Shown here: positions 1-63,125 of the stretch, one piece after another
Layout: each line of letters opens with the position of its first letter
How positions within the stretch are numbered: the first letter of the stretch is position 1
Translations under genes and position numbers: made by a program
From: Chitinophaga pinensis
GTDB taxonomy: Bacteria; Bacteroidota; Bacteroidia; UBA4408
NCBI GenBank assembly: GCA_945861665.1
Contig: CAMAVS010000012.1
Location: 1-63,125 of the forward strand
Direction of reading: 5' to 3'
DNA: 63,125 nt
Notes under the pieces: model-generated
Told to the model about the DNA's origin: nothing
Database searches by the model: none
The model's input: only the letters and a program-made list of their open reading frames with translations

Positions 1-2
1 AG

Positions 3-38
3 TATGATGAAGTAAACTTTGATAAATTAAAAAATTAA
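3..38 (+). CDS. C-terminal tail of an upstream gene (partial)
   Basis: The first bases are open in one frame and read YDEVNFDKLKN followed by TAA, so an upstream gene on the plus strand probably ends here. Eleven residues are too few for a family assignment. Because an insertion-sequence-like end follows within 60 bases, the gene could be the helper ATPase of an IS21-type element, but that is a guess. The frame may also be open by chance. Confidence 0.35.
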   Translation, partial: YDEVNFDKLKN

Positions 39-96
39 CTTAGCAGAATAATGCAAAAAACAACGAGTGATTATATTAAAAAATGCAGTTCAAAAT

Positions 97-142
97 GAGG
101 GGTCTCTTTACAGCGGAAAAGAGGGGTCTGTTTGCTCGGAAT
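97..142. repeat. Two imperfect direct repeats, possible insertion-sequence end
   Basis: Two copies of a roughly 22-base motif begin at 97 and 121. Both start GAGGGGTCT, continue with a TTT.C core and end CGGAA. Spaced short repeats at the ends are typical of IS21-family elements, where they bind the transposase. Both copies lie just after a gene tail and point the same way, so they may mark the edge of an element lying mostly outside the window. No transposase is visible here. Confidence 0.35.
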
Positions 143-157
143 ATCCACTAATGAAAC

Positions 158-188
158 TTCGCATAAAAATGCGAACTCGTTTTTGACA
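158..188 (+). terminator. Hairpin with T-run, possible terminator
   Basis: TTCGCAT and ATGCGAA form a perfect 7-base-pair stem around a loop of four A residues, followed shortly by CTCGTTTTT. It could end transcription of the gene whose tail lies at 3-38. The stem is short and the T-run is not immediately adjacent, so support is modest. Confidence 0.35.
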
Positions 189-253
189 GCAAACGATACT
201 GCCTGAAATGATTCGCTGCACATATGACAAAGCAAACGTAGATAAGATTACAA

Positions 254-2155
254 TTACTTATCCAGTTTTTCAAAAATGGAATTGTTGCTTTTGAATTCGG
301 GTACTATTTCTTTCATTTTTTCAACAATTTTTTCATTGTTTTGTTCATTAAATAGTTTAACCAATTGATTGATGTTTGCAGAAACTTCTTTTAAATTATA
401 TTCCATCACTTTCGCAATCATTATTTGTGAATGATATGTGGGTAATGTGTTTTCTTGGTCATTCAATAATTCTTCGTACAATTTCTCACCCGGGCGTAAT
501 CCAGTATAAATTATTTGTATGTCACGATCAATAGTAAGTCCCGAAAGGCGAATCATTTTTTTAGCTAAGTCTACTATTTTTACCGATTTACCCATATCGA
601 AAATAAATATTTCGCCACCTTGTCCCATAGCACCCGCTTCTAATACTAACTGACAGGCTTCAGGAATTGTCATAAAGTACCTTGTGATTTCAGGATGAGT
701 TATGGTAACAGGTCCTCCATTGTCAATTTGTTTTTTAAAGCGAGGAATAACTGAACCGTTTGATCCAAGTACATTTCCAAATCGGGTGGTAATAAATTTG
801 GTAGTGCTTGTTTTATTTATTGATTGAATATATATTTCCGCAATTCGTTTTGAAGCTCCCATAACATTTGTTGGATTTACAGCTTTATCAGTTGATACCA
901 TTACAAATTCTTTTACCTTATACTTTACAGAAAGGTCTGCCATATTTTTTGTCCCCAAAACATTTGTAAGGATTGCTTCCGAAGGATTGTTCTCCATCAT
1001 AGGAACATGCTTATATGCTGCCGCGTGATAAATTACTTCGGGTAAAAATGTACTAAACATATTATCCATCCTATCTTTGTTTCGTATATCACCCATTACA
1101 ACTTCAATTTCACAATTCATCGTTTTCTCTAACAACTCCAATTCAATTTCGTATAGTGGCGATTCTGCCTGATCAAGTAGTATTACTTTTTTAGGATTAA
1201 AACGTACTATTTGCCTTACAATTTCACTCCCAATAGAGCCTGCAGCACCTGTAACTAGTACTACTTTGTTTAATAATTGTTTTTTTATTTTTTCGGTATC
1301 AAGTTTAATTAGTTCGCGTCCAAGCAATTCTTCAATATTGATTTTTTTAATTTGTTTAAAACTTAATGCGCCATTTATCCATGTTGTTACAGGAGGCACA
1401 TTTAAAACTTTCGCGTTGTAAGGAAAGCACTTCTCAACAATGTCTTGTTTTTTCGCTTTGGGCATATCTTGTATTGATATGATTACGTGTGCAATAGTAT
1501 TGTCTTTTAATAAGTATTCTAATTTTTCGTATGGATAAATACCTACATCTTCTAATTTTTTTCCTGCTTTATTAGCATCATCATCAATGAATCCAAGCAC
1601 TTTATATTTTGTTCCGGCATCTCTATCAAGTGTGCGTTTTGCTATGATACCAGCTTCTCCAGCACCATAAATAAGTACATTTGTTTTTTGTTTATTGGGG
1701 TTTTTTAATTCAAAATAAACAACTTTCACTACTGTTCGGGTAGCAATCATAATAAACACCGTTGCCATATAATCGATAATGATTACTGAAAATGGTATAA
1801 AATAAAATGCATCGTAGTAAAATGTTCCCAAATTTGTGATGCATAAGAAAATGGAGCCAATTGAAATTACTGTAAATATTCGCTGAGCATCCTTTGAACT
1901 GGTATATCTTATTATTCCGGAGTAAGTTTTTCCAATGAAAAAACTAATTATGCGAATTAATAATACGTAGGAAGTAACGTATATAATATCATGAAAACTT
2001 CCTTCAGGCATTGTAAAATTAAAGCGTAAAAGGTAAGAAAGTACAATTGAAAAAATGCAGATGAATACATCTATCAAAAAAATTATCCACCGTGGTGTAT
2101 TCCCTTTAAGTATTAGCATTGTAAATATGGTTATGCAAATATAAAATAAAAACAA
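254..2155 (-). CDS. Nucleotide-sugar 4,6-dehydratase, CapD/PglF/WbpM type membrane protein
   Basis: This is a 633-residue polysaccharide biosynthesis protein. The N-terminus has about four membrane helices (roughly 23-43, 58-75, 93-111, 116-140). A first Rossmann domain begins near 159 with GAGEAG, and the catalytic SDR domain begins near 298 with GAAGSIG. The motif STDKAVNP...MGASK near 430-445 carries Met in place of the usual catalytic Tyr of YxxxK, as in the PglF/FlaA1 branch, which converts UDP-GlcNAc to a 4-keto-6-deoxy sugar. Length and order match the long membrane-anchored form. The product would feed capsule, O-antigen or glycoprotein glycan assembly; the exact substrate cannot be read from sequence. 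An internal Met at 2119 is an alternative start, because the first 12 residues are poorly conserved in character. Confidence 0.9.
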   Translation of the reverse strand: MFLFYICITIFTMLILKGNTPRWIIFLIDVFICIFSIVLSYLLRFNFTMPEGSFHDIIYVTSYVLLIRIISFFIGKTYSGIIRYTSSKDAQRIFTVISIGSIFLCITNLGTFYYDAFYFIPFSVIIIDYMATVFIMIATRTVVKVVYFELKNPNKQKTNVLIYGAGEAGIIAKRTLDRDAGTKYKVLGFIDDDANKAGKKLEDVGIYPYEKLEYLLKDNTIAHVIISIQDMPKAKKQDIVEKCFPYNAKVLNVPPVTTWINGALSFKQIKKINIEELLGRELIKLDTEKIKKQLLNKVVLVTGAAGSIGSEIVRQIVRFNPKKVILLDQAESPLYEIELELLEKTMNCEIEVVMGDIRNKDRMDNMFSTFLPEVIYHAAAYKHVPMMENNPSEAILTNVLGTKNMADLSVKYKVKEFVMVSTDKAVNPTNVMGASKRIAEIYIQSINKTSTTKFITTRFGNVLGSNGSVIPRFKKQIDNGGPVTITHPEITRYFMTIPEACQLVLEAGAMGQGGEIFIFDMGKSVKIVDLAKKMIRLSGLTIDRDIQIIYTGLRPGEKLYEELLNDQENTLPTYHSQIMIAKVMEYNLKEVSANINQLVKLFNEQNNEKIVEKMKEIVPEFKSNNSIFEKLDK

Positions 2156-2377
2156 CGCTTTGTTGTTAATGGATGCTATATAGTAAGAATTAATGAAAAT
2201 GATTTTTTAGTAAAGCTCCATTTTTAAATCAAGAACAATTTGCGCGAACCCCTTGTTATATTAAGGATAGACTCGCATTCTACTTTCAAATACATTGATG
2301 CATTTATTCCGGTATTAAGGCAATTAGAAAAAAAGTAATAAATGACTATTATGTAAGCTCAAATTCAAGCAATTTTA

Positions 2378-2385
2378 TACATTTG
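2378..2385 (+). promoter_or_regulatory. Bacteroidota-type -7 element upstream of gcvT
   Basis: TACATTTG matches the phylum -7 consensus TANNTTTG and lies 31 bases before the gcvT ATG. I see no clear -33 TTTG at the usual 19-21 base distance, so the call rests on the -7 box and its position. The rest of the 2156-2416 gap shows no gene or RNA I recognise. Confidence 0.45.
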
Positions 2386-2416
2386 TTCTCATAAAAATAA
2401 TTTTATTATATACTTT

Positions 2417-3502
2417 ATGAAAAATACTGCATTATCAAACAAACATATATCATTGGGAGCTAAAATGGTTCATTTTGCTGGATTTAGTATGCCTGTATCT
2501 TACGCAGGTTTAAATGAAGAACATTTAACAGTAAGAAATGGAGTAGGAGTTTTTGATGTTTCGCATATGGGTGAATTTATGTTGAAAGGCGAAAATGCTC
2601 TTGATTTGCTTCAGCGAGTTACAAGCAATGATGTTTCGAAGTTAACGGATGGAAAAATCCAATACTCTTGCTTACCAAATGATAAAGGTGGAATTGTGGA
2701 TGACTTGTTAGTGTATCGATACACACAAAATGAGTATTATTTAGTTGTGAATGCAGGCAATATTGATAAAGATTGGAATTGGATAATGCAACACAATACT
2801 TATGGAGTTGAGATGACAAATATGTCAGATCAAATGAGTTTGTTAGCTGTACAAGGACCTAAGGCAATTGCTACGTTGCAGAAACTTACGGATGTTAATT
2901 TCAGTTCATTGGAATATTATTCTTACATAGTTGGAACGTTAGCGGGAATTGATAATGTTATTATTTCAAATACAGGTTATACCGGTTCCGGTGGATTTGA
3001 ATTGTATGTGACGAACAATGATGCCGAAAAATTATGGGATGCTGTTTTCGAAGCAGGTGCTGAATTTGGTATAAAACCTATAGGGTTGGGTGCAAGAGAT
3101 ACACTGCGACTTGAAATGGGTTTTTGTTTGTACGGTAATGATATTGACGATACAACATCGCCTATTGAGGCAGGATTAGGTTGGATAACTAAATTCACAA
3201 AGGATTTTGTTAATTCTAAAGCATTGCTCGAACAAAAGGAAAAAGGTGTATCACAAAAATTAGTTGGTTTTGAGATGATTGAAAGAGGTATTCCTCGCCA
3301 CGATTACGAAATAATCGATACTTCCGGTAATATTATTGGTAAGGTTACTTCTGGTACACAATCGCCATCTTTGCAAAAAGCCATTGGATTAGGGTATGTA
3401 AGCATTGCATTTTCAAAACCTGATACAGAAATCTTCATTAAAATTCGTGATAAAGCAATTAAGGCAAAAGTTTGTAAGATTCCCTTTCTTAAAAAATCTT
3501 AA
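2417..3502 (+). CDS. gcvT: Aminomethyltransferase, glycine cleavage T-protein
   Basis: This 361-residue protein has the typical length of GcvT. The T-protein takes the methylamine group carried on lipoylated H-protein, releases ammonia and transfers the one-carbon unit to tetrahydrofolate. Visible family features are FDVSHMGEF near residue 50, [11 protein letters not shown] near 90 (including the Asp implicated in catalysis), [13 protein letters not shown] near 190 and [13 protein letters not shown] near 225. A C-terminal barrel domain has the [10 protein letters not shown] motif. The gene stands alone; gcvH and gcvP are not in the window. It ends convergently with apaG, the two stop codons sharing a TTAA. 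Confidence 0.95.
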
Positions 3503-3885
3503 TTAAAACGGTAGGGAACTATTAGTTGAAAATTTGGAATGGTTACTTCGAATGTTTGGGTATCGGCCATTCGTTGCATAAGATAAGTTCCTTGCATACT
3601 ACCAATTTCAGTTGTTAAATTGCATCCGGAGGAGTATTGGTACATTTCTCCAGGTTGAATTTCCGGTTGTTCTCCTACAACACCTTTTCCTTCCACTTCG
3701 CTATGAATGCCTGCAGAATCATAAATAACCCAATGTCTTCTAAGGAGTCTAACACTATAGCTGCTGATGTTTTCAATAGTAATGAGGTAAGTGAAAAAAT
3801 AATGTTTTGATTCAGGTCGTGAATAATCTTCGCGATATTGGTGCTGAACAGAAATTTTTATTCCTTGAGTAACTTTTACTTCCAT
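3499..3885 (-). CDS. apaG: ApaG-domain protein
   Basis: This 128-residue protein is the size of a stand-alone ApaG, a fibronectin-III-like beta-sandwich. Family landmarks are the opening [32 protein letters not shown] and the C-terminal GSMQGTYLM turn. ApaG has been linked to Co2+/Mg2+ homeostasis in enterobacteria, but its biochemical role is unsettled, so only the family call is firm. It lies 52 bases downstream of the T9SS plug-like gene on the same strand and could be co-transcribed with it. Confidence 0.92.
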
Positions 3886-3937
3886 TGCTATTAAAAATTA
3901 TGACAAGTATAACATACTTTTAGCTTAAACCAAAAAA

Positions 3938-5257
3938 TTATCGATTGGTTAAAATAGAATTTACTCTTTTACAGGCAATAAGCTGATCGTAAAAAACACC
4001 TATTGTTCGGTGGTATACTAGTATAAGGTAATCGTTTTCTGATTCACTGTGATTTCCTTCAATAAAGCTTGCGTTACCTGTTTTTTCTTCATCTTTTAAA
4101 AATACATATTCATAATTGTATATACCTTGTTTTAAATTTGCTATTAATGTATAACGCCTATGTTTTTCATCATAAATCATTTTAAATTTTTGTTGATATT
4201 GCCAATCGCTTAAACCGCCAAAAACATATATATTCCCATTTGTAACAGGAATGTCATAGGGCAGAAAAAAATGCACATTCACATAATCGCAGTCTGTACT
4301 AGCATTTCTAGCAAATTCACCTTGTATAGAATACCTGCCATTTATATCACTTCGTGTGATGTATCTTTTATACGAGCGACTTTCATCGTTAAGCAAATAT
4401 ACGTGCGCTTGCTTTAATGAATCATATTCAAAATAATTAATATTCTCAGTTTTGAGCTTCAAAGATTTGCAATTAAAATACCTAAACTCATTTTCTGCAT
4501 TGAATACATTGTCTTCATCAAAATCATATACAAGTTGGTCTTGTTTAGTAAACAACGGTTTTAGTTTAGTTATATAATTATCGAACCTGTCGTTTTGCAT
4601 TAAAACAACCTTAATGTCTTCATAAGGGTTTGCGATCGTGTAGCCTTGATAGTTAATATTAAAATCAATTTCTTGTTTATTGTTTCTATCGCTGATTATG
4701 CTTGCTTGATGTATTCTAGCATCAATTGTAACCTTTGATTCATATACCATAAAACGTCTACTAATAATAACATCTTCGCTGTTACCATTCATAAATACTT
4801 TCAACACATAATTGCCCGATTTGGTAATTTTCATTACATCAGTCGGGAAAACAAGTTGGTAATGTATATATGTAGGAATTGTATTAAAGGAATTTCTGTA
4901 ATCGGAAATGAGTTCATCTTGGTAGCCATCAATATAGTAAGTTGGTGAAATATTGGTCGGATTCCAGTCCATATCACAATGGATAATGCTGTAACTGTAC
5001 TGCTTGATGTTTATGTCAATGTCATCAAATCCAAGTTTTAATTTTTCCTCTGAATTTAGTTCAATAATTGGCGAGGTTAGTTCCCAACTGCTCATAGCAA
5101 GCTGAACAGTTCGGATATTCGGTTTGTAAACAGCATTTTCGTACCTAAAAAAATCTTTCTTGAAATAATCGTATGTACTATCATTTTGTGCAAATATATA
5201 GGTAGAGAATAGTTGTATGAAAAATAAAATTGTGACAATTTTTTTTAGTTTATTCAT
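3938..5257 (-). CDS. Type IX secretion plug-like protein (DUF5103 family)
   Basis: This 439-residue protein has a cleavable signal peptide (1-23, ending YIFAQ). The first domain has the conserved pattern of the DUF5103/T9SS plug family: YENAVYKPNIRTVQL, then IIELNSEEKLKLGFDDID, YSYSIIHCDMDWNP and SYRNSFNTIPTYIHYQ-like segments. The later half is beta-rich and ends in a region resembling other plug proteins. In Flavobacterium johnsoniae a protein of this family closes the periplasmic side of the SprA translocon. By homology this one should act in the periplasm with the outer-membrane translocon, fitting the four cargo proteins in the window. It starts one base after the head-GIN lipoprotein stop, implying an operon. 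Confidence 0.85.
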   Translation of the reverse strand: MNKLKKIVTILFFIQLFSTYIFAQNDSTYDYFKKDFFRYENAVYKPNIRTVQLAMSSWELTSPIIELNSEEKLKLGFDDIDINIKQYSYSIIHCDMDWNPTNISPTYYIDGYQDELISDYRNSFNTIPTYIHYQLVFPTDVMKITKSGNYVLKVFMNGNSEDVIISRRFMVYESKVTIDARIHQASIISDRNNKQEIDFNINYQGYTIANPYEDIKVVLMQNDRFDNYITKLKPLFTKQDQLVYDFDEDNVFNAENEFRYFNCKSLKLKTENINYFEYDSLKQAHVYLLNDESRSYKRYITRSDINGRYSIQGEFARNASTDCDYVNVHFFLPYDIPVTNGNIYVFGGLSDWQYQQKFKMIYDEKHRRYTLIANLKQGIYNYEYVFLKDEEKTGNASFIEGNHSESENDYLILVYHRTIGVFYDQLIACKRVNSILTNR

Positions 5258-5258
5258 T

Positions 5259-5996
5259 TTAAATTCGCTTTAATTTTCCTGTGCCTTTTAATATAGGGTC
5301 TCGAACAACGGGTGTTCCTTTGTAATAAATATCGCCTGAATAACCCAAGGTCACATCCAATAAATCGGTAGTCCAAACATAGCAGTCGCCTGTTGAATTT
5401 GAAATTACAGAAGTATATTTGCTAGCTAAGTCTTCTAGATGAATATAACCGTTTCCTGCATTGTAAATAAAGCTGTCGTTTGTTTTTCCGGTGATTACAA
5501 TGTCAGATGGGCCAGTACCAAGAGCTACTACTAATACTTTTACATCCAATGCCAGTTGAATTTTCCCTGCACCATTTTCTGTATAAAAGGTAAATAAGGA
5601 ATCTTTTAATGTATTTGTTGTTGATATATCACCCGCACCTGTATAAAAGAGTTTTGTTATTTTTTTGAAAGTGAGATAGGCAGTAATTGTTTTTTTTAAA
5701 CTTCTTGAAAAATTACAAATGTTTGTGTTTTTAATTGTTAGTTTCCCGTCTTTAATAGTGCTTTCAATACCATTCAATAATTTTTCCCCTGCTTCAAAGC
5801 GTATAGTGTTTTCAGTTCCTTGGGTTAAAACCAAGTTGATTTTATTTTCTAAAATTATTTCTGAAAAATCAGAGAGAGTCCTATTTGACTCCCCCTGACT
5901 TCCTGTTCTTTTTAAACAATCGCAGCGATGATCTTTTTCGCAAGAAAGAAACACGAAAGATGTTAATATAAATAGAATCAGCGATTTACGATACAT
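5259..5996 (-). CDS. Head-GIN domain lipoprotein (DUF2807)
   Basis: This 245-residue protein begins with a lipoprotein signal peptide whose lipobox ends at Cys19 (TSFVFLSC). A single DUF2807 'head GIN' domain follows: FSEIILENKINLVLTQG near 45-60, then repeating short beta strands with TGAGDI, NGAGKIQL, GTGPSDIVITG and NAGNGYIHL turns. This is a beta-helix-like fold common in Bacteroidota envelopes and of unknown function. It sits just upstream of the T9SS plug-like gene. The family call is secure; the function is unknown. Confidence 0.87.
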   Translation of the reverse strand: MYRKSLILFILTSFVFLSCEKDHRCDCLKRTGSQGESNRTLSDFSEIILENKINLVLTQGTENTIRFEAGEKLLNGIESTIKDGKLTIKNTNICNFSRSLKKTITAYLTFKKITKLFYTGAGDISTTNTLKDSLFTFYTENGAGKIQLALDVKVLVVALGTGPSDIVITGKTNDSFIYNAGNGYIHLEDLASKYTSVISNSTGDCYVWTTDLLDVTLGYSGDIYYKGTPVVRDPILKGTGKLKRI

Positions 5997-6059
5997 TCAG
6001 TAAGTAAAAGTTATTTTATGTAAAATTATTAATTTTTAGTGACTCAACACTGAAATAAT

Positions 6060-6067
6060 TAGCTTTG
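6060..6067 (+). promoter_or_regulatory. Bacteroidota-type -7 element upstream of holA
   Basis: TAGCTTTG matches TANNTTTG and lies 16 bases before the holA ATG at 6084, giving a very short leader. No TTTG is visible at the -33 distance. Confidence 0.45.
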
Positions 6068-6083
6068 TGATTTAGTATCAAAA

Positions 6084-7136
6084 ATGGCAAAAAAATCATT
6101 TGAAGAGTTATTGGTTGATTTGAAAAGTAAAAATTTTAGTCCCATTTATTTTTTGGAGGGAGAGGAATCCTATTTTATTGATTTTATTGGCGATTACATT
6201 ACCGAAAATGCCTTGGATGGGGTCGACAAGGAATTCAATCAAACTATTTTGTATGGAAAGGAAACCGATATGGCCACTGTATTGAACAGCGCCAAAAGAT
6301 TTCCGATGATGGCGGATAAACAGCTTGTGTTGATTCGTGAAGCACAAGAGGTTAAGGATATTGATAAAGTTGTTAAGGTAAAGATCAATGGAAAAGAGCA
6401 GGAGTTGAGTTTATTGGAAGAGTATGCAAAAAATGCATTGTCTTCCACAATTCTTGTTTTTTGCTACAAATATAAATCACTTGATAAACGCAAATCGCTA
6501 AGTAAAACATTGTTAAAATTTGGTGTTGTTTTTACTTCTGAAAAACTTTACGATAATAAAATACCCGCTTGGATAGAATCCTATTGCAAGAAAAAAAAGA
6601 TTGGTATTACTCCTAAAGCATCTGTATTGCTTACAGAGTATGTTGGAAATGATTTGTCGCGTATTGTAAATGAGTTGGATAAATTAGTGATAAACAAGAA
6701 GACCGGGGAAGATATAAACGATGAAGATATTCGAAACAATATTGGTATTAGTAAAGATTATAATGTATTCGAATTGCAAAATGCCATTGCACGAAAGGAT
6801 GTTCTAAAAGCAAATCAAATAGTAAATCATTTTGCAGCAAATGAAAAGGAGAATCCTATGCCAATGGTAATGGGTATACTGTACAGTTATTTTAGTAAGC
6901 TCATTTTATATCATACTTCTCCTGATAAGTCGCAATCAAGTATAGCATCGCTTTTAAAAGTAAATCCCTTTTTTGTGAAGGATTATGAAATAGCTGCAAA
7001 AAACTATCCACCTGCAAAGCTTATTCGTATTGTATCCTACCTACGTGAGTATGATTTAAAATCAAAGGGTGTAGATGCAGGCGAAATTGAAAAGGGTGAA
7101 CTTTACAAAGAACTTATTTTCAAAATGCTGCATTGA
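6084..7136 (+). CDS. holA: DNA polymerase III subunit delta
   Basis: This 350-residue protein is the normal size for the clamp-loader delta subunit, which opens the sliding clamp at the replication fork. The N-terminal AAA-like domain starts with IYFLEGEESYFID near 21-33, a family hallmark. The middle contains LLTEYVGNDLSRIVNELDKL near 185-205 and ISKDYNVFELQNAIARKD near 225. A C-terminal helical collar domain follows. It is a single-gene unit, convergent with the GNAT gene downstream. Confidence 0.93.
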   Translation: MAKKSFEELLVDLKSKNFSPIYFLEGEESYFIDFIGDYITENALDGVDKEFNQTILYGKETDMATVLNSAKRFPMMADKQLVLIREAQEVKDIDKVVKVKINGKEQELSLLEEYAKNALSSTILVFCYKYKSLDKRKSLSKTLLKFGVVFTSEKLYDNKIPAWIESYCKKKKIGITPKASVLLTEYVGNDLSRIVNELDKLVINKKTGEDINDEDIRNNIGISKDYNVFELQNAIARKDVLKANQIVNHFAANEKENPMPMVMGILYSYFSKLILYHTSPDKSQSSIASLLKVNPFFVKDYEIAAKNYPPAKLIRIVSYLREYDLKSKGVDAGEIEKGELYKELIFKMLH

Positions 7137-7151
7137 GTTTTTGAGCATTGA

Positions 7152-7643
7152 TTATTTCAGCATTTTTTGCAAAAAAGTAACATCCAATAATTTCCCGAAT
7201 TTTAATCCTGCTTTTTTCATCGTGCCCATTACCTCAAAGTTTTGTTGTTTATGCAAATAAATGCTGTGTTCATTGCCTTCAGTAATGCGGGCAATTATGG
7301 AAACGAGATTCGTTTCTGTTGCAAGAGCTAGTATCTGTGCTAGCAATTGTTGTCCAATACCTTTTCCTCGGTATTTTTTGTCAATGTAAAGTGCCATTTC
7401 AGCAGTAATATCGTATGCGCTTCTGTCCGACCATTTGTTTAATGCAGCAAATCCAACTACAATATCATTCATTTCAGCAATAATAACCGGATGGTCGTTA
7501 TCACGCTCCATTAGCCAGTCGGTATTGTTTTCGATGGTACGGGCTTCTGTATGAAAGGTAGCGGTGGTATTTAAAATAGCATCGTTGTAAATGTCATTGA
7601 TGTAGGGAAGGTAGTTTAATGTGGCCGAACGAATATGTAACAT
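7152..7643 (-). CDS. GNAT N-acetyltransferase, phosphinothricin-acetyltransferase-like
   Basis: This 163-residue GNAT protein has the acetyl-CoA-binding loop KYRGKGIGQQLL near 88-100 and a following IARITEGN...H segment. The N-terminal IRSATLNYLPYINDIYN and the ITEGNEHSIYLHKQQNFEVMGTM stretch are characteristic of the Pat/YncA branch, whose members acetylate small amines or methionine derivatives. The substrate cannot be read from sequence. It is the last gene of the dxs operon, six bases after mazG. Confidence 0.88.
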   Translation of the reverse strand: MLHIRSATLNYLPYINDIYNDAILNTTATFHTEARTIENNTDWLMERDNDHPVIIAEMNDIVVGFAALNKWSDRSAYDITAEMALYIDKKYRGKGIGQQLLAQILALATETNLVSIIARITEGNEHSIYLHKQQNFEVMGTMKKAGLKFGKLLDVTFLQKMLK

Positions 7644-7649
7644 AGGTAT

Positions 7650-7976
7650 TTATTTTAGCTTTTCATTGTTTTTATGACGGTCAGCATCACGGGATGTTTT
7701 CTTTTCCAAATTTTTAGCCAATGCTTCAGTAAGATTTATTCCCGTTTGGTTTGCTAGGCAGATTGTAACAAACAATACATCGGCAAGCTCATCTGCCAGG
7801 TTTTTATTTGCGTCAGTCTCTTTAAAGGATTGTTCACCATAGGTACGTGAAATAATGCGAGCTACTTCTCCTACCTCTTCAGTAAGTATTGCCATGTTGG
7901 TAAGTTCATTAAAGTAACGAACACCGTTTGTATTAATCCAATTGTCAACTGTTTTTTGCGCTCCTGAAATAGTCAT
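7650..7976 (-). CDS. MazG-type nucleotide pyrophosphohydrolase
   Basis: This 108-residue, all-alpha protein is the size of single-domain MazG/iMazG proteins, which hydrolyse (d)NTPs to monophosphates in house-cleaning. The metal-binding motif is visible as EEVGEVARI near 30-38 followed by LADELADVLFVTICLA near 60-75 (the E-x-x-E...E-x-x-D arrangement). C-terminal residues KKTSRDADRH are basic. One base separates it from the upstream hydrolase stop, so the genes are translationally close. Confidence 0.88.
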   Translation of the reverse strand: MTISGAQKTVDNWINTNGVRYFNELTNMAILTEEVGEVARIISRTYGEQSFKETDANKNLADELADVLFVTICLANQTGINLTEALAKNLEKKTSRDADRHKNNEKLK

Positions 7977-7977
7977 A

Positions 7978-8880
7978 TTATTTTAGTATAAAATTTAAAA
8001 GAGTGTTGTTATACTCCCGAAACCCTAAGGTTTGTGGAATAGTTCCATGCTCTGCACCAGTTATTCTCACTGGTACTCCATTTGTTCCTGAGTAATTTTT
8101 AAATATTATCTCACCATGTGAAGTAATGCTTAAAAAGCTATCGTCAATACCATGCATCCATAAAAAGGGTTTTTTTATTTTTTTTATTTCTTCGGCATTA
8201 TCTATTTTGAGATCGGTAAAGTAGGATGCAGGTAAATTAAGTTTTGCCGCATCTTGTACCATTACTGCAGAAGAGGCAAATGGCGCTTCGAGTATTATTT
8301 TTGAAGGAGTCATCATGCCAGAATTTGCAGCCAGTTCACAGGTTGGTGCTGATCCTAAACTAAAACCATACATTACTAATCGTTCGTTACTTAGCCCTTT
8401 TAGTTTCAGCCACTGTAATCCAGCGGTCACATCGGCATACATCCCTTCTTCTGTTGGTTTCCCTTGTGATAAGCCATAACCTCTGTAGTCTATCATTAAT
8501 ACACCAAAGCGATTTTTCCAGCCAGTATTTGCCATTAATTTTGCCCGTTGCCAATAAAAATCATTATGGTCGCGAGTCCCATGATTGTATACAATTACAG
8601 TATCTGTTGATATTTTGCTCATGTCACCGATATATACAGCGTAAATAACGGTGGAGTTATTTTCTTCATCAGCTTGAGAGTTTAAAGTAAATTCTGTTAT
8701 TAAGCTAGAGGGTATTTTATAGCTGCTGTCTAGGATAAAATCAACTTCTCCCTTGTAGTCATCGTATAAATATTGTTTAATGGTATTGTCGTTATTAAAT
8801 AAATTAGCATCTAAGCGCAAGCACGATGAAAAGATACTTAATGAAAGTACAAAAGTTACAGATATGTTTTTTTTTTTCAT
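7978..8880 (-). CDS. Alpha/beta hydrolase lipoprotein
   Basis: This 300-residue protein has a lipobox ending at Cys20 (SIFSSC), so it should be membrane-anchored outside the cytoplasm. The hydrolase fold shows VIVYNHGTRDHN (oxyanion-side HG) near 115, the nucleophile elbow GFSLGS near 170, the acid in HGIDDSFL near 245 and the catalytic His in GAEHGTIP near 278. This resembles the FrsA/YqiA-like serine hydrolases annotated simply as alpha/beta hydrolases. The substrate is unknown. It is embedded in the dxs operon with three bases to its upstream neighbour. Confidence 0.88.
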   Translation of the reverse strand: MKKKNISVTFVLSLSIFSSCLRLDANLFNNDNTIKQYLYDDYKGEVDFILDSSYKIPSSLITEFTLNSQADEENNSTVIYAVYIGDMSKISTDTVIVYNHGTRDHNDFYWQRAKLMANTGWKNRFGVLMIDYRGYGLSQGKPTEEGMYADVTAGLQWLKLKGLSNERLVMYGFSLGSAPTCELAANSGMMTPSKIILEAPFASSAVMVQDAAKLNLPASYFTDLKIDNAEEIKKIKKPFLWMHGIDDSFLSITSHGEIIFKNYSGTNGVPVRITGAEHGTIPQTLGFREYNNTLLNFILK

Positions 8881-8883
8881 TCG

Positions 8884-9546
8884 TTAAAATGTTCTTGAAA
8901 TGCCAATATAAATACCTATTACACCCTTTGAGCCGAATGGGTTATAATAGTCAGCGACCACAAAATTATTTCTTAAATTTGGTGAAATATACTTTAATTC
9001 GAGGTTGTAATTCCATTTTTGTTTTACAAAGGTATGTCCAATTTGAGGAGCAAAGAAATAGTGATTTATTTGTTTTTCATTGTGTGCTTTTGTTTTGGTA
9101 AAGTCCAACCAGTTAATCATTCCCGCGTAGATATAGTTTTTACTTTTACTATAATTCCAATAAAAATTCAGGTCTAATTGCGGAAATAATCGCGCGTCCG
9201 ATTTAAATTGATGACACATAAAATTAAGCGCAGGCGAAGCACTAATACCTATTTTTAAGCTATCGTTTTTGTATAATTGCTGAACTATACCAATATCGGT
9301 TTGGAAATTGCCAAACAGTGCAGAGGTTGTATGTATACTTCCAAATACTGTAGTTTTGTCTGTAATCCCTTGACCATAAACGATACTTGTAAACGGAATA
9401 GGAATAACGGCATTCCCATATCGAATTAATTCACCACCCAATGATAAATTTAATGCTTTCTCTTTTTTTTGTAATGGTTTCACAAAACGCGAAGGAGCAC
9501 AAGAGTATATGAATAAAAAGAAGAATGCGATTTTAAATAATTTCAT
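8884..9546 (-). CDS. Outer-membrane-like lipoprotein of unknown function
   Basis: I do not recognise a named family. The 220-residue protein starts with a lipoprotein signal peptide (MKLFKIAFFFLFIYSC, Cys16) and continues with alternating hydrophobic/polar strands such as NLSLGGELIRYGN, DIGIVQQLYK and GVIGIYIGISRTF. It ends in Phe, as many outer-membrane beta proteins do. It overlaps the NUDIX gene by four bases, so the two are translationally coupled. A beta-barrel-like structure is inference. Confidence 0.75.
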   Translation of the reverse strand: MKLFKIAFFFLFIYSCAPSRFVKPLQKKEKALNLSLGGELIRYGNAVIPIPFTSIVYGQGITDKTTVFGSIHTTSALFGNFQTDIGIVQQLYKNDSLKIGISASPALNFMCHQFKSDARLFPQLDLNFYWNYSKSKNYIYAGMINWLDFTKTKAHNEKQINHYFFAPQIGHTFVKQKWNYNLELKYISPNLRNNFVVADYYNPFGSKGVIGIYIGISRTF

Positions 9547-9995
9547 AATGCGAATTCTGATTTGAGAAACATAGCTACTTTTTTATCTATGGCAAAGGTA
9601 AAGTCATTCTCCCTTAGTGTCTGTATAGGTTGCCACCTGAAACTTTGAGCACCATCAATTTTTTCAAAATCAAAAAGTGTGTTGCTTATTTTTATTTTCA
9701 ATGGTTCAATGGTCTTTACCAAATAGTAAATACTTATAAGTTGCTGTTTTTTGTTGAAGGCCGATGTAATAAAAAAGTCAGTAGTGTAAAAATGGCTTAT
9801 GATTTCTACAGCTTGACCTAATTCTTCAATACATTCGCGTTGTATACATTCAATAAGACCTTCACCAAATTCTAATCCTCCGCCTGGAAATTTTGTGATG
9901 AGTCTATTCATTCGGAATTCATCTGTAATTAATACATTACCATTCTCTACAATAAGTGCGTATACTCTTATGTTGTAGGGGTTAGTTGGATTCAT
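9543..9995 (-). CDS. NUDIX hydrolase
   Basis: This 150-residue protein has a complete Nudix box around residues 38-60: GGGLEFGEG followed by REC-x-EELG, fitting G-x5-E-x7-REUxEExGU. The N-terminus (YNIRVYALIVENGNVLITDE) is the usual first strand pair. Nudix enzymes hydrolyse nucleoside diphosphates linked to another group; the substrate here is unknown. It lies ten bases after gpsA in the dxs operon. Confidence 0.9.
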   Translation of the reverse strand: MNPTNPYNIRVYALIVENGNVLITDEFRMNRLITKFPGGGLEFGEGLIECIQRECIEELGQAVEIISHFYTTDFFITSAFNKKQQLISIYYLVKTIEPLKIKISNTLFDFEKIDGAQSFRWQPIQTLRENDFTFAIDKKVAMFLKSEFAL

Positions 9996-10005
9996 AGGGA
10001 AAGCC

Positions 10006-11004
10006 TTAACTTAGTTTTTCTGTCAGTGCCCTTATTTCAGCTATCGGAGAACTTCTTTCATACAAAATATTGTATACAGCTTTTGATATTGGCATATCTA
10101 CCTTGTGTGTTTTATTTATTTGATCAATACATTTTGCAGCATAATAACCTTCAGCAATCATATTCATTTCCAATTGAGCTGATTTTACAGAGTAGCCTTT
10201 TCCAATCATACTTCCAAAGGTTCTATTACGGCTAAATTGAGAATATGCCGTAACGAGTAAATCGCCAAGGTATGCCGAACTCTTTATGTCACGCTCAATA
10301 GGGTGAACAGCATCAACAAAACGTTTAATTTCTTGTATGGCATTCGAGATGAGTACAGCTTGAAAATTATCACCATAACCAATACCGTGGCAAATTCCAC
10401 TTGCAATCGCAAAAATATTTTTGAGGACTGCAGAATATTCTGTACCATATATGTCGTCACTAACTGTTGTTTTAATATACCGGCAACTTAGCGCCTTGGC
10501 TACAATTGTTGCCGTTGTAGCATTTTGTGATGCAATGGTGAGGTATGATAATTTTTCCAATGCAACCTCTTCAGCGTGACAGGGTCCTGTAATTACACCT
10601 ATGTTGGTAAAAGGAACATCGTAAATCGAATTAAAAAATTCTCCAACAATAAGATTTTGTTCAGGAACAATTCCCTTAATGGCAGAAAAAATTGACTTGC
10701 CAACAAATTGTTCCTTTTTAATATCTTTCAAAGCATCAGTTAAAAATGCGGCAGGAATTGCCATTATAATAATATCTGCTTCTTGAATGACAGTAGAAAT
10801 AGTTGAACTGATAACCAATCTGTCGGTTTTTAATTCAGCAGAACTAATGTAATTTGGATTGTGGTGATAGCTTTTTATATATTCAACAGTAGCATTGTTA
10901 CGTACCCACCATCCAATATCTTCGCAATTATTGGATAACATTTTAATAATTGCTGTTGCCCAACTTCCTCCACCAAGTACCGCTATTTTTTGACTTGTTT
11001 GCAT
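10006..11004 (-). CDS. gpsA: Glycerol-3-phosphate dehydrogenase, NAD(P)+
   Basis: This 332-residue enzyme reduces dihydroxyacetone phosphate to sn-glycerol-3-phosphate, the backbone of phospholipids. The Rossmann motif AVLGGGSWATAI lies at 8-19, GPCHAEEVA near 140 and the catalytic Lys in AVLKNIFAIASGI near 193-205, followed by NFQAVLISNAIQEI. The C-terminal domain has GDLLVTAYSQFSRNRTFG. It sits six bases after dxs. Confidence 0.95.
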   Translation of the reverse strand: MQTSQKIAVLGGGSWATAIIKMLSNNCEDIGWWVRNNATVEYIKSYHHNPNYISSAELKTDRLVISSTISTVIQEADIIIMAIPAAFLTDALKDIKKEQFVGKSIFSAIKGIVPEQNLIVGEFFNSIYDVPFTNIGVITGPCHAEEVALEKLSYLTIASQNATTATIVAKALSCRYIKTTVSDDIYGTEYSAVLKNIFAIASGICHGIGYGDNFQAVLISNAIQEIKRFVDAVHPIERDIKSSAYLGDLLVTAYSQFSRNRTFGSMIGKGYSVKSAQLEMNMIAEGYYAAKCIDQINKTHKVDMPISKAVYNILYERSSPIAEIRALTEKLS

Positions 11005-11010
11005 AAATGA

Positions 11011-12939
11011 CTATCCTACTAAGGAATTATTTTTTTCACCAACCATTTCTTTTACCACTGAAAAAATTGATTGTGAGTCATACAAACATTCCGCATACAA
11101 TTCTTTTTGCTCACCGTGTTCAATAAATTTATCGGGAATACCCAATCGTTTTACTTGGGCTGAATATCCATTATCACCCATAAATTCAAGTATAGCACTC
11201 CCCATTCCTCCAACAATACAACCATCTTCTAAGGTGATAATTTTGGTAAATTTCCCGAATACTTCGTGTAATAATATTTCATCCAAGGGTTTTGCAAAAC
11301 GCATATCATAATGTGCTACACTGATACCAATTTTTTCTGATTCTTCACAAGCTTTTACTGCCTCATTGCCAATATGACCAATTGATAATATTGCAATGTC
11401 AGCCCCTGTACACACCTTTCGTCCTTTGCCAACTTGGATAGCTTTTAGTGGTGTTTTCCATTGTGGCATTACACCGTTTCCACGCGGATAGCGGATTGAA
11501 AATGGACCCATATTATCTTGCTGCGCGGTATACATCAAGTCTCTTAATTCCTCTTCGTTCATTGGTGCCGAAACAACCATATTGGGAATACAGCGCATAT
11601 AGGCAATGTCGAATGCTCCGTGATGTGTTGGTCCATCAGCACCTGCAATTCCTCCTCTATCTAAACAAAAAACAACGTTTAGTTTTTGCAATGCTACATC
11701 GTGTATTACTTGGTCGTAAGCACGCTGCATAAAGGACGAATATATGTTGCAAAAGGGAATCATTCCTTGTGTCGCTAATCCTGCTGAAAAAGTAACCGCG
11801 TGTTGTTCAGCAATACCTACATCAAATGCACGAGTCGGCATCGCTTTCATCATAATATTGAGCGAACAACCCGAAGGCATTGCCGGAGTAATGCCCATTA
11901 TTTTCGGGTTTTTTTCAGCCAATTCTACAATGGTGTGTCCAAATACATCTTGGTATTTTGGTGCTTGTGGTTCTTTGGCTGTAACCTTTACTATTTCACC
12001 AGTTTCTTTGTTAAATAGCCCGGGAGAGTGCCACAATGTTTGGTTTCCTTCTTCCGAAAATTTGTATCCTTTACCTTTTACTGTAAGAACGTGTAATATT
12101 TTTGGTCCTGGAATATCTTTTAAATCAGCCAATACTTTTGTTAAGCGTTCTATGTCGTGACCATCAACGGGACCGAAATAGCGAAATTTCAGTGATTCGA
12201 ATAAATTACTTTGCTTGAGTAAAGTAGCTTTTATACCATTTTCAATTTTAGAAGCAATTTCTTGTGCATTGGGTCCAAACTTGCTTATTTTTCCCAATAG
12301 TTTCCAAACTTCATCTTTAACTTTATTGTATGTGTGCGATGTTGTAATATCTGTTAGATATTCTTTCAAAGCGCCCACATTTGGGTCAATTGCCATACAA
12401 TTATCGTTCAATATTACCAACAAATTTGTGTTCTCAACTCCTGCGTGGTTTAGCCCTTCAAATGCCAATCCTGCAGTCATTGAGCCATCTCCTATAATGG
12501 CGATGTGTTGTCTTTCTTTTTCGTTTTTGTAATGCGAAGCTACGGCCATTCCTAAAGCTGCCGATATAGAGGTTGAAGAATGTCCTACACCAAAAGTATC
12601 ATATTCACTTTCGCTTCTTTTCGGAAAACCACTTAATCCTTTGTAAATTCTATTGGTATGGAAATTTTCTCTCCTTCCGGTTAAAATTTTATGTCCGTAT
12701 GCTTGATGCCCTACATCCCAAACAAGCTGATCATAAGGAGTATTGAATATATAGTGCAAGGCAACAGTTAACTCAACAACGCCCAAACTGGCGCCAAAGT
12801 GACCGCCTTTAACAGAAACGATGTCAATAATAAACTGTCTTAATTCATTGCAAACTTGTTCAAGTTGCTCCGGATTTAATTTCCTTAAATCTGAAGGGTG
12901 TTTTATATTTTCGAGTAGAATACCTGCTTTTATTTCCAT
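11011..12939 (-). CDS. dxs: 1-deoxy-D-xylulose-5-phosphate synthase
   Basis: This 642-residue thiamine-diphosphate enzyme condenses pyruvate and glyceraldehyde-3-phosphate, the first step of the non-mevalonate isoprenoid pathway. Landmarks are LVWDVGHQAYGHKILTGR near 78, the ThDP/Mg motif GDGSMTAGLAFEGLNHAG near 150, YFGPVDGHD near 253, DVGIAEQHAVTFSAG near 372 and GPTHHGAFD near 423. It is the first gene of a seven-gene minus-strand operon. Confidence 0.97.
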   Translation of the reverse strand: MEIKAGILLENIKHPSDLRKLNPEQLEQVCNELRQFIIDIVSVKGGHFGASLGVVELTVALHYIFNTPYDQLVWDVGHQAYGHKILTGRRENFHTNRIYKGLSGFPKRSESEYDTFGVGHSSTSISAALGMAVASHYKNEKERQHIAIIGDGSMTAGLAFEGLNHAGVENTNLLVILNDNCMAIDPNVGALKEYLTDITTSHTYNKVKDEVWKLLGKISKFGPNAQEIASKIENGIKATLLKQSNLFESLKFRYFGPVDGHDIERLTKVLADLKDIPGPKILHVLTVKGKGYKFSEEGNQTLWHSPGLFNKETGEIVKVTAKEPQAPKYQDVFGHTIVELAEKNPKIMGITPAMPSGCSLNIMMKAMPTRAFDVGIAEQHAVTFSAGLATQGMIPFCNIYSSFMQRAYDQVIHDVALQKLNVVFCLDRGGIAGADGPTHHGAFDIAYMRCIPNMVVSAPMNEEELRDLMYTAQQDNMGPFSIRYPRGNGVMPQWKTPLKAIQVGKGRKVCTGADIAILSIGHIGNEAVKACEESEKIGISVAHYDMRFAKPLDEILLHEVFGKFTKIITLEDGCIVGGMGSAILEFMGDNGYSAQVKRLGIPDKFIEHGEQKELYAECLYDSQSIFSVVKEMVGEKNNSLVG

Positions 12940-13017
12940 CGTTTATATTGTTGACTATACGCCAACGATTTATTCTTAATCGTATTGTTAATCCAATATC
13001 AATATTAACAATTTTTA

Positions 13018-13025
13018 CAAAGATA
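13018..13025 (-). promoter_or_regulatory. -7 element for the dxs operon
   Basis: On the minus strand this reads TATCTTTG, a match to TANNTTTG, about 78 bases before the dxs ATG. It sits back-to-back with a plus-strand -7 box at 13061, so the interval carries two divergent promoters about 35 bases apart. No convincing -33 box is visible. Confidence 0.45.
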
Positions 13026-13060
13026 CGTTATTTTTAGTCGTATGGTTTATAACTATTAAT

Positions 13061-13068
13061 TACATTTG
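13061..13068 (+). promoter_or_regulatory. -7 element for the T9SS cargo gene
   Basis: TACATTTG matches TANNTTTG and lies 26 bases before the ATG at 13095. Together with the divergent box at 13018-13025 it accounts for the dxs/cargo intergenic region. Confidence 0.45.
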
Positions 13069-13094
13069 TAACATACGGTAATACCTTATTGTTT

Positions 13095-14528
13095 ATGATA
13101 TTTAAAATAGAAATTGTTCTTGTTTACTTTGTTTTGTCGGGTCTAACTTATAATGCCTCGGCACAGAATATTTTTAGTTGGGAAAAATGGTTGGGTGATA
13201 CCAATACATATGAAAGTGGTCATTCTGTAAAGCAATTTCCCGATGGAAGTATTTATGTATTGGGACATGGAGCAGATACATTAAATAATGCCCTCACAAC
13301 ACTAACAAAATTAGACTCATTGGGAAATGTATTGTGGTTGAAAAGATACGGTAACGTACTAGGTAATCCAATTGGAGCAGAGCATCTGATAATAACTAAG
13401 GATAATAAATTAGTAACTGTTGGTGTTATTTATCAGCAAAATGGGGATTCGGATTATCTTCTTTCAAAATTAGATACTTCAGGGGGTATTCTATGGCAAA
13501 ATTTAAAAGGAAATACACACCGCACTGAATTTTTAATGAACGTTGAGCAGACAGCGGACTTTGGTTACATTGCTTGTGGCTATATTTCACAACTTGATTT
13601 ATTAGGCAATGATATATTTGTAGTAAAATACAATGCTTTAGGCGATGTAGAATGGACCAAGCAATACGGTGGAGCTTTAAATGATGTAGGAAATGCTGTG
13701 CATCAATCAATAGACGGGAATTATGTAATAGCTGGTGAAACAAAGCAAACCAATATTGATAACTATCTTATCAAGTTAGATGCATCTGGAGCAAAAATTT
13801 GGGACTTGATTATTGGTGATAATAATGAAAATGGTAATTTGGGATTTATTATAAATACAGATGGTGATTTCATTTTAGTTGGTGAATCGACCACGGTTGC
13901 CAATCCTTATTTTGATATTTATTTAGTAAAAGTTTCAGAAGCAGGTTTGCTACAATGGACAAAATATATTGGGGGGCAAGGAGCTGATGCAGGATTTTCC
14001 ATTGTACAAAATTCAACAAAGGAATATATCATTACTGGATATTCGAATTCCTATGATAATACAAAACAAATTAAGGTAATGGTGTGTAAAACCGATTCGT
14101 TGGGGAATGAAATATATACAAATTATTATGGAGGTGATAACATAAATATTGGATATGAAATTATTCCTTCAACAACAGGAGGTTGTTTGATAGTCGGCTT
14201 TTCATTGATTGCCAATGACAATCAAACTTATCTTTTGAAAATTAATGAGAATGCTGTAACATCGGTTGATAGATATGAAAATATGACTCCTCAAGTACTT
14301 ACAATTTCACCAAATCCTTCAAGTAAAGAGTTAAACATTACTTCAGATTCTTTTATTTATTCCTATTCTATTTTTGATGCACAAGGAAATAAAATACTAG
14401 AAGGGTCAAAAGTTAACTCCACGAAAAAATTGGAAATAGATATATCCTCTTTTTCAGAAGGCCTATATTTTATAAATACATATTCCGAGAATGGATTGAG
14501 TATTGGTAAATTCCTAAAGGTGAATTAA
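13095..14528 (+). CDS. Secreted beta-propeller-like protein with T9SS type A sorting domain
   Basis: I take the ATG at 13095; a TTG two codons upstream is the alternative. The roughly 477-residue product has a signal peptide ending ASAQ. Six or seven repeats of about 55 residues follow, each with a DxxLLxKLDxxGxxLWxKxxG-like core (for example LDTSGGILWQNLKG), predicting a beta-propeller. The last 80 or so residues form a T9SS type A sorting domain: ISPNPSSKELNI, then GLYFINTYS and a terminal GKFLKVN. The protein should be exported by the T9SS and released or attached at the surface. The binding target is unknown. ruvC follows two bases after its stop. Confidence 0.88.
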   Translation: MIFKIEIVLVYFVLSGLTYNASAQNIFSWEKWLGDTNTYESGHSVKQFPDGSIYVLGHGADTLNNALTTLTKLDSLGNVLWLKRYGNVLGNPIGAEHLIITKDNKLVTVGVIYQQNGDSDYLLSKLDTSGGILWQNLKGNTHRTEFLMNVEQTADFGYIACGYISQLDLLGNDIFVVKYNALGDVEWTKQYGGALNDVGNAVHQSIDGNYVIAGETKQTNIDNYLIKLDASGAKIWDLIIGDNNENGNLGFIINTDGDFILVGESTTVANPYFDIYLVKVSEAGLLQWTKYIGGQGADAGFSIVQNSTKEYIITGYSNSYDNTKQIKVMVCKTDSLGNEIYTNYYGGDNINIGYEIIPSTTGGCLIVGFSLIANDNQTYLLKINENAVTSVDRYENMTPQVLTISPNPSSKELNITSDSFIYSYSIFDAQGNKILEGSKVNSTKKLEIDISSFSEGLYFINTYSENGLSIGKFLKVN

Positions 14529-14529
14529 T

Positions 14530-15087
14530 TTGAATAATACAGATAAAGTAATTGTTGGAATTGACCCCGGTACAACCATTATGGGTTATGGTGCTATACA
14601 TATTCAAGGTAGCTCAATAAAAATGTTAGCATTGGGAGTTTTAACGCTTTCTAAAATAGATGATCATCCATTGAAATTGAAAAAGATATTTGAAAGAACT
14701 TTGGGGATTATTGATGAATATAAACCTGACGAACTAGCAGTGGAAGCACCTTTTTATGGGAAAAATGTACAATCTATGCTTAAATTGGGCAGGGCACAAG
14801 GTGTTGCAATAGCTGCCGCAATGTATAGAAATGTTCCAATCTTTGAATATTCTCCCAAAAAAATAAAGCAATCTATAACAGGAAATGGAAATGCTTCAAA
14901 AGAGCAGGTTGCAGCAATGCTTCAAAATATGTTTAAAATAAAAGAGTTGCCCAAGGATTTGGATGCAACCGATGGTTTAGCTGCCGCAGTCTGCCATCAT
15001 TATCAAAATAGAATTTCTGGAACCGAAAAATCGAATTATTCTGGGTGGTCTGCTTTTATTTCTAAAAATCCCAGTAGAACAAAATAG
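14530..15087 (+). CDS. ruvC: Crossover junction endodeoxyribonuclease RuvC
   Basis: This 185-residue Holliday-junction resolvase cuts four-way junctions moved by RuvAB. Catalytic acids are visible: Asp12 in VGIDPGTT, Glu72 in AVEAPFYG, and Asp145 and Asp148 in DATDGLAAAVCHH. GRAQGVAIAAA near 92 is also typical. The start codon is TTG, immediately after the preceding gene's stop. The pairing with a T9SS cargo gene appears positional only. Confidence 0.94.
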   Translation: MNNTDKVIVGIDPGTTIMGYGAIHIQGSSIKMLALGVLTLSKIDDHPLKLKKIFERTLGIIDEYKPDELAVEAPFYGKNVQSMLKLGRAQGVAIAAAMYRNVPIFEYSPKKIKQSITGNGNASKEQVAAMLQNMFKIKELPKDLDATDGLAAAVCHHYQNRISGTEKSNYSGWSAFISKNPSRTK

Positions 15088-15131
15088 AAACTTAAAAGAC
15101 ACTTAATAATTGTCGAAATGGAGCGATTTAT

Positions 15132-15163
15132 TTTGAATATTTCGAATTCAACACGTATGTTTG
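15132..15163 (+). promoter_or_regulatory. Consensus Bacteroidota promoter (-33/-7)
   Basis: TTTG at 15132-15135 and TATGTTTG at 15156-15163 are separated by exactly 20 bases, matching the phylum consensus TTTG-N19-21-TANNTTTG in full. It drives the Omp28-like gene starting at 15205. Because it lies inside the longest open reading frame (which begins at 15118), it argues that the shorter start is correct. Confidence 0.75.
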
Positions 15164-15204
15164 ATTGGAAATTGAATATTAAACAAAAACTAAATTTATA
15201 TAAA

Positions 15205-17061
15205 ATGAAAAATGGATTACTCACTATTGCGGCAATACTTAGCTCAATGGCTTTGCAGTTGCAAGCTCAAAATGTTTTATTCGAGGATTTTGAATCAGGT
15301 GCAATGCCCGCAGGTTGGTCACAAACGACCCTTGCAAATGATGGCGGCTACAAATTTGGAATTAACACTGTTATTCAAAGTGCTAGTTGGCCTGTTGTTG
15401 CACATACAAAAATGGTCGGCACCAATGATGATGCTTGTAACTGCGATAAAAGTGCAGACAGATTAATTTCTCCGGCAATGGATTTTACTGGAATAGCAAG
15501 TGTACACCTTTCAATGGATATGTATTTTCAACAAGGTACTTACCAAGGAGCTTCTGAAAGTTTAAAAATTGAGGTTTCTACTGCAGGTGCAGGTGGACCA
15601 TGGACTACATTAACCACAGTTACTGGTTCAGCTAGTTGGACTCCGCTGCTTTTAGATTTAGGTGCTTATGGAAATCAACCAAGTGTTACTATTTCTATTC
15701 TATATAATGATGGAGCAGGTTATTTATTTGGTGCTGCAATTGATAACTTTAGAGCATATCAACCATTGGCCTTCGATGTAGCTACAAATAGTGTGAATCT
15801 TGAAACCTATTTCGCTGCAGGAGCTACTCCTGTAAGCGGTACATTGGTTAACTACGGTGGGACTGCAATTACTACAATGGATCTTAATTATAAAGTGGAT
15901 AACGGTTCAGTAGTAACACAAACTGTTAATGGATTAAACATTGCTCCATTGGCTTCTTATAACTATACACACCCAACCAATTGGACTGCTGTAACGGGCT
16001 TTCACACTGTAAAAGTTTGGGCTTCGGCATTAAACGGAAATGCCGACTTAAATGCGGTTAACGATACTGCAGCAAGCGGTATGGTTTCTTGTATGCCAAG
16101 TGTATATCCAAGAATTGTATTGATTGAACAATTTACAAGTTCTACTTGTGGGCCTTGTGCTGGTGCAAATCCAGCATTTAATCAATTGTTAGATAATAAT
16201 CCTTCTACTACTGCTGCAATTAAATACCAAATGGATTACCCGGCAGCTGGCGATCCATGTTACCTTGCAGAAAATACAACCAGACATAATTATTATGGTG
16301 TACAAGGTATTCCCCACATGCAAATGGATGGAAAAACATATGCAGGACATCCTGCAAATTTTAATCAAGGAATATTGGATGCAGAAACTCCTAAAACTGC
16401 CGTTTATGATATAGACATTAAATGGAGTGTAGTTGGAACGAAAGTATTTGTTGATGTAACCACAACATCAAAAGCAGATATTTTGCCTACATCTAGTATG
16501 AAATTACACGTTGTAGCTGTTGAAAATGAGGTTGTGCATTCTCCACAATCGAATGGAGAAACAACTTTTCATGATGTGAATAGAAAAATGTTTGCTGGTG
16601 CTGCAGGTACATCTTTGACAAACCAAATGGCAAACCAAACATTTACATATACAGGTAACTGGACAATTGCCAATGTGGCGGGAGCTCCGGTTGTTTCTTC
16701 AGACTTAAGCATTGTTGCTTTTGTTCAAGACAATACATCAGGGAAAGTAATGCAAGCAGCCATATCTTTAACTCCTAACAGTATTAAAGATGAAAATGGT
16801 AACGAGCAAGTTGTTTCTGTTTATCCTAACCCTTTTACAAATACTACTAATGTTATAGTTTCTTTAGCTTCTGCACAAGAAGTAAAAGTTGACGTTTATA
16901 ACCTTGTTGGGGAAAAAGTATATTCTGTTAGTCAAGGGCAAATGGCTGCGGGCGTACATTCAGTTATCGTTGAGGGTACAAATCTTTCATCTGGTATGTA
17001 TTTTGTGAATGTTACTGCAGGTGAAAAAACATACACTAAGAAAGTGACATTAAATAAATAA
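15205..17061 (+). CDS. Secreted Omp28/choice-of-anchor J protein with T9SS sorting domain
   Basis: The ATG at 15205 opens a normal signal peptide (MKNGLLTIAAILSS...LQAQ); the longer frame from 15118 would bury it and a perfect promoter. The mature protein begins with an anchor-J-like jelly-roll (VLFEDFESGAMPAGWS). Near residue 310 it has a thioredoxin-like Omp28 domain with a redox-type CGPC (EQFTSSTCGPC) and a cis-Pro-like QGIPHMQMDG loop. A T9SS type A sorting domain (VYPNPFTNTTNV ... GMYFVNVTAG ... KKVTLNK) ends the roughly 618-residue product. It is likely surface-exposed and may have a redox or scaffold role. The neighbouring tlpA-like and DUF6029 genes have the same orientation. Confidence 0.88.
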   Translation: MKNGLLTIAAILSSMALQLQAQNVLFEDFESGAMPAGWSQTTLANDGGYKFGINTVIQSASWPVVAHTKMVGTNDDACNCDKSADRLISPAMDFTGIASVHLSMDMYFQQGTYQGASESLKIEVSTAGAGGPWTTLTTVTGSASWTPLLLDLGAYGNQPSVTISILYNDGAGYLFGAAIDNFRAYQPLAFDVATNSVNLETYFAAGATPVSGTLVNYGGTAITTMDLNYKVDNGSVVTQTVNGLNIAPLASYNYTHPTNWTAVTGFHTVKVWASALNGNADLNAVNDTAASGMVSCMPSVYPRIVLIEQFTSSTCGPCAGANPAFNQLLDNNPSTTAAIKYQMDYPAAGDPCYLAENTTRHNYYGVQGIPHMQMDGKTYAGHPANFNQGILDAETPKTAVYDIDIKWSVVGTKVFVDVTTTSKADILPTSSMKLHVVAVENEVVHSPQSNGETTFHDVNRKMFAGAAGTSLTNQMANQTFTYTGNWTIANVAGAPVVSSDLSIVAFVQDNTSGKVMQAAISLTPNSIKDENGNEQVVSVYPNPFTNTTNVIVSLASAQEVKVDVYNLVGEKVYSVSQGQMAAGVHSVIVEGTNLSSGMYFVNVTAGEKTYTKKVTLNK

Positions 17062-17083
17062 TTGAAAGATTCTCTTTTTTAAT

Positions 17084-17110
17084 AAAACAGCCCCAATTTG
17101 GGGCTGTTTT
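17084..17110 (+). terminator. Intrinsic terminator after the Omp28-like gene
   Basis: AAAACAGCCCC and GGGGCTGTTTT form a perfect 11-base-pair stem around an AATTT loop, with T-rich sequence on the 3' side. It ends transcription 23 bases after the stop and separates the cargo gene from the tlpA-like gene. By symmetry it can work in both directions. Confidence 0.88.
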
Positions 17111-17139
17111 AATTTTATCCAAATTTTAAAATTATTTAC

Positions 17140-17147
17140 TAGCTTTG
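17140..17147 (+). promoter_or_regulatory. -7 element upstream of the TlpA-like gene
   Basis: TAGCTTTG matches TANNTTTG and lies between the terminator at 17084-17110 and the ATG at 17199, where a new promoter is expected. No clear -33 TTTG is present. Confidence 0.5.
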
Positions 17148-17198
17148 GTCTTATTATTGTAAAGTGAGTATATTATCAATCTTATTATATATAAATCT

Positions 17199-17714
17199 AT
17201 GAAAAAAATAATCCTTCTTTTGTCCGTGTTAGGGGTAATTATTTCTACCGGAAATGCTCAAACAAACGACAGAAAATTACCTTCAGTAGAAGTTAAAAAC
17301 TTAGAGGGTAAGAATGTGAATACTTCTACAATTGCAAATGACGGGAAACCAATTTTTATTAGTTTCTGGGCTACTTGGTGCAGTCCTTGTAAGGCAGAGT
17401 TAAATGCTATTGCTGAAGATTACGATGAGTGGAAAAAAGAAACAGGCGTTAAAGTAGTTGCTGTTTCAATAGATGATTCACGAAATATGAGTAAAGTTGC
17501 ACCCTATGTGAGTGGTAAAAATTGGGATTACGAGGTATTGTTAGATCCAAATGGTGACTTTAAACGCGCAATGAATGTGAATAACGTACCACACAGTTTT
17601 ATTTTAAATGGTAAAGGTGAAATTGTATGGCAACAAAATTCTTCGGCACCCGGTGATGAGGATAAAATTTTTGAACTATTAAAAAAAGTAGCCAAAGGAG
17701 AGGAAATTAAATAA
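17199..17714 (+). CDS. TlpA/ResA-family periplasmic thioredoxin
   Basis: This 171-residue protein has a signal peptide (1-20, ending GNAQ) and a thioredoxin fold. The redox motif is FWATWCSPC with cysteines at 61 and 64. VVAVSIDDSRN near 92 and the cis-Pro loop NVPHSFILNGKGEIVWQ near 130 are typical of TlpA/ResA proteins, which reduce disulfides outside the cytoplasm. It lies between a CGPC-containing cargo protein and a DUF6029 protein, which may be its partners; that is inference from context. Confidence 0.92.
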   Translation: MKKIILLLSVLGVIISTGNAQTNDRKLPSVEVKNLEGKNVNTSTIANDGKPIFISFWATWCSPCKAELNAIAEDYDEWKKETGVKVVAVSIDDSRNMSKVAPYVSGKNWDYEVLLDPNGDFKRAMNVNNVPHSFILNGKGEIVWQQNSSAPGDEDKIFELLKKVAKGEEIK

Positions 17715-17757
17715 CTTTTTAGTTTAACGATACGTTTTCATATTTTTATTTTATTCG

Positions 17758-19383
17758 ATGAAAAAAATAATTATTTCTTGTTCCCTTCTATTTAGTGTAA
17801 GTGCTGTATTTTCGCAAAATACTCCAGTAGGAGAAATCCATGGAAATTTTCAAACGGATGTGCAATATTATAATCCCGATACATTGATTGGCGCCCCACC
17901 TGTACCTGAAAAGATGTTGATGAACGGTTTTGGGAATGTTATTTATACCCGAAATAATTTTTCGGCAGGAGTGCGTTATGAAAGTTATTTGAATGCCTTG
18001 CAAGGGTTCGATAAGAGGTATGTAGGAAGTGGAATACCTTATCGTTACGCTAGTTATAACATAGATAATTTAGAAGTTACGTTGGGGAATTTTTATGATC
18101 AGTTTGGAAGTGGACTTATTTTTAGAAGTTATGAAGAAAGAGGCTTGTTATATGATAATGCTATGGATGGTATTCGATTGAAATACAAAGTTACAAATGG
18201 TTTATATTTAAAAGGATTTGTTGCAAAGCAACGTGCTTTTTTTACTCAAGGACCGGGCATTGTTAGAGGTTTTGATGGAGAGATGAATTTGAATGAAATG
18301 ATTCCTAAATGGAATGAATCTAAAACACGAGTAACTTTAGGTGGTTCTTTTATTAGTAAGTTTCAAGAAGATCAAGATCCTACCTATATTTTACCTGAGA
18401 ATGTGGGAGCTTGGGCTGAGCGTTTTAGTATTAATCGCGGTAAATTTAATATCAACGGTGAGTTTGCTTACAAAATAAACGACCCAAATACAATTAATGG
18501 TTTTATTTATAAACCTGGTGATGCTGAATTGTTGCAAGTTTCTTATGCTCAAAAAGGATTGGGTATATCTTCCAGCGTAAAACGAATTGATAATATGGCT
18601 TATCGTTCTGACAGAACAGCCTTAGGGAATTCACTGAACATTAATTACCTTCCTGCCTTAACAAAACAACATACCTATAACTTAGCTACATTGTACCCAT
18701 ATGCAACGCAACCAAATGGAGAGATAGGGTTTCAAACGGAAGTTGTTTACACCATCAAGAAGGGCTCTTTATTGGGTGGTGAATACGGTACAACTATCAT
18801 AGCAAATTACTCCACCGCAAATTCGATTGACAAAGATACAGTAGGTGTAGATCCTGATTATGGTTATAATTCAGATTATACCAAAATAGGTAAAGATGTT
18901 TATTATAAAGACTTTAATATTGAAATTACACGCAAATTTTCCAAGTCATTTAAATTTACTTTATTCTATGCGAATCAAGTATACAATAAGGATATTGTAC
19001 AAGGCTTAAGTGGCTTTGGTACTATTTATTCCGACATAGTTGTATTGGATTTTACTTATAAATTTAATTCTAAACACGCATTGCGTACTGAAATGCAAAG
19101 CTTAACAACTGATCAAGATGACGGAGATTGGGCTTCTTTACTATTGGAATATACTATTTCTCCGCATTGGTTTTTTTCAGCCTTGGACCAGTATAACTAT
19201 GGGAACTCAAATTCTGTAAAGAGATTACATTATTATTTTGGCTCTATTGGTTACATTCAGAATTCTACTCGTATTTCAATTAACTATGGTCGTCAACGTG
19301 CAGGTATTTTTTGTGTAGGAGGTATCTGCCGAAATGTTCCTGCCTCAAATGGAATATCACTTACCGTTTCAAGCAGTTTCTAA
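17758..19383 (+). CDS. DUF6029-family outer-membrane beta-barrel-like protein
   Basis: This 541-residue protein has a signal peptide (1-19, ending VFSQ). The body is a succession of amphipathic strands with aromatic girdles (FSAGVRYESYL, YASYNIDNLEVTLGNFYDQFGSGLIFRSYEERGL) and ends in SLTVSSSF with a terminal Phe, as outer-membrane barrels do. The GNFYDQFGSGL..R.YEER segment is what I associate with DUF6029. No transport substrate is known. It starts 43 bases after the tlpA-like stop and is probably co-transcribed with it. Confidence 0.82.
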   Translation: MKKIIISCSLLFSVSAVFSQNTPVGEIHGNFQTDVQYYNPDTLIGAPPVPEKMLMNGFGNVIYTRNNFSAGVRYESYLNALQGFDKRYVGSGIPYRYASYNIDNLEVTLGNFYDQFGSGLIFRSYEERGLLYDNAMDGIRLKYKVTNGLYLKGFVAKQRAFFTQGPGIVRGFDGEMNLNEMIPKWNESKTRVTLGGSFISKFQEDQDPTYILPENVGAWAERFSINRGKFNINGEFAYKINDPNTINGFIYKPGDAELLQVSYAQKGLGISSSVKRIDNMAYRSDRTALGNSLNINYLPALTKQHTYNLATLYPYATQPNGEIGFQTEVVYTIKKGSLLGGEYGTTIIANYSTANSIDKDTVGVDPDYGYNSDYTKIGKDVYYKDFNIEITRKFSKSFKFTLFYANQVYNKDIVQGLSGFGTIYSDIVVLDFTYKFNSKHALRTEMQSLTTDQDDGDWASLLLEYTISPHWFFSALDQYNYGNSNSVKRLHYYFGSIGYIQNSTRISINYGRQRAGIFCVGGICRNVPASNGISLTVSSSF

Positions 19384-19389
19384 GCCGAA

Positions 19390-20907
19390 TTAGTTAAACA
19401 AAGGAATATTGCTTTTTTGAAAGTAGGCAATTGAGTTGTTGATATAACCCGTTCTCCACGCTTTGTTCGCTTTGTAATTTAGGATATCCAAAATAGGGAA
19501 ATCGTCTTTTAAAACTATCCCTTTCATATTCTTTAGTGATAATGCAAGAGTCAATAATGAATCATTTAATGGAAGTAGGCCGTTCGATGCCAGCATCAAT
19601 ATATTTCGTTGTGAGGGTTCATTAGAGGTAGGGAAAACAGCTATTTGAAAGCCTGCTGATAGTATTGTTTGTGCTATTGATTGTGTTCCCAATCCAATTT
19701 CTTCCTCCCAATATCCATTTGAGTTTACTATAATTTTGCCATTTTTATTGAGTATTTTTTTTACCTCACTTATACTTTCTTCTGTTATTATATGAGTTGG
19801 ATTCTCCTCACCTTTAAATACATCAAAAATAATTACATCGTATTTTTTCGAACAACTTTTAATGTAATGTCTTGCATCGTCAATATATGTATTTACATTT
19901 TTGTTTAATTCAAAATATTCTTTGGCAGCCAGCACAACACGTTTGTCTAGTTCTACTGCATCTACTTGGTAATTTTTTTTGATTAATTCATTGGCAATGC
20001 TACCACCTCCAAGTCCTAGTATAAGTGCGTTAGAACCCTTAGGTATACCTTCAGTAAGCGATACCAGTTTTTTTACATAAGGCAAGTAAATATTTGAATC
20101 AGCTGATTTACTATAATAGGTTTGACAAATACGGTTGCTAAAAAGCATCCTATTATAGGATATTACTTTCCCTTTTGAATCGTAATTTGGATAGTCAGCA
20201 ACAAGCAGTTGTCCTAATAATCCTTCTTTTTCATAGAGTATTTTTATATCTGAAGTAGTATTTTTTCTTAATGCTTTATAAGTACATACAGAAAAAAGCA
20301 GGATTATAAATAAAACAACACTCTTTTCTTTTTTAACAAGCATTACAATAGGAATTACTGAAAGTAAAATACCGCTAAAAATGCAAGGAATCGATAAGCC
20401 GAAGTTTGGGATAATATAAAACCCAAATAAAAAAGTAGAAAGAATTCCACCAACAGTTGAGATGGCATAAATACTTCCTGCCACTTTACCTGCTTCTTCT
20501 ATATTATGGGTTACTTCTTTAATTACCAATGGTGATACCATTCCCATCAAAAAAACAGGTGGCAATAAAAATATGGTTGTGGATACAACAATTGAAAACA
20601 GAAGCATATCACTGTTTACCAGCTGAAGTACTATTTTAGAAATGAAAGGCATCAAGGAGGTAAAACCAGCAGCAATTAATAAAATATAAAATAATATGTT
20701 TTTATTTTTGCTTTTATACGAAAGTATACCACCAATAAAATACCCTCCTGCTAGCCCACCCAATGTTACAGCCAATACCGTTGCCCATACATAAAGCGAT
20801 GAACCAAAAAACGGGGCTAGCATTTTTGCACCAAGCAGCTCGGCTCCCATTACTATTCCACCTTCTACAAAGGAAATTAAGTAATATGTTTTTTTGTTGG
20901 GGGGCAT
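19390..20907 (-). CDS. Polytopic membrane protein fused to a spermidine-synthase-like domain
   Basis: This 505-residue protein has about seven N-terminal membrane helices (VEGGIVMGAELLGAKMLAPFFG and WATVLAVTLGGLAGGYFIGG are typical opening signatures). A C-terminal SpeE-like Rossmann domain carries the SAM-type loop LGLGGGSIANEL near 298 and YIDDARHYIK...YDVIIFDVF near 345. Such 'fused MFS/spermidine synthase' proteins are widespread, but spermidine synthesis has not generally been shown for them, and no speD-like gene is nearby. The real methyl or aminopropyl acceptor is unknown. It lies 14 bases after the nuclease gene in the same operon. Confidence 0.85.
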   Translation of the reverse strand: MPPNKKTYYLISFVEGGIVMGAELLGAKMLAPFFGSSLYVWATVLAVTLGGLAGGYFIGGILSYKSKNKNILFYILLIAAGFTSLMPFISKIVLQLVNSDMLLFSIVVSTTIFLLPPVFLMGMVSPLVIKEVTHNIEEAGKVAGSIYAISTVGGILSTFLFGFYIIPNFGLSIPCIFSGILLSVIPIVMLVKKEKSVVLFIILLFSVCTYKALRKNTTSDIKILYEKEGLLGQLLVADYPNYDSKGKVISYNRMLFSNRICQTYYSKSADSNIYLPYVKKLVSLTEGIPKGSNALILGLGGGSIANELIKKNYQVDAVELDKRVVLAAKEYFELNKNVNTYIDDARHYIKSCSKKYDVIIFDVFKGEENPTHIITEESISEVKKILNKNGKIIVNSNGYWEEEIGLGTQSIAQTILSAGFQIAVFPTSNEPSQRNILMLASNGLLPLNDSLLTLALSLKNMKGIVLKDDFPILDILNYKANKAWRTGYINNSIAYFQKSNIPLFN

Positions 20908-20921
20908 TGGTTCGTTAAGTA

Positions 20922-23765
20922 TTACCTATTACAAAGTTTTTTATAAGGACAATATAAGCAGATTTTTTTGTCTGTAGTTTGTGAAAAAGGAATTTCTGTA
21001 TTAAAAATAGCGGATAACAAATTTTTAAGATGGCTTTCAAATTCCTTTAATATTGATTGGTCAACTTCACCTTTGTTCTTATTTATACTTAACATTTGAG
21101 CACCACTTTTTATATTTCTAAAGGATATGATAGAAGGATAAATAGGTTTTGTATCGATAGGGTATGATTTTTTATAGAGGTACGCATATAATAGCAATTG
21201 AAAACTTTTGTTTAATGTAGTGTTTCCTTCCAAATCGCTAATATTGTCCATTTTTAACTCTTTGGGTTCAACAATTCCTGTTTTATAATCTATAACTCGA
21301 ATGATTCCGGTAATGGAATCAATGCGGTCTGTTTTCCCTTTTATTTTAATATGAGCGCCTTGCACTTCAATGCTTGAATACAATTCTTTCTCTAATTTTA
21401 AAATGCTAAGTAGTTTATTCTCTGAAGCAAGTTCTGTTATTAATTTTAGTTCTTGATTTAAAAAGTCGTTAACGAGTTTTTTTACGATATTCAGTGTTAA
21501 AAGGTTTTTACCAATATCGATATCGCTGTTTTTATAATGTTGTTTGAACGCTGCGTCTGTTTGTTCCTCCAGTTGCGAAATCATTTTTAGTAATAGATCT
21601 TTCGAAAGTGGAATATTTATTATTGGAGTATAAAAGTTTTCAAGAATTTGGTGAACAATATTTCCAAAGGTAGCTGAGTCAACAGACTCTTCTACTTCAT
21701 CTATTTCTTTTAAACGCGCTATGTGACGGTAATAAAATTGAAGACTGCAGTTGCGGTATGTATTTAAACTCGATGGAGAAAATCCTGATATAGCAATTTC
21801 TTTTAGTTTTCCCAGCACTTTTTCGGTTTTTAAATATGAGATACTATCCGATGGTGATGCTTGCAATGGTATTGAAAAAAGCTGTTCTGTTATGGTAATG
21901 TTCTTATTTACTTTGGGCAATTCTTCAACTAACTGAGTTATAAATCTGCTTTTTTCACCACTACCAAATTCATCTGTTTCGGTGTTATATAACAAATAAA
22001 TATTTTTTGCGCGTTGTAACAATCTGTAAAAGTGGTAAGCAAATATGGCGTCTTTATCACTGTATGTAGGTAAACCAAATTTTCTTTTTATCTCATAAGG
22101 TATAAATGAGTTTTCTTTTTTTCCTGCCGGTAAAACATCTTCGTTTGCAGATAATAATACAATGGTTTCAAAATCAAGTGTTCGGGTTTCCAGCATTCCC
22201 ATTATTTGAAGTCCTTTTAGTGGCTCACCATAAAAAGAAAGTGTTTGGGAACGAATGGCCTGATTAAAAAGTGCGTGTTGTGTTTTTATTTCTAATGTGA
22301 GTGAATGCTGTTCAATTAATGTTTGAAGCTGAGTCGCAATAAGTGAAAATTGATGACAATATTCAAGTTCTAAAGTATGTTTCTCAATGCCTTTTGATAT
22401 AAAATGCTCTCTTAATTTAAGGCTAAGTGGATTTATTATAGATGAGACAATTAACGTAGTTTCATTTTGTTCGAATACCAGTGCTATTTTTTCGTAACAT
22501 CCTTCTGAAAAATAGTTCAGTAAATTTTGTAAAGACTTACGGCTTATATATACTCTATTATTATCAGCGATGTCTTTTGACACCATCATTGAAATAGGAA
22601 TACCTTGTTCGTTATTTCCTAGCAGTGAAATAATATAGGGGTGCCCAAGAAATTTAATTATGTTTTTATGGTAGAATAATAATTCACTATTGTTTTGTGT
22701 GCGTGTGTTTTCGTATAAGCTAAAAATAGTGTCGGTTAATGTAAACAATGGTGCATTACGAAGCGAATAGCCCATTGTAATGTTTATATTTTCAACGTTT
22801 GAAGGAAGTGAATTCAAAACAGGAACCAATAAGTTCTCATCTGCCAAAACAAGAGCTGTTTTTGTCAAATCACTATTCGTCTCTTGAACTTGTTCAATAA
22901 TATTTCCTGCAAGCTTTGCTTGTCCTACATTTTGAGCAACACCTATGATATGTATGTTTTTTGTGTCTGTTTTCAGTGAATTTTCTTCCCAGTTAAATTC
23001 GGTGCTGCTATATGCTAATTTGCTTTTGTGTGAGCGTATAAACTTCCCTGCTTCTTGTTCCAAGTTTTTAGTATAATACACATCCGTATCCCAAATAATT
23101 TCTGCCAAATCAGCATTGATTAGGCATTGTATTATTTTATCTTCGGCAGCATTAAGAGCATTAAAACCTGCAAACACTATTTTGTGCCAACCTTCTTTGT
23201 TTACTTTTTCCTCCGTTTTTTCAGAAGCCATTCTATAAGCTAAGCCTTGATATGACAATTTATTTTCTATTAGATGCTTCGTAAAGGCATTATAGTAAGT
23301 CCCCAATGATTCAAAACGTTTCAAATACTGCTTTTGAAAATCACTTGGAGCATTACCTGAAGGATTCCAAACATCAATAATACGTGTTTCGCGCAAGTAG
23401 GAAAAAAGCTCACGGCTATCCGCTAAATAGCTATCTATCTCATTAAAATCTTGTAAAAGTGTACCTGCCCAAGAACTGAATTCATCAAAAGTGCTTGCTT
23501 TTTCTTTTTCAATTTTTTTATATACATCATAAAATTGAAAAATCAATTGTGTGGAGGATATTACTTCTGTATTTGATATTTTACGAATAAAATCTTCAAT
23601 GGATAGCATTTCAGGCATCCAGATGGGAGCATTTATATTTTTAGCAAGATATTCTTTTAGGAATAATTTTGCCCTTCGGTTAGGAAGCACAATACATAAA
23701 TTACTTAATTGGGTAGGATATTTTGAGTGAATATGGGCTGCAACTTTTTCTAAAAATGATTGCAT
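20922..23765 (-). CDS. AddB-like PD-(D/E)XK nuclease
   Basis: This 947-residue protein resembles the nuclease subunit of AddAB-type recombination enzymes. The N-terminal part is an inactivated helicase-like region (LSNLCIVLPNRRAKLFLKEYL). The C-terminal PD-(D/E)XK domain starts with GFSPSSLNTYRNCSLQFYYR near 665 and has KGKTDRID...RVIDYKTG near 815-828. A final Cys cluster (ICLYCPYKKLC) with the Cys in YRNC can form the Fe-S staple seen in AddB. It should act with an AddA-like helicase encoded elsewhere in repair of double-strand breaks. It begins six bases after the merR stop. Confidence 0.88.
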   Translation of the reverse strand: MQSFLEKVAAHIHSKYPTQLSNLCIVLPNRRAKLFLKEYLAKNINAPIWMPEMLSIEDFIRKISNTEVISSTQLIFQFYDVYKKIEKEKASTFDEFSSWAGTLLQDFNEIDSYLADSRELFSYLRETRIIDVWNPSGNAPSDFQKQYLKRFESLGTYYNAFTKHLIENKLSYQGLAYRMASEKTEEKVNKEGWHKIVFAGFNALNAAEDKIIQCLINADLAEIIWDTDVYYTKNLEQEAGKFIRSHKSKLAYSSTEFNWEENSLKTDTKNIHIIGVAQNVGQAKLAGNIIEQVQETNSDLTKTALVLADENLLVPVLNSLPSNVENINITMGYSLRNAPLFTLTDTIFSLYENTRTQNNSELLFYHKNIIKFLGHPYIISLLGNNEQGIPISMMVSKDIADNNRVYISRKSLQNLLNYFSEGCYEKIALVFEQNETTLIVSSIINPLSLKLREHFISKGIEKHTLELEYCHQFSLIATQLQTLIEQHSLTLEIKTQHALFNQAIRSQTLSFYGEPLKGLQIMGMLETRTLDFETIVLLSANEDVLPAGKKENSFIPYEIKRKFGLPTYSDKDAIFAYHFYRLLQRAKNIYLLYNTETDEFGSGEKSRFITQLVEELPKVNKNITITEQLFSIPLQASPSDSISYLKTEKVLGKLKEIAISGFSPSSLNTYRNCSLQFYYRHIARLKEIDEVEESVDSATFGNIVHQILENFYTPIINIPLSKDLLLKMISQLEEQTDAAFKQHYKNSDIDIGKNLLTLNIVKKLVNDFLNQELKLITELASENKLLSILKLEKELYSSIEVQGAHIKIKGKTDRIDSITGIIRVIDYKTGIVEPKELKMDNISDLEGNTTLNKSFQLLLYAYLYKKSYPIDTKPIYPSIISFRNIKSGAQMLSINKNKGEVDQSILKEFESHLKNLLSAIFNTEIPFSQTTDKKICLYCPYKKLCNR

Positions 23766-23771
23766 AGATTC

Positions 23772-24107
23772 TTACAGATTGGATTTTAGTTCCAGTAAAA
23801 AATCTTTTATTTTAGTTAGCGACTTTACCATCTCGTGATCGCTGAAAGTTTCATTTTTATTGCTTTTAAGCTTGTCCTTGGCACCTTGTAAGGTATAGCC
23901 CTTTTCTCGTACCAGATGATATATAACGTGAAAGTTATCTACATCTTCCTGCGTAAAAAGTCGATTCCCTTTTTTGTTTTTTTTTGGCTGTATAATATAA
24001 AACTCTTTCTCCCAAAACCGAATAAGGGAGGCATTTACATGGAACATCTCGGCAACTTCACCTATGGTGTAGTATAGTTTTAACGTATCGGTTTCTTTGT
24101 AAGGCAA
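23772..24107 (-). CDS. MerR-family transcriptional regulator
   Basis: This 111-residue protein is a minimal MerR. The winged helix reads YYTIGEVAEMFHVNASLIRFWEKEF, then RLFTQEDVDNFHVIYHLVREKGYTLQGAKDKL. A short C-terminal helix follows with no evident cysteine effector site. Such short MerR proteins next to repair and cell-wall genes are common in Bacteroidota, with an unknown inducer. It is the first gene of the MerR-nuclease-membrane protein operon and has a good promoter upstream. Confidence 0.88.
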   Translation of the reverse strand: MPYKETDTLKLYYTIGEVAEMFHVNASLIRFWEKEFYIIQPKKNKKGNRLFTQEDVDNFHVIYHLVREKGYTLQGAKDKLKSNKNETFSDHEMVKSLTKIKDFLLELKSNL

Positions 24108-24147
24108 TGGACTTTCAATTTATGTTTACAATGTAAAATTAGAAAAT

Positions 24148-24180
24148 CAAATGTAACATTTGCAACAGAATCAAACCAAA
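24148..24180 (-). promoter_or_regulatory. Consensus Bacteroidota promoter for merR
   Basis: Read on the minus strand, TTTG (plus coordinates 24177-24180) is followed after 21 bases by TACATTTG (24148-24155). Both elements and the spacing match the phylum consensus. The -7 box lies about 40 bases before the merR start codon. The region lies downstream of the M23 peptidase stop. Confidence 0.65.
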
Positions 24181-24189
24181 TTCAAAAAA

Positions 24190-25179
24190 TTAATCGAATG
24201 CTGGTTGTGATTTAGAAGAAAGCTCAATCATAGCCTTATATTGCTCTGGACTTAGGTCATTATAATAAAAGTTAACGGGGTTAAGTTTTCCGCTATTTTT
24301 CATCACTTCATAATGTACGTGCGGGGCAGTAGATAGACCAGTACTGCCTACATATCCAATTAATTGACCTCGTTTTATTTTTTGCCCAACCTTGCAAGCA
24401 ATCCTGCTCATGTGTCCGTATAGCGTTTCGTACCCGTATCCATGATTTATCACAACGTGATTTCCATAACCTTGTGCTGCAGCATCGGCTCTCTGAATTA
24501 CACCATCTCCTGTAGCGTAAATAGGTGTGCCCGTTGGTGCAGCAAAATCCATTCCCGGGTGAAATTCTGATGTTTTATAAATAGGATGTGTTCTCCATCC
24601 GAAACCAGATGGTTGATGTCTTAAGTTTTTATTTGAAATAGGCATTATGGCGGGAATAGAAGCAAGCAAAACAGCTTTATTTTTTACCATTTTAATCACA
24701 TCGTCAAAAGACTTCGACTGAATATAGAGTTGTTTTGAAATTTGATCTAGTTTTTTAGTTGTTTCTATGATAAGTTTCGAATTATCATAACCTTCCAATT
24801 CTTTGTATCGGTCAACGCCACCAAATCCTGCTTTTCTAATATTACTTGCAATAGGCTCCGCTTCAAATACTACTCGGTAAATATTATCGTCCCTATCCTG
24901 AAGGTCGGACAATACCTTATCCATTTGAATTAACTTACCTGTCATTAGCTCGTATTGGTAATTTAGTTGCTCAATTTCACGTTTTAGTTGCTTTTCCTTT
25001 GGGGAGTCAAAGTAAGTGTAGGCAATATAAATAATAATGGTAGCAAATACCAAACCCGATGCCAGCACGGACAAAACCCGCTTTAGTCTATCCCATAGCT
25101 TAATGTGTACCTTTTCGTACTTGAGGGATTTGGTATTATAATAAAATTTTACTTTCAATATTTTAGGCTTACTCTTCAT
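24190..25179 (-). CDS. M23 family metallopeptidase
   Basis: This 329-residue protein has one membrane helix near 34-52 (VLASGLVFATIIIYIAYTYF), then a coiled-coil stretch (EIEQLNYQYELMTGKLIQ), and a C-terminal LytM/M23 zinc peptidase domain. Zinc and catalytic residues are visible in FHPGMDFAAPTGTP near 206 and APHVHYEVMKN near 288, with YGNHVVINHGYGYETLYGHM between them. This family cuts or regulates the cutting of peptidoglycan cross-bridges. It is a monocistronic gene divergent from alaS, 83 bases away. Confidence 0.93.
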   Translation of the reverse strand: MKSKPKILKVKFYYNTKSLKYEKVHIKLWDRLKRVLSVLASGLVFATIIIYIAYTYFDSPKEKQLKREIEQLNYQYELMTGKLIQMDKVLSDLQDRDDNIYRVVFEAEPIASNIRKAGFGGVDRYKELEGYDNSKLIIETTKKLDQISKQLYIQSKSFDDVIKMVKNKAVLLASIPAIMPISNKNLRHQPSGFGWRTHPIYKTSEFHPGMDFAAPTGTPIYATGDGVIQRADAAAQGYGNHVVINHGYGYETLYGHMSRIACKVGQKIKRGQLIGYVGSTGLSTAPHVHYEVMKNSGKLNPVNFYYNDLSPEQYKAMIELSSKSQPAFD

Positions 25180-25200
25180 ACAAACTTAATTATTTTAAAT

Positions 25201-25208
25201 TAAATTTG
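25201..25208 (+). promoter_or_regulatory. -7 element upstream of alaS
   Basis: TAAATTTG matches TANNTTTG and lies 55 bases before the alaS ATG, in the divergent interval with the M23 gene. No clear -33 box is visible. Confidence 0.4.
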
Positions 25209-25262
25209 CAATCCGTTACAGGTGGGCGGTATGTTAAAAATCGTTAACCTAAATACAGCATT

Positions 25263-27929
25263 ATGAATTCAATACAAATACGACAAACATTTTTAGATTT
25301 TTTTAAATCAAAGGGACACGAGATTGTTGCATCGGCACCAATGGTTGTTAAAAACGACCCTACACTGATGTTTAATAACAGCGGTATGGCACCCTTTAAA
25401 GATTTATTTTTGGGTAATGCGCCAATAAAATATTCACGTATTGCCGATACTCAAAAATGTTTACGTGTAAGTGGAAAGCATAATGACTTAGAGGAAGTGG
25501 GTGTGGATACCTATCACCATACAATGTTCGAAATGCTTGGTAATTGGAGCTTTGGCGATTATTTTAAAAGGGATGCCATTACTTGGGCATGGGAATTATT
25601 AACGGAAGTATATAAAATTGACAAATCGCGTTTGTATGTAACCGTTTTTGAAGGCAGTGTGGAAGATGGTTTGGGCTTCGATCAGGAAGCATATGATATT
25701 TGGAAACAATTTATTCCCGAAGAGCGGATATTGCGCGGAAATAAAAAGGATAATTTTTGGGAAATGGGTGATATTGGGCCTTGTGGACCCTGTTCCGAAA
25801 TACATTACGATGGGAGAAGTCCAGAAGATATCGCAAAAGTAAGTGGTGCATTGTGCGTAAATAATAACGACCCACAAGTGATTGAAGTGTGGAACAACGT
25901 GTTTATGGAGTTCAACAGAAAGGCAGATGGTAGCTTGGAAAAATTGCCTGCACAACACGTTGATACAGGAATGGGTTTCGAACGTTTGGTTCGTGTATTA
26001 CAAAATAAGCAATCGAATTACGATACAGATGTTTTTAGTCCCTTGTTGAATAAAATAGAAGAATTATCAAGTCATCGATACAAGCCGCAAGACGAAGAGA
26101 AACATAAGAAGCAGCTTATTGTTAACATTGCAATGCGTGTAATTGCCGATCATATTCGTGCTATTTCATTTAGTATTGCTGATGGTCAGCTACCTTCAAA
26201 TACAGGAGCAGGATATGTTATCAGAAGGATTTTGAGACGCGCTATTCGTTACGGTTATCAATCATTGAATATGAAAGAGCCCTTTATGTATCGTTTGGTA
26301 CCGGTGCTTGCACATCAAATGGGACAGGCTTTTCCAGAACTTGTTTCGCAAAAAATGTTGATTGAAAAAGTAATAAAGGAAGAGGAAATTTCTTTTTTCA
26401 GAACATTAGAGAATGGATTAAAAAGGATAGACCAAGTGTGTATCAATGTGGCGAATGAAAAAAAGAAAGTGGTGGATGGAGTAACTGTTTTTGAATTGTA
26501 CGATACCTATGGTTTCCCTGTTGATTTAACTTCATTGATTGCTCGTGGATATGAGTTGAGTATTGATGAAGCAGGTTTTCAATTGGAGTTAGAAAAGCAA
26601 AAAAAGCGTTCGCGCGAAGCAAGTATAATTGAAACAGATGATTGGTTGGAAGTGAATAAGAGTCAAGAATCAAGAAATAAGAATCAAGATGTTGTATTTG
26701 TTGGATACAAACAGTTGGAGCAAGAATGCAACATTATTAAGTACAGAAAAGTTAAAGCAAAAGGAAAAGAGCAGTTTCAACTTGTTTTGGACAAAACACC
26801 ATTCTATGCTGAAAGTGGTGGACAAGTGGGGGATACAGGAGTGTTGCAATCTGTGAACGAGACAATTAATATTACCGATACAAAAAAGGAGAATGGTATT
26901 ATTATCCATTTTGCGGATAAATTGCCCGAGAATTTCACACAAACATTTACAGCCAAAGTAAATGTTGAGAAGCGTCATTTAACAGAAAATAATCACAGCA
27001 CTACACATTTGATGCACGCAGCATTGCGTAATGTGTTAGGCACACACGTGGAACAAAAAGGTTCCTTGGTGAATGAGGATTATTTGCGTTTTGATTTTTC
27101 TCATTTTTCAAAAGTTACAGACGAGGAAATTGCGCAGATTGAAACAATCGTTAACCAAAAAATTAGAGAAAACATCGCATCGGATATAAAAGAAATGCCG
27201 ATTGAAGAAGCACGTAAAACAGGGGCAATGGCATTGTTTGGTGAAAAATATGGTGATACGGTGCGTGTGGTAACTTTCGATAAAAATTATTCCATAGAAT
27301 TATGTGGCGGGACACACGTTGCTGCAACAGGTCAGATTGGAGTATTTAAAATAATTTCGGAAGGAGCCGTTGCTGCAGGTATAAGACGTATTGAAGCGAT
27401 TACTTCTGTAAAGGCGGAAGCATTTTTCAATGAGCAAAGTCACTTAATAAGCGAGGTGAAAGTGTTGTTAAAAAATTCTAAGGACCTAGTAAAAAGTGTT
27501 CAGGGATTAATGGAAGAGAATGCTACTTTACAAAAACAGATAGAGCAAATGCTGCGTGAAAAGGCAAAGGGATTGAAAGCGGAATTGTTAACGAAGAAGC
27601 AAACTGTTGGCGGAATACATTTTATTGCAGAGCGTATTGAATTGGATTCAGCAGATGCTATCAAAGATTTGTCCTTTGAATTGCGTAACCAAATTGATAA
27701 TTTGTTTATGGTGTTGGGTGCCGAAGTAAAAGGAAAGCCAACTTTGTCCGTTATTATTTCGGATAATTTGGTAAAAGAAAAAAATATGAATGCAAGTACT
27801 ATTGTTCGTGAGTTAGGTAAAGAAATACAAGGTGGAGGAGGAGGACAAGCATTTTATGCAACAGCAGGCGGAACAAATATTCAAGGGATTTCTGCTGCTT
27901 TGGAAAAAGCAAAATCGTTTATTTCATAA
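25263..27929 (+). CDS. alaS: Alanine--tRNA ligase
   Basis: This 888-residue class II synthetase charges tRNA-Ala. Visible elements are the N-terminal [14 protein letters not shown] and [19 protein letters not shown] near 163-182 in the catalytic domain. The editing domain has zinc ligands HSTTHLMHA near 580 and CGGTHV near 680. The C-terminal DHHA1/C-Ala domain has [14 protein letters not shown] near 860. A run near 467-476 ([10 protein letters not shown]) interrupts the usual short linker before FVGY and looks like an in-frame insertion (see findings). mqnB follows six bases downstream. Confidence 0.97.
26661..26690 (+). repeat. AGAATCAAGA-type insertion inside alaS
   Basis: The bases contain GTCAAGAATCAAGAA and AAGAATCAAGA in tandem and encode [10 protein letters not shown]. 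The same word, AAGAATCAAGA, occurs in yggS at 35866-35892 on the other strand. It lies in a variable linker, so protein function is probably unharmed. Confidence 0.5.
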
Positions 27930-27935
27930 TGTAGG

Positions 27936-28592
27936 ATGAACATACTTATTGTATCCGCTACTCGCAATGAAATAGAACCCTTAATCAGTGAGTTATCCGA
28001 TTTTCGTGAGGAGCGTAGCAATTTGTACCAAGCTTCTTTTAACAGTATTTCTATTGATGTATTGATTACCGGAATCGGAATGGTTGCTACTTCTTTTTAT
28101 TTAGGGAAACACTTGCATAACAAATACGATTTAGCAATTAACTTGGGCATTGCCGGTTCTTTTAATCGCAATATTGAAATGGGCAGCATCGTTAATATTT
28201 ACTCCGACCGATTTTCTGAATTGGGTGCCGAGGATGGAAACTCCTTTTTATCATTGGAAGAAATGAATTTGCAAGGTGAGTCTGAAATTGTAAATGAACT
28301 TATAACCAATAATTCTGTTATTGATGCACTTTCTAAAGTGAGTGGAATTACGGTGAACACTGTTCACGGTAACGAACAAAGCATAGATACTGTAATTAAT
28401 CGTTTTCATCCCTATACTGAAAGTATGGAGGGTGCAGCATTTCTCTTTGCTTGTAAAAGTGCAAATCAACGCTGTGTTCAAATACGTGCTGTATCCAATT
28501 ATGTTGAAAGAAGAAATAGGAACAATTGGAACATCCCCTTAGCAATTGCGAACTTGAATAAAAAGGCAATAGAAATATTGAATGCATTTTAA
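27936..28592 (+). CDS. mqnB: Futalosine hydrolase
   Basis: This 218-residue nucleoside-phosphorylase-fold enzyme removes the base from (aminodeoxy)futalosine in the alternative menaquinone pathway. Features are MNILIVSATRNEIEPL at the N-terminus, DLAINLGIAGSF near 65-76, IVNIYSDRFSELGAEDG near 87 and ESMEGAAFLFAC near 165, where Met-Glu binds the ribose. mqnD follows 13 bases downstream, which makes the pathway assignment solid. Confidence 0.92.
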   Translation: MNILIVSATRNEIEPLISELSDFREERSNLYQASFNSISIDVLITGIGMVATSFYLGKHLHNKYDLAINLGIAGSFNRNIEMGSIVNIYSDRFSELGAEDGNSFLSLEEMNLQGESEIVNELITNNSVIDALSKVSGITVNTVHGNEQSIDTVINRFHPYTESMEGAAFLFACKSANQRCVQIRAVSNYVERRNRNNWNIPLAIANLNKKAIEILNAF

Positions 28593-28605
28593 GGCAATAA
28601 ATTAA

Positions 28606-29472
28606 ATGAGCGTTAACTCACATTCTTCAAAAATATCCTTGGGATTTAGTCCTTGTCCGAATGACTGTTTTATTTTTGATGCCTTGGTTCACAACAAAAT
28701 TGATACAGAAGGATTAGAGTTTGATGTATTGCTGGAGGATGTTGAAACATTGAACAGGAAAGCATTTGCAGGAACAACGGATGTTACAAAATTGAGTTAT
28801 CACGCTTATGCACATCTCACAAATGAGTATGTGTTATTGGATTCAGGCTGTGCTTTAGGTAATAACTGCGGTCCCCTGCTTATTTCAAAAAGAGAGATTG
28901 CTGCCGATGAGGATATTTCGACATTAAAAATTGCAATACCGGGTAAATACACCACTGCTAATTTTTTATTGGGCTTGGCTTATCCGAATGCTATGAACAA
29001 AGTAGAAATGGTTTTTTCGGATATTGAAAGAGCGGTTCTAAACGATGAAGTAGATTCAGGATTGATTATACACGAGAACAGATTTACTTATCAGGCAAAG
29101 GGATTAAAAAAAATAATCGATTTAGGAGAATACTGGGAAAGTACTACAAAGATGCCCATTCCACTAGGTGGAATAGTGATAAAAAGAGCAATGCCCGATG
29201 CCATAAAGCAAAAAGTAAACAGGGTATTGCGCAAAAGTGTGGAATATGCCTTTGCAAATCCGAAAGCAAGTTTGGAATATGTAAAGGCGCATTCTCAGGA
29301 AATGAGTGAAGAAGTAATGTACAACCATATTAAGTTGTATGTAAACAGTTATTCAGTAGATTTGGGAACAATTGGGAGAAAAGCCATTCAAACATTATTT
29401 AGTAAAGCAGAGCAATTGGGTGTGATAAATAAAATTGAAAAAGAACTATTTTTGACAAAAAGTAACGAATGA
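28606..29472 (+). CDS. mqnD: 1,4-dihydroxy-6-naphthoate synthase
   Basis: This 288-residue protein is the cyclic-dehypoxanthine-futalosine lyase step of the futalosine pathway, with a periplasmic-binding-protein-like fold. Landmarks are LGFSPCPNDCFIFDALVH at 12-29, TKLSYHAYAHL near 61, LDSGCALGNNCGPLL near 77 and GLIIHENRFTY near 152. The ATGA overlap with hldD shows tight coupling. mqnA, mqnC and mqnE are not in the window. Confidence 0.93.
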   Translation: MSVNSHSSKISLGFSPCPNDCFIFDALVHNKIDTEGLEFDVLLEDVETLNRKAFAGTTDVTKLSYHAYAHLTNEYVLLDSGCALGNNCGPLLISKREIAADEDISTLKIAIPGKYTTANFLLGLAYPNAMNKVEMVFSDIERAVLNDEVDSGLIIHENRFTYQAKGLKKIIDLGEYWESTTKMPIPLGGIVIKRAMPDAIKQKVNRVLRKSVEYAFANPKASLEYVKAHSQEMSEEVMYNHIKLYVNSYSVDLGTIGRKAIQTLFSKAEQLGVINKIEKELFLTKSNE

Positions 29473-30434
29473 TAATTGTAACAGGAGCAGCAGGTTTTAT
29501 AGGAAGTTGTTTGGTAAGTAAGCTAAACAGCGAAGGCTTTGTTGACATTGTTGTGGTAGATGATTTTTCAAACAGTGAAAAGAATAAGAATCTTGAAGGA
29601 AAGCAATTTTCCCAAAAAGTACACCGCGATGATTTTATTGTTTGGCTTCGAGCGAATCATAAACTAACGCAATTTGTTTTTCATTTAGGTGCACGTACCG
29701 ATACTACAGAGTTTGACAAAGCAATATTTGATGCGCTTAATTTAAATTATTCCAAAGATGTGTGGAACCTGTGTGTAGAATTTGGATTGCCTTTGGTGTA
29801 TGCCTCTTCTGCAGCAACCTACGGATTGGGTGAATACGGATACAAGGATGATCACAGCATCATTGAAAAACTTCAACCGTTGAATCCTTATGGCGAATCA
29901 AAAAATGATTTTGATAAGTGGGCATTGAAGCAGGAACGCAAACCTTATTTTTGGGCTGGACTTAAATTTTTTAATGTATACGGTCCTAATGAATACCACA
30001 AAGGAAGAATGGCTTCGGTGGTGATGCACGCATACAAACAAATAACCGAGAAAGGTGAAATGAAATTATTTCGGTCACATAATTCCAACTACAAAGATGG
30101 TGAGCAGTTGCGTGATTTTGTGTATGTAAAGGATGTGGAGGAAGTCTGTTATTTTTTGCTTCATCATCGCAAAGATTCAGCAATATATAATCTTGGCTCG
30201 GGTACTGCGCGTACCTTTAAGGATTTGGTAACTGCTACTTTCCAGGCAATGCAGCGTGAAGCTAAAATTGATTTTATTGATACTCCCGTTGATATTCGTG
30301 ATAAATACCAGTATTTTACTGAAGCGAATATGGGCAAGTTAAAAGCAATTGGTTACGATAAGCCCTTCTATACCTTGGAGGATGGGGTAGGGGATTATGT
30401 GAAGAATTATTTGATGAGTAATCGATACTTGTAA
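29469..30434 (+). CDS. hldD: ADP-L-glycero-D-manno-heptose 6-epimerase
   Basis: This 321-residue SDR epimerase makes the L,D-heptose donor for the lipopolysaccharide inner core. It has the NAD motif TGAAGFIGS at 5-13, HLGARTDTTE near 73, VYASSAATYG near 109 and the catalytic Tyr-Lys in NPYGESK near 140. FFNVYGPNEYHKGRMASV near 165-185 and DGEQLRDFVYVKD near 212 are specific to the HldD/RfaD branch. It is the last gene of the alaS-mqnB-mqnD-hldD run. Confidence 0.92.
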   Translation: MIIVTGAAGFIGSCLVSKLNSEGFVDIVVVDDFSNSEKNKNLEGKQFSQKVHRDDFIVWLRANHKLTQFVFHLGARTDTTEFDKAIFDALNLNYSKDVWNLCVEFGLPLVYASSAATYGLGEYGYKDDHSIIEKLQPLNPYGESKNDFDKWALKQERKPYFWAGLKFFNVYGPNEYHKGRMASVVMHAYKQITEKGEMKLFRSHNSNYKDGEQLRDFVYVKDVEEVCYFLLHHRKDSAIYNLGSGTARTFKDLVTATFQAMQREAKIDFIDTPVDIRDKYQYFTEANMGKLKAIGYDKPFYTLEDGVGDYVKNYLMSNRYL

Positions 30435-30521
30435 ATTAGTTCTGCTTGCGATAAAATTCATATCGTCTAATCGAAATACTTAATCTTTTTTATTTTGTTT
30501 TCGCTCTGTGCCGCTGGGCAT

Positions 30522-30547
30522 TTTCTTTTGTCTTAATACAAAAGAAA
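30522..30547. repeat. Inverted repeat, 10-base arms
   Basis: TTTCTTTTGT and ACAAAAGAAA are perfect complements around a CTTAAT loop. Similar TTTTGT...ACAAAAGAAAC sequences recur between genes in Bacteroidota as I remember them, but I cannot confirm copy number here. Confidence 0.55.
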
Positions 30548-30758
30548 CAAAAAATCAAGAACAAAAGAAGCTGCCTACATACTGCCAAACACACGCTCGC
30601 CTTTTGTTCGGGCAAACGCGCCATACTAATAGTGATTTGAATAATAATGTAAGAAAGGTGGGGAGCAAATGAGCAAACGGTGCGATTTTCAGATTTTGTG
30701 GATAGGGATAGTTGGGGGCTTGTGCGACAAACAAAATCTTAAAATGGCGTTTGCCTTG

Positions 30759-30776
30759 CCCCGATAGCTATCGGGG
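30759..30776. repeat. Perfect 18-base palindrome
   Basis: CCCCGATAGCTATCGGGG is fully self-complementary, and a degraded relative (CCGATAGATATCAGG) lies near 30851. It could be a binding site, a dispersed palindromic element or a transcription stop (a short T-run follows). Confidence 0.7.
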
Positions 30777-30781
30777 TTTTG

Positions 30782-30811
30782 ATTACTTTTTTTATCAAGA
30801 AAAAAAGTAAT
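30782..30811. repeat. Inverted repeat, 11-base arms
   Basis: ATTACTTTTTT and AAAAAAGTAAT are perfect complements with an eight-base spacer. It lies directly after the 18-base palindrome, suggesting one composite element. Confidence 0.55.
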
Positions 30812-30904
30812 TGGTTGTGAGGCAAAGCCGCACAGCTTAGCACTTTGATTCCGATAGATATCAGGATGTTGAAATAGCCGCGTTGGCAATAAGAACTTTA
30901 CTAC

Positions 30905-31411
30905 CTAAGCAGTAACTTCCGTTTTAAAATTCTCGATAGTATTGGCAAGGCCTTCCAATAAAACACTTTTTTCAGTATTGTTTGCAGTTCTAAAACTTTT
31001 TTCAATTATTTGAAGCGCTTCATCCACAATGGCATTGTCAATTTTACCCGTCATATTTTCTTCAATAACCGTTATTGCTTCCAAACAAACTAAATAATCC
31101 TCGGTAGTTGCTAAGCTAACAAAAAACACCAAGTGTTTATTAAAGTTCAAATCGCTTTCCCAAGCAGCTGCAGTTAATAGTTGTTTGTGATTTTGGTCTT
31201 CTGCTACACTGATACAATCCACCAATAACTGATCGCAATTTTCTTCCTTAAGTGTTTTCAATGACTCCACTCTTGTGTCCTTATCACTCAATAGTTTTAC
31301 CAATTTTGCAACCGCACTATCATCCGCCACTTTTCCGTTGGCATCAATAATAATGGTATTGTATTCTTTGGTATTGAATAATTTTTCGGGATCTATTTCT
31401 TGTTTTTTCAT
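30905..31411 (-). CDS. HEAT-like helical protein of unknown function
   Basis: I do not recognise a specific family. The 168-residue product is acidic and predicted all-alpha, with helix-pair spacing like HEAT repeats (AVAKLVKLLSDKDTRVESLKTL; DYLVCLEAITVIEENM). There is no signal peptide, so it should be cytoplasmic. It begins nine bases after the stop of the T9SS beta-propeller gene and may be co-transcribed with it, although one is cytoplasmic and the other exported. A scaffold role is only a possibility. Confidence 0.75.
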   Translation of the reverse strand: MKKQEIDPEKLFNTKEYNTIIIDANGKVADDSAVAKLVKLLSDKDTRVESLKTLKEENCDQLLVDCISVAEDQNHKQLLTAAAWESDLNFNKHLVFFVSLATTEDYLVCLEAITVIEENMTGKIDNAIVDEALQIIEKSFRTANNTEKSVLLEGLANTIENFKTEVTA

Positions 31412-31420
31412 TTTGTTGAA

Positions 31421-33088
31421 TTAATGCAATATTACTAATTTACCGGGTTTGCCAAGCTGTTTGTTATTGCTAAATAAACTGTATACATATATACCATTTG
31501 GTAGTTGTGATATATCAATTTGTTGTGCATCGTAATTGTTTTTTAATAGCTTATGCTGTGCTACTATTTCGCCTTGCATATTCATAATTTTTAAACTACT
31601 TACCTCTTGTAAATTTTTATTGAGCTTAATGGCAATACTTGTGTTTGCAGGGTTGGGGAAAATGTAAAAGATATTTTCTTTTTCTATTTCATATACTTTT
31701 GCAAGTGTTGAATCAAAGAGATTCGCAATAAACATATCCTCATTGCCAAAATTTGGTGGAGGGTAAGTGTTAACTAAAGTAATATTATCAAAGAATAGCG
31801 AATCACTTTTATAATTACCTGATATGTATATATTATCTTTTATATTAATAATTCCAGTAACAGCATCAATGTTATTTCCGAATGCTTGTTTAACCCAAAA
31901 TGGAATTCCCGATAAATCATACCTTGCTACAAAAATATCTTGATTTCCTACTAATTGGTCATTTCCGATAAGAAGCGAGTCTGTGAAGGTGCCGCTAATG
32001 ATAAAAGAGTTTTTGTTAGAAGTAATATTTAGTTTTTGTATTCCGATATCACCTTTACTAGAAATATTCTTTAGCCAGATTACATTTCCTGAACCATCAA
32101 ATTTAGATACAAAACCACCATACTGAGCAGGGTTAACAATAGTTGAATTTTGAAAAGTAATACTAGTACCACTGTAAGAACCTACTAAATAAATATTATT
32201 TAATTCATCTACAGTGATAGAATTTCCAATAACAGTATTGCTATTGCCAAATCCATTTGCCCATTGTATAATACCATTTGAGTCATATTTTGCGAAAAAA
32301 ATATGGTAGCTGTTTCCATTGTATGGAATAATAATCCCATCAAAATCCATTGACGGACTTGTAGAAAATCCAGTAATGTATATATTGTCGAACCCATCAA
32401 TTGCTATTGCATTACTATAATCGTATCCATTTCCTCCAGCATTCACTGCCCATAATGCATTTCCGGAAGAGTCGTATTTTGCGACAAAAACATCTTTTGA
32501 ACTTCCAGGTTGTCCTTTGTTAACTAGAATTGTATTTCCGAAGTATATTTTGTGACTATTGAAAAAACCTGTGACATAAATATTGCCAATTTTGTCACTA
32601 ACAATATTTCTAACATTAGCGCTGTCTCCTCCTAATCCTGCAAGATTTTTCGCCCACACAGTTGTGCCGTCTTCTTTGTATTTAACAAGAAATATTCCAT
32701 TACAATTTAAAGTGTAACCACTAAAATTAATTGTACCGAATCCGTCATCACCACTAACATAAATATTACCTGAGGCTGTCGTTATTGAAGTTCCTACAGA
32801 TCCACTTCCACCAGTTGTCCCTTTTGCCCATTGAATATTACCTGAAGGAGAATGTTTTGAAACAAAATAAGAAGGGGAATTTAGCGATATAGTGTCAAAT
32901 ACTATTGGTGACCCATAGCCACCAAAACCGGTTGAATATATATTTCCATTTGTGTCCGAAGCAAGTCCGAGGCATCTATCATTATTATAACTTCCTGCCG
33001 TTCTTGCCCATTCCCAATCTGGTGTTTGTGCTAGTAATGAAGCACCACTAAAAAAAGCAAAAATAAAAGCGAGTGAGAGCTTCTTCAT
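31421..33088 (-). CDS. Secreted SBBP-type beta-propeller with T9SS sorting domain
   Basis: This 555-residue protein has a signal peptide (1-20, ending LLAQ). Repeats of about 50-55 residues follow, each with the core NIYVTGxF...FVAKYDSSGNALWAxxxGG, as in SBBP-repeat propellers. The last 80 or so residues are a T9SS type A sorting domain (YIFPNPANTSIAIKL ... GIYVYSLFSN) ending GKPGKLVILH, almost the same ending as the CotH protein just upstream. Export by T9SS is expected; the ligand is unknown. Its start is two bases after that gene's stop. Confidence 0.9.
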   Translation of the reverse strand: MKKLSLAFIFAFFSGASLLAQTPDWEWARTAGSYNNDRCLGLASDTNGNIYSTGFGGYGSPIVFDTISLNSPSYFVSKHSPSGNIQWAKGTTGGSGSVGTSITTASGNIYVSGDDGFGTINFSGYTLNCNGIFLVKYKEDGTTVWAKNLAGLGGDSANVRNIVSDKIGNIYVTGFFNSHKIYFGNTILVNKGQPGSSKDVFVAKYDSSGNALWAVNAGGNGYDYSNAIAIDGFDNIYITGFSTSPSMDFDGIIIPYNGNSYHIFFAKYDSNGIIQWANGFGNSNTVIGNSITVDELNNIYLVGSYSGTSITFQNSTIVNPAQYGGFVSKFDGSGNVIWLKNISSKGDIGIQKLNITSNKNSFIISGTFTDSLLIGNDQLVGNQDIFVARYDLSGIPFWVKQAFGNNIDAVTGIINIKDNIYISGNYKSDSLFFDNITLVNTYPPPNFGNEDMFIANLFDSTLAKVYEIEKENIFYIFPNPANTSIAIKLNKNLQEVSSLKIMNMQGEIVAQHKLLKNNYDAQQIDISQLPNGIYVYSLFSNNKQLGKPGKLVILH

Positions 33089-33090
33089 TT

Positions 33091-34737
33091 TTAATGTATA
33101 ACTACTAATTTACCTGGCTTACTTACGATATTGTTATTATTGTAAATAATGTAAATATATATTCCTTCCGACAAACCAGATATATCTATTTTATCACTAT
33201 TGCTTGTATTTGTAAAATTATAATTAATCATCACTTTTCCTGTTATATCAACAATTTCAATGCGGTTGTTTTTAAGAAGGCTCGTAGATTGGATGGTGAG
33301 GATATTGTTAGCAGGGTTTGGAAATACATTTATGTTACTATTTGTATTTGTTTGTTCTGCAATTGCTGTAAAATCACAATTAACAGCGTGTCCCGGTATG
33401 TTAGCATCTAACCAAACAATTCTACGCCATATCCAAGCTTTCCAGTTATAAATTTCTTGTGCAAATGAACTTGCTGGTGGTTGTACTTCGGGGGTGCCTG
33501 TAGCTTGTCCCATATGCCCCCATTTTGCATAATGCCTTTGTTGCGCTTCGTTTAAATAAACCACATTTGAATCGATATAACTAAATAGATAGTTTGTATC
33601 TAAAATTGTTGTGCGGTATTTTTCCCAATGGCATCTAAATACATTTTGAAAATTTGTGTCTTGCAACAAACGTACAAACCATCCCGGTGAATTTACATCG
33701 GGTCCACAGTCATTTATGTGGTGTGCCCATCCCGAGCCGTCTGTTGCATCAAAAATACAACCACCCGAAGGAATATCTTTCCAAGCCCAATCAAAATCCC
33801 AAACAGGACCGGCTTTTAATTTACTTATATGTGTTAATTTATCCTTGTCTTTATGAAAGTATGAACTCTTTTTAAAACCATCATTGTTTCGAGCAAGTTC
33901 ATTTATTATTAAATAATCTACAAAGGAATTTACATCCATATACTTTTGATAGCCTGTAAGCGAGTCGGCAAAATTGGGACTATACAATGCTGTTTCAAAA
34001 TCGTTAATAAATGTTTGAATATATGTTTTTTGTTGGGTAGTAATGTTTAGTGGATTTGGTTGGTGATACACTAAATGTACATTGTAATTAAGGTGGTCTA
34101 TTGGGTGAAAGTTAGAAAGCCAACTGTTGCCTGCATTCCAATAATCGTTTTTGATGATGTAGCCACCTGTAACATCGATACCTGCATTTTCATTTGTATC
34201 TAAGTCTGCAATGCTTACTCTGTTACTATCACGTTTTAAGCTCTCCATTAATAGATAAATACCTTGGTAATTACCATTCAATGTTACCTCACAAAATTTT
34301 GAATGTGCATCCCAATGGTCCATTTTGCGCGATAATTTATAAGGAAGTGTGTTGCGCATAAATGCCTTGTCATTGTAATTTGCAATTAACAACCAATCGT
34401 GTTCAGGGTCCATACCTAAAATAACTGTGTCTTTTTGTAATAATTGTGCATCGCGCAATTCAATGCTATATGGTTTTTGAGGAAGGGACGAAGAATATGC
34501 TCCTCTTTTTTCAATGCCTATATTTCCATTATAATTGTTGGCAGGATCGCTTACATAATTTCTAACACCTGGACCATTATAAATTATTTTCATCGTCCCA
34601 TTTATTTTTGGTTCGTTTAGAATTGCTTGATTATTATTGGTAGTGAGAATTACAATCGGCAAATTAGACGAAGTGAATACCTGTGAATAAACAGTTATTG
34701 AAAATGTTGTTGCAAGTGCAAGTAATATTTTTTTCAT
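33091..34737 (-). CDS. CotH kinase-family secreted protein with T9SS sorting domain
   Basis: This 548-residue protein has a signal peptide (1-18, ending VYSQ). A CotH domain follows, recognisable by GIEKRGAYSSSLPQKPY near 75, LIANYNDKAFMRN near 119, GVYLLME-like GIYLLMESLKRD near 153 and the acidic GPVWDFDWAW near 312-321. CotH proteins are atypical kinases that phosphorylate spore-coat or secreted proteins; activity here is inferred. A C-terminal T9SS type A domain (VFPNPANNILTIQS ... GIYIYIIYN) ends in KPGKLVVIH. A kinase fold exported to the surface suggests an extracellular or cell-surface target. Confidence 0.9.
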   Translation of the reverse strand: MKKILLALATTFSITVYSQVFTSSNLPIVILTTNNNQAILNEPKINGTMKIIYNGPGVRNYVSDPANNYNGNIGIEKRGAYSSSLPQKPYSIELRDAQLLQKDTVILGMDPEHDWLLIANYNDKAFMRNTLPYKLSRKMDHWDAHSKFCEVTLNGNYQGIYLLMESLKRDSNRVSIADLDTNENAGIDVTGGYIIKNDYWNAGNSWLSNFHPIDHLNYNVHLVYHQPNPLNITTQQKTYIQTFINDFETALYSPNFADSLTGYQKYMDVNSFVDYLIINELARNNDGFKKSSYFHKDKDKLTHISKLKAGPVWDFDWAWKDIPSGGCIFDATDGSGWAHHINDCGPDVNSPGWFVRLLQDTNFQNVFRCHWEKYRTTILDTNYLFSYIDSNVVYLNEAQQRHYAKWGHMGQATGTPEVQPPASSFAQEIYNWKAWIWRRIVWLDANIPGHAVNCDFTAIAEQTNTNSNINVFPNPANNILTIQSTSLLKNNRIEIVDITGKVMINYNFTNTSNSDKIDISGLSEGIYIYIIYNNNNIVSKPGKLVVIH

Positions 34738-34794
34738 AGTTATGGTATAAGACTACAAATTTAACACAATTAATGAATAGAATTACCTAAGATA

Positions 34795-35757
34795 TCAACT
34801 GAGGAAAAGCTGAATTTTATCGCGCCACACTAATACTATCACACCAACAATAGCCAATAATGAACCCAACACTGCCTTGGTTGTTATCTTTTCTTTTTTG
34901 ATAAAAAATGCCAATGGCAATACCATTACTGGTACCAAAGAAAAAATAGTTTGTGCTACAGATGCAGCTGTTAATGAAACGGCATACATTGATAAACCAA
35001 CACCAAGAACGGGTCCGAAGAAAGTGCCGGCAATCATATAGGGAACCCCTTTGTTTTGATTTTCAAGTATGGGTTGTGTCATTTCTTTTAATTTTCCTCT
35101 CACTAGGGTAATTGAATACATCACTGCTGTTGCAATTGTCATACGAATGAAGGTGGCTTGTATCACACTTATTTCAGTCCCATCAATTGTATGTTGCAAT
35201 CCTTTTTTTGCCATTACCAAGCCTGCTCCCTGGCAAAGTGCGGAGAGCACTCCAAAAATAATTCCCTTTTTTTTGTTTCCGAAATGAACTTGCATATTGG
35301 TGTTATCGTCTTTGCGACTAAGTGTTAACCAAGCTACTCCTGCAATGGTTACTAGTATTCCTAGGATGCCAATAAAATTTATTCTTTCATCCAAAACGAA
35401 ATAACCAAGGAATAAAGCTGCTGTTGGTGCCAGTGTAGAAAACAACGATCCGATTCTCGGTCCTAAAATAGCAAAGGCAGTAAAGCCATAATAATCGCCC
35501 AATGCAAGTCCTACTACTCCCGAAGCGCCAAACCAAATCCAATGGTAGGAAAGTGGGGTAGTAAAAAGTTGAATGGGTGATGTATGAAAAAATGCAAATG
35601 CACAAATTGCAATTATAACAACCGCTAATGCTATACGAAAATGATTGAGCGGATTAGGCCCTAATCTTCGTGCTGCTTCTGTAAAAGGAAAAATGCCAAT
35701 GCTCCAACTTAAGGCAGTGCAGATTGCAATAAATTCTCCGTAATAATTAGTGAGCAT
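34795..35757 (-). CDS. EamA/DMT-family transporter
   Basis: This protein of about 320 residues has ten hydrophobic helices in two EamA halves, the usual DMT arrangement. GVVGLALGDYYGFTAFAILGPRIGSLFSTLAP and VAQTIFSLVPVMVLPLAFFIKKEKIT are conserved-type segments. I start at the ATG at 35757, which overlaps the yggS stop by 11 bases; a longer frame begins ten codons earlier. Substrates of this superfamily are metabolites or amino acids, unknown here. Confidence 0.88.
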   Translation of the reverse strand: MLTNYYGEFIAICTALSWSIGIFPFTEAARRLGPNPLNHFRIALAVVIIAICAFAFFHTSPIQLFTTPLSYHWIWFGASGVVGLALGDYYGFTAFAILGPRIGSLFSTLAPTAALFLGYFVLDERINFIGILGILVTIAGVAWLTLSRKDDNTNMQVHFGNKKKGIIFGVLSALCQGAGLVMAKKGLQHTIDGTEISVIQATFIRMTIATAVMYSITLVRGKLKEMTQPILENQNKGVPYMIAGTFFGPVLGVGLSMYAVSLTAASVAQTIFSLVPVMVLPLAFFIKKEKITTKAVLGSLLAIVGVIVLVWRDKIQLFLS

Positions 35758-36421
35758 AGCCCCTTTCTCCAAAAATGCTGCTGCCAATTCGCACCATTGT
35801 ACTTCCTTCTTCGATGGCTATAGTATAATCGCTGCTCATTCCCATGGAGAGTATTGTGTAGGTAGTCTCAAGTCTTGAGTCTTGATTCTTAATTTTATCG
35901 AAAAAGTTTTTTAATGATCGAAATTCCATTCTTACCTGCTCTGTATTGTCAGTATTACTAGCCATTCCCATTAAACCAACAATGCGAACATTTTTTAGAT
36001 CTTGGAAAGTAGGAGAGGATAGTAACTGCTCTGCTTCTTCAAAGTTAAAACCGAATTTTGTTTCTTCTTGGGCAATGTATATTTGCAAAAGGCAGTCGAT
36101 GATACGATTATTTTTTGCCGCTTGTTTGTTTATTTCTTGCAACAATTTTAAACTATCAACCGCGTGAATAAGGGAAACAAAAGGAGCAATATATTTTACT
36201 TTGTTGCTTTGCAAATGACCCACAATGTGCCATTGAATATCAGTAGGCAAAAGCAATTGCTTGTCGCACATTTCTTGAACTTTGTTTTCACCAAAAATAC
36301 GTTGACCGCTATTGTATGCTTCTAATATTGCTTCAACCGGTTTTGTTTTTGAAATAGCAACGAGTGTTACTTGCGTTGGCAAATCTGATTTTATTTTTTG
36401 TAGATTTTGTTGTATGCTCAT
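35747..36421 (-). CDS. YggS-family pyridoxal-phosphate-binding protein
   Basis: I choose the ATG at 36421 (MSIQQNLQKI) for a 224-residue product; the longest frame adds 23 unconserved residues overlapping the DUF1015 gene. The alanine-racemase-like barrel has VTLVAISKTKPVEAI with the PLP lysine, FGENKVQEM near 50, WHIVGHLQSNKVK near 70 and LSMGMSSDYTIAIEEGSTMVRIGSSIFG near 185-212. The family maintains PLP homeostasis rather than catalysing a known reaction. A stretch near 172-182 (KIKNQDSRLET) falls in a variable loop and shares the AAGAATCAAGA word with alaS. Confidence 0.93.
   Translation of the reverse strand: MSIQQNLQKIKSDLPTQVTLVAISKTKPVEAILEAYNSGQRIFGENKVQEMCDKQLLLPTDIQWHIVGHLQSNKVKYIAPFVSLIHAVDSLKLLQEINKQAAKNNRIIDCLLQIYIAQEETKFGFNFEEAEQLLSSPTFQDLKNVRIVGLMGMASNTDNTEQVRMEFRSLKNFFDKIKNQDSRLETTYTILSMGMSSDYTIAIEEGSTMVRIGSSIFGERGYAH
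35866..35892 (-). repeat. AGAATCAAGA-type insertion inside yggS
   Basis: Read on the coding strand this contains AAGAATCAAGACTCAAGAC, encoding KNQDSRLE. It matches the motif in alaS (26661-26690) and sits just before the conserved LSMGMS block. It looks like a second copy of a short dispersed element, tolerated in a loop. Confidence 0.45.
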
Positions 36422-36435
36422 TTTGCGATACAGCA

Positions 36436-37683
36436 TTAATCGGCTAAGCTGTAAATTACCAATCCGCTGCGCATTTTTGGTTCTACCCAAGTTGATTTTG
36501 GCGGCATAATATTATTGGTATCAGCTATCAGTTTTAGTTGAGCCATAGCAACTGGGAATAATCCAAAAGCTGCTTTCATTTTTCCTGAATCAACTTGTGC
36601 TTGCAATTCTTGCATGCCTCTTATGCCACTTACAAAGGCAATTCGCTTGTCTGTTTTTAAATCGTGTATGTTTAAAATAGGTGACAGTATTTGTTCTGTA
36701 AGAATAGAAGCATCTAAACTTCCAACGGGACTATTGTTGTCAATTGTATTTTTTTTAGCAGTAAGGGAGTACCACTTTCCATCTACATACATGCTGAAAT
36801 TATGCAAGGTGGATGCTTTATAAATTTCTTTTCCTTTTTCTTGTACCTCAAATTTTTGGGAAATTTTTTTCAAAAAATCAGCTGTGCTTAATCCATTTAA
36901 ATCTTTTACAACGCGGTTGAAATCGTATATTTTTAATTGATCTTCGGGAAAAAATACGCCCAAATAAAAATTGTATGCTTCGTTTCCTGTATGTTTTTTG
37001 TTTTTTTCTTTCCTCGATTTTCCAAGCAATGACGATGATGCTGAACGGTGGTGTCCGTCTGCAATATAAATGGCAGGAATGCTCGCAAACCTTTTTTCTA
37101 TTTCTTTCACCTGTTTGGTATCATTCAATACCCATAATTTGTGTCTTACTCTATCGGTTGTTGTAAAATCAAATGTTGCATCGTTTGCAATTGTTCTTTG
37201 TGTAATAGTATCTATTACCTTATCGTTAGGATAACTAAAAAGGACAGGCTCGGCATTAAAGTCACACACCTCCAAATATTCTTTCAATTTTTGTTCGCGT
37301 TCTGTTAGTGTTTGTTCATGTATTTTTATAACACCGCTTAGGTAATCGTCAATGCTGCTACAGCCTATAATTCCCGTGTAAGTATTGCCTTCTTTTATTT
37401 GTTGGTATATGTAGTAGGCTGCTTGGGTATCTTGTTCCAATATCCCTTCATGAATAAACTCAAGGTATTTTCTTTTTGTTTTTTGTAAGCGTTCGGCTGA
37501 ACCTGGTTTTGTTTTTTTGGAGTCGTTATAATCGGGATGAACAATGTGTAAAAACGTATAGGGGTTTCCTTCTAATTTATCTTTAAGGTCTCCAATTTTG
37601 TAACCATCTAAGGAACGAGAAGCTACTAAGTGTACTTTGTCTTTAGCGGGACGTATGCCTTTGAAAGGGATTATTTTTGCCAA
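36436..37683 (-). CDS. DUF1015-family protein
   Basis: This 415-residue protein has the family hallmarks IIPFKGIRPAKDKVHLVASR at the N-terminus, YIYQQIKEGNTYTGIIGC near 104-120 and IADGHHRSASS near 207-217. DUF1015 proteins (the older literature calls one SerB-like) accompany serA and serC in many Bacteroidota and Clostridia. A phosphoserine phosphatase-like role has been suggested by context but is unproven. It lies downstream of serA, yebC and serC on the same strand. Confidence 0.9.
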   Translation of the reverse strand: MAKIIPFKGIRPAKDKVHLVASRSLDGYKIGDLKDKLEGNPYTFLHIVHPDYNDSKKTKPGSAERLQKTKRKYLEFIHEGILEQDTQAAYYIYQQIKEGNTYTGIIGCSSIDDYLSGVIKIHEQTLTEREQKLKEYLEVCDFNAEPVLFSYPNDKVIDTITQRTIANDATFDFTTTDRVRHKLWVLNDTKQVKEIEKRFASIPAIYIADGHHRSASSSLLGKSRKEKNKKHTGNEAYNFYLGVFFPEDQLKIYDFNRVVKDLNGLSTADFLKKISQKFEVQEKGKEIYKASTLHNFSMYVDGKWYSLTAKKNTIDNNSPVGSLDASILTEQILSPILNIHDLKTDKRIAFVSGIRGMQELQAQVDSGKMKAAFGLFPVAMAQLKLIADTNNIMPPKSTWVEPKMRSGLVIYSLAD

Positions 37684-37690
37684 TTGATTC

Positions 37691-37722
37691 TTGGTTGTTA
37701 GTTATTGGTTGTTAGTTGTTGG
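37691..37722. repeat. Short tandem repeat between serA and DUF1015 genes
   Basis: TTGGTTGTTAG occurs twice, followed by TTGTTGGG, in the 45-base gap. The preceding plus-strand GATTCTTGG reads CCAAGAATC on the minus strand, recalling the AGAATCAAGA words in alaS and yggS. It may be part of the same family of dispersed sequences. Confidence 0.5.
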
Positions 37723-37728
37723 GTATCA

Positions 37729-38679
37729 CTAACGCAGTTTAGCAATTATTAAATTTGATAATTCTATTCCAATTCTTTCTTGTGCTTCTTCGGTAGCAGC
37801 ACCAATGTGTGGTGTGAGTGATATTTTTGGGTGATGCAACAATTCTTTTCGGGGGGTTGGTTCATTTTCAAAAACATCAAGCGCAGCGTGTGCAATTTTT
37901 CCTGAGTCAAGTGTACCTATTAAATCCCATTCATCAATAACTCCGCCACGTGCTGCATTTACAATACATACTCCATCTTTCATTAAATTAATTTCTTTGG
38001 ATGTAATCAATTTTCCACCCGGTACGTGTAAGGTTAAAAAATCGCTTTCTCCTAAAACAGCTTCCAACGTTACAGTTTCAATGTTTACTTGAATTTTTCC
38101 TGCACCCTCAATTTCTAAATCCAATGTAGCTTTATCTAAAAATGGATCGTATGCTTTTACTTTCATACCGCAACCCAATGCAATTTTTGCAACAGCCTGA
38201 CCAATTCTTCCGAAACCAATAATGCCTAATGTTTTTCCCTTCAACTCTATTCCTTTGGCATATTTCTTTTTCAATACATCAAACTGTGTTTCTCCAATAG
38301 TCGGCATTTGGCGGTTTGAATCGTATAAAAAACGAACCATATTAAACAAACTAGCCATCACCAATTCAGCTACTGAATGCGAAGATGCAGCAGGTGTATT
38401 TACTACTTCTATTCCTTTGCTTCGTGCATAGTCAACATCAATATTGTCCATCCCAACACCACCACGACCAATTAATTTTAAATTCGGACAAGCATCAATA
38501 ACATCTTTTCGTACCTTGGTTGCACTGCGCACTGTTAAGCCAATGTATCCATTGTCGTTAATTGCTTGTGCTAAATTTTCCTGTGCTACTTTTTCGGTAA
38601 TAACAGTAAATCCTGCTTTTTCCAACAAGGCTTTTCCTGTTGCATCAATACCATCGTTTGCTAAAATTGTTTTTCCCAT
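37729..38679 (-). CDS. serA: D-3-phosphoglycerate dehydrogenase
   Basis: This 316-residue D-isomer 2-hydroxyacid dehydrogenase has the Rossmann motif GIIGFGRIGQAVA near 153-165. Catalytic Arg lies in NAARGGVIDE near 235, Glu in DVFENEPTP near 265 and His in TPHIGAATEEAQERIG near 284. It is the short form without the C-terminal ACT regulatory domain. With serC two genes upstream, the role in serine biosynthesis is strongly supported. Confidence 0.92.
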   Translation of the reverse strand: MGKTILANDGIDATGKALLEKAGFTVITEKVAQENLAQAINDNGYIGLTVRSATKVRKDVIDACPNLKLIGRGGVGMDNIDVDYARSKGIEVVNTPAASSHSVAELVMASLFNMVRFLYDSNRQMPTIGETQFDVLKKKYAKGIELKGKTLGIIGFGRIGQAVAKIALGCGMKVKAYDPFLDKATLDLEIEGAGKIQVNIETVTLEAVLGESDFLTLHVPGGKLITSKEINLMKDGVCIVNAARGGVIDEWDLIGTLDSGKIAHAALDVFENEPTPRKELLHHPKISLTPHIGAATEEAQERIGIELSNLIIAKLR

Positions 38680-38685
38680 AAATTC

Positions 38686-39393
38686 TTATTTCATATTGTG
38701 GTAAACAGCCATCACGTCATCGTCCTCTTCCATCTTGTCAATCATTTTCATTATCTCTTCTTGTTGTGCTTCTGTTACTTCTTTATAGGAAGTTGCAAAG
38801 CGTTCTTTTTCGGCACTCAGTACATTAAATTTTCTTGTCTCTAATGCTTTTTGCATCAATCCAAAATCATTAAAGGAAGTAGTAATATACACTTCGTTGT
38901 CTACTATTTCTATCTCTTCCAATCCTTCATCAATCAGTTCCAGTTCCAAATCTTCAAGGTTCACATTTTTGTTCTCAATTTTAAAAACGCTTTTGCGTTC
39001 AAACATAAAACTCAATGAACCTGTTTTTCCCAATTCTCCTTCGGCACGGTTAAAATACATACGCACATTTGCAACGGTACGTGTAGGATTGTCGGTAGCG
39101 CATTCAACCAAAATGCCTACACCATAAGGTGCGTATCCTTCGTAAACAACTTCCTCCATTTCTTTTTCCGACTTGGTGGAAGCGCGGTGAATGGCAGCCT
39201 CAATTCTGTCTTTGGGCATATTGATACCCTTTGCTGTTGCCATTGCGGCCCTTAATCTTGGATTACCATCAGGATCCGGACCTCCCAACTTAACAGCAAT
39301 GGCTATTTCTTTTCCAAGTTTTGTAAAGCCTTTCGCCATTTTATCATAGCGGGCAAACATTTTATATTTTCTCTTTTCGAATACACGTCCCAT
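38686..39393 (-). CDS. YebC/PmpR-family protein
   Basis: This 235-residue protein has the family opening MGRVFEKRK and MAKGFTKLGKEIAIAVKLGG, then GINMPKDRIEAAIHRA near 74 and YEGYAPYGVGILVECATDNP near 104. The family was described as a DNA-binding regulator and, more recently, its members as assisting translation of difficult sequences, so I keep only the family name. It sits between serC and serA, six bases from the latter, giving a serC-yebC-serA order. Confidence 0.93.
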   Translation of the reverse strand: MGRVFEKRKYKMFARYDKMAKGFTKLGKEIAIAVKLGGPDPDGNPRLRAAMATAKGINMPKDRIEAAIHRASTKSEKEMEEVVYEGYAPYGVGILVECATDNPTRTVANVRMYFNRAEGELGKTGSLSFMFERKSVFKIENKNVNLEDLELELIDEGLEEIEIVDNEVYITTSFNDFGLMQKALETRKFNVLSAEKERFATSYKEVTEAQQEEIMKMIDKMEEDDDVMAVYHNMK

Positions 39394-39416
39394 TTTAAAC
39401 TCTACTAAAGGATTAT

Positions 39417-40490
39417 TTAAGCAAATTTATTTTCAAATTCTTTCATTACATCTACCAACACTTGCACACTTTCCAAAGGCAATGCATTGTAAAGTGATGC
39501 TCTGTATCCCCCAACATCACGGTGTCCGCGAATACCACTGATATTAGCCGACTTCCACATTTTATCAAACTCCGCTTCCAATTCAGGCTTATGCATTACA
39601 AAGGTTACGTTCATTGTGCTTCTATCTTCAAGGGCTGTTGTGCCAACAAACATCGAGTTACGATCAATTTCAGTATAAATGCATTCTGCTTTTTTCTGAT
39701 TTACTTTTTCAATCCATTCAATTCCGCCATTCTTTTTTAACCAACGCATCGTTAAAAGAGAAACGTAAATTGGAAACACGGGTGGAGTATTATACATCGA
39801 ATCGCCTTTGATGTGTACTCTGTAATCTAACATAGATAACATATCACGACCTGTTTTACCAAGCAATTCTTCTTTTACTGCAATCATTGTAGCACCGGCA
39901 GGCCCCATATTTTTTTGTGCTCCCGCGTATATAAGTCCAAATAAATTACCATCTACTTTGCGACTAAAAATATCGGACGACATATCACAAACCAATGGAA
40001 CGGGTGTTACAGGAAAACGTTTTATTTGTGTTCCGAATATGGTATTGTTGGAGGTAATGTGTAAATAATCAAGGCTCATAGGTATGCCGTAACCTTTTGG
40101 AATGTAGTTGAAGTTTTTATCTTCTGATGAAGCGATTACTTTTGTTTCACCAATAAGTTTGGCTTCTTTGATAGCTTTACTTGCCCACACACCTGTGTTT
40201 ACATAACCCGCTGTTCCGCCTGTTTTTAATAAGTTGTAAGGCACCATTGCAAACTGTAAACTTGCTCCGCCACCTAAGAACAATACTTTGTATCCATCGT
40301 TCAATCCTAGTAATTCTTTTACTGTTGCGCGTGCTTCATTCATTACCGCTTCGTAATTTTTGCTTCGGTGTGAAATCTCTAGCAATGACAGATTTAAATT
40401 GTCGAAATTGATACAAGCTTCTGAAGCTTGTTGAAGTACTTCGGCAGGTAATATTCCTGGACCTGCGCTAAAATTGTGGACTTTTGTCAT
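39417..40490 (-). CDS. serC: Phosphoserine aminotransferase
   Basis: This 357-residue fold-type I aminotransferase converts 3-phosphohydroxypyruvate to phosphoserine. Signatures are NFSAGPGILPAEVLQQA at 5-21, ISHRSKNYEAV near 40, FLGGGASLQFAMVPYNL near 71 and the PLP-lysine region FGLIYAGAQKNMGPAG near 184-199. The C-terminus has SGIRGHRDVGGYRASLYNA near 318. Genes downstream are yebC and serA. Confidence 0.96.
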   Translation of the reverse strand: MTKVHNFSAGPGILPAEVLQQASEACINFDNLNLSLLEISHRSKNYEAVMNEARATVKELLGLNDGYKVLFLGGGASLQFAMVPYNLLKTGGTAGYVNTGVWASKAIKEAKLIGETKVIASSEDKNFNYIPKGYGIPMSLDYLHITSNNTIFGTQIKRFPVTPVPLVCDMSSDIFSRKVDGNLFGLIYAGAQKNMGPAGATMIAVKEELLGKTGRDMLSMLDYRVHIKGDSMYNTPPVFPIYVSLLTMRWLKKNGGIEWIEKVNQKKAECIYTEIDRNSMFVGTTALEDRSTMNVTFVMHKPELEAEFDKMWKSANISGIRGHRDVGGYRASLYNALPLESVQVLVDVMKEFENKFA

Positions 40491-40555
40491 ATAGTTTAAA
40501 TTGTGTTTTAATATTTTATAAACCTTGTGAAGAGTATTTTCTCAATATTAATTTT

Positions 40556-40596
40556 AACAAAAAAGGAGGCAATTTATCTAAAAACTGTCTCCTTTT
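40556..40596 (-). terminator. Intrinsic terminator downstream of sucD
   Basis: AAAAGGAGGCA and TGTCTCCTTTT pair over 11 positions with one G-U wobble. Read on the minus strand the stem is followed by a run of T residues (CCTCCTTTTTTG). It sits 22-60 bases after the sucD stop and protects serC from read-through. Confidence 0.7.
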
Positions 40597-40618
40597 ATTA
40601 ATCATTTCATATTTTAAA

Positions 40619-41500
40619 TTATGCAATAACTTTTCTCAAAACTTTTGCCATTGTTTTTCCAATAATGGCCGGTGAATCAACTACGTGTATACCACACTCA
40701 CGCATAATTTTCATTTTTGCAACAGCAGTATCATCCTCTCCTCCAACAATGGCTCCAGCGTGTCCCATTCTTCGTCCAGGAGGCGCTGTTTGTCCAGCAA
40801 TAAAACCTACAACAGGTTTTGTGCCGTGTGCTTTTATCCAGTGGGCGGCTTCCGCTTCCATACCACCACCAATTTCACCAATCATAATAATACCTTCAGT
40901 TTCGGGGTCGTTCATCAATAATTCAACGGCCTCTTTTGTAGTGGTACCAATAATAGGGTCGCCACCAATACCGATTGCGGTGGTAACTCCTAAACCTGCT
41001 TTCACTACTTGGTCGGCTGCTTCGTATGTTAAGGTGCCCGATTTAGATACAATACCTATTGTTCCTTTTTTAAAAACGAAGCCAGGCATAATACCCACCT
41101 TTGCTTCGCCTGCAGTAATAATACCGGGACAATTAGGACCAACCAATCTGCAATTTCTTCCTGTTAAATAGGACTTTACTGCAATCATATCCTTTGTAGG
41201 AATTCCTTCAGTAATACAAACAATAACTTTTATTCCTGCTTCGGCAGCTTCCATAATAGCATCTGCAGCAAAAACGGGTGGAACAAAAATAATTGAAACA
41301 TCGGCAGCTGTTTTAGCAACTGCATCCGCTACTGTGTTGAAAACGGGCTTATCCAAATGTGTTTGCCCTCCTTTTCCGGGGGTAACTCCACCAACCAAAT
41401 TGGTTCCGAATTCTATCATTTGTGTGGCGTGAAAAGTCCCTTCACTACCTGTAAATCCTTGAACGATAACTTTTGAATTTTTATTTACCAATACACTCAT
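40619..41500 (-). CDS. sucD: Succinate--CoA ligase alpha subunit
   Basis: This 293-residue subunit has the CoA-binding N-terminus (VIVQGFTGSEGTFHATQ, GVTPGKGGQTHLD), GPNCPGIIT near 121 and the ligase domain with GMEAEAAHWI near 210. The active-site His, which is phosphorylated during the cycle, is in MGHAGAIVGGEDDTA near 249. The enzyme interconverts succinyl-CoA and succinate with nucleotide triphosphate in the TCA cycle. sucC is not adjacent. Confidence 0.96.
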   Translation of the reverse strand: MSVLVNKNSKVIVQGFTGSEGTFHATQMIEFGTNLVGGVTPGKGGQTHLDKPVFNTVADAVAKTAADVSIIFVPPVFAADAIMEAAEAGIKVIVCITEGIPTKDMIAVKSYLTGRNCRLVGPNCPGIITAGEAKVGIMPGFVFKKGTIGIVSKSGTLTYEAADQVVKAGLGVTTAIGIGGDPIIGTTTKEAVELLMNDPETEGIIMIGEIGGGMEAEAAHWIKAHGTKPVVGFIAGQTAPPGRRMGHAGAIVGGEDDTAVAKMKIMRECGIHVVDSPAIIGKTMAKVLRKVIA

Positions 41501-41570
41501 TTCAATTGTGTTTTTATTTAAGAGGATGCTAAATTAGATGTTTAAAGTACATATGCCAACAATATTTGAT

Positions 41571-41578
41571 AATTTTGT
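41571..41578 (+). promoter_or_regulatory. -7 element just upstream of mnmE
   Basis: TAATTTTG matches TANNTTTG. It is only 15 bases before the TTG start codon at 41594, predicting an mRNA with almost no leader. No clear -33 box is present. Confidence 0.4.
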
Positions 41579-41593
41579 GGAAAAATAGATTCA

Positions 41594-42994
41594 TTGAACA
41601 ATTACCATTTTAATAAAGATACGATTGCAGCACTTGCTACCGCTCACGGATCGGCAGCTATTGCTGTTTTGCGATTATCAGGTTCGGATGCTATTTCTAT
41701 TGCCGATAGTGTTTTTGGTAGTCGTTCAATGCACAGCAAAGAATTACACAAACAATTGTCAAATACGGTTCATTTTGGAGTTATTCACGATGATGAAATA
41801 ATACAGGATGAGGTATTGCTTACAATTTTCCGCGCACCGAATTCATATACAGGTGAAGATGTGGTAGAAATATCCTGTCATGGCTCCTTGTTTATACAAC
41901 AGCAATTATTAAATTTATTGGTAAAGAAAGGTGCTCGATTGGCCAATGCAGGTGAATATACCCTTCGCGCTTTTTTAAACGGGAAGTTCGATTTATCCCA
42001 AGCCGAAGCAGTAGCTGATTTGATAGCTTCTAATTCGGCAGCTTCTCATCAAGTAGCGATGCAACAAATGAGGGGAGGTTTTTCGAGTAAAATAACAACA
42101 TTGCGCGAAAACTTAGTAAATTTTGCTTCACTCATTGAGTTGGAACTCGACTTTAGTGAGGAAGATGTAGAGTTTGCAAACAGGGGTGATTTAAAAAAAC
42201 TGATCGTTACTATACAGAATATAGTAGTTAGACTTGTTGATTCATTTGAAGTAGGAAACGTATTAAAGAATGGAATACCGGTTGCTATTGTGGGAAAGCC
42301 CAATGCAGGAAAGTCTACTTTACTTAATACCATTTTAGATGATGAGCGTGCTATTGTTTCGGAAATAGCAGGAACTACTCGCGATACTATTGAGGATGAA
42401 ATAAGTATTGACGGAATATTGTTTCGTTTTATTGATACTGCAGGAATTCGCGAAACGAATGATACTATTGAGTCGTTGGGTGTTTCAAAAACATACGAAA
42501 AGATACACAATTCGGCTATTGTGATTTATTTGTTTGATGTGCACGAGATTTCACGCAATGAATTAGTAGTTATTTTGGATGATTTATCAACGAAATTAAA
42601 TGGAGCAGAGTTGGTGGTGGTAGGAAATAAAATTGACAAAGAAGATTTGGAATATACCAAGAAAGAATTTTTTGGTTTGGGCGAAATCCTTTTTATATCG
42701 GCAAAGGAAAAGCAACAAATCAATGAATTGAAACAATATTTGGTAACATTGTTCGATAGCCGAACCATTAACGTTACCGAAACCATTGTGACCAATGCCC
42801 GACACTTAGAAGAGCTCAGGAAAACCAACATTGCTTTAAGTAAAATTTTAGAAGGACTAAGTCAAAATTTAGCAGGCGATTTTTTAGCCATCGATATCCG
42901 AACAGCCTTAAATCACCTTGGAAACATAACAGGTGAGATACATTCCGATGAGTTGCTTAGTAATATTTTTTCGAAATTCTGTATCGGGAAATAA
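41594..42994 (+). CDS. mnmE: tRNA modification GTPase MnmE
   Basis: This 466-residue GTPase works with MnmG to install 5-carboxymethylaminomethyl at the wobble uridine of certain tRNAs. The N-terminal folate-binding domain starts TIAALATAHGSAAIAVLRLSG and contains APNSYTGEDVVEISCHG near 88. G1 is VGKPNAGKSTLLN near 232, G3 is DTAGIRE near 280, G4 is NKID near 344, and the protein ends FCIGK with the conserved Cys. The start is TTG. The gene is convergent with the HutD/Ves gene, two bases away. Confidence 0.96.
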   Translation: MNNYHFNKDTIAALATAHGSAAIAVLRLSGSDAISIADSVFGSRSMHSKELHKQLSNTVHFGVIHDDEIIQDEVLLTIFRAPNSYTGEDVVEISCHGSLFIQQQLLNLLVKKGARLANAGEYTLRAFLNGKFDLSQAEAVADLIASNSAASHQVAMQQMRGGFSSKITTLRENLVNFASLIELELDFSEEDVEFANRGDLKKLIVTIQNIVVRLVDSFEVGNVLKNGIPVAIVGKPNAGKSTLLNTILDDERAIVSEIAGTTRDTIEDEISIDGILFRFIDTAGIRETNDTIESLGVSKTYEKIHNSAIVIYLFDVHEISRNELVVILDDLSTKLNGAELVVVGNKIDKEDLEYTKKEFFGLGEILFISAKEKQQINELKQYLVTLFDSRTINVTETIVTNARHLEELRKTNIALSKILEGLSQNLAGDFLAIDIRTALNHLGNITGEIHSDELLSNIFSKFCIGK

Positions 42995-42996
42995 TT

Positions 42997-43584
42997 TTAT
43001 TTCATAATCACTTTAGAAAGAATACTCTCGCAAACTGTTTTTGAATAGAGTATAATTTCTTTTGCCGTTTCGTGCTTAAATAAAATAAAATCTCCTGCGT
43101 CAAGAGTAACAATTTCAGAATCTACTTTGATAGTTAAGTTTCCGCTAAATAAATACAAACCAGTATGAGAGTGCTTTTCTTCGAGCGTAATTGTGTTTTT
43201 TGTTTTATCAGGTAGCACAAGTGTTTCAGCTTCCCCTACAGTACCTCCTCTTTTCATTAAATTAAAATCAGTTACTTGACCCTTTGCTTTTGTTGGCCAT
43301 TCACCGCTGAAGATATGCGTATCAAATTGGTTTAATTGTTTTTGGTAACGGTCAATATGATGGATGTGTAAAGTGCCTTTTAAAATGGTTAAATGCCTTG
43401 TAACACCTGGCATAAAAGTGAAAGTTGATTCAGGCACTTCAACAGTAGCATAACTGATACGAAAATCAAAGTTAAATTTCAAGTATTCTGCATCCTCCGG
43501 AAATATGGCTAATTGTGTTGTGGTACCGCCAGCCCAGACAGTTGTTTTTAATGCTAATTTTTTGGTTAGGAGGTAGTTCTTCAT
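42997..43584 (-). CDS. HutD/Ves-family cupin
   Basis: This 195-residue protein fits the HutD/Ves double-cupin family: WAGGTTTQLAIFPEDAEY near 18-35, FDFRISYATVEVPESTFTFMPGV near 38-60, HLTILKGTLHIHH and DAGDFILFKHE in the second half. Members occur near histidine-utilisation genes in pseudomonads, and Ves in E. coli is linked to cold growth. No hut genes are here, so the role is unknown. Confidence 0.85.
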   Translation of the reverse strand: MKNYLLTKKLALKTTVWAGGTTTQLAIFPEDAEYLKFNFDFRISYATVEVPESTFTFMPGVTRHLTILKGTLHIHHIDRYQKQLNQFDTHIFSGEWPTKAKGQVTDFNLMKRGGTVGEAETLVLPDKTKNTITLEEKHSHTGLYLFSGNLTIKVDSEIVTLDAGDFILFKHETAKEIILYSKTVCESILSKVIMK

Positions 43585-43635
43585 CCTGCAATTATACTAT
43601 TTTTAGTGATAGATAGAAACAGCAAAGCATTCTAT

Positions 43636-43643
43636 TAACTTTG
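43636..43643 (+). promoter_or_regulatory. -7 element before a truncated signal-peptide frame
   Basis: TAACTTTG matches TANNTTTG and lies 21 bases before a TTG that opens a 26-codon signal-peptide-like frame. It looks like the promoter of a gene that has lost its body. Confidence 0.35.
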
Positions 43644-43663
43644 CAGTCTACACTGAACGACTC

Positions 43664-43744
43664 TTGATAAAAAAACCACTTTTCCTCTTTCTTGCAGTTT
43701 TAGCGCTGCTTGTTTGTAATTTTAATAGGAGCAAGGTTGTTTAG
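43664..43744 (+). pseudogene. Remnant: signal peptide of a lost exported protein
   Basis: From TTG the frame encodes MIKKPLFLFLAVLALLVC and six to eight more residues before TAG. A Lys-rich start, a hydrophobic core and a lipobox-like Cys are what a lipoprotein leader looks like, but no mature protein follows. A small genuine peptide cannot be excluded. Confidence 0.4.
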
Positions 43745-43864
43745 CTTATTGTAAAAAGAGCGTTTGTATACCCTTACAAAGCAGAATAATCAATATTACT
43801 AAGGATCCTTTTCTAGAAATCACCCTCTTGTATTGATTATATAGTAAGGTAAAGTTTAATGAAA

Positions 43865-44135
43865 TTAACTAACAAAGGCATTCTTTAGATGAGAATATGC
43901 CTCTGAAATCTCGTCTCTGAAATGCAACCACTTATTTTCTGCTTGTTCGTATTTATCCACTAATTGCTTTTCTATATCAACTATTTTTGTAAAGAATTTT
44001 TTTATTTGCCTCTAAAATATCGAGCGTATTTAGTTTATTTAACTGAAAATGAGGTTTTAAAATATCAGATGGCTGCCCTGAATTTTCGAAAGCTATTCTA
44101 TCGGATACTGATAATTGAACGTTAAATAAGCCTTC
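43865..44135 (-). pseudogene. Frameshifted remnant of an unrecognised gene
   Basis: On the minus strand two adjoining frames are strongly protein-like and connect over an A-rich run. The first reads QLSVSDRIAFENSGQPSDI...LNTLDILEANK. After a shift the second reads KFFTKIVDIEKQLVDKYEQ, AENKWLHFRDEISEAYSHL and KNAFVS before TAA. No start codon is present. It looks like the C-terminal 85 or so residues of a decayed gene. A frameshift at a homopolymer could also be a sequencing error, but the missing 5' end argues for decay. I cannot name the family. Confidence 0.5.
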
Positions 44136-44176
44136 CTATTTTTAATACTACATTTGTTTTAACAACATAATTACTT

Positions 44177-45490
44177 ATGAATTACACTTCCATACTTCCC
44201 AATTTCAATATTTCTGAATTAAATGAGATGCAGAAATCAACAATGGAAGCCATTCCCAAGCCAAATGATGTGATTTTAATTTCGCCAACCGGTTCAGGAA
44301 AAACCTTGGGTTTTTTATTGCCACTTCTACAATTATTGAATTCAAACCAAATCGGAGTGCAAGTTTTAATTATTGTTCCAACACGCGAATTGGCTATTCA
44401 GATAGAGCAGGTGTTTAAACAAATGAAAGCCGCCTATAAAATTAATTGCTGTTATGGTGGACATTCTGTTCGTATAGAAGAAAATAATTTCCAGCACCCA
44501 CCTACAGTTTTAGTGGGAACTCCCGGGAGAATTGCACATCATCTGCACCGTAAAAATGTGCTTGTAGATGATACCAATATATTGATATTGGACGAATTTG
44601 ATAAGTCCTTAGAGTTGGGCTTTAAGGATGAAATGGAATATATCATTCAACAGTGTACAAGTCTGAAAAAGCGTGTTTTAACTTCAGCAACAGCCTTGAA
44701 AGAAATACCTGACTTTGTAGGTTTAATAAACAGCGTTGAATTGAATTATACAAGCGAACATCGACAACTAAAGCCTTCATTAACAATAAAATCGGTGAGG
44801 GTAGAGGGCGATGATAAATTGGAAGCCCTAATGCTATTGCTAGGAGTCATTGATGCTAAATCGGTTATAGTATTTTGTAATCACCGTGAGGTAGTAAATA
44901 GAATTTCCGAACAATTAACTTTTTATAAAGTAGAACATGGCTTTTACCATGGCGGTTTGGAACAAATTGATAGGGAAAAAACACTGATTAAATTGCGAAA
45001 CGGAAGCGTTAATATATTGGTTACAACGGATTTAGCTGCTCGAGGTTTGGATATTCCAGAAATTGAAGCCGTTATTCATTATCAATTGCCTGCTAACGAA
45101 AATGTTATGATACATCGTAATGGACGAACTGCAAGAATGAATGCTGATGGAACAGTATATTTTTTATTGGACCAGAACGATTATTTGCCAAAATATTTGG
45201 ACATTAAACCCATAGAAGAAGTATTACCCAAACAGCGCTTATTACCCAAACAAAGCGAATGGAAAACCTTATATATTGCAGCTGGCAAAAAAGATAAGAT
45301 CAATAAAATAGACATTGTTGGAATGCTCTTGCAAAAAGGTGCTTTGCAAAAAGGTGAATTAGGCAGAATTGAAGTTTTAGACCATTCAGCCTATGCTGCC
45401 ATAAAATCGAACAAGATTGCTGAGATGCTCCAATTGATTAAGGAGGAAAAAATCAAAAACAGAAAAATAAAGATGGAAATTTCATCGTAG
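44177..45490 (+). CDS. DEAD-box-type RNA helicase with a DbpA-like C-terminus
   Basis: This 437-residue SF2 helicase has the P-loop SPTGSGKTLGF near 36-46, PTRELAIQ near 71, Walker B LDEFDKSLELGF near 136 (DEFD in place of DEAD), TSATA near 170 and motif VI HRNGRTARM near 311 (canonical HRIGRTGR). The C-terminal 75 or so residues (WKTLYIAAGKKDKINKIDIVG ... AYAAIKSNKIAEMLQLI) resemble the DbpA RNA-binding domain, which docks on 23S rRNA. A ribosome-assembly or cold-adaptation role is plausible, and a cold-shock gene follows 310 bases later. Confidence 0.9.
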   Translation: MNYTSILPNFNISELNEMQKSTMEAIPKPNDVILISPTGSGKTLGFLLPLLQLLNSNQIGVQVLIIVPTRELAIQIEQVFKQMKAAYKINCCYGGHSVRIEENNFQHPPTVLVGTPGRIAHHLHRKNVLVDDTNILILDEFDKSLELGFKDEMEYIIQQCTSLKKRVLTSATALKEIPDFVGLINSVELNYTSEHRQLKPSLTIKSVRVEGDDKLEALMLLLGVIDAKSVIVFCNHREVVNRISEQLTFYKVEHGFYHGGLEQIDREKTLIKLRNGSVNILVTTDLAARGLDIPEIEAVIHYQLPANENVMIHRNGRTARMNADGTVYFLLDQNDYLPKYLDIKPIEEVLPKQRLLPKQSEWKTLYIAAGKKDKINKIDIVGMLLQKGALQKGELGRIEVLDHSAYAAIKSNKIAEMLQLIKEEKIKNRKIKMEISS

Positions 45491-45800
45491 TTGTTGCGTT
45501 ACATTGCAGCCCCATTTATATATAATTAGGTTATTGTCGATAATATGTGTACATTTGTATACTTCTAATGAAGATTGTATCTCAATCTGTTTGTAAATTT
45601 CAATTGCAATTCGATATACTTTACATTTTTCTTTATAAAGTATAATAACAATAAAATTAGTATTTATAGAATTAAAAAATATCAAAAATACCGCTGTTTT
45701 AAATAACATCTGTATTTATAAAAGCATTACGGCTTTTGTCAAATAGTGACAAGGCTTTAATAAATAACAACAAATAGTAACAACAAAAAAAACAAACAAA
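45491..45800. other. AT-rich interval before the cold-shock gene
   Basis: The stretch contains no gene I trust. A 75-codon minus-strand frame (45482-45709) is open but has no recognisable features. The end nearest the cold-shock gene is the long untranslated leader expected for such mRNAs, with the repeat listed separately. Confidence 0.5.
45740..45783 (+). repeat. Direct repeat in the cold-shock gene leader
   Basis: CAAATAGTGACAA (45740-45752) recurs as CAAATAGTAACAA (45771-45783), one mismatch, 31 bases apart, in the leader of the csp-type gene. It may be a regulatory or RNA-structural element, but no hairpin is obvious. Confidence 0.4.
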
Positions 45801-45992
45801 ATGAAAAACGGAGTAGTAAAATTTTTTAACGAGACAAAAGGATTTGGATTCATTAAAGCAAATGATACAGGAGAAGAGTTCTTTGTACACGTGTCAGGAC
45901 TAAAAGAAGAAATTCGTCAGAATGACGAGGTTGTTTTCGAAGTTCAAGAAGGCAAAAAAGGTTTAAATGCAGTAAATGTTAAATTAGCGTAG
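45801..45992 (+). CDS. Cold-shock-domain protein
   Basis: This 63-residue OB-fold protein has RNP1 KGFGFIKA near 13-20 and RNP2 EFFVHVSGL near 27-35, with VKFFNETKG preceding. It binds single-stranded RNA/DNA and is expected to act as an RNA chaperone. The long A-rich leader and the strong terminator mean it is a single-gene unit. Confidence 0.95.
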   Translation: MKNGVVKFFNETKGFGFIKANDTGEEFFVHVSGLKEEIRQNDEVVFEVQEGKKGLNAVNVKLA

Positions 45993-46012
45993 TATTTAAT
46001 ATATTTTTGTAG

Positions 46013-46040
46013 AAAAATCCCCTGCTTGCAGGGGATTTTT
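46013..46040 (+). terminator. Strong intrinsic terminator after the cold-shock gene
   Basis: AAAAATCCCCTGC and GCAGGGGATTTTT are perfect 13-base complements around TT (about a four-base loop in practice), followed by TATTTTT. It lies 21 bases after the stop codon. Confidence 0.92.
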
Positions 46041-46208
46041 TATTTTTAATAATGACCTAATTTGAATCTTCAAAAGTTTAAAACAATACAATTATAAATT
46101 ATTTTATTATTTTTAGAATTGAGAGATTAAATAATAGGGTTGGCTAAAGTATCAATAGTGTGTAATAATTAATAGGGGAGAGTTAAATCCTTTATACGGA
46201 TAATATAA

Positions 46209-47780
46209 ATGAAGCAAAACTCAAGCGTTTTTTCTTTTATAAACAAATTGTTTTCCAAAGCGTATTACACTGCTTACCTAACATTTCTGTTGGCATTTGC
46301 TTCTCTTTGCTTTTTTTCTTTTTTTGCTTGGTTTTTGTTCGACCTCAACTATTTCCCCGCTCACGAAGATGAAACTATTTATTATAAAATTGCCGATCTT
46401 TTTTCAAAAACACAAAGTGTGATTGCACCTATCTTTTTCGATGATAAAGTTTCCATCATTTTTCAAGCAAATTGGTATGGTATATTTTATAATTTATTTT
46501 ACGGTTTAATTGCTTATGTATTTGGTATTAATAGCACGTACTTCATTTTTGTTAATATAATTTGTTTGGTGCTGTCCATTTTTATATTGACTAAAATAAA
46601 TACCTCTAAATTTCAAAAATTAAATATGATAGTGTTTTTGCTGATGTTTAATATGGTGTTTGTTTTCACCTTTACCTATTTTCCGGAATTGCTGAATATA
46701 ATGTTGGGCACAGTATTAAGTTTTTTTATTATAAAAATTTACGAGTACAATGATTCAGAGAAATTGAATTCGTATATACTACTATATATTTCACTCTGCT
46801 TTTTGTTTTGTTTTGTTCGTTTAACTTGGATATTTTGGCTAGTTGCCATACTACCTTATGCAAAGAACAAAATCGATTTTTCGGCAAAAGTGGCTTTTAT
46901 ATTTCTTTTAACAACCATCGCATTTTTATATAGTAAATATTTTTGTGCCCCCGCTTTTGTTGGTCTTGGTAGGGAATTAACCAACCTAACTACCGGAAGT
47001 AATATCGTTAACTTACTGCTAAACTCATTTATGCAGTTTTTTCACAACCTAACAAAACTTGTATTTAGTTTTGAATCTTACGGAATAAGAGCACCTTTAA
47101 TATGGAATATTTCAAAGTACATTACACTCATTGCAATGGCTTACTATTTATTCGAAGCTGTAAAAATTAAAAATAAACTCATTGCTTCTGTGTTGCTAAT
47201 TTCTGTTACTACTTATACAATTATGTTAGTAATGTATGTACCTGAATACCCATATTTTATGAAAATTACCACTTCGGTTTTTATTCTAAATTTTATAATT
47301 GCGGTTTATTTGAACGAGGTTAAACTCAAGTGGTTTTATTTATTGTCGCTGGGCATTTGTTTCCCGCTTACTATTTATACAAGTTATAATACTGTGAAAG
47401 AAAGAAAGAAATCACACAGTGATTTGGTTGGAAGGTATAGTGTCGAAGTACAAGAAATTAAAAGTATAGTTAATTTTATAGATCCTAAAAAGAAGGTAAG
47501 TACGGTACAATTATCCCCCAATGAATTTTTTATCGATAAATTTCCCGCTGCCATTTTTTATGCCGCCTTGCCGGTCGCAAGTACAGGTAATAATCCTATA
47601 CGATACTCGCTTTCAATGGAAAGTAAAGGTGTTTCTGCTAAAAAAAAACTCCCTTTATATTCCAATTTTAAAATAGATTATATCCTTTCAAAATTGCCTA
47701 TCAATAACAGATTCGATATAAAATTACTCCATACCAATAATCTTTTTTATTTTTACGAAATAACAAGCTCCATAAAATGA
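46209..47780 (+). CDS. Polytopic membrane protein, GT-C-like glycosyltransferase candidate
   Basis: This 523-residue protein has about ten hydrophobic segments from residue 17 to about 400, followed by a soluble tail. The first external loop reads NYFPAHEDETIYYKIADLF: an acidic pair there is the hallmark of GT-C glycosyltransferases, which use lipid-linked sugars. No exact family is recognised. It is translationally coupled (ATGA) to the epimerase gene, and a GT2 follows, supporting a glycan role. The call of glycosyltransferase is inference. Confidence 0.65.
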   Translation: MKQNSSVFSFINKLFSKAYYTAYLTFLLAFASLCFFSFFAWFLFDLNYFPAHEDETIYYKIADLFSKTQSVIAPIFFDDKVSIIFQANWYGIFYNLFYGLIAYVFGINSTYFIFVNIICLVLSIFILTKINTSKFQKLNMIVFLLMFNMVFVFTFTYFPELLNIMLGTVLSFFIIKIYEYNDSEKLNSYILLYISLCFLFCFVRLTWIFWLVAILPYAKNKIDFSAKVAFIFLLTTIAFLYSKYFCAPAFVGLGRELTNLTTGSNIVNLLLNSFMQFFHNLTKLVFSFESYGIRAPLIWNISKYITLIAMAYYLFEAVKIKNKLIASVLLISVTTYTIMLVMYVPEYPYFMKITTSVFILNFIIAVYLNEVKLKWFYLLSLGICFPLTIYTSYNTVKERKKSHSDLVGRYSVEVQEIKSIVNFIDPKKKVSTVQLSPNEFFIDKFPAAIFYAALPVASTGNNPIRYSLSMESKGVSAKKKLPLYSNFKIDYILSKLPINNRFDIKLLHTNNLFYFYEITSSIK

Positions 47781-48745
47781 AAGTAATACTAACAGGTGTA
47801 GCTGGGTTTGTTGGTTCGAATTTGGTTAAGTCTCTTTTAAGTGAAGGACACAGTGTGATAGGAATTGATAACTTTTCTTACGGCTATAAGAGAAACATCG
47901 AACCATACGAAAATAACAGTCAATTTCAATTCATTGAAGGGGATGTTAACAACCCTGATTTGTTTAAGTCGATAAAAGGCGATGCCCTAGTTCATTTGGC
48001 ATCTCAAAAAATTCCACGTTATACCAATGCATTTAAAACCTTAGAAGATAATAATGTGATGTTGAAGAATGTTGTAAATAAATGCAAGCATGACAAAATA
48101 AAATTAGTATTCGCTTCCACATCCGATGTATATGGAAAAAACACAGAATTGCCTTTTACCGAAAATTCTAGTTTGGTAATGGGGCCACCAACTGTTAAGC
48201 GTTGGGCCTATGCTATTTCTAAATTATACAGTGAACAATATATTTTTGCAACCAGTGAGGAGTTTGGTCTCGAATTTGCCATTACACGTTTTTTTGGATC
48301 TTACGGACCTAATCAGAATATGACTTGGTGGGGCGGACCTCAATCTGTTTTTATACAAAATATAATTGAAGGTAAGCCGATTGAACTTCATGGTGATGGA
48401 TTGCAAACACGGACATTTACATATGTTGAGGATACTGTGCAAGGGGTAATGAAGTGTATTTTTCATCCTGCTTCAAAAAATGAAGTTTTTAATATTGCGA
48501 ATAACCCAACCGAGGAAATTACCATTAAGGATCTTGCGTATTTAATATGGGATTTAATGAAAGGCAAGGGTACAGCACTCGATGTAAAGTTCATACCGTA
48601 TGCTTCATTTGGAAATTATGAGGATGTAATGAGAAGAGTTCCTTGTATTGAAAAAATAAAAACTATGCTAGACTACGAGCCAAAATTTATGATGAAAGAA
48701 GGATTGCAAAAGGCAATAGAATGGCAAATTAAAAATCAAGAATAA
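47777..48745 (+). CDS. NAD-dependent nucleotide-sugar epimerase/dehydratase
   Basis: This 322-residue extended SDR has GVAGFVGSNL near 7-16, HLASQKIPRYTNA near 74, FASTSDVYGK near 113 and the catalytic YAISK near 144-148. FGSYGPNQNMTWWGGPQSV near 173-191 is distinctive, in place of the GalE-type segment, and DGLQTRTFTYVEDTV near 211 completes the fold. Substrate could be a UDP- or dTDP-sugar; it cannot be read further. It is the middle gene of a three-gene glycan cluster. Confidence 0.88.
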   Translation: MKVILTGVAGFVGSNLVKSLLSEGHSVIGIDNFSYGYKRNIEPYENNSQFQFIEGDVNNPDLFKSIKGDALVHLASQKIPRYTNAFKTLEDNNVMLKNVVNKCKHDKIKLVFASTSDVYGKNTELPFTENSSLVMGPPTVKRWAYAISKLYSEQYIFATSEEFGLEFAITRFFGSYGPNQNMTWWGGPQSVFIQNIIEGKPIELHGDGLQTRTFTYVEDTVQGVMKCIFHPASKNEVFNIANNPTEEITIKDLAYLIWDLMKGKGTALDVKFIPYASFGNYEDVMRRVPCIEKIKTMLDYEPKFMMKEGLQKAIEWQIKNQE

Positions 48746-48767
48746 ATTTTAAAAGGAAAATTTGAGC

Positions 48768-49487
48768 ATGATTTATTTTCTCATCCCTATATTTAATGAA
48801 GAGCAAAACTTAAACTTGCTCTCAGAAAATTTGCGTTCCATATTGTCCGATGAGCAGAAGTATTTTATTTTTGCAGATGATGGCTCTTCCGATGGGTCGG
48901 TTGAAAAGATACACCAGTTGTTTAAGGGATTGGACTACACAGTATTGGGAGATGGAACAAATCACGGTCCAGGACATGCCTTTAATGTTGGTTTTGAATG
49001 GATTCTAAACCAATCAAAAACCGATTCAGATATTGTAGTAACCATTGAGGCAGACAATACTTCCGACTTGAATATTTTATACCCAATGGTTTGTAATAAT
49101 CGTATGGGCTTTAGTATGGTATTGGCTTCTGTGTATTCTCAAGGAGGTGGTTTCGATAAGACATCTTTTCTTAGAAAATTTTATTCTTCCATTGCCAACT
49201 TGTTGCTTCGTTTTATCTTTGATATAAAAGTTCAAACCCTTAGTTCGTTTTACCGAGTTTATTCTATTGTATTGCTAAAAAAGATTAAGGTTCAACACAA
49301 AGTTATTATAGCCGAAAGAGGCTTTTTATGTATGATTGAGATATTAATAAAAGCAATAAAATCGGATGCTACTATTCTTGAAGTTCCAATGATGCTGAAT
49401 TCAGCTCAAAGAAAAGGTAAGTCGAAAATGAAAGTTTTTAAAACGATGCTTAGCTACATTCGTTTCGTGCTTTTTAAATCTGCATAG
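48768..49487 (+). CDS. Glycosyltransferase family 2
   Basis: The ATG at 48768, preceded by AAAAGGAAAA, is preferred to a TTG two codons upstream. The 239-residue GT-A protein begins MIYFLIPIFNEEQNLNLLSE. It has FADDGSSDGS near 34-43 and TIEADNTSDL near 88-97, the nucleotide-sugar and metal-binding motifs, and RGFLCMIEILIKAI near 185. Dolichol-phosphate-mannose-synthase-like enzymes of this type add a sugar to a lipid carrier; such a product would feed a GT-C enzyme, fitting the first gene of the cluster. Confidence 0.88.
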   Translation: MIYFLIPIFNEEQNLNLLSENLRSILSDEQKYFIFADDGSSDGSVEKIHQLFKGLDYTVLGDGTNHGPGHAFNVGFEWILNQSKTDSDIVVTIEADNTSDLNILYPMVCNNRMGFSMVLASVYSQGGGFDKTSFLRKFYSSIANLLLRFIFDIKVQTLSSFYRVYSIVLLKKIKVQHKVIIAERGFLCMIEILIKAIKSDATILEVPMMLNSAQRKGKSKMKVFKTMLSYIRFVLFKSA

Positions 49488-49962
49488 ATAATACAATTCT
49501 TATAAAAATATTTTCTTAATTCTTTATCGGGTTTAATCCTAGCTTATATTGAAAAATAGTGACAATACTCTTAGCTCTCTCAATAGACATATTTGCAGCA
49601 AATCCTTCAAAATTATCTTTTACCGTTTGAATAAAAAATGGGTACTATCTTTTAAAATGCTTTTCATTAATTCCAAGTTTTGTATGTTGAGGAAATGTTA
49701 TCCTTTGTAACTCATTATTCCGATTAATAATATAGACTAAAAATTATATATTTTAGGTAAATGCTAATCCAAATCTATAATAACATATCCGTCAAAAGCT
49801 TTTAATAGTAGCTTATTCTTGTTTAATTCGAATAAAAAGAATATACCAATAGTTTAATGTCTACTATGTTTTAAATATCTTTTTTCAACTTACATTGTCT
49901 TTAAATTAAAGTTCAATTTTCGGTTTTTAAAAGTAGGATAAATTATTACAATTGTCCCTTTT
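49488..49962. other. AT-rich interval with gene remains
   Basis: Other than the minus-strand remnant at 49516-49743, I see no gene here. The part from about 49744 to 49962 is AT-rich and featureless to the eye, apart from being the upstream region of the truncated anchor-L gene. Confidence 0.5.
49516..49743 (-). pseudogene. Nonsense-interrupted remnant of an unrecognised gene
   Basis: On the minus strand one frame reads as a protein through an in-frame TAG (plus 49645-49647). Upstream of it: FLVYIINRNNELQRITFPQ, HTKLGINEKHFKR. Downstream: YPFFIQTVKDNFEGFAANMS, IERAKSIVTIFQYKLGLNPI, KN and TAA. The 5' end is missing. The single-frame continuity on both sides of the stop suggests a real gene's C-terminal 75 residues that has decayed. 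I do not know the family. Confidence 0.55.
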
Positions 49963-49995
49963 TTGTATATTCGTTTAATTAAATATTATAACGGA

Positions 49996-50397
49996 ATGAC
50001 AATACTCTCTAAAAAACCACAAATACTTTTAGTTATTTCTGCTTTTTTTGTTTGCAATAGTTTTGCGCAATTAATTACATCTTCAATGACTCCCACTCAA
50101 TTGGTACAAAATGTACTCTTGGGAAATGGGATTGTAGCTACCAATATTACTTATGTAGGAGATCCAAATGCAATTGGTTTTTTTAAAGAGAATACAAATC
50201 TGGGTTTGGATAGTGGTATTGTAATGACTACTGGAACAATCTTTGCTCCCGATGGACCACAAGGACCTAATAACAATACTGGTGCCGGCACTCATAATTT
50301 ACAGCCCGGAGACGCTTATCTCGATCAAATAGTTGCGCAATTTGTCAATTTCAAAAATCGTATGTTTGTAAGTGTGAAAATTATATATGTTTATTAA
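49996..50397 (+). pseudogene. Truncated choice-of-anchor L protein (5' fragment)
   Basis: The ATG at 49996 gives a signal peptide (LLVISAFFVCNSFAQ). About 95 residues follow that match the beginning of the choice-of-anchor L domain: MTPTQLVQNVLLGNG, VATNITYVGDPNAIGFF, NLGLDSGIVMTTG and GPNNNTGAG...LQPGDAYLDQ. The domain normally continues for another hundred residues or so (the acidic surface-anchor region). Here it breaks off after VAQF and ends in an unrelated IIYVY. The 3' end runs into the promoter and start of the thioesterase gene. A deletion is the simplest explanation. Confidence 0.72.
50361..50368 (+). promoter_or_regulatory. -7 element for the thioesterase gene
   Basis: TATGTTTG matches TANNTTTG and sits 18 bases before the ATG at 50387, inside the 3' end of the truncated anchor-L frame. 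A TTTG at 50341 is 16 bases upstream, shorter than the usual 19-21. Confidence 0.45.
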
Positions 50398-50794
50398 TAC
50401 CACAACAGTGCGCGTACGTTATGCCGAAACAGATAGAATGGGTTATGTGTATTACGGTAATTACGCTACATACTATGAAGTGGGAAGAGTTGAAGCTTTG
50501 CGTGAACTTGGAGTGAGTTACAAAAGTATGGAAGATAGTGGCTTTTTATTGCCCGTAATTGATTACACTATCAAGTATTTTAAGCCCGCTTTTTATGACG
50601 AGTTACTCACTGTAAAAACACTTATTAAAATATTGCCATCGGCACGTATACATTTTTATTATGAAATTTATAATGAAAAAGAAGAGAAGCTCAATCAAGG
50701 AGAAACAACCTTGGTGTTCATTAACAAAAGTACAAATAAACCTTGTGCAGCCCCAGATTGGTTTTTAGAAAAAATAAAAAAACATTTTCAGTAA
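50387..50794 (+). CDS. Acyl-CoA thioesterase, YbgC/4HBT family
   Basis: This 135-residue hot-dog protein has the YbgC-type active-site segment AETDRMGYVYYGNYATYYE near 11-29, with the catalytic Asp, and VGRVEALRELG right after. The family hydrolyses acyl-CoA thioesters. Its stop is followed at once by the accC start, so the two genes are co-transcribed and a role in fatty-acid metabolism is reasonable. Confidence 0.92.
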   Translation: MFINTTTVRVRYAETDRMGYVYYGNYATYYEVGRVEALRELGVSYKSMEDSGFLLPVIDYTIKYFKPAFYDELLTVKTLIKILPSARIHFYYEIYNEKEEKLNQGETTLVFINKSTNKPCAAPDWFLEKIKKHFQ

Positions 50795-52282
50795 ATGAAA
50801 AAAATATTAGTAGCAAACAGAGGCGAAATAGCTTTGAGAGTAATGCGTTCGTGTCGAGAAATGGGAATTAAAACGGTTGCAGTTTATTCCGAAGCCGACC
50901 GTAACTCACCGCACGTAAAATATGCCGATGAGGCTGTGTGTATTGGTCCACCGCCATCCAATCAATCTTATTTATTAGGTGATAAGATAATTGAAGTGTG
51001 TAAACAATTGAAGGTGGATGGTATACACCCAGGTTATGGTTTTTTATCTGAGAATGCATCCTTTGCTGATAAAGTTACTAAAGCAGGAATTATTTTTATC
51101 GGACCCTCGTCTGAGGCAATGAACATTATGGGCGATAAACTTTCGGCCAAAGCAGCAGTAAAGAAATATAAAATTCCTATGGTGCCAGGTACTGATGGTG
51201 CTATTGATGATTTAGATGTTGCAAAAAAAGCAGCTATCGCAGCAGGTTTTCCTATATTGATAAAAGCATCAGCAGGTGGTGGTGGTAAAGGTATGCGTAT
51301 TGTCGACAGCATTGAAGATTTTGAAGAACAAATGAATTTGGCAGTAAGTGAAGCAACTTCGTCTTTTGGTAATGGTGCTGTATTTATTGAAAAATATTTA
51401 GCTAGCCCTCGTCACATTGAAATACAAGTGTTGGGTGATACACACGGAAACATTGTCTATTTGTTTGAACGTGAATGTTCCATACAACGCAGACATCAAA
51501 AAGTAATTGAAGAAGCGCCATCGAGTGTATTAACACCTGAGTTGCGTGCCGAAATGGGTCGTTGTGCAGTTGATGTAGCACGTGCTTGTAACTATGTTGG
51601 GGCAGGTACAGTTGAATTTTTACTTGATGAAAACCTTAATTTTTATTTCTTGGAAATGAATACCCGCTTACAAGTGGAACACCCGGTAACGGAAATGGTA
51701 ACGGGAATCGACTTGGTAAAAGAGCAAATAAAAGTAGCAAGAGGTGAAAAACTTTCATTCTCGCAAAATGATTTAACCATCAAAGGGCACTCCTTGGAAG
51801 TACGTGTGTATGCTGAAGATCCTTCAAATAACTTCTTGCCCGATATAGGTCGTTTGAACACATATAGGCGTCCTCAAGGATTAGGTGTTCGTGTAGACGA
51901 TGGTTTTGAAGAAGGAATGGATATTCCAATATATTACGATCCGATGATTTCAAAGTTAATATCCTTTGGAAAGGATAGGGAAGAGGCAATAAACAGAATG
52001 ATTCGTGCCATAGATGATTATAAAATTACAGGTGTTCAAACTACCTTGCCCTTTTGTAAATTTGTTTTGCAGCACGAAGCTTTTGTAAGTGGAAATTTTG
52101 ATACGCATTTTGTAAAAAAATACTTTACTCCCGAAGTGCTGGTCCATTCTAACGATGATGAGATGGAAGTGGCAGCAATTATTGCAGCAAAATTGTTCCA
52201 TCAACAACTAGCAAAAAATACGGTTGTTAGTGTTAATGAGGTGGAATTAGTATCAAAATGGAAAACGAATCGTTTAACGTAA
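50795..52282 (+). CDS. accC: Acetyl-CoA carboxylase biotin carboxylase subunit
   Basis: This 495-residue ATP-grasp enzyme carboxylates biotin on AccB, the first step of fatty-acid synthesis. Signatures are ILVANRGEIALRVMRSCREMG at the start, GIHPGYGFLSENASFA near 74-89, KASAGGGGKGMRIV near 157-170, ERECSIQRRHQKVIEEAPS near 226 and EMNTRLQVEHPVTEMVTG near 286-303. It is slightly longer than the E. coli protein at the C-terminus. accB is not adjacent, so a carboxylase for another acyl-CoA is possible. Confidence 0.92.
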   Translation: MKKILVANRGEIALRVMRSCREMGIKTVAVYSEADRNSPHVKYADEAVCIGPPPSNQSYLLGDKIIEVCKQLKVDGIHPGYGFLSENASFADKVTKAGIIFIGPSSEAMNIMGDKLSAKAAVKKYKIPMVPGTDGAIDDLDVAKKAAIAAGFPILIKASAGGGGKGMRIVDSIEDFEEQMNLAVSEATSSFGNGAVFIEKYLASPRHIEIQVLGDTHGNIVYLFERECSIQRRHQKVIEEAPSSVLTPELRAEMGRCAVDVARACNYVGAGTVEFLLDENLNFYFLEMNTRLQVEHPVTEMVTGIDLVKEQIKVARGEKLSFSQNDLTIKGHSLEVRVYAEDPSNNFLPDIGRLNTYRRPQGLGVRVDDGFEEGMDIPIYYDPMISKLISFGKDREEAINRMIRAIDDYKITGVQTTLPFCKFVLQHEAFVSGNFDTHFVKKYFTPEVLVHSNDDEMEVAAIIAAKLFHQQLAKNTVVSVNEVELVSKWKTNRLT

Positions 52283-52285
52283 TCA

Positions 52286-52834
52286 GTGGGAATTATAAAA
52301 AAAATAAAGTTAAAGGTTGGCGAGTATATGCTTGCTAAAGAATTTTTATTTAAAAAACGTGATAAATCGGTTGTTAATTTTTATGATGCTAATTACATTG
52401 GTATTGTTTTTAATGCTACGAATACAGATAATTTTAAGCTGGTAAAAAAATATATTACCTATTTAAAAGAAAATAAAAAGAAAGTAAAATCGATTGGGTT
52501 TTTTGATTTTAAAGAAGTGCCTCAAAATCAACTTTCAAAGTTGGAGTATGATTTTATTTCACGTAAAGAGTTGAATTGGTATAATTCACCTACAGGGGTT
52601 GATGTAACTAATTTTGTGAAGGAGCCTTTTGATGTAATTATCAATTTTGATATCGACAATTCCTTGTCGTTGTTATATATGGTTGCATTTTCAAAAGCCA
52701 AATTTAAAATTGGTAAGTTCAATGAAAAGTATCAGCAGTATTACGATATGATGATTGATGTGGAAGAGAATAGCACCCTCAAATATTTTATGCGTAATGT
52801 AGATGTGTATTTGAATATGGTAAACAAAAAATAG
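52286..52834 (+). CDS. DUF6913-family protein
   Basis: This 182-residue protein starts with GTG, three bases after the accC stop. Features associated with DUF6913 are the basic N-terminus (KKIKLKVGEYMLAKEFLFKK), IGIVFNATNTDNFKLV near 47-62, VKSIGFFDFKEVP near 77 and FDVIINFDIDNSLSLLYMVAFSKAKFKIG near 114-142. The family is restricted to Bacteroidota and has no known function. It may belong to the thioesterase-accC operon. Confidence 0.8.
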   Translation: MGIIKKIKLKVGEYMLAKEFLFKKRDKSVVNFYDANYIGIVFNATNTDNFKLVKKYITYLKENKKKVKSIGFFDFKEVPQNQLSKLEYDFISRKELNWYNSPTGVDVTNFVKEPFDVIINFDIDNSLSLLYMVAFSKAKFKIGKFNEKYQQYYDMMIDVEENSTLKYFMRNVDVYLNMVNKK

Positions 52835-52842
52835 TTTATTTT

Positions 52843-54036
52843 TTAACTATCCATTTTTTCTACAGAACCTTCTTCATGCCTAAACTTTTTTGTTCCTCTA
52901 TACATTTCAAATTTCAAGAAACGGCATTCCAAAGGACCATTGAATATGGGTATTTTACGAGAAGTTTTTAATCCTATATTTTTAGCAGCATCAGAATTGG
53001 AAGTAATAATCCAAACGTTATAACCTTCGTATTTCTTTTTAAGTGTATCGCCTATACTTTTATATAATTCAAGAATATCGTCTTTGTCCAATCGTTCACC
53101 GTATGGCGGATTAATGATTGCTGTACCGCCACCTTCAGGAGGTGTCATCTCACGCATATCTTCTTGTACCAATTTTACTGCATCGCGAAATCCGGCCTCT
53201 TTCAAATTTATTTTAGCAATTTTAATGGTAGAAGTAGCATTGTCATTTCCCAAAATAACTGTGTTTGTTTCAACAATGTTTTTTTTACTTTCCTCAAGAA
53301 TATTTTCCCAACATTCTTTGTCAAAGTTTTTCCATTTTTCAAATCCAAACTCTTTTCGGTAGTATCCAGGAGGAATGTTTTTTGCAATCATTGCTGCCTC
53401 AATGAGGATTGTTCCTGAACCACACATAGGGTCAAAAAAATTCGATTTTTTATCCCAGCCACTTAATAAAACAAGTCCGGCAGCCAACACTTCATTCAAA
53501 GGCGCCTTACTTGCATCTACTCTGTAACCGCGTTTGTGCAAGGATTTCCCCGAACTATCAAGTGAAATGGTGCAAGTGCTTTTAAATATGTGTATGTTTA
53601 TTCTTAGCGTTGGAAATTCTATATCAACCGATGGACGTACTCCGTGTTTTGCTCGGAATTGATCAACTATAGCATCTTTGGCCTTAAGTGAAACAAACAT
53701 TGAATTGGTAAAGCCTGTAGTTTCACCTGCTACGCTGTCAATGGCAATGGTATCGGTAGCATCAATGTATTGCTCCCAATTTATTTGTGAAATAGCTTTG
53801 TATAATTCTTCTTGTGTACTTACTTCGGCTGTTTTTATAGGCACCAAAATGCGCAAAGCTGTTCGGCACAAGTAATTTCCTTTGTACAATGTTTCGGTAG
53901 TTCCTTTAAAACTAACCGCGCGGTTATGTACAATAACATCGGTAGCGCCAATAGCAATAAGTTCTTCGGCAAGTATAGGCTCTAAGCCAAACAGCGTTTT
54001 CGCTGTCATTAAAAATAATTCTTCCTTGTTTTTCAC
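52843..54036 (-). CDS. THUMP-domain class I SAM RNA methyltransferase
   Basis: This 397-residue protein resembles the RlmL N-terminal half/Trm14 class. The THUMP/ferredoxin-like N-terminus reads LMTAKTLFGLEPILAEELIAIG, and the Rossmann domain has FDPMCGSGTILIEAAMIA near 200 and the catalytic NPPYGERL near 311-318. These enzymes make N2-methylguanosine in 23S rRNA or tRNA. It is convergent with the DUF6913 gene, eight bases away. Confidence 0.93.
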   Translation of the reverse strand: MKNKEELFLMTAKTLFGLEPILAEELIAIGATDVIVHNRAVSFKGTTETLYKGNYLCRTALRILVPIKTAEVSTQEELYKAISQINWEQYIDATDTIAIDSVAGETTGFTNSMFVSLKAKDAIVDQFRAKHGVRPSVDIEFPTLRINIHIFKSTCTISLDSSGKSLHKRGYRVDASKAPLNEVLAAGLVLLSGWDKKSNFFDPMCGSGTILIEAAMIAKNIPPGYYRKEFGFEKWKNFDKECWENILEESKKNIVETNTVILGNDNATSTIKIAKINLKEAGFRDAVKLVQEDMREMTPPEGGGTAIINPPYGERLDKDDILELYKSIGDTLKKKYEGYNVWIITSNSDAAKNIGLKTSRKIPIFNGPLECRFLKFEMYRGTKKFRHEEGSVEKMDS

Positions 54037-54323
54037 AGTCTACAAAGGTAGGATAAATGTTTTGGGTGCCAATTAAAGCTATGAAGGGCACCTCTCCTTC
54101 CTAATTCTGTTACTATTTCTTTACAGTGGTGGGGGTTGCGTGGCTATAGAACATTGCTATTTATATTAGTTTAAGTAAGCATATTTATCAATTGTCAAAT
54201 TGAAGGTATTAGGTTTTTTTAAAGTATTTGTTTTTGGGCTAAACGGTTTTATTAACAAACTTGTGAGAATAAGTATATTTTCATAATTCATAAATAGGCA
54301 CTATGTTCGTTAAAAATTAGAAT

Positions 54324-55565
54324 ATGACAGCTAAAAACAACATTTTCCCCATCATTGTATTGGGTATCTTATTTTTTATTTTCGGTTTTGTTACTTGGTT
54401 AAACGGAACGCTCATTCCTTATTTAAAAATTGCCTGTGAGCTCAATAATTTTCAGTCCTATTTGGTTGTATTTGCATTTTACATCTCTTATTTTCTTATG
54501 GCTTTGCCATCGTCTTGGCTATTAGAAAAAACAGGTTTTAAAAAGGGAATGATGATTGGGCTATTCGTGATGGCAGTTGGGGCTTTACTGTTTATTCCTG
54601 CCGCAAGTAGTCGAACATATTATTTATTTCTTTTAGGTTTGTTTATTATAGGGAGCGGATTGGCTTTATTGCAAACTGCCTCTAATCCATATATTACTAT
54701 ACTTGGCCCAATTGAAAGTGCTGCAAAGCGTATAAGTATTATGGGTATATGCAATAAAATTGCAGGAACATTGGCTCCCATCATTATGGGTGCAATTATA
54801 TTAAAAGACGTAGATAAATTTATTGTTGAATTAGGCGTGATGGATGCAGTTCAAAAAGCTGTTAAGTTAGATGAATTGGCACAAAGGGTTATTACTCCTT
54901 ATACTATAATGGCGGTTGTGCTAGTAATATTGGGGTGTATGGTATATTTTTCGGGTATTCCCGAGATTGCAAAGGAAGAGGAAGTTAATCAAGGGGTAAA
55001 CAGTAAAAAAAGTGTTTGGCACTACCCTAATTTAGTGCTGGGCGTAACTGCATTGTTTCTTTATGTGGGTGCCGAAGTAATTGCTGGCGACACAATTGGC
55101 AACTATGGCCATTATCAAGGGATTGAGCTTTCAATAGCCAAAAATTTCACTTCTTTAACACTTATTGCAATGATAATCGGGTATGTTATCGGCATTTTTG
55201 CCATCCCAAAATTTATCAAACAACAAACAGCACTTGCAGTATCGGGGGTGTTGGGAATTATTTTTTCACTTTTTATTTTGATTTTTAAAGGCCCAACTTC
55301 TGTATTATTTATAGCCTTATTGGGTTTAGCCAATTCTTTAATGTGGCCGGCTATATGGCCTTTGGCAATTGATGGTTTGGGCAAATTTACAAAAATTGGT
55401 TCAGCCCTGTTAATTATGGGTATAGCCGGTGGTGCCTTGTTGCCATTATTATATGGCAGATTGGCCGATGTATTGGATCCTCAAAAAGCTTATTTAATAT
55501 TAATTCCTTGTTATCTTTTCATTCTCTATTATGCAACTATGGGACACAAAAAGCGCAATTGGTAA
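54324..55565 (+). CDS. FucP/GluP-like sugar MFS transporter
   Basis: This 413-residue protein has twelve membrane helices. The FucP-branch signatures are FFIFGFVTWLNGTLIPYLKIACELN near 16-40, LLQTASNPYITILGP near 113-127 and AEVIAGDTIGNYG near 251. The family moves sugars such as glucose, galactose or fucose by proton symport. The 288-base upstream region shows no RNA or second gene. The next gene is unrelated in appearance. Confidence 0.9.
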   Translation: MTAKNNIFPIIVLGILFFIFGFVTWLNGTLIPYLKIACELNNFQSYLVVFAFYISYFLMALPSSWLLEKTGFKKGMMIGLFVMAVGALLFIPAASSRTYYLFLLGLFIIGSGLALLQTASNPYITILGPIESAAKRISIMGICNKIAGTLAPIIMGAIILKDVDKFIVELGVMDAVQKAVKLDELAQRVITPYTIMAVVLVILGCMVYFSGIPEIAKEEEVNQGVNSKKSVWHYPNLVLGVTALFLYVGAEVIAGDTIGNYGHYQGIELSIAKNFTSLTLIAMIIGYVIGIFAIPKFIKQQTALAVSGVLGIIFSLFILIFKGPTSVLFIALLGLANSLMWPAIWPLAIDGLGKFTKIGSALLIMGIAGGALLPLLYGRLADVLDPQKAYLILIPCYLFILYYATMGHKKRNW

Positions 55566-55663
55566 GCCTTTTTTGTTGTTAAAATGAGCTTGAAATATAT
55601 TTGTATATATCGCAAAATTTTCATTACTTGCATAATATTTTCAAAACACTAACAAATTTAATT

Positions 55664-56563
55664 ATGTTTTTAAAGCGAGTAAAACTCAACCAGTTAATCT
55701 TGTTTATGTCAGTTGCTTCAGCATTTTATGGCTGCGTTAGCACTGGTGATAGCGAAGAAGATAAGCCGATAGTTGTTATTGATAGCAATAAAACCGATAT
55801 TATTAACATAGGTGGTGCTTTGTTTAGTATACCTTCGCCTATACAAACCTCAATTTTATTGAAGAAAACAGGGGCAAACTACAACAAGGAGATATTAAAC
55901 TCTAATAAAAATAGCGCAAACTACTCAACCAATTTTAAAAAAGCAGTTAACATGGGCGTCTATGGTGCCGATTTAGGATATGTAACCATATATGAACAAA
56001 CTCAAGACGCTATTGGCTATCTACAAGCAGTGAAGAAAATGGGCGATGATTTAGGAGTTTCAGGAGCTTTTGATGCTGCTTTGATGAAACGCTTTGAAGT
56101 AAATTTAGGTAATAAAGATTCCTTGTTGGTTTTGGTATCATCGGCATACAGAGCAAGTGATGCCTATTTGAAGAACAATGAACGTGACGATGTTAGCAGT
56201 TTGATAATTGCCGGTGGATGGGTTGAGAGTTTATATTTTTCAACTAAAATTGCTAAAAAGAATAAAGGCAATAAAGATGTGATTCAACGAATTGCAGAAC
56301 AAAAAAAGGCCTTGGATAATTTAATAAAACTACTTACACCATATTACCAAGATCTTGAGTATAAAGAGTTTATTGATGCCTTGATTGACTTAGCTTACGA
56401 TTTTGATGGCATTGAAATGAAATACACTTTTGTTGCACCTACAACGGATGCAAAAAACAAAATAACTACCATCAACAGTAAATCAGAAATTGTAATTACT
56501 GACGATCAGTTAAATGCAATTACTGAAAAGGTAGATAAAATTAGAACATCAATTATTGGATAA
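55664..56563 (+). CDS. Lipoprotein of unknown function, ABCG-module gene 1
   Basis: I prefer the ATG at 55664 (MFLKRVKLNQL), which opens a lipoprotein leader ending at Cys24 (ASAFYGC); the longer frame adds 21 residues. The mature 275 or so residues are mostly helical and charged (YKANY-like GANYNKEILNSNKNSANYST, TNFKKAVNMGVYGADLGYVT, DAALMKRFEVNLGNKDSLL). No family is recognised. It is the first of three plus-strand genes ending in an ABCG-type transporter, with ten bases to the second gene, so it may be a periplasmic or outer-membrane partner of that transporter. Confidence 0.72.
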   Translation: MFLKRVKLNQLILFMSVASAFYGCVSTGDSEEDKPIVVIDSNKTDIINIGGALFSIPSPIQTSILLKKTGANYNKEILNSNKNSANYSTNFKKAVNMGVYGADLGYVTIYEQTQDAIGYLQAVKKMGDDLGVSGAFDAALMKRFEVNLGNKDSLLVLVSSAYRASDAYLKNNERDDVSSLIIAGGWVESLYFSTKIAKKNKGNKDVIQRIAEQKKALDNLIKLLTPYYQDLEYKEFIDALIDLAYDFDGIEMKYTFVAPTTDAKNKITTINSKSEIVITDDQLNAITEKVDKIRTSIIG

Positions 56564-56572
56564 GCAAGTATT

Positions 56573-56992
56573 ATGAAAAAGATAATTATAACATTTACTA
56601 TTGCCCTTTTTGCAATCACATTATCAAACAGCGCATTTGCTCAATGTGATTCTATTGCTACTATGTGTGTTAAACACATGACGGCTCAATTTATTTCAGA
56701 TGGACAACAGTATCGTGCATTATTGCTCGACCAAGAGTCAGCCGAATTTAATGCCACTTTCTATGGTAATTCTACGTATCGTTTAGCTGCTTGTAGCGGA
56801 AAAAGTGATGGTAACCTAGTGTTTACTATTTTTGATAAAGAAAAAAATGTTTTGTTCACTAACAAGGATTATCAAAATGCACCGTATTGGGATTTTAAAG
56901 TTACAAATACCTTAGATTGTAGTATTGAGGCACAGCTTAATTCAACCCTTTCATCGGGTTGCGCTGTATTGCTGATTAGCTTTAAACAGTAA
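56573..56992 (+). CDS. Small secreted protein of unknown function, ABCG-module gene 2
   Basis: This 139-residue protein has a signal peptide (1-23, ending SAFA) and a compact, cysteine-containing mature part. Cysteines are near 25, 33, 75, 117 and 129. It includes STYRLAACSGKSDGNLVFTIFD, a beta-sandwich-like segment. The function is unknown. It follows the lipoprotein by ten bases and precedes the ABC gene by 93. Confidence 0.72.
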   Translation: MKKIIITFTIALFAITLSNSAFAQCDSIATMCVKHMTAQFISDGQQYRALLLDQESAEFNATFYGNSTYRLAACSGKSDGNLVFTIFDKEKNVLFTNKDYQNAPYWDFKVTNTLDCSIEAQLNSTLSSGCAVLLISFKQ

Positions 56993-57084
56993 CGTAATTT
57001 ATTAATATTGAAAGTAGGCATTCTGTTGAATGTAGATATTAATTCTACTTTAAGTAATGTCTTTTTTTTCTAAAAAAGTAAAAG

Positions 57085-60000
57085 GTGAGTGAACGTATAC
57101 TAAAAGCTTTAATGCAACTTTTTGCAATTGTTGCAAAAGTTGATGGAATTACCAATACCGGTAGAGATATTGTACAAGCATTTTTGAAACAACAACTCAA
57201 TCAAGAGTTGGTAGATGAGTATTTAAAGTTGTTTGATCAATTTATAGAGGGCTATCATAATTTATCGGATGTTACAAAAAAGAAAAAGAGAACTTCAGTA
57301 AACTCTGTTAAAGTTTTAAAAATTTGTACTGAGATAAACCAAGAATTAACACAAAAGCAAAAAGTAGTTGTTGTTATAAGATTGATAGAGTTTGTTAACT
57401 CAAGTAGCGAAATAACTGAACAAGAATTAGAGTTTGTTGAAACAGTTTCTTCTACTTTTAATATCAGTGACGAAGAGTTTAAAGGCTATATAAGTTTTAT
57501 CAATTCTACAGAAACAAGCATTCCCGACTCTACGAATATATTAGTGCTGAACAATTCTAAAGAATGTTATTCTAATATAAAGCATATTTTCAACGAAGCG
57601 CTGTCTGGTGAAATTCGCGTATTAAGTATCAATAGCGTAAATATGTACATATTACGTTATTTTGGTAAAACCGAATTAAATTTAAATGGATTACCACTTA
57701 GCAATGATAAAATAGCTATTCTTAACCCGGGGGCATCTATTAGAAGCTCTAGAGTAAGTCCTATTTATTATAGTGATATAATCGGACGATTCTTGTCGGA
57801 TACCACACAGTCAAAAATTGTTTTTCAAGCAAAGGGAGTTGAGTTCCGTTTCAAAAGCGGAAAAGTGGGTATGAATGATTACAATATGATTGAGGAGAGT
57901 GGTAAAATGTTGGGTATTATGGGAGGTAGTGGAGCAGGTAAATCAACCTTACTAAATATCTTAAATGGTAATGACGCTCCTTCAAAAGGTGGAGTATATA
58001 TTAATGGAATAAACATACACAAGGAAAAACATAAAATTGAAGGTGTTATTGGTATGGTGTCGCAGGACGATTTATTGATAGAAGAGCTTACCGTTTTCCA
58101 AAACCTTTTTTACAATGCAAAATTATGTTTTGACGGGTATTCGGATGAGCAACTTACTAAAATAGTACTTGACTTATTAGCCGACCTTGGTCTTTACGAA
58201 ACACGTGATTTAAAGGTAGGAAGTCCGCTTGAAAAAACCATAAGTGGTGGTCAGCGTAAAAGATTAAACATTGGTTTAGAGCTTATCAGAGAGCCTTCTG
58301 TTTTGTTTGTAGATGAACCAACCTCAGGGCTTTCTTCGCGTGACTCTGAAAATATAATGGACTTACTAAAAGAGTTAGCCCTAAAAGGTAAATTGGTATT
58401 TGTGGTTATTCATCAGCCATCTTCCGAGATTTTTAAAATGTTCGACAAGTTGATTATTCTCGATTTGGGTGGTTATCCTATATATAATGGCAACCCTGTT
58501 GAGGCAATTGTGTATTTTAAATCCTTGGTGAATCATGTAAATGCAAATGAAAGTGAATGCCCTGCTTGTGGTAATGTTAATCCCGAACAAATTTTCAATA
58601 TTATTGAATCAAAGGTAATTGATGAATACGGTGAGCAAACTACTAATAGAAAAATATCACCCAAAGAATGGTATGAAAATTACAAACAGAAAAATGAGGT
58701 TGCTTGTGAATTGATAACAGATTATACAGATGTTCCTAAGAGTACTTTTAATATTCCTAACAAATTCAAGCAGTTTAAGGTTTTTATTACTAGAGATGTT
58801 CGATCTAAATTAACGAATACTCAATACTTAATCATTAACTTGTTTGAGGCACCAGTACTTGGTTTTATATTAGCCTACTTAGTAAAATACTACAATACCG
58901 ATGTTAGTAATAAGGTAGGCTATATTTTTAGAGAAAATGAGAATATGACTGCGTATATTTTTATGAGCGTAGTTGTTGCATTGTTTATTGGTCTTACAGT
59001 TAGTGCAGAGGAAATCATTCGCGATAGAAAAATATTAAAGAGAGAGTCGTTTTTGAATCTAAGTAAGGGCAGTTACTTGTATTCTAAGATAAGTATAATG
59101 TTTTTACTATCTGCTATACAATCGGCATCCTTTGTATTGGTCGGCAATAGTATTTTAGAAATAAAAGGAATGTATCTTGATTATTGGTTTGTATTGTTTA
59201 CAACATCATGTTTTGCAAATATGTTAGGATTGAATATTTCAGCAAGCTTTAATTCAGCAGTTACCATTTATATTTTAATTCCATTTCTTATTATTCCACA
59301 ATTGTTGTTAAGTGGTGTAATTGTAAAATTCGAAAAATTGAATCCTGCAATTACCTCTCAAAATTCTGTTCCATTTGCCGGTGAGATTATGACATCTCGT
59401 TGGGCTTTTGAAGCATTGGCAGTTAACCAATTCAAAAAAAATGAATACGAAAGAAATTTTTATAAGTTTGATAAAGAATTAAGTATTTGTGATTTTAAAA
59501 AGAATTTTTGGATAGGAAACATTAGAGCAAAAATTGATAGATGTGAGAATAACTTATTAGATGTTACTAAAAAACAAGAATTGAAATATGATTTAACATT
59601 CTTGAAAAGTGAAATTGTAAAAGAGTACAAGTTAACGGATATCGGTTTTGCCGAAATTGAGAGTTTAACAACTAGTTCATTCAATACTGCAATAGGTCAT
59701 AAGCTAAAAGCCTATGTTGAAAATATAAATACATACTATAAAAAAAAGTATAACAATGCGAATTCTAATAAGGATAAAAAGATTGCGGAGTTTAATAAAA
59801 CACCCCAGGAACACGATAAATTTTTGTTGCTACAAGACCAATATCAAAACGAAGCCTTGGCTGATTTGGTGCGAAATAAGAATGAGGTAAATAATATTTT
59901 AGAAATCGGTGGTGCATACATTCAAAGAGCTGATCCTGTTTTCCTCGACCCTAAGAAGGACAGTTTTATTAATGCACATTTTTATGCACCTCGTAAAATG

Positions 60001-60162
60001 ATGTTTGGCAAATATGTAGATACTTTTTGGGTAAATATGATAGTGATTTGGTTTATGTCACTCACTATGGCTGTAACGCTTTATTTCGATATGCTCAAAA
60101 AAATGCTAGATTCGCTTGAAGGGATTACTGCCAATATTAAGAAATTACTTAAAAGGAAATAA
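57085..60162 (+). CDS. ABCG-type transporter with N-terminal TerB-like region and fused permease
   Basis: This 1025-residue protein begins with GTG. Residues 1-130 are acidic and helical, resembling a TerB-like domain (LFAIVAKVDGITNTGRDIVQAF). The ATPase follows: Walker A GGSGAGKSTLLN near 279-290, signature ISGGQRKRLNIGLEL near 382 and Walker B VLFVDEPTSGLSS near 406, typical of ABCG (White) proteins. Five membrane helices lie near 585-747 and one near 982-1003. Between them lies a large charged segment (about 750-980) likely exposed outside the cytoplasm. The substrate is unknown. It ends the three-gene module. Confidence 0.85.
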   Translation: MSERILKALMQLFAIVAKVDGITNTGRDIVQAFLKQQLNQELVDEYLKLFDQFIEGYHNLSDVTKKKKRTSVNSVKVLKICTEINQELTQKQKVVVVIRLIEFVNSSSEITEQELEFVETVSSTFNISDEEFKGYISFINSTETSIPDSTNILVLNNSKECYSNIKHIFNEALSGEIRVLSINSVNMYILRYFGKTELNLNGLPLSNDKIAILNPGASIRSSRVSPIYYSDIIGRFLSDTTQSKIVFQAKGVEFRFKSGKVGMNDYNMIEESGKMLGIMGGSGAGKSTLLNILNGNDAPSKGGVYINGINIHKEKHKIEGVIGMVSQDDLLIEELTVFQNLFYNAKLCFDGYSDEQLTKIVLDLLADLGLYETRDLKVGSPLEKTISGGQRKRLNIGLELIREPSVLFVDEPTSGLSSRDSENIMDLLKELALKGKLVFVVIHQPSSEIFKMFDKLIILDLGGYPIYNGNPVEAIVYFKSLVNHVNANESECPACGNVNPEQIFNIIESKVIDEYGEQTTNRKISPKEWYENYKQKNEVACELITDYTDVPKSTFNIPNKFKQFKVFITRDVRSKLTNTQYLIINLFEAPVLGFILAYLVKYYNTDVSNKVGYIFRENENMTAYIFMSVVVALFIGLTVSAEEIIRDRKILKRESFLNLSKGSYLYSKISIMFLLSAIQSASFVLVGNSILEIKGMYLDYWFVLFTTSCFANMLGLNISASFNSAVTIYILIPFLIIPQLLLSGVIVKFEKLNPAITSQNSVPFAGEIMTSRWAFEALAVNQFKKNEYERNFYKFDKELSICDFKKNFWIGNIRAKIDRCENNLLDVTKKQELKYDLTFLKSEIVKEYKLTDIGFAEIESLTTSSFNTAIGHKLKAYVENINTYYKKKYNNANSNKDKKIAEFNKTPQEHDKFLLLQDQYQNEALADLVRNKNEVNNILEIGGAYIQRADPVFLDPKKDSFINAHFYAPRKMMFGKYVDTFWVNMIVIWFMSLTMAVTLYFDMLKKMLDSLEGITANIKKLLKRK

Positions 60163-60167
60163 GGCTA

Positions 60168-60689
60168 TTAAAATACAAGTCGTATTTCCATTTTCAATAA
60201 CTCTAAGGCGTATTCTGTAGGTAGTTTATCAACTTTTGTAATAAGTTCAAAAATAACTTTACTTAGGTCGGTACCATTTGCCTCATCGCTGACCTTTGAA
60301 GATGCAATATTTATCACTTTGATTATTTCCTCTTTTGCAGTTTTAGTTGCATTCCAGGAATCATTTGATAAATATATTTGTTGTGAGAGATTGTGCTCAA
60401 ACTCAGATCGTATAGCTTTTAATAATTCTGCTTGAAGTAAACGGGCACTCATACCCGGTTTATATACCCTAACAATAAGATTGTTTAGTGCTATTCTTTC
60501 TAAAAATAATGCTATTCGTTCATATGCTTGTAACTTAATAGGAGTAATTAATTTTTGATTCCCCATTCTCAATTCGAGCATTTTTTTTCTGTAATCTTCT
60601 GTTAAAAATGTTTTAATAATATAAAAACAAGCTGCAAAAACAACTACTGATGGTAAAATGTATTTTGCGATATCTAATAATTCTTCCAT
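60168..60689 (-). CDS. DUF7935-like membrane-anchored protein
   Basis: This 173-residue protein has one N-terminal helix (ILPSVVVFAACFYIIKTF) followed by a basic, helical body (LELRMGNQKLITPIKLQAYERIALFLERI; MSARLLQAELLKAIRSEFEHNLSQQIYLS). I associate the pattern with the DUF7935 family of Bacteroidota, for which no function is known. It is convergent with the ABC gene, six bases away, and is not part of its operon. Confidence 0.72.
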   Translation of the reverse strand: MEELLDIAKYILPSVVVFAACFYIIKTFLTEDYRKKMLELRMGNQKLITPIKLQAYERIALFLERIALNNLIVRVYKPGMSARLLQAELLKAIRSEFEHNLSQQIYLSNDSWNATKTAKEEIIKVINIASSKVSDEANGTDLSKVIFELITKVDKLPTEYALELLKMEIRLVF

Positions 60690-60748
60690 TGGCTAAGAGT
60701 TTTTAATAAATGTAAATATCGGAATAAAATGACAGAATTAAAAAAACA

Positions 60749-61873
60749 CTATAAATCGTTATCTACCAATGTGGCTACTTCTTCGCCAATAAGGCTGCCA
60801 ATTGCAATGCCCATACCCCCCATTTTAACAGCACAATAAGTATATTGACTTAGTTTTTTTACAATAGGCATTTTGTCATTCCCCAGCCCCATTATACCAC
60901 TCCACCTATGTTCAATTGTGAATTTTTTGTGGGGTAAAATTATGCCGGAAAGTATTTCTTCAAGTCTGTTTTGTATAATTTCAGTTAAACCAAACTCTGT
61001 TGTTGTTTCGCCTTTTAAATCCAAATTTCTGCCACCTCCTAGAAGTATTCTGTTTTCTATGTTCCTAAAATAATAGTAGCCTTTTTCGAAATGGAAGGTT
61101 CCTTTTATGGTAAGATTTTCGATAGGAGAAGTAATTATTACTTGTGCTCTTGCAGGGGTTACTTCCAAATTATTTCCAAGTAATTGTTGGGCAAAACCAT
61201 TTGTGGCAACAATAATTTTTTTTGCAGAAATGTTCCATTCATTATTAACTTGAATTTCGTTGTCATTTAAGCTAGTGATATTTATACCATTAAGGATTAT
61301 TACACCCAATTGCTGTACCTTACTCAGTAGTCTTAACATCATTTTTCCTGTATCGATTTGCCCCTCACCTTTGTTTAAAATTAGATGCTTTATTTGTTCG
61401 AATTCAAACTCTTTTATCAGGTGGTCAGCTTTCACATAGAGTTCCTTTTTACCTGTTATAACCGCCATCATTTTGTTTAAGTAATCTATTTTCTCTGAGC
61501 ATTCGGTGTAAATTGCCTCATTGTCAAATAATTCATATCCTCCCCAATTATGGTAATCAATAAAACTGTCTCCTAAATTATTTCGGAGACGTTTTAATCC
61601 AAGGTATCGTTTTTCAACCAATTTAAACAGCTCATTTTCGGAAATAGTTTTTAGGTCTTCAAGCAGTTCGGTCGGACTTCCGAAACAAGCAAAACCTGCA
61701 TTTTTAATGCTTGCTCCTGACGGCAATATCCCCCTTTCTAGTACAATTATTTTAAGCGAAGGATTGTTTTTTTTTAAGTTAAAGGCAGCATTTAAACCAA
61801 CTATTCCACTCCCAATTATGGCAACATCAATATTTTTTAAAAAAATTTTTTTTTCCCAATAACTTAAATCCAT
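60749..61873 (-). CDS. FAD-dependent oxidoreductase (DAO family)
   Basis: This 374-residue protein has the FAD motif AIIGSGIVGLNAAFNL near 14-29, VLERGILPSGASIKNAGFACFGSP near 45-68 and IVATNGFAQQL near 221. The C-terminal GGMGIAIGSLIGEEVA near 352 completes the DAO fold. Members oxidise amines or D-amino acids; the substrate is unknown. It is divergent from the repeat protein; the 112-base gap shows no clear promoter box. Confidence 0.87.
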   Translation of the reverse strand: MDLSYWEKKIFLKNIDVAIIGSGIVGLNAAFNLKKNNPSLKIIVLERGILPSGASIKNAGFACFGSPTELLEDLKTISENELFKLVEKRYLGLKRLRNNLGDSFIDYHNWGGYELFDNEAIYTECSEKIDYLNKMMAVITGKKELYVKADHLIKEFEFEQIKHLILNKGEGQIDTGKMMLRLLSKVQQLGVIILNGINITSLNDNEIQVNNEWNISAKKIIVATNGFAQQLLGNNLEVTPARAQVIITSPIENLTIKGTFHFEKGYYYFRNIENRILLGGGRNLDLKGETTTEFGLTEIIQNRLEEILSGIILPHKKFTIEHRWSGIMGLGNDKMPIVKKLSQYTYCAVKMGGMGIAIGSLIGEEVATLVDNDL

Positions 61874-61985
61874 TTAAATTTGGCTGAAAACTTGTTAATT
61901 CTTTATAAAGATAATCCTTTCCTTTTAATAAAGAAATACCGATATTTGATTGTGATAGCAACCTTATGCAAGTTTTTTTTAGTTT

Positions 61986-63125
61986 ATGATATTTACAAAT
62001 TATAGTATTTCGCAGTTTACAAAGCGAATTATTTTTTTACTGTTTCTTTTTTGTTATGTAGGAAACATACAAGTGTTTGCGCAGGCAACTTGGTATTTAG
62101 CTATTGATGGGAAAGTGGAAAAAGATGCTAAAAGGCTTGACGGTGCAGTAGTGACTCTTCTGAAGAATGGTTCAGAAAAAGAAAAAATAAATACTTCCTC
62201 TACCGGAAAATTTATGTTTAAGTTAGAGCCGGATGCAGATTACACCATAAAAATCTCAAAACCTGGACACGTTAGTAAATTACTGAGTGTCAATACCAGA
62301 AATGTTCCACCCGAAGAAGCGGTTAAGGAAGGCTACGTTTTCCCTATTTCCGTTACACTGTTTGAGGAGGTTGCAAATTTGGATGTTTCTATTTTAAATC
62401 AACCTATTGGAAAATTATTTTATAGCAAAGCAGACCAAAATTTTGATTTCGATGAAGCCTATACAAAATCAATGCAGGCTCAATTAGTAGAATTGCAAAA
62501 GCAAATGGCGCTGAAGAAAAAAGAGGAAGCTGAGCGTTTGGCAGAAGAAGCACGTAGAAAGGCTTTGGAAGAGGCAAAAAAAAGGGCAGAAGAAGAGGCA
62601 AGGAAAAAAGCCGCAGCCGATGCAGCAGCGAAAGCCTCAGCCGATGCGAAACTAAAAGCAGCAGCCGATGCCAAAGCAAAATCCGATGCAGATGCCGCTG
62701 CAAAATTAGCAGCCGATGCGAAAGCTAAGGCCGAAGCAGATGCCCGTAAAAAAGCAGATTCAGAAGCAGCAGCGAAATTAGCCGCAGAACAAAAACTAGC
62801 AGCCGAAGCAGCAGCGAAAGCTCTAGCCGATGCGAAACTAAAAGCAGCAGCCGATGCCAAAGCAAAATCCGATGCAGATGCTGCAGCAAAATTAGCAGCC
62901 GATTCGAAAGCTAAGGCCGAAGCAGATGCCCGTAAAAAAGCAGATTCAGAAGCAGCAGCGAAATTAGCCGCAGAACAAAAACTAGCAGCCGATGCAGCAG
63001 CGAAAGCTCTAGCCGATGCGAAACTAAAAGCAGCAGCCGATGCCAAAGCAAAATCCGATGCAGATGCTGCAGCAAAACTAGCAGCCGATGCGAAAGCTAA
63101 GGCCGAAGCAGATGCCCGTAAAAAA
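61986..63125 (+). CDS. Secreted alanine-rich repeat protein (runs off the window)
   Basis: The frame from ATG 61986 is open to the last base: 380 codons with no stop. Residues 1-37 are a signal peptide (FLLFLFCYVGNIQVFAQ). Residues 40-140 are a beta-sandwich-like domain resembling carboxypeptidase-regulatory repeats (IDGKVEKDAKRLDGAVVTLL, NTSSTGKFMFKLEPDADYTI, KISKPGHVSKLLSV). From about 155 the chain becomes a charged, alanine-rich coiled coil (KKKEEAERLAEEARRKAL) and then a tandem repeat of 62 residues. TolA-like spacers are built this way. The function depends on a C-terminus not in the window. Confidence 0.85.
   Translation, partial: MIFTNYSISQFTKRIIFLLFLFCYVGNIQVFAQATWYLAIDGKVEKDAKRLDGAVVTLLKNGSEKEKINTSSTGKFMFKLEPDADYTIKISKPGHVSKLLSVNTRNVPPEEAVKEGYVFPISVTLFEEVANLDVSILNQPIGKLFYSKADQNFDFDEAYTKSMQAQLVELQKQMALKKKEEAERLAEEARRKALEEAKKRAEEEARKKAAADAAAKASADAKLKAAADAKAKSDADAAAKLAADAKAKAEADARKKADSEAAAKLAAEQKLAAEAAAKALADAKLKAAADAKAKSDADAAAKLAADSKAKAEADARKKADSEAAAKLAAEQKLAADAAAKALADAKLKAAADAKAKSDADAAAKLAADAKAKAEADARKK
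62610..63125 (+). repeat. 186-base in-frame tandem repeat, about 2.8 copies
   Basis: The landmarks TGCCCGTAAAAA at 62741, 62927 and 63113 are each 186 bases apart, as are GCAGCGAAAG at 62625 and 62811 and GCAGATTCAGAA at 62754 and 62940. 186 is 62 codons, so the reading frame is kept. Copies differ at few bases, including one GAA/GAT and one GCG/TCG change, so they are recent. The unit is Ala/Lys/Asp/Glu-rich and contains internal AADAKAKADAD-type 11-residue sub-periodicity. The array continues past the window end. Confidence 0.92.

Follow-up and report, generated by a model that had tools for sequence, protein, structure and literature searches.

What kind of protein is encoded at 61986-63125 (plus strand), where an open reading frame of 380 codons with an internal tandem repeat runs without a stop to the contig end, and what lies beyond the point where it is cut? 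The window, that is, the whole stretch of 63,125 nucleotides analysed here, is all of contig C12 of its genome (G000:C12), so the protein breaks off only because the contig ends there. A first-pass annotation had described a secreted protein extended by a recent tandem duplication and had seen its missing C-terminus, possibly an OmpA-like or other binding domain, as the key question.

The repeat array and its probable continuation on a second contig

At the DNA level, the array occupies 62613-63125 (plus strand) and was confirmed by TRF, with a period of 186 bp, 2.8 copies, 97% matches, no indels, and a score of 975. Each unit holds 62 codons, all in frame. Thus, the 186-base period, the in-frame repeat, and the near identity of the copies reported by the first-pass annotation were borne out. 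Comparing neighboring units, we counted 7 mismatches over 186 bases between units 1 and 2, and 3 over 141 between units 2 and 3; these differences hit synonymous and non-synonymous codons alike. Since the identity extends to synonymous sites, it reflects more than protein composition.

We searched the repeat within its own genome and retrieved two strong sites only, one on C12 and the other on the minus strand of contig C9 (92513 bp), at its very tip. The two contigs overlap exactly by 33 nt, the last of C12 (63093-63125) and the first of C9 when reversed, and the frame is open from this overlap to a stop, which gives 283 codons on C9. The array resumes on C9 (L043 12000 down to 11149), and the C-terminal head lies at about L043 11352-11149 (minus strand). 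The genome presented a single match to the N-terminal half (on C12) and a single match to the C-terminal part (on C9). With a sole N-terminal head, a sole C-terminal head, and overlapping contigs, it is very probable that a single gene, at least 652 codons long, was split into these two pieces. The basis of this join is the 33 nt and the uniqueness of each head, not a read, and 652 residues correspond to the simplest join, since the gap may hide further units.

The beginning of C9 also retains a record of change within the array. Its first 78 bases are identical to the end of unit 1; a 96-bp unit with 90 bp missing comes next, and then a unit identical to unit 3 over its first 141 bases. The breakpoints of the 90-bp loss share 18 bp (AAAACTAGCAGCCGATGC), and the reading frame is preserved. 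Judged from these bases, it is a contraction scar, produced by recombination or slippage.

Downstream of the joined gene, C9 harbors a GSCFA-type gene (G000:C9, L043 10115-11086, minus strand). Synteny was discarded as a proof of the join, because the GSCFA-type gene is not beside the family gene in the fetched relatives.

Two heads and a charged rod

The protein starts with a signal peptide at residues 1-32 (61986-62081, plus strand), which reads MIFTNYSISQFTKRIIFLLFLFCYVGNIQVFA and is followed by QATW after the inferred cleavage point. Among 101 family members, 69 present AQ near the equivalent position and many others have SQ/GQ/AE-type sites; a lipobox-like motif was seen in only three. 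The sequence itself and the conservation of this small-residue-Q site in the family support the signal peptide that had been proposed.

The N-terminal head follows at residues 36-155 (62091-62450, plus strand) and was delimited with Pfam, AlphaFold2, PDB folds, and a 45-row alignment. It combines a beta-sandwich, with Pfam-matched residues 40-99, and a family-specific extension ('LNQPIGKLFYSKADQNFDFDEAYTKS'). The match to CarboxypepD_reg (PF13620) had an E value of 6e-6 and 26.9 bits, below the Pfam cut-off of 32.3, and covered only ~60 residues of the window protein; in the relative L118, the match was above the cut-off (36.3 vs. 32.3 bits). The AlphaFold2 model, built from 45 sequences (pLDDT 92.9, pTM 0.87), displayed a beta-sandwich and then the helix that starts the rod, which begins at model residue 126 (protein residue 157). 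When searching the PDB by fold, we found CarboxypepD_reg, Cna-B, and transthyretin-like domains, and a TM-score of 0.76 by target length against the SusC N-terminal extension 9hfj. When searching it by sequence, we found only generic beta-sandwiches, such as those of NOMO2 and SdrD. On the model, this head forms a beta-sandwich of the carboxypeptidase-regulatory-like kind, which is in line with the domain named in the first-pass annotation.

The C-terminal head consists of 66 residues, predicted to fold as alpha-beta5-alpha (pLDDT 91.4, 50 sequences). Its most conserved columns are an NWGGV stretch and the F after it. It presented no significant sequence match in Pfam, NCBIfam, or PDB, and against NCBIfam there were zero matches with E up to 1, T9SS type A/B sorting domains included. 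Fold matches in the PDB (SMC heads, methyltransferases) had E >= 0.03 and TM about 0.55 and were taken as chance. Thus, the missing C-terminus was located at the tip of C9, but the guess of an OmpA-like end failed: the C-terminal part in L043 gave no OmpA match with Pfam or NCBIfam and carries this 66-residue domain instead. Neither did Pfam, NCBIfam, and PDB searches by sequence and fold identify another known binding domain there.

Between both heads, the rod starts as a charged helix (KKKEEAERLAEEARRKALEEAKKRAEEEARKK; 62454-62612, plus strand; from the N-terminal head model and the sequence) before the repeats begin. Alanine accounts for 44% of the rod in the window, Lys/Arg for 24%, and Asp/Glu for 19%. 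Joined in the minimal way, the rod has 414 residues; in it, we counted 134 opposite-charge pairs at i,i+4, compared to 38 in shuffled sequences. Large hydrophobic residues are few and form neither a 7/2 (heptad) nor an 11/3 (hendecad) seam. This charge pattern and the absence of a seam suggest a single charged alpha-helix rather than a coiled coil, and what the window rod looks like, as a prediction, is such a helix. A coiled coil was therefore rejected for the repeat. The rod also matched staphylococcal Sdr/Clf models, but only through its composition, and these matches were discarded.

The earlier comparison of the Ala/Lys/Asp spacer to TolA-type rods was supported, in that it resembles TolA domain II. 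The curated TolA model matched the window protein with an E value of 6e-10 (38.9 bits, cut-off 59.45), over the rod only. In both proteins, in-frame tandem repeats occur in a helical rod rich in Ala, Lys, Glu, and Asp. In E. coli, tolA contains 8-16 in-frame tandem repeats that vary in number, and these changes are RecA-dependent and have phenotypes (PMC3477136). The ends are different: TolA has an inner-membrane anchor and domain III, whereas the window protein has a signal peptide, a beta-sandwich head, and an unrelated C-terminal head, which did not match the TolA-III C-terminal domain by profile (Pfam, NCBIfam) or fold. In place of an uncleaved TolA-type membrane anchor that binds TolQR, its sequence suggests a signal-peptide-like start with a small-residue-Q site, and then a folded head. 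We agree with the first-pass annotation that the N-terminal domain is not TolA-like.

The family across Bacteroidia: heads kept, rods replaced

We built family profiles from the two ends of the protein and scanned genome contigs with the C-terminal head alignment. The C-terminal head was found in 74 of 149 sampled high-completeness Bacteroidia genomes, representing 43 of 101 genera, with up to eight copies in one genome, and in none of 61 genomes drawn from the phylum's other classes. Almost all of the named relatives are genomes of uncultured Bacteroidota, and one named match (L123) carries the label Chlorobiota. The head was absent from the six sampled genomes of family f53, whose GldM is the highest scorer against the GldM model and which is probably Flavobacteriaceae. 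This absence may explain why the protein family is undescribed; searching the literature by domain words, we did not find it.

With the two profiles, we identified 75 full-length proteins in fetched loci (a few loci being one contig fetched twice) that are laid out as signal peptide, N-terminal head, rod, and C-terminal head, with 51 to 1458 rod residues separating the two heads. Two further exported proteins of 3124 and 2240 aa (L163 2024-11395, minus strand; L164 3131-9850, plus strand) carry the C-terminal head at the end, lack the N-terminal head, and are almost wholly charged-helical in appearance.

Across species, both heads are conserved, but the rod varies in length and chemistry. The rods are of three types: charged helix, TPR-like hairpins, and proline-rich. 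On the N-terminal head tree, the rod type changed at least eight times, an approximate count given that many tree forks are weakly supported and that rod classes were defined by composition. Helical and proline-rich alternatives are also known for domain II of TolA and TonB (PMC12204202). Proline-rich, TonB-like rods are present at L131 9302-10165, L135 9272-10135, and L138 5599-6471.

Regarding length, we compared likely orthologues using one genome per species. In genus g20 they have 537, 655, 848, and 851 residues, in g14 from 1263 to 1522, and in g13 from 1002 to 1161, so rod length differs among related genomes of these genera; in genus g16 it is almost constant (504 to 519). The first-pass annotation had expected ongoing expansion or contraction of the array, with rod length varying between strains. 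On an evolutionary scale, the idea stands, given the rod lengths of the relatives and the in-frame scar with its flanking homology. Other members also harbor recent arrays (327 bp, 3.5 copies, 95%; 120 bp, 4.5 copies, 95%; 213 bp, 4.0 copies, 90%), and elsewhere in the family there are units of 126, 174, 243 bp, and more, with lengths that are multiples of three.

Next to the rod gene of the window, there is a divergent FAD-dependent oxidoreductase of the DAO kind (60749-61873, minus strand; blastp and gene order), which is the most regular neighbor of this gene in relatives. The divergent pairing recurs across several families. DAO-linked rod genes do not form a single clade on the N-terminal head tree (8 changes), so the picture is blurred by paralogy, gene conversion, or weak resolution of the tree. 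The DAO-linked gene was interrupted by a contig end in 7 of 12 genomes, compared to 2.0 expected with random placement and gene length set at 3.5 kb (p about 4e-4). This excess suggests that near-identical arrays are common in the DAO-linked gene and that assemblies fail there. Short-read genomes often break in rod genes, and thus true lengths are under-recorded.

Proposed role and competing explanations

An export signal, two conserved heads, and a helical rod of tandem units are established from sequence or confident prediction. We consider, with a probability of about 0.6, that this is an exported two-headed envelope rod protein of Bacteroidia, acting as a periplasmic tether or spacer, with an array that changes in frame by recombination. 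The protein would stay in the periplasm, each head would bind a different envelope component, and the rod would set the head-to-head distance or the reach of one head. As in the tolA gene of E. coli, recombination between units would lengthen and shorten the array in frame. The partner of the N-terminal head may lie in the outer membrane, since its fold also occurs in PorE and on the periplasmic face of SusC-type transporters.

The plan is known but the family is new: it is neither TolA nor OmpA-tailed, and its linker is exchanged unusually freely. A wider proposal can be made only tentatively, and we would not bet on it: an undescribed family of Bacteroidia tethers with fixed heads, interchangeable rods (charged helix, TPR-like solenoid, polyproline), and a length tuned by repeat recombination. 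If true, lineages would adjust envelope distance or reach via repeat copy number. In any case, roughly half of the sampled Bacteroidia genomes encode this family, its C-terminal domain is absent from Pfam and NCBIfam, and fixed heads with a replaced middle offer a natural experiment on what a linker needs to provide: span, stiffness, or mere separation. No recognisable Tol-Pal system exists in Bacteroidota, where a recent survey expects other outer-membrane-stabilising systems (PMC12204202), and this family is a candidate for one of them.

The size of the rods bears on the location of the protein. As one straight helix with 0.15 nm per residue, the minimum rod would measure ~62 nm, and rods of 400-1400 residues would reach 60-210 nm. 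The periplasm is a few tens of nm wide. These lengths are far above it, so a simple span from inner to outer membrane fails for some members, and the 'periplasm-spanning' label of the first-pass annotation is doubtful. An alternative is a rod at the cell surface or outside the cell that projects one head outward and varies its length for reach. The longest rods and the 3124-residue relative with the C-terminal head exceed the periplasm, and the near-identical tandem units between functional ends (97% here) recall Periscope proteins, whose length evolves by unit number (PMC8201768). However, Periscope units are folded domains of surface-attached proteins, whereas here the unit is a bare charged helix, 44% Ala, without a hydrophobic seam. 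We saw no surface anchor either: most members have no lipobox, and the C-terminal head matches no NCBIfam sorting domain, so an outer-membrane export route is not visible. We regard the surface location as unlikely.

Less probable still is a role as an accessory of the type IX secretion and gliding machinery or of PorE-type tethers. PorE carries a CP domain that was compared with the SusC N-terminal extension, and the carboxypeptidase-like domain is common to PorE and the family (PMC12204202). The fold of the N-terminal head is shared, but the window protein lacks the OmpA, propeller, and barrel parts and has its family-specific extension, rod, and C-terminal head. In genome G005, two family genes come directly after gldL, gldM, and gldN (L059, G005:C18, 2-5615), the first one being cut short at 211 aa and a near-copy of the N-terminal head of the second. 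In genome G036, a PorE-like gene encoding multiple carboxypeptidase-like domains and a terminal OmpA part (L079 6317-10003, minus strand) adjoins a family member with a weak C-terminal head. On the other hand, GldM is present in 143 of the 149 sampled Bacteroidia genomes vs. 74 for the C-terminal head, and the gene in the window is most regularly accompanied by an oxidoreductase gene. Co-occurrence was discarded as a sign of T9SS linkage, since a nearly universal GldM does not discriminate.

The array, or its link to C9, could also be an assembly artefact, as the contig stops within the repeat and short-read assemblies mis-handle repeats. We judge it very improbable: every unit has its own differences, the matching end is present on C9, and long contigs of relatives contain entire genes arranged in the same way, including one of 1583 aa in the one-contig genome G145. 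Finally, a divergent TolA or TonB force transducer is hardly credible, despite the TolA match and a choice between helical and proline-rich rods that mirrors their domain II (PMC12204202), because that match is below the cut-off and limited to the rod, the protein seems to start with a cleavable signal peptide and a folded head rather than with a motor-binding membrane anchor, and the C-terminal head has no TolA or TonB match. The periplasmic tether or spacer is the reading we retain.

Elsewhere in the window, an ABC transporter ORF of 1025 aa (57085-60162, plus strand) presents an extra N-terminal region ahead of its ATPase.
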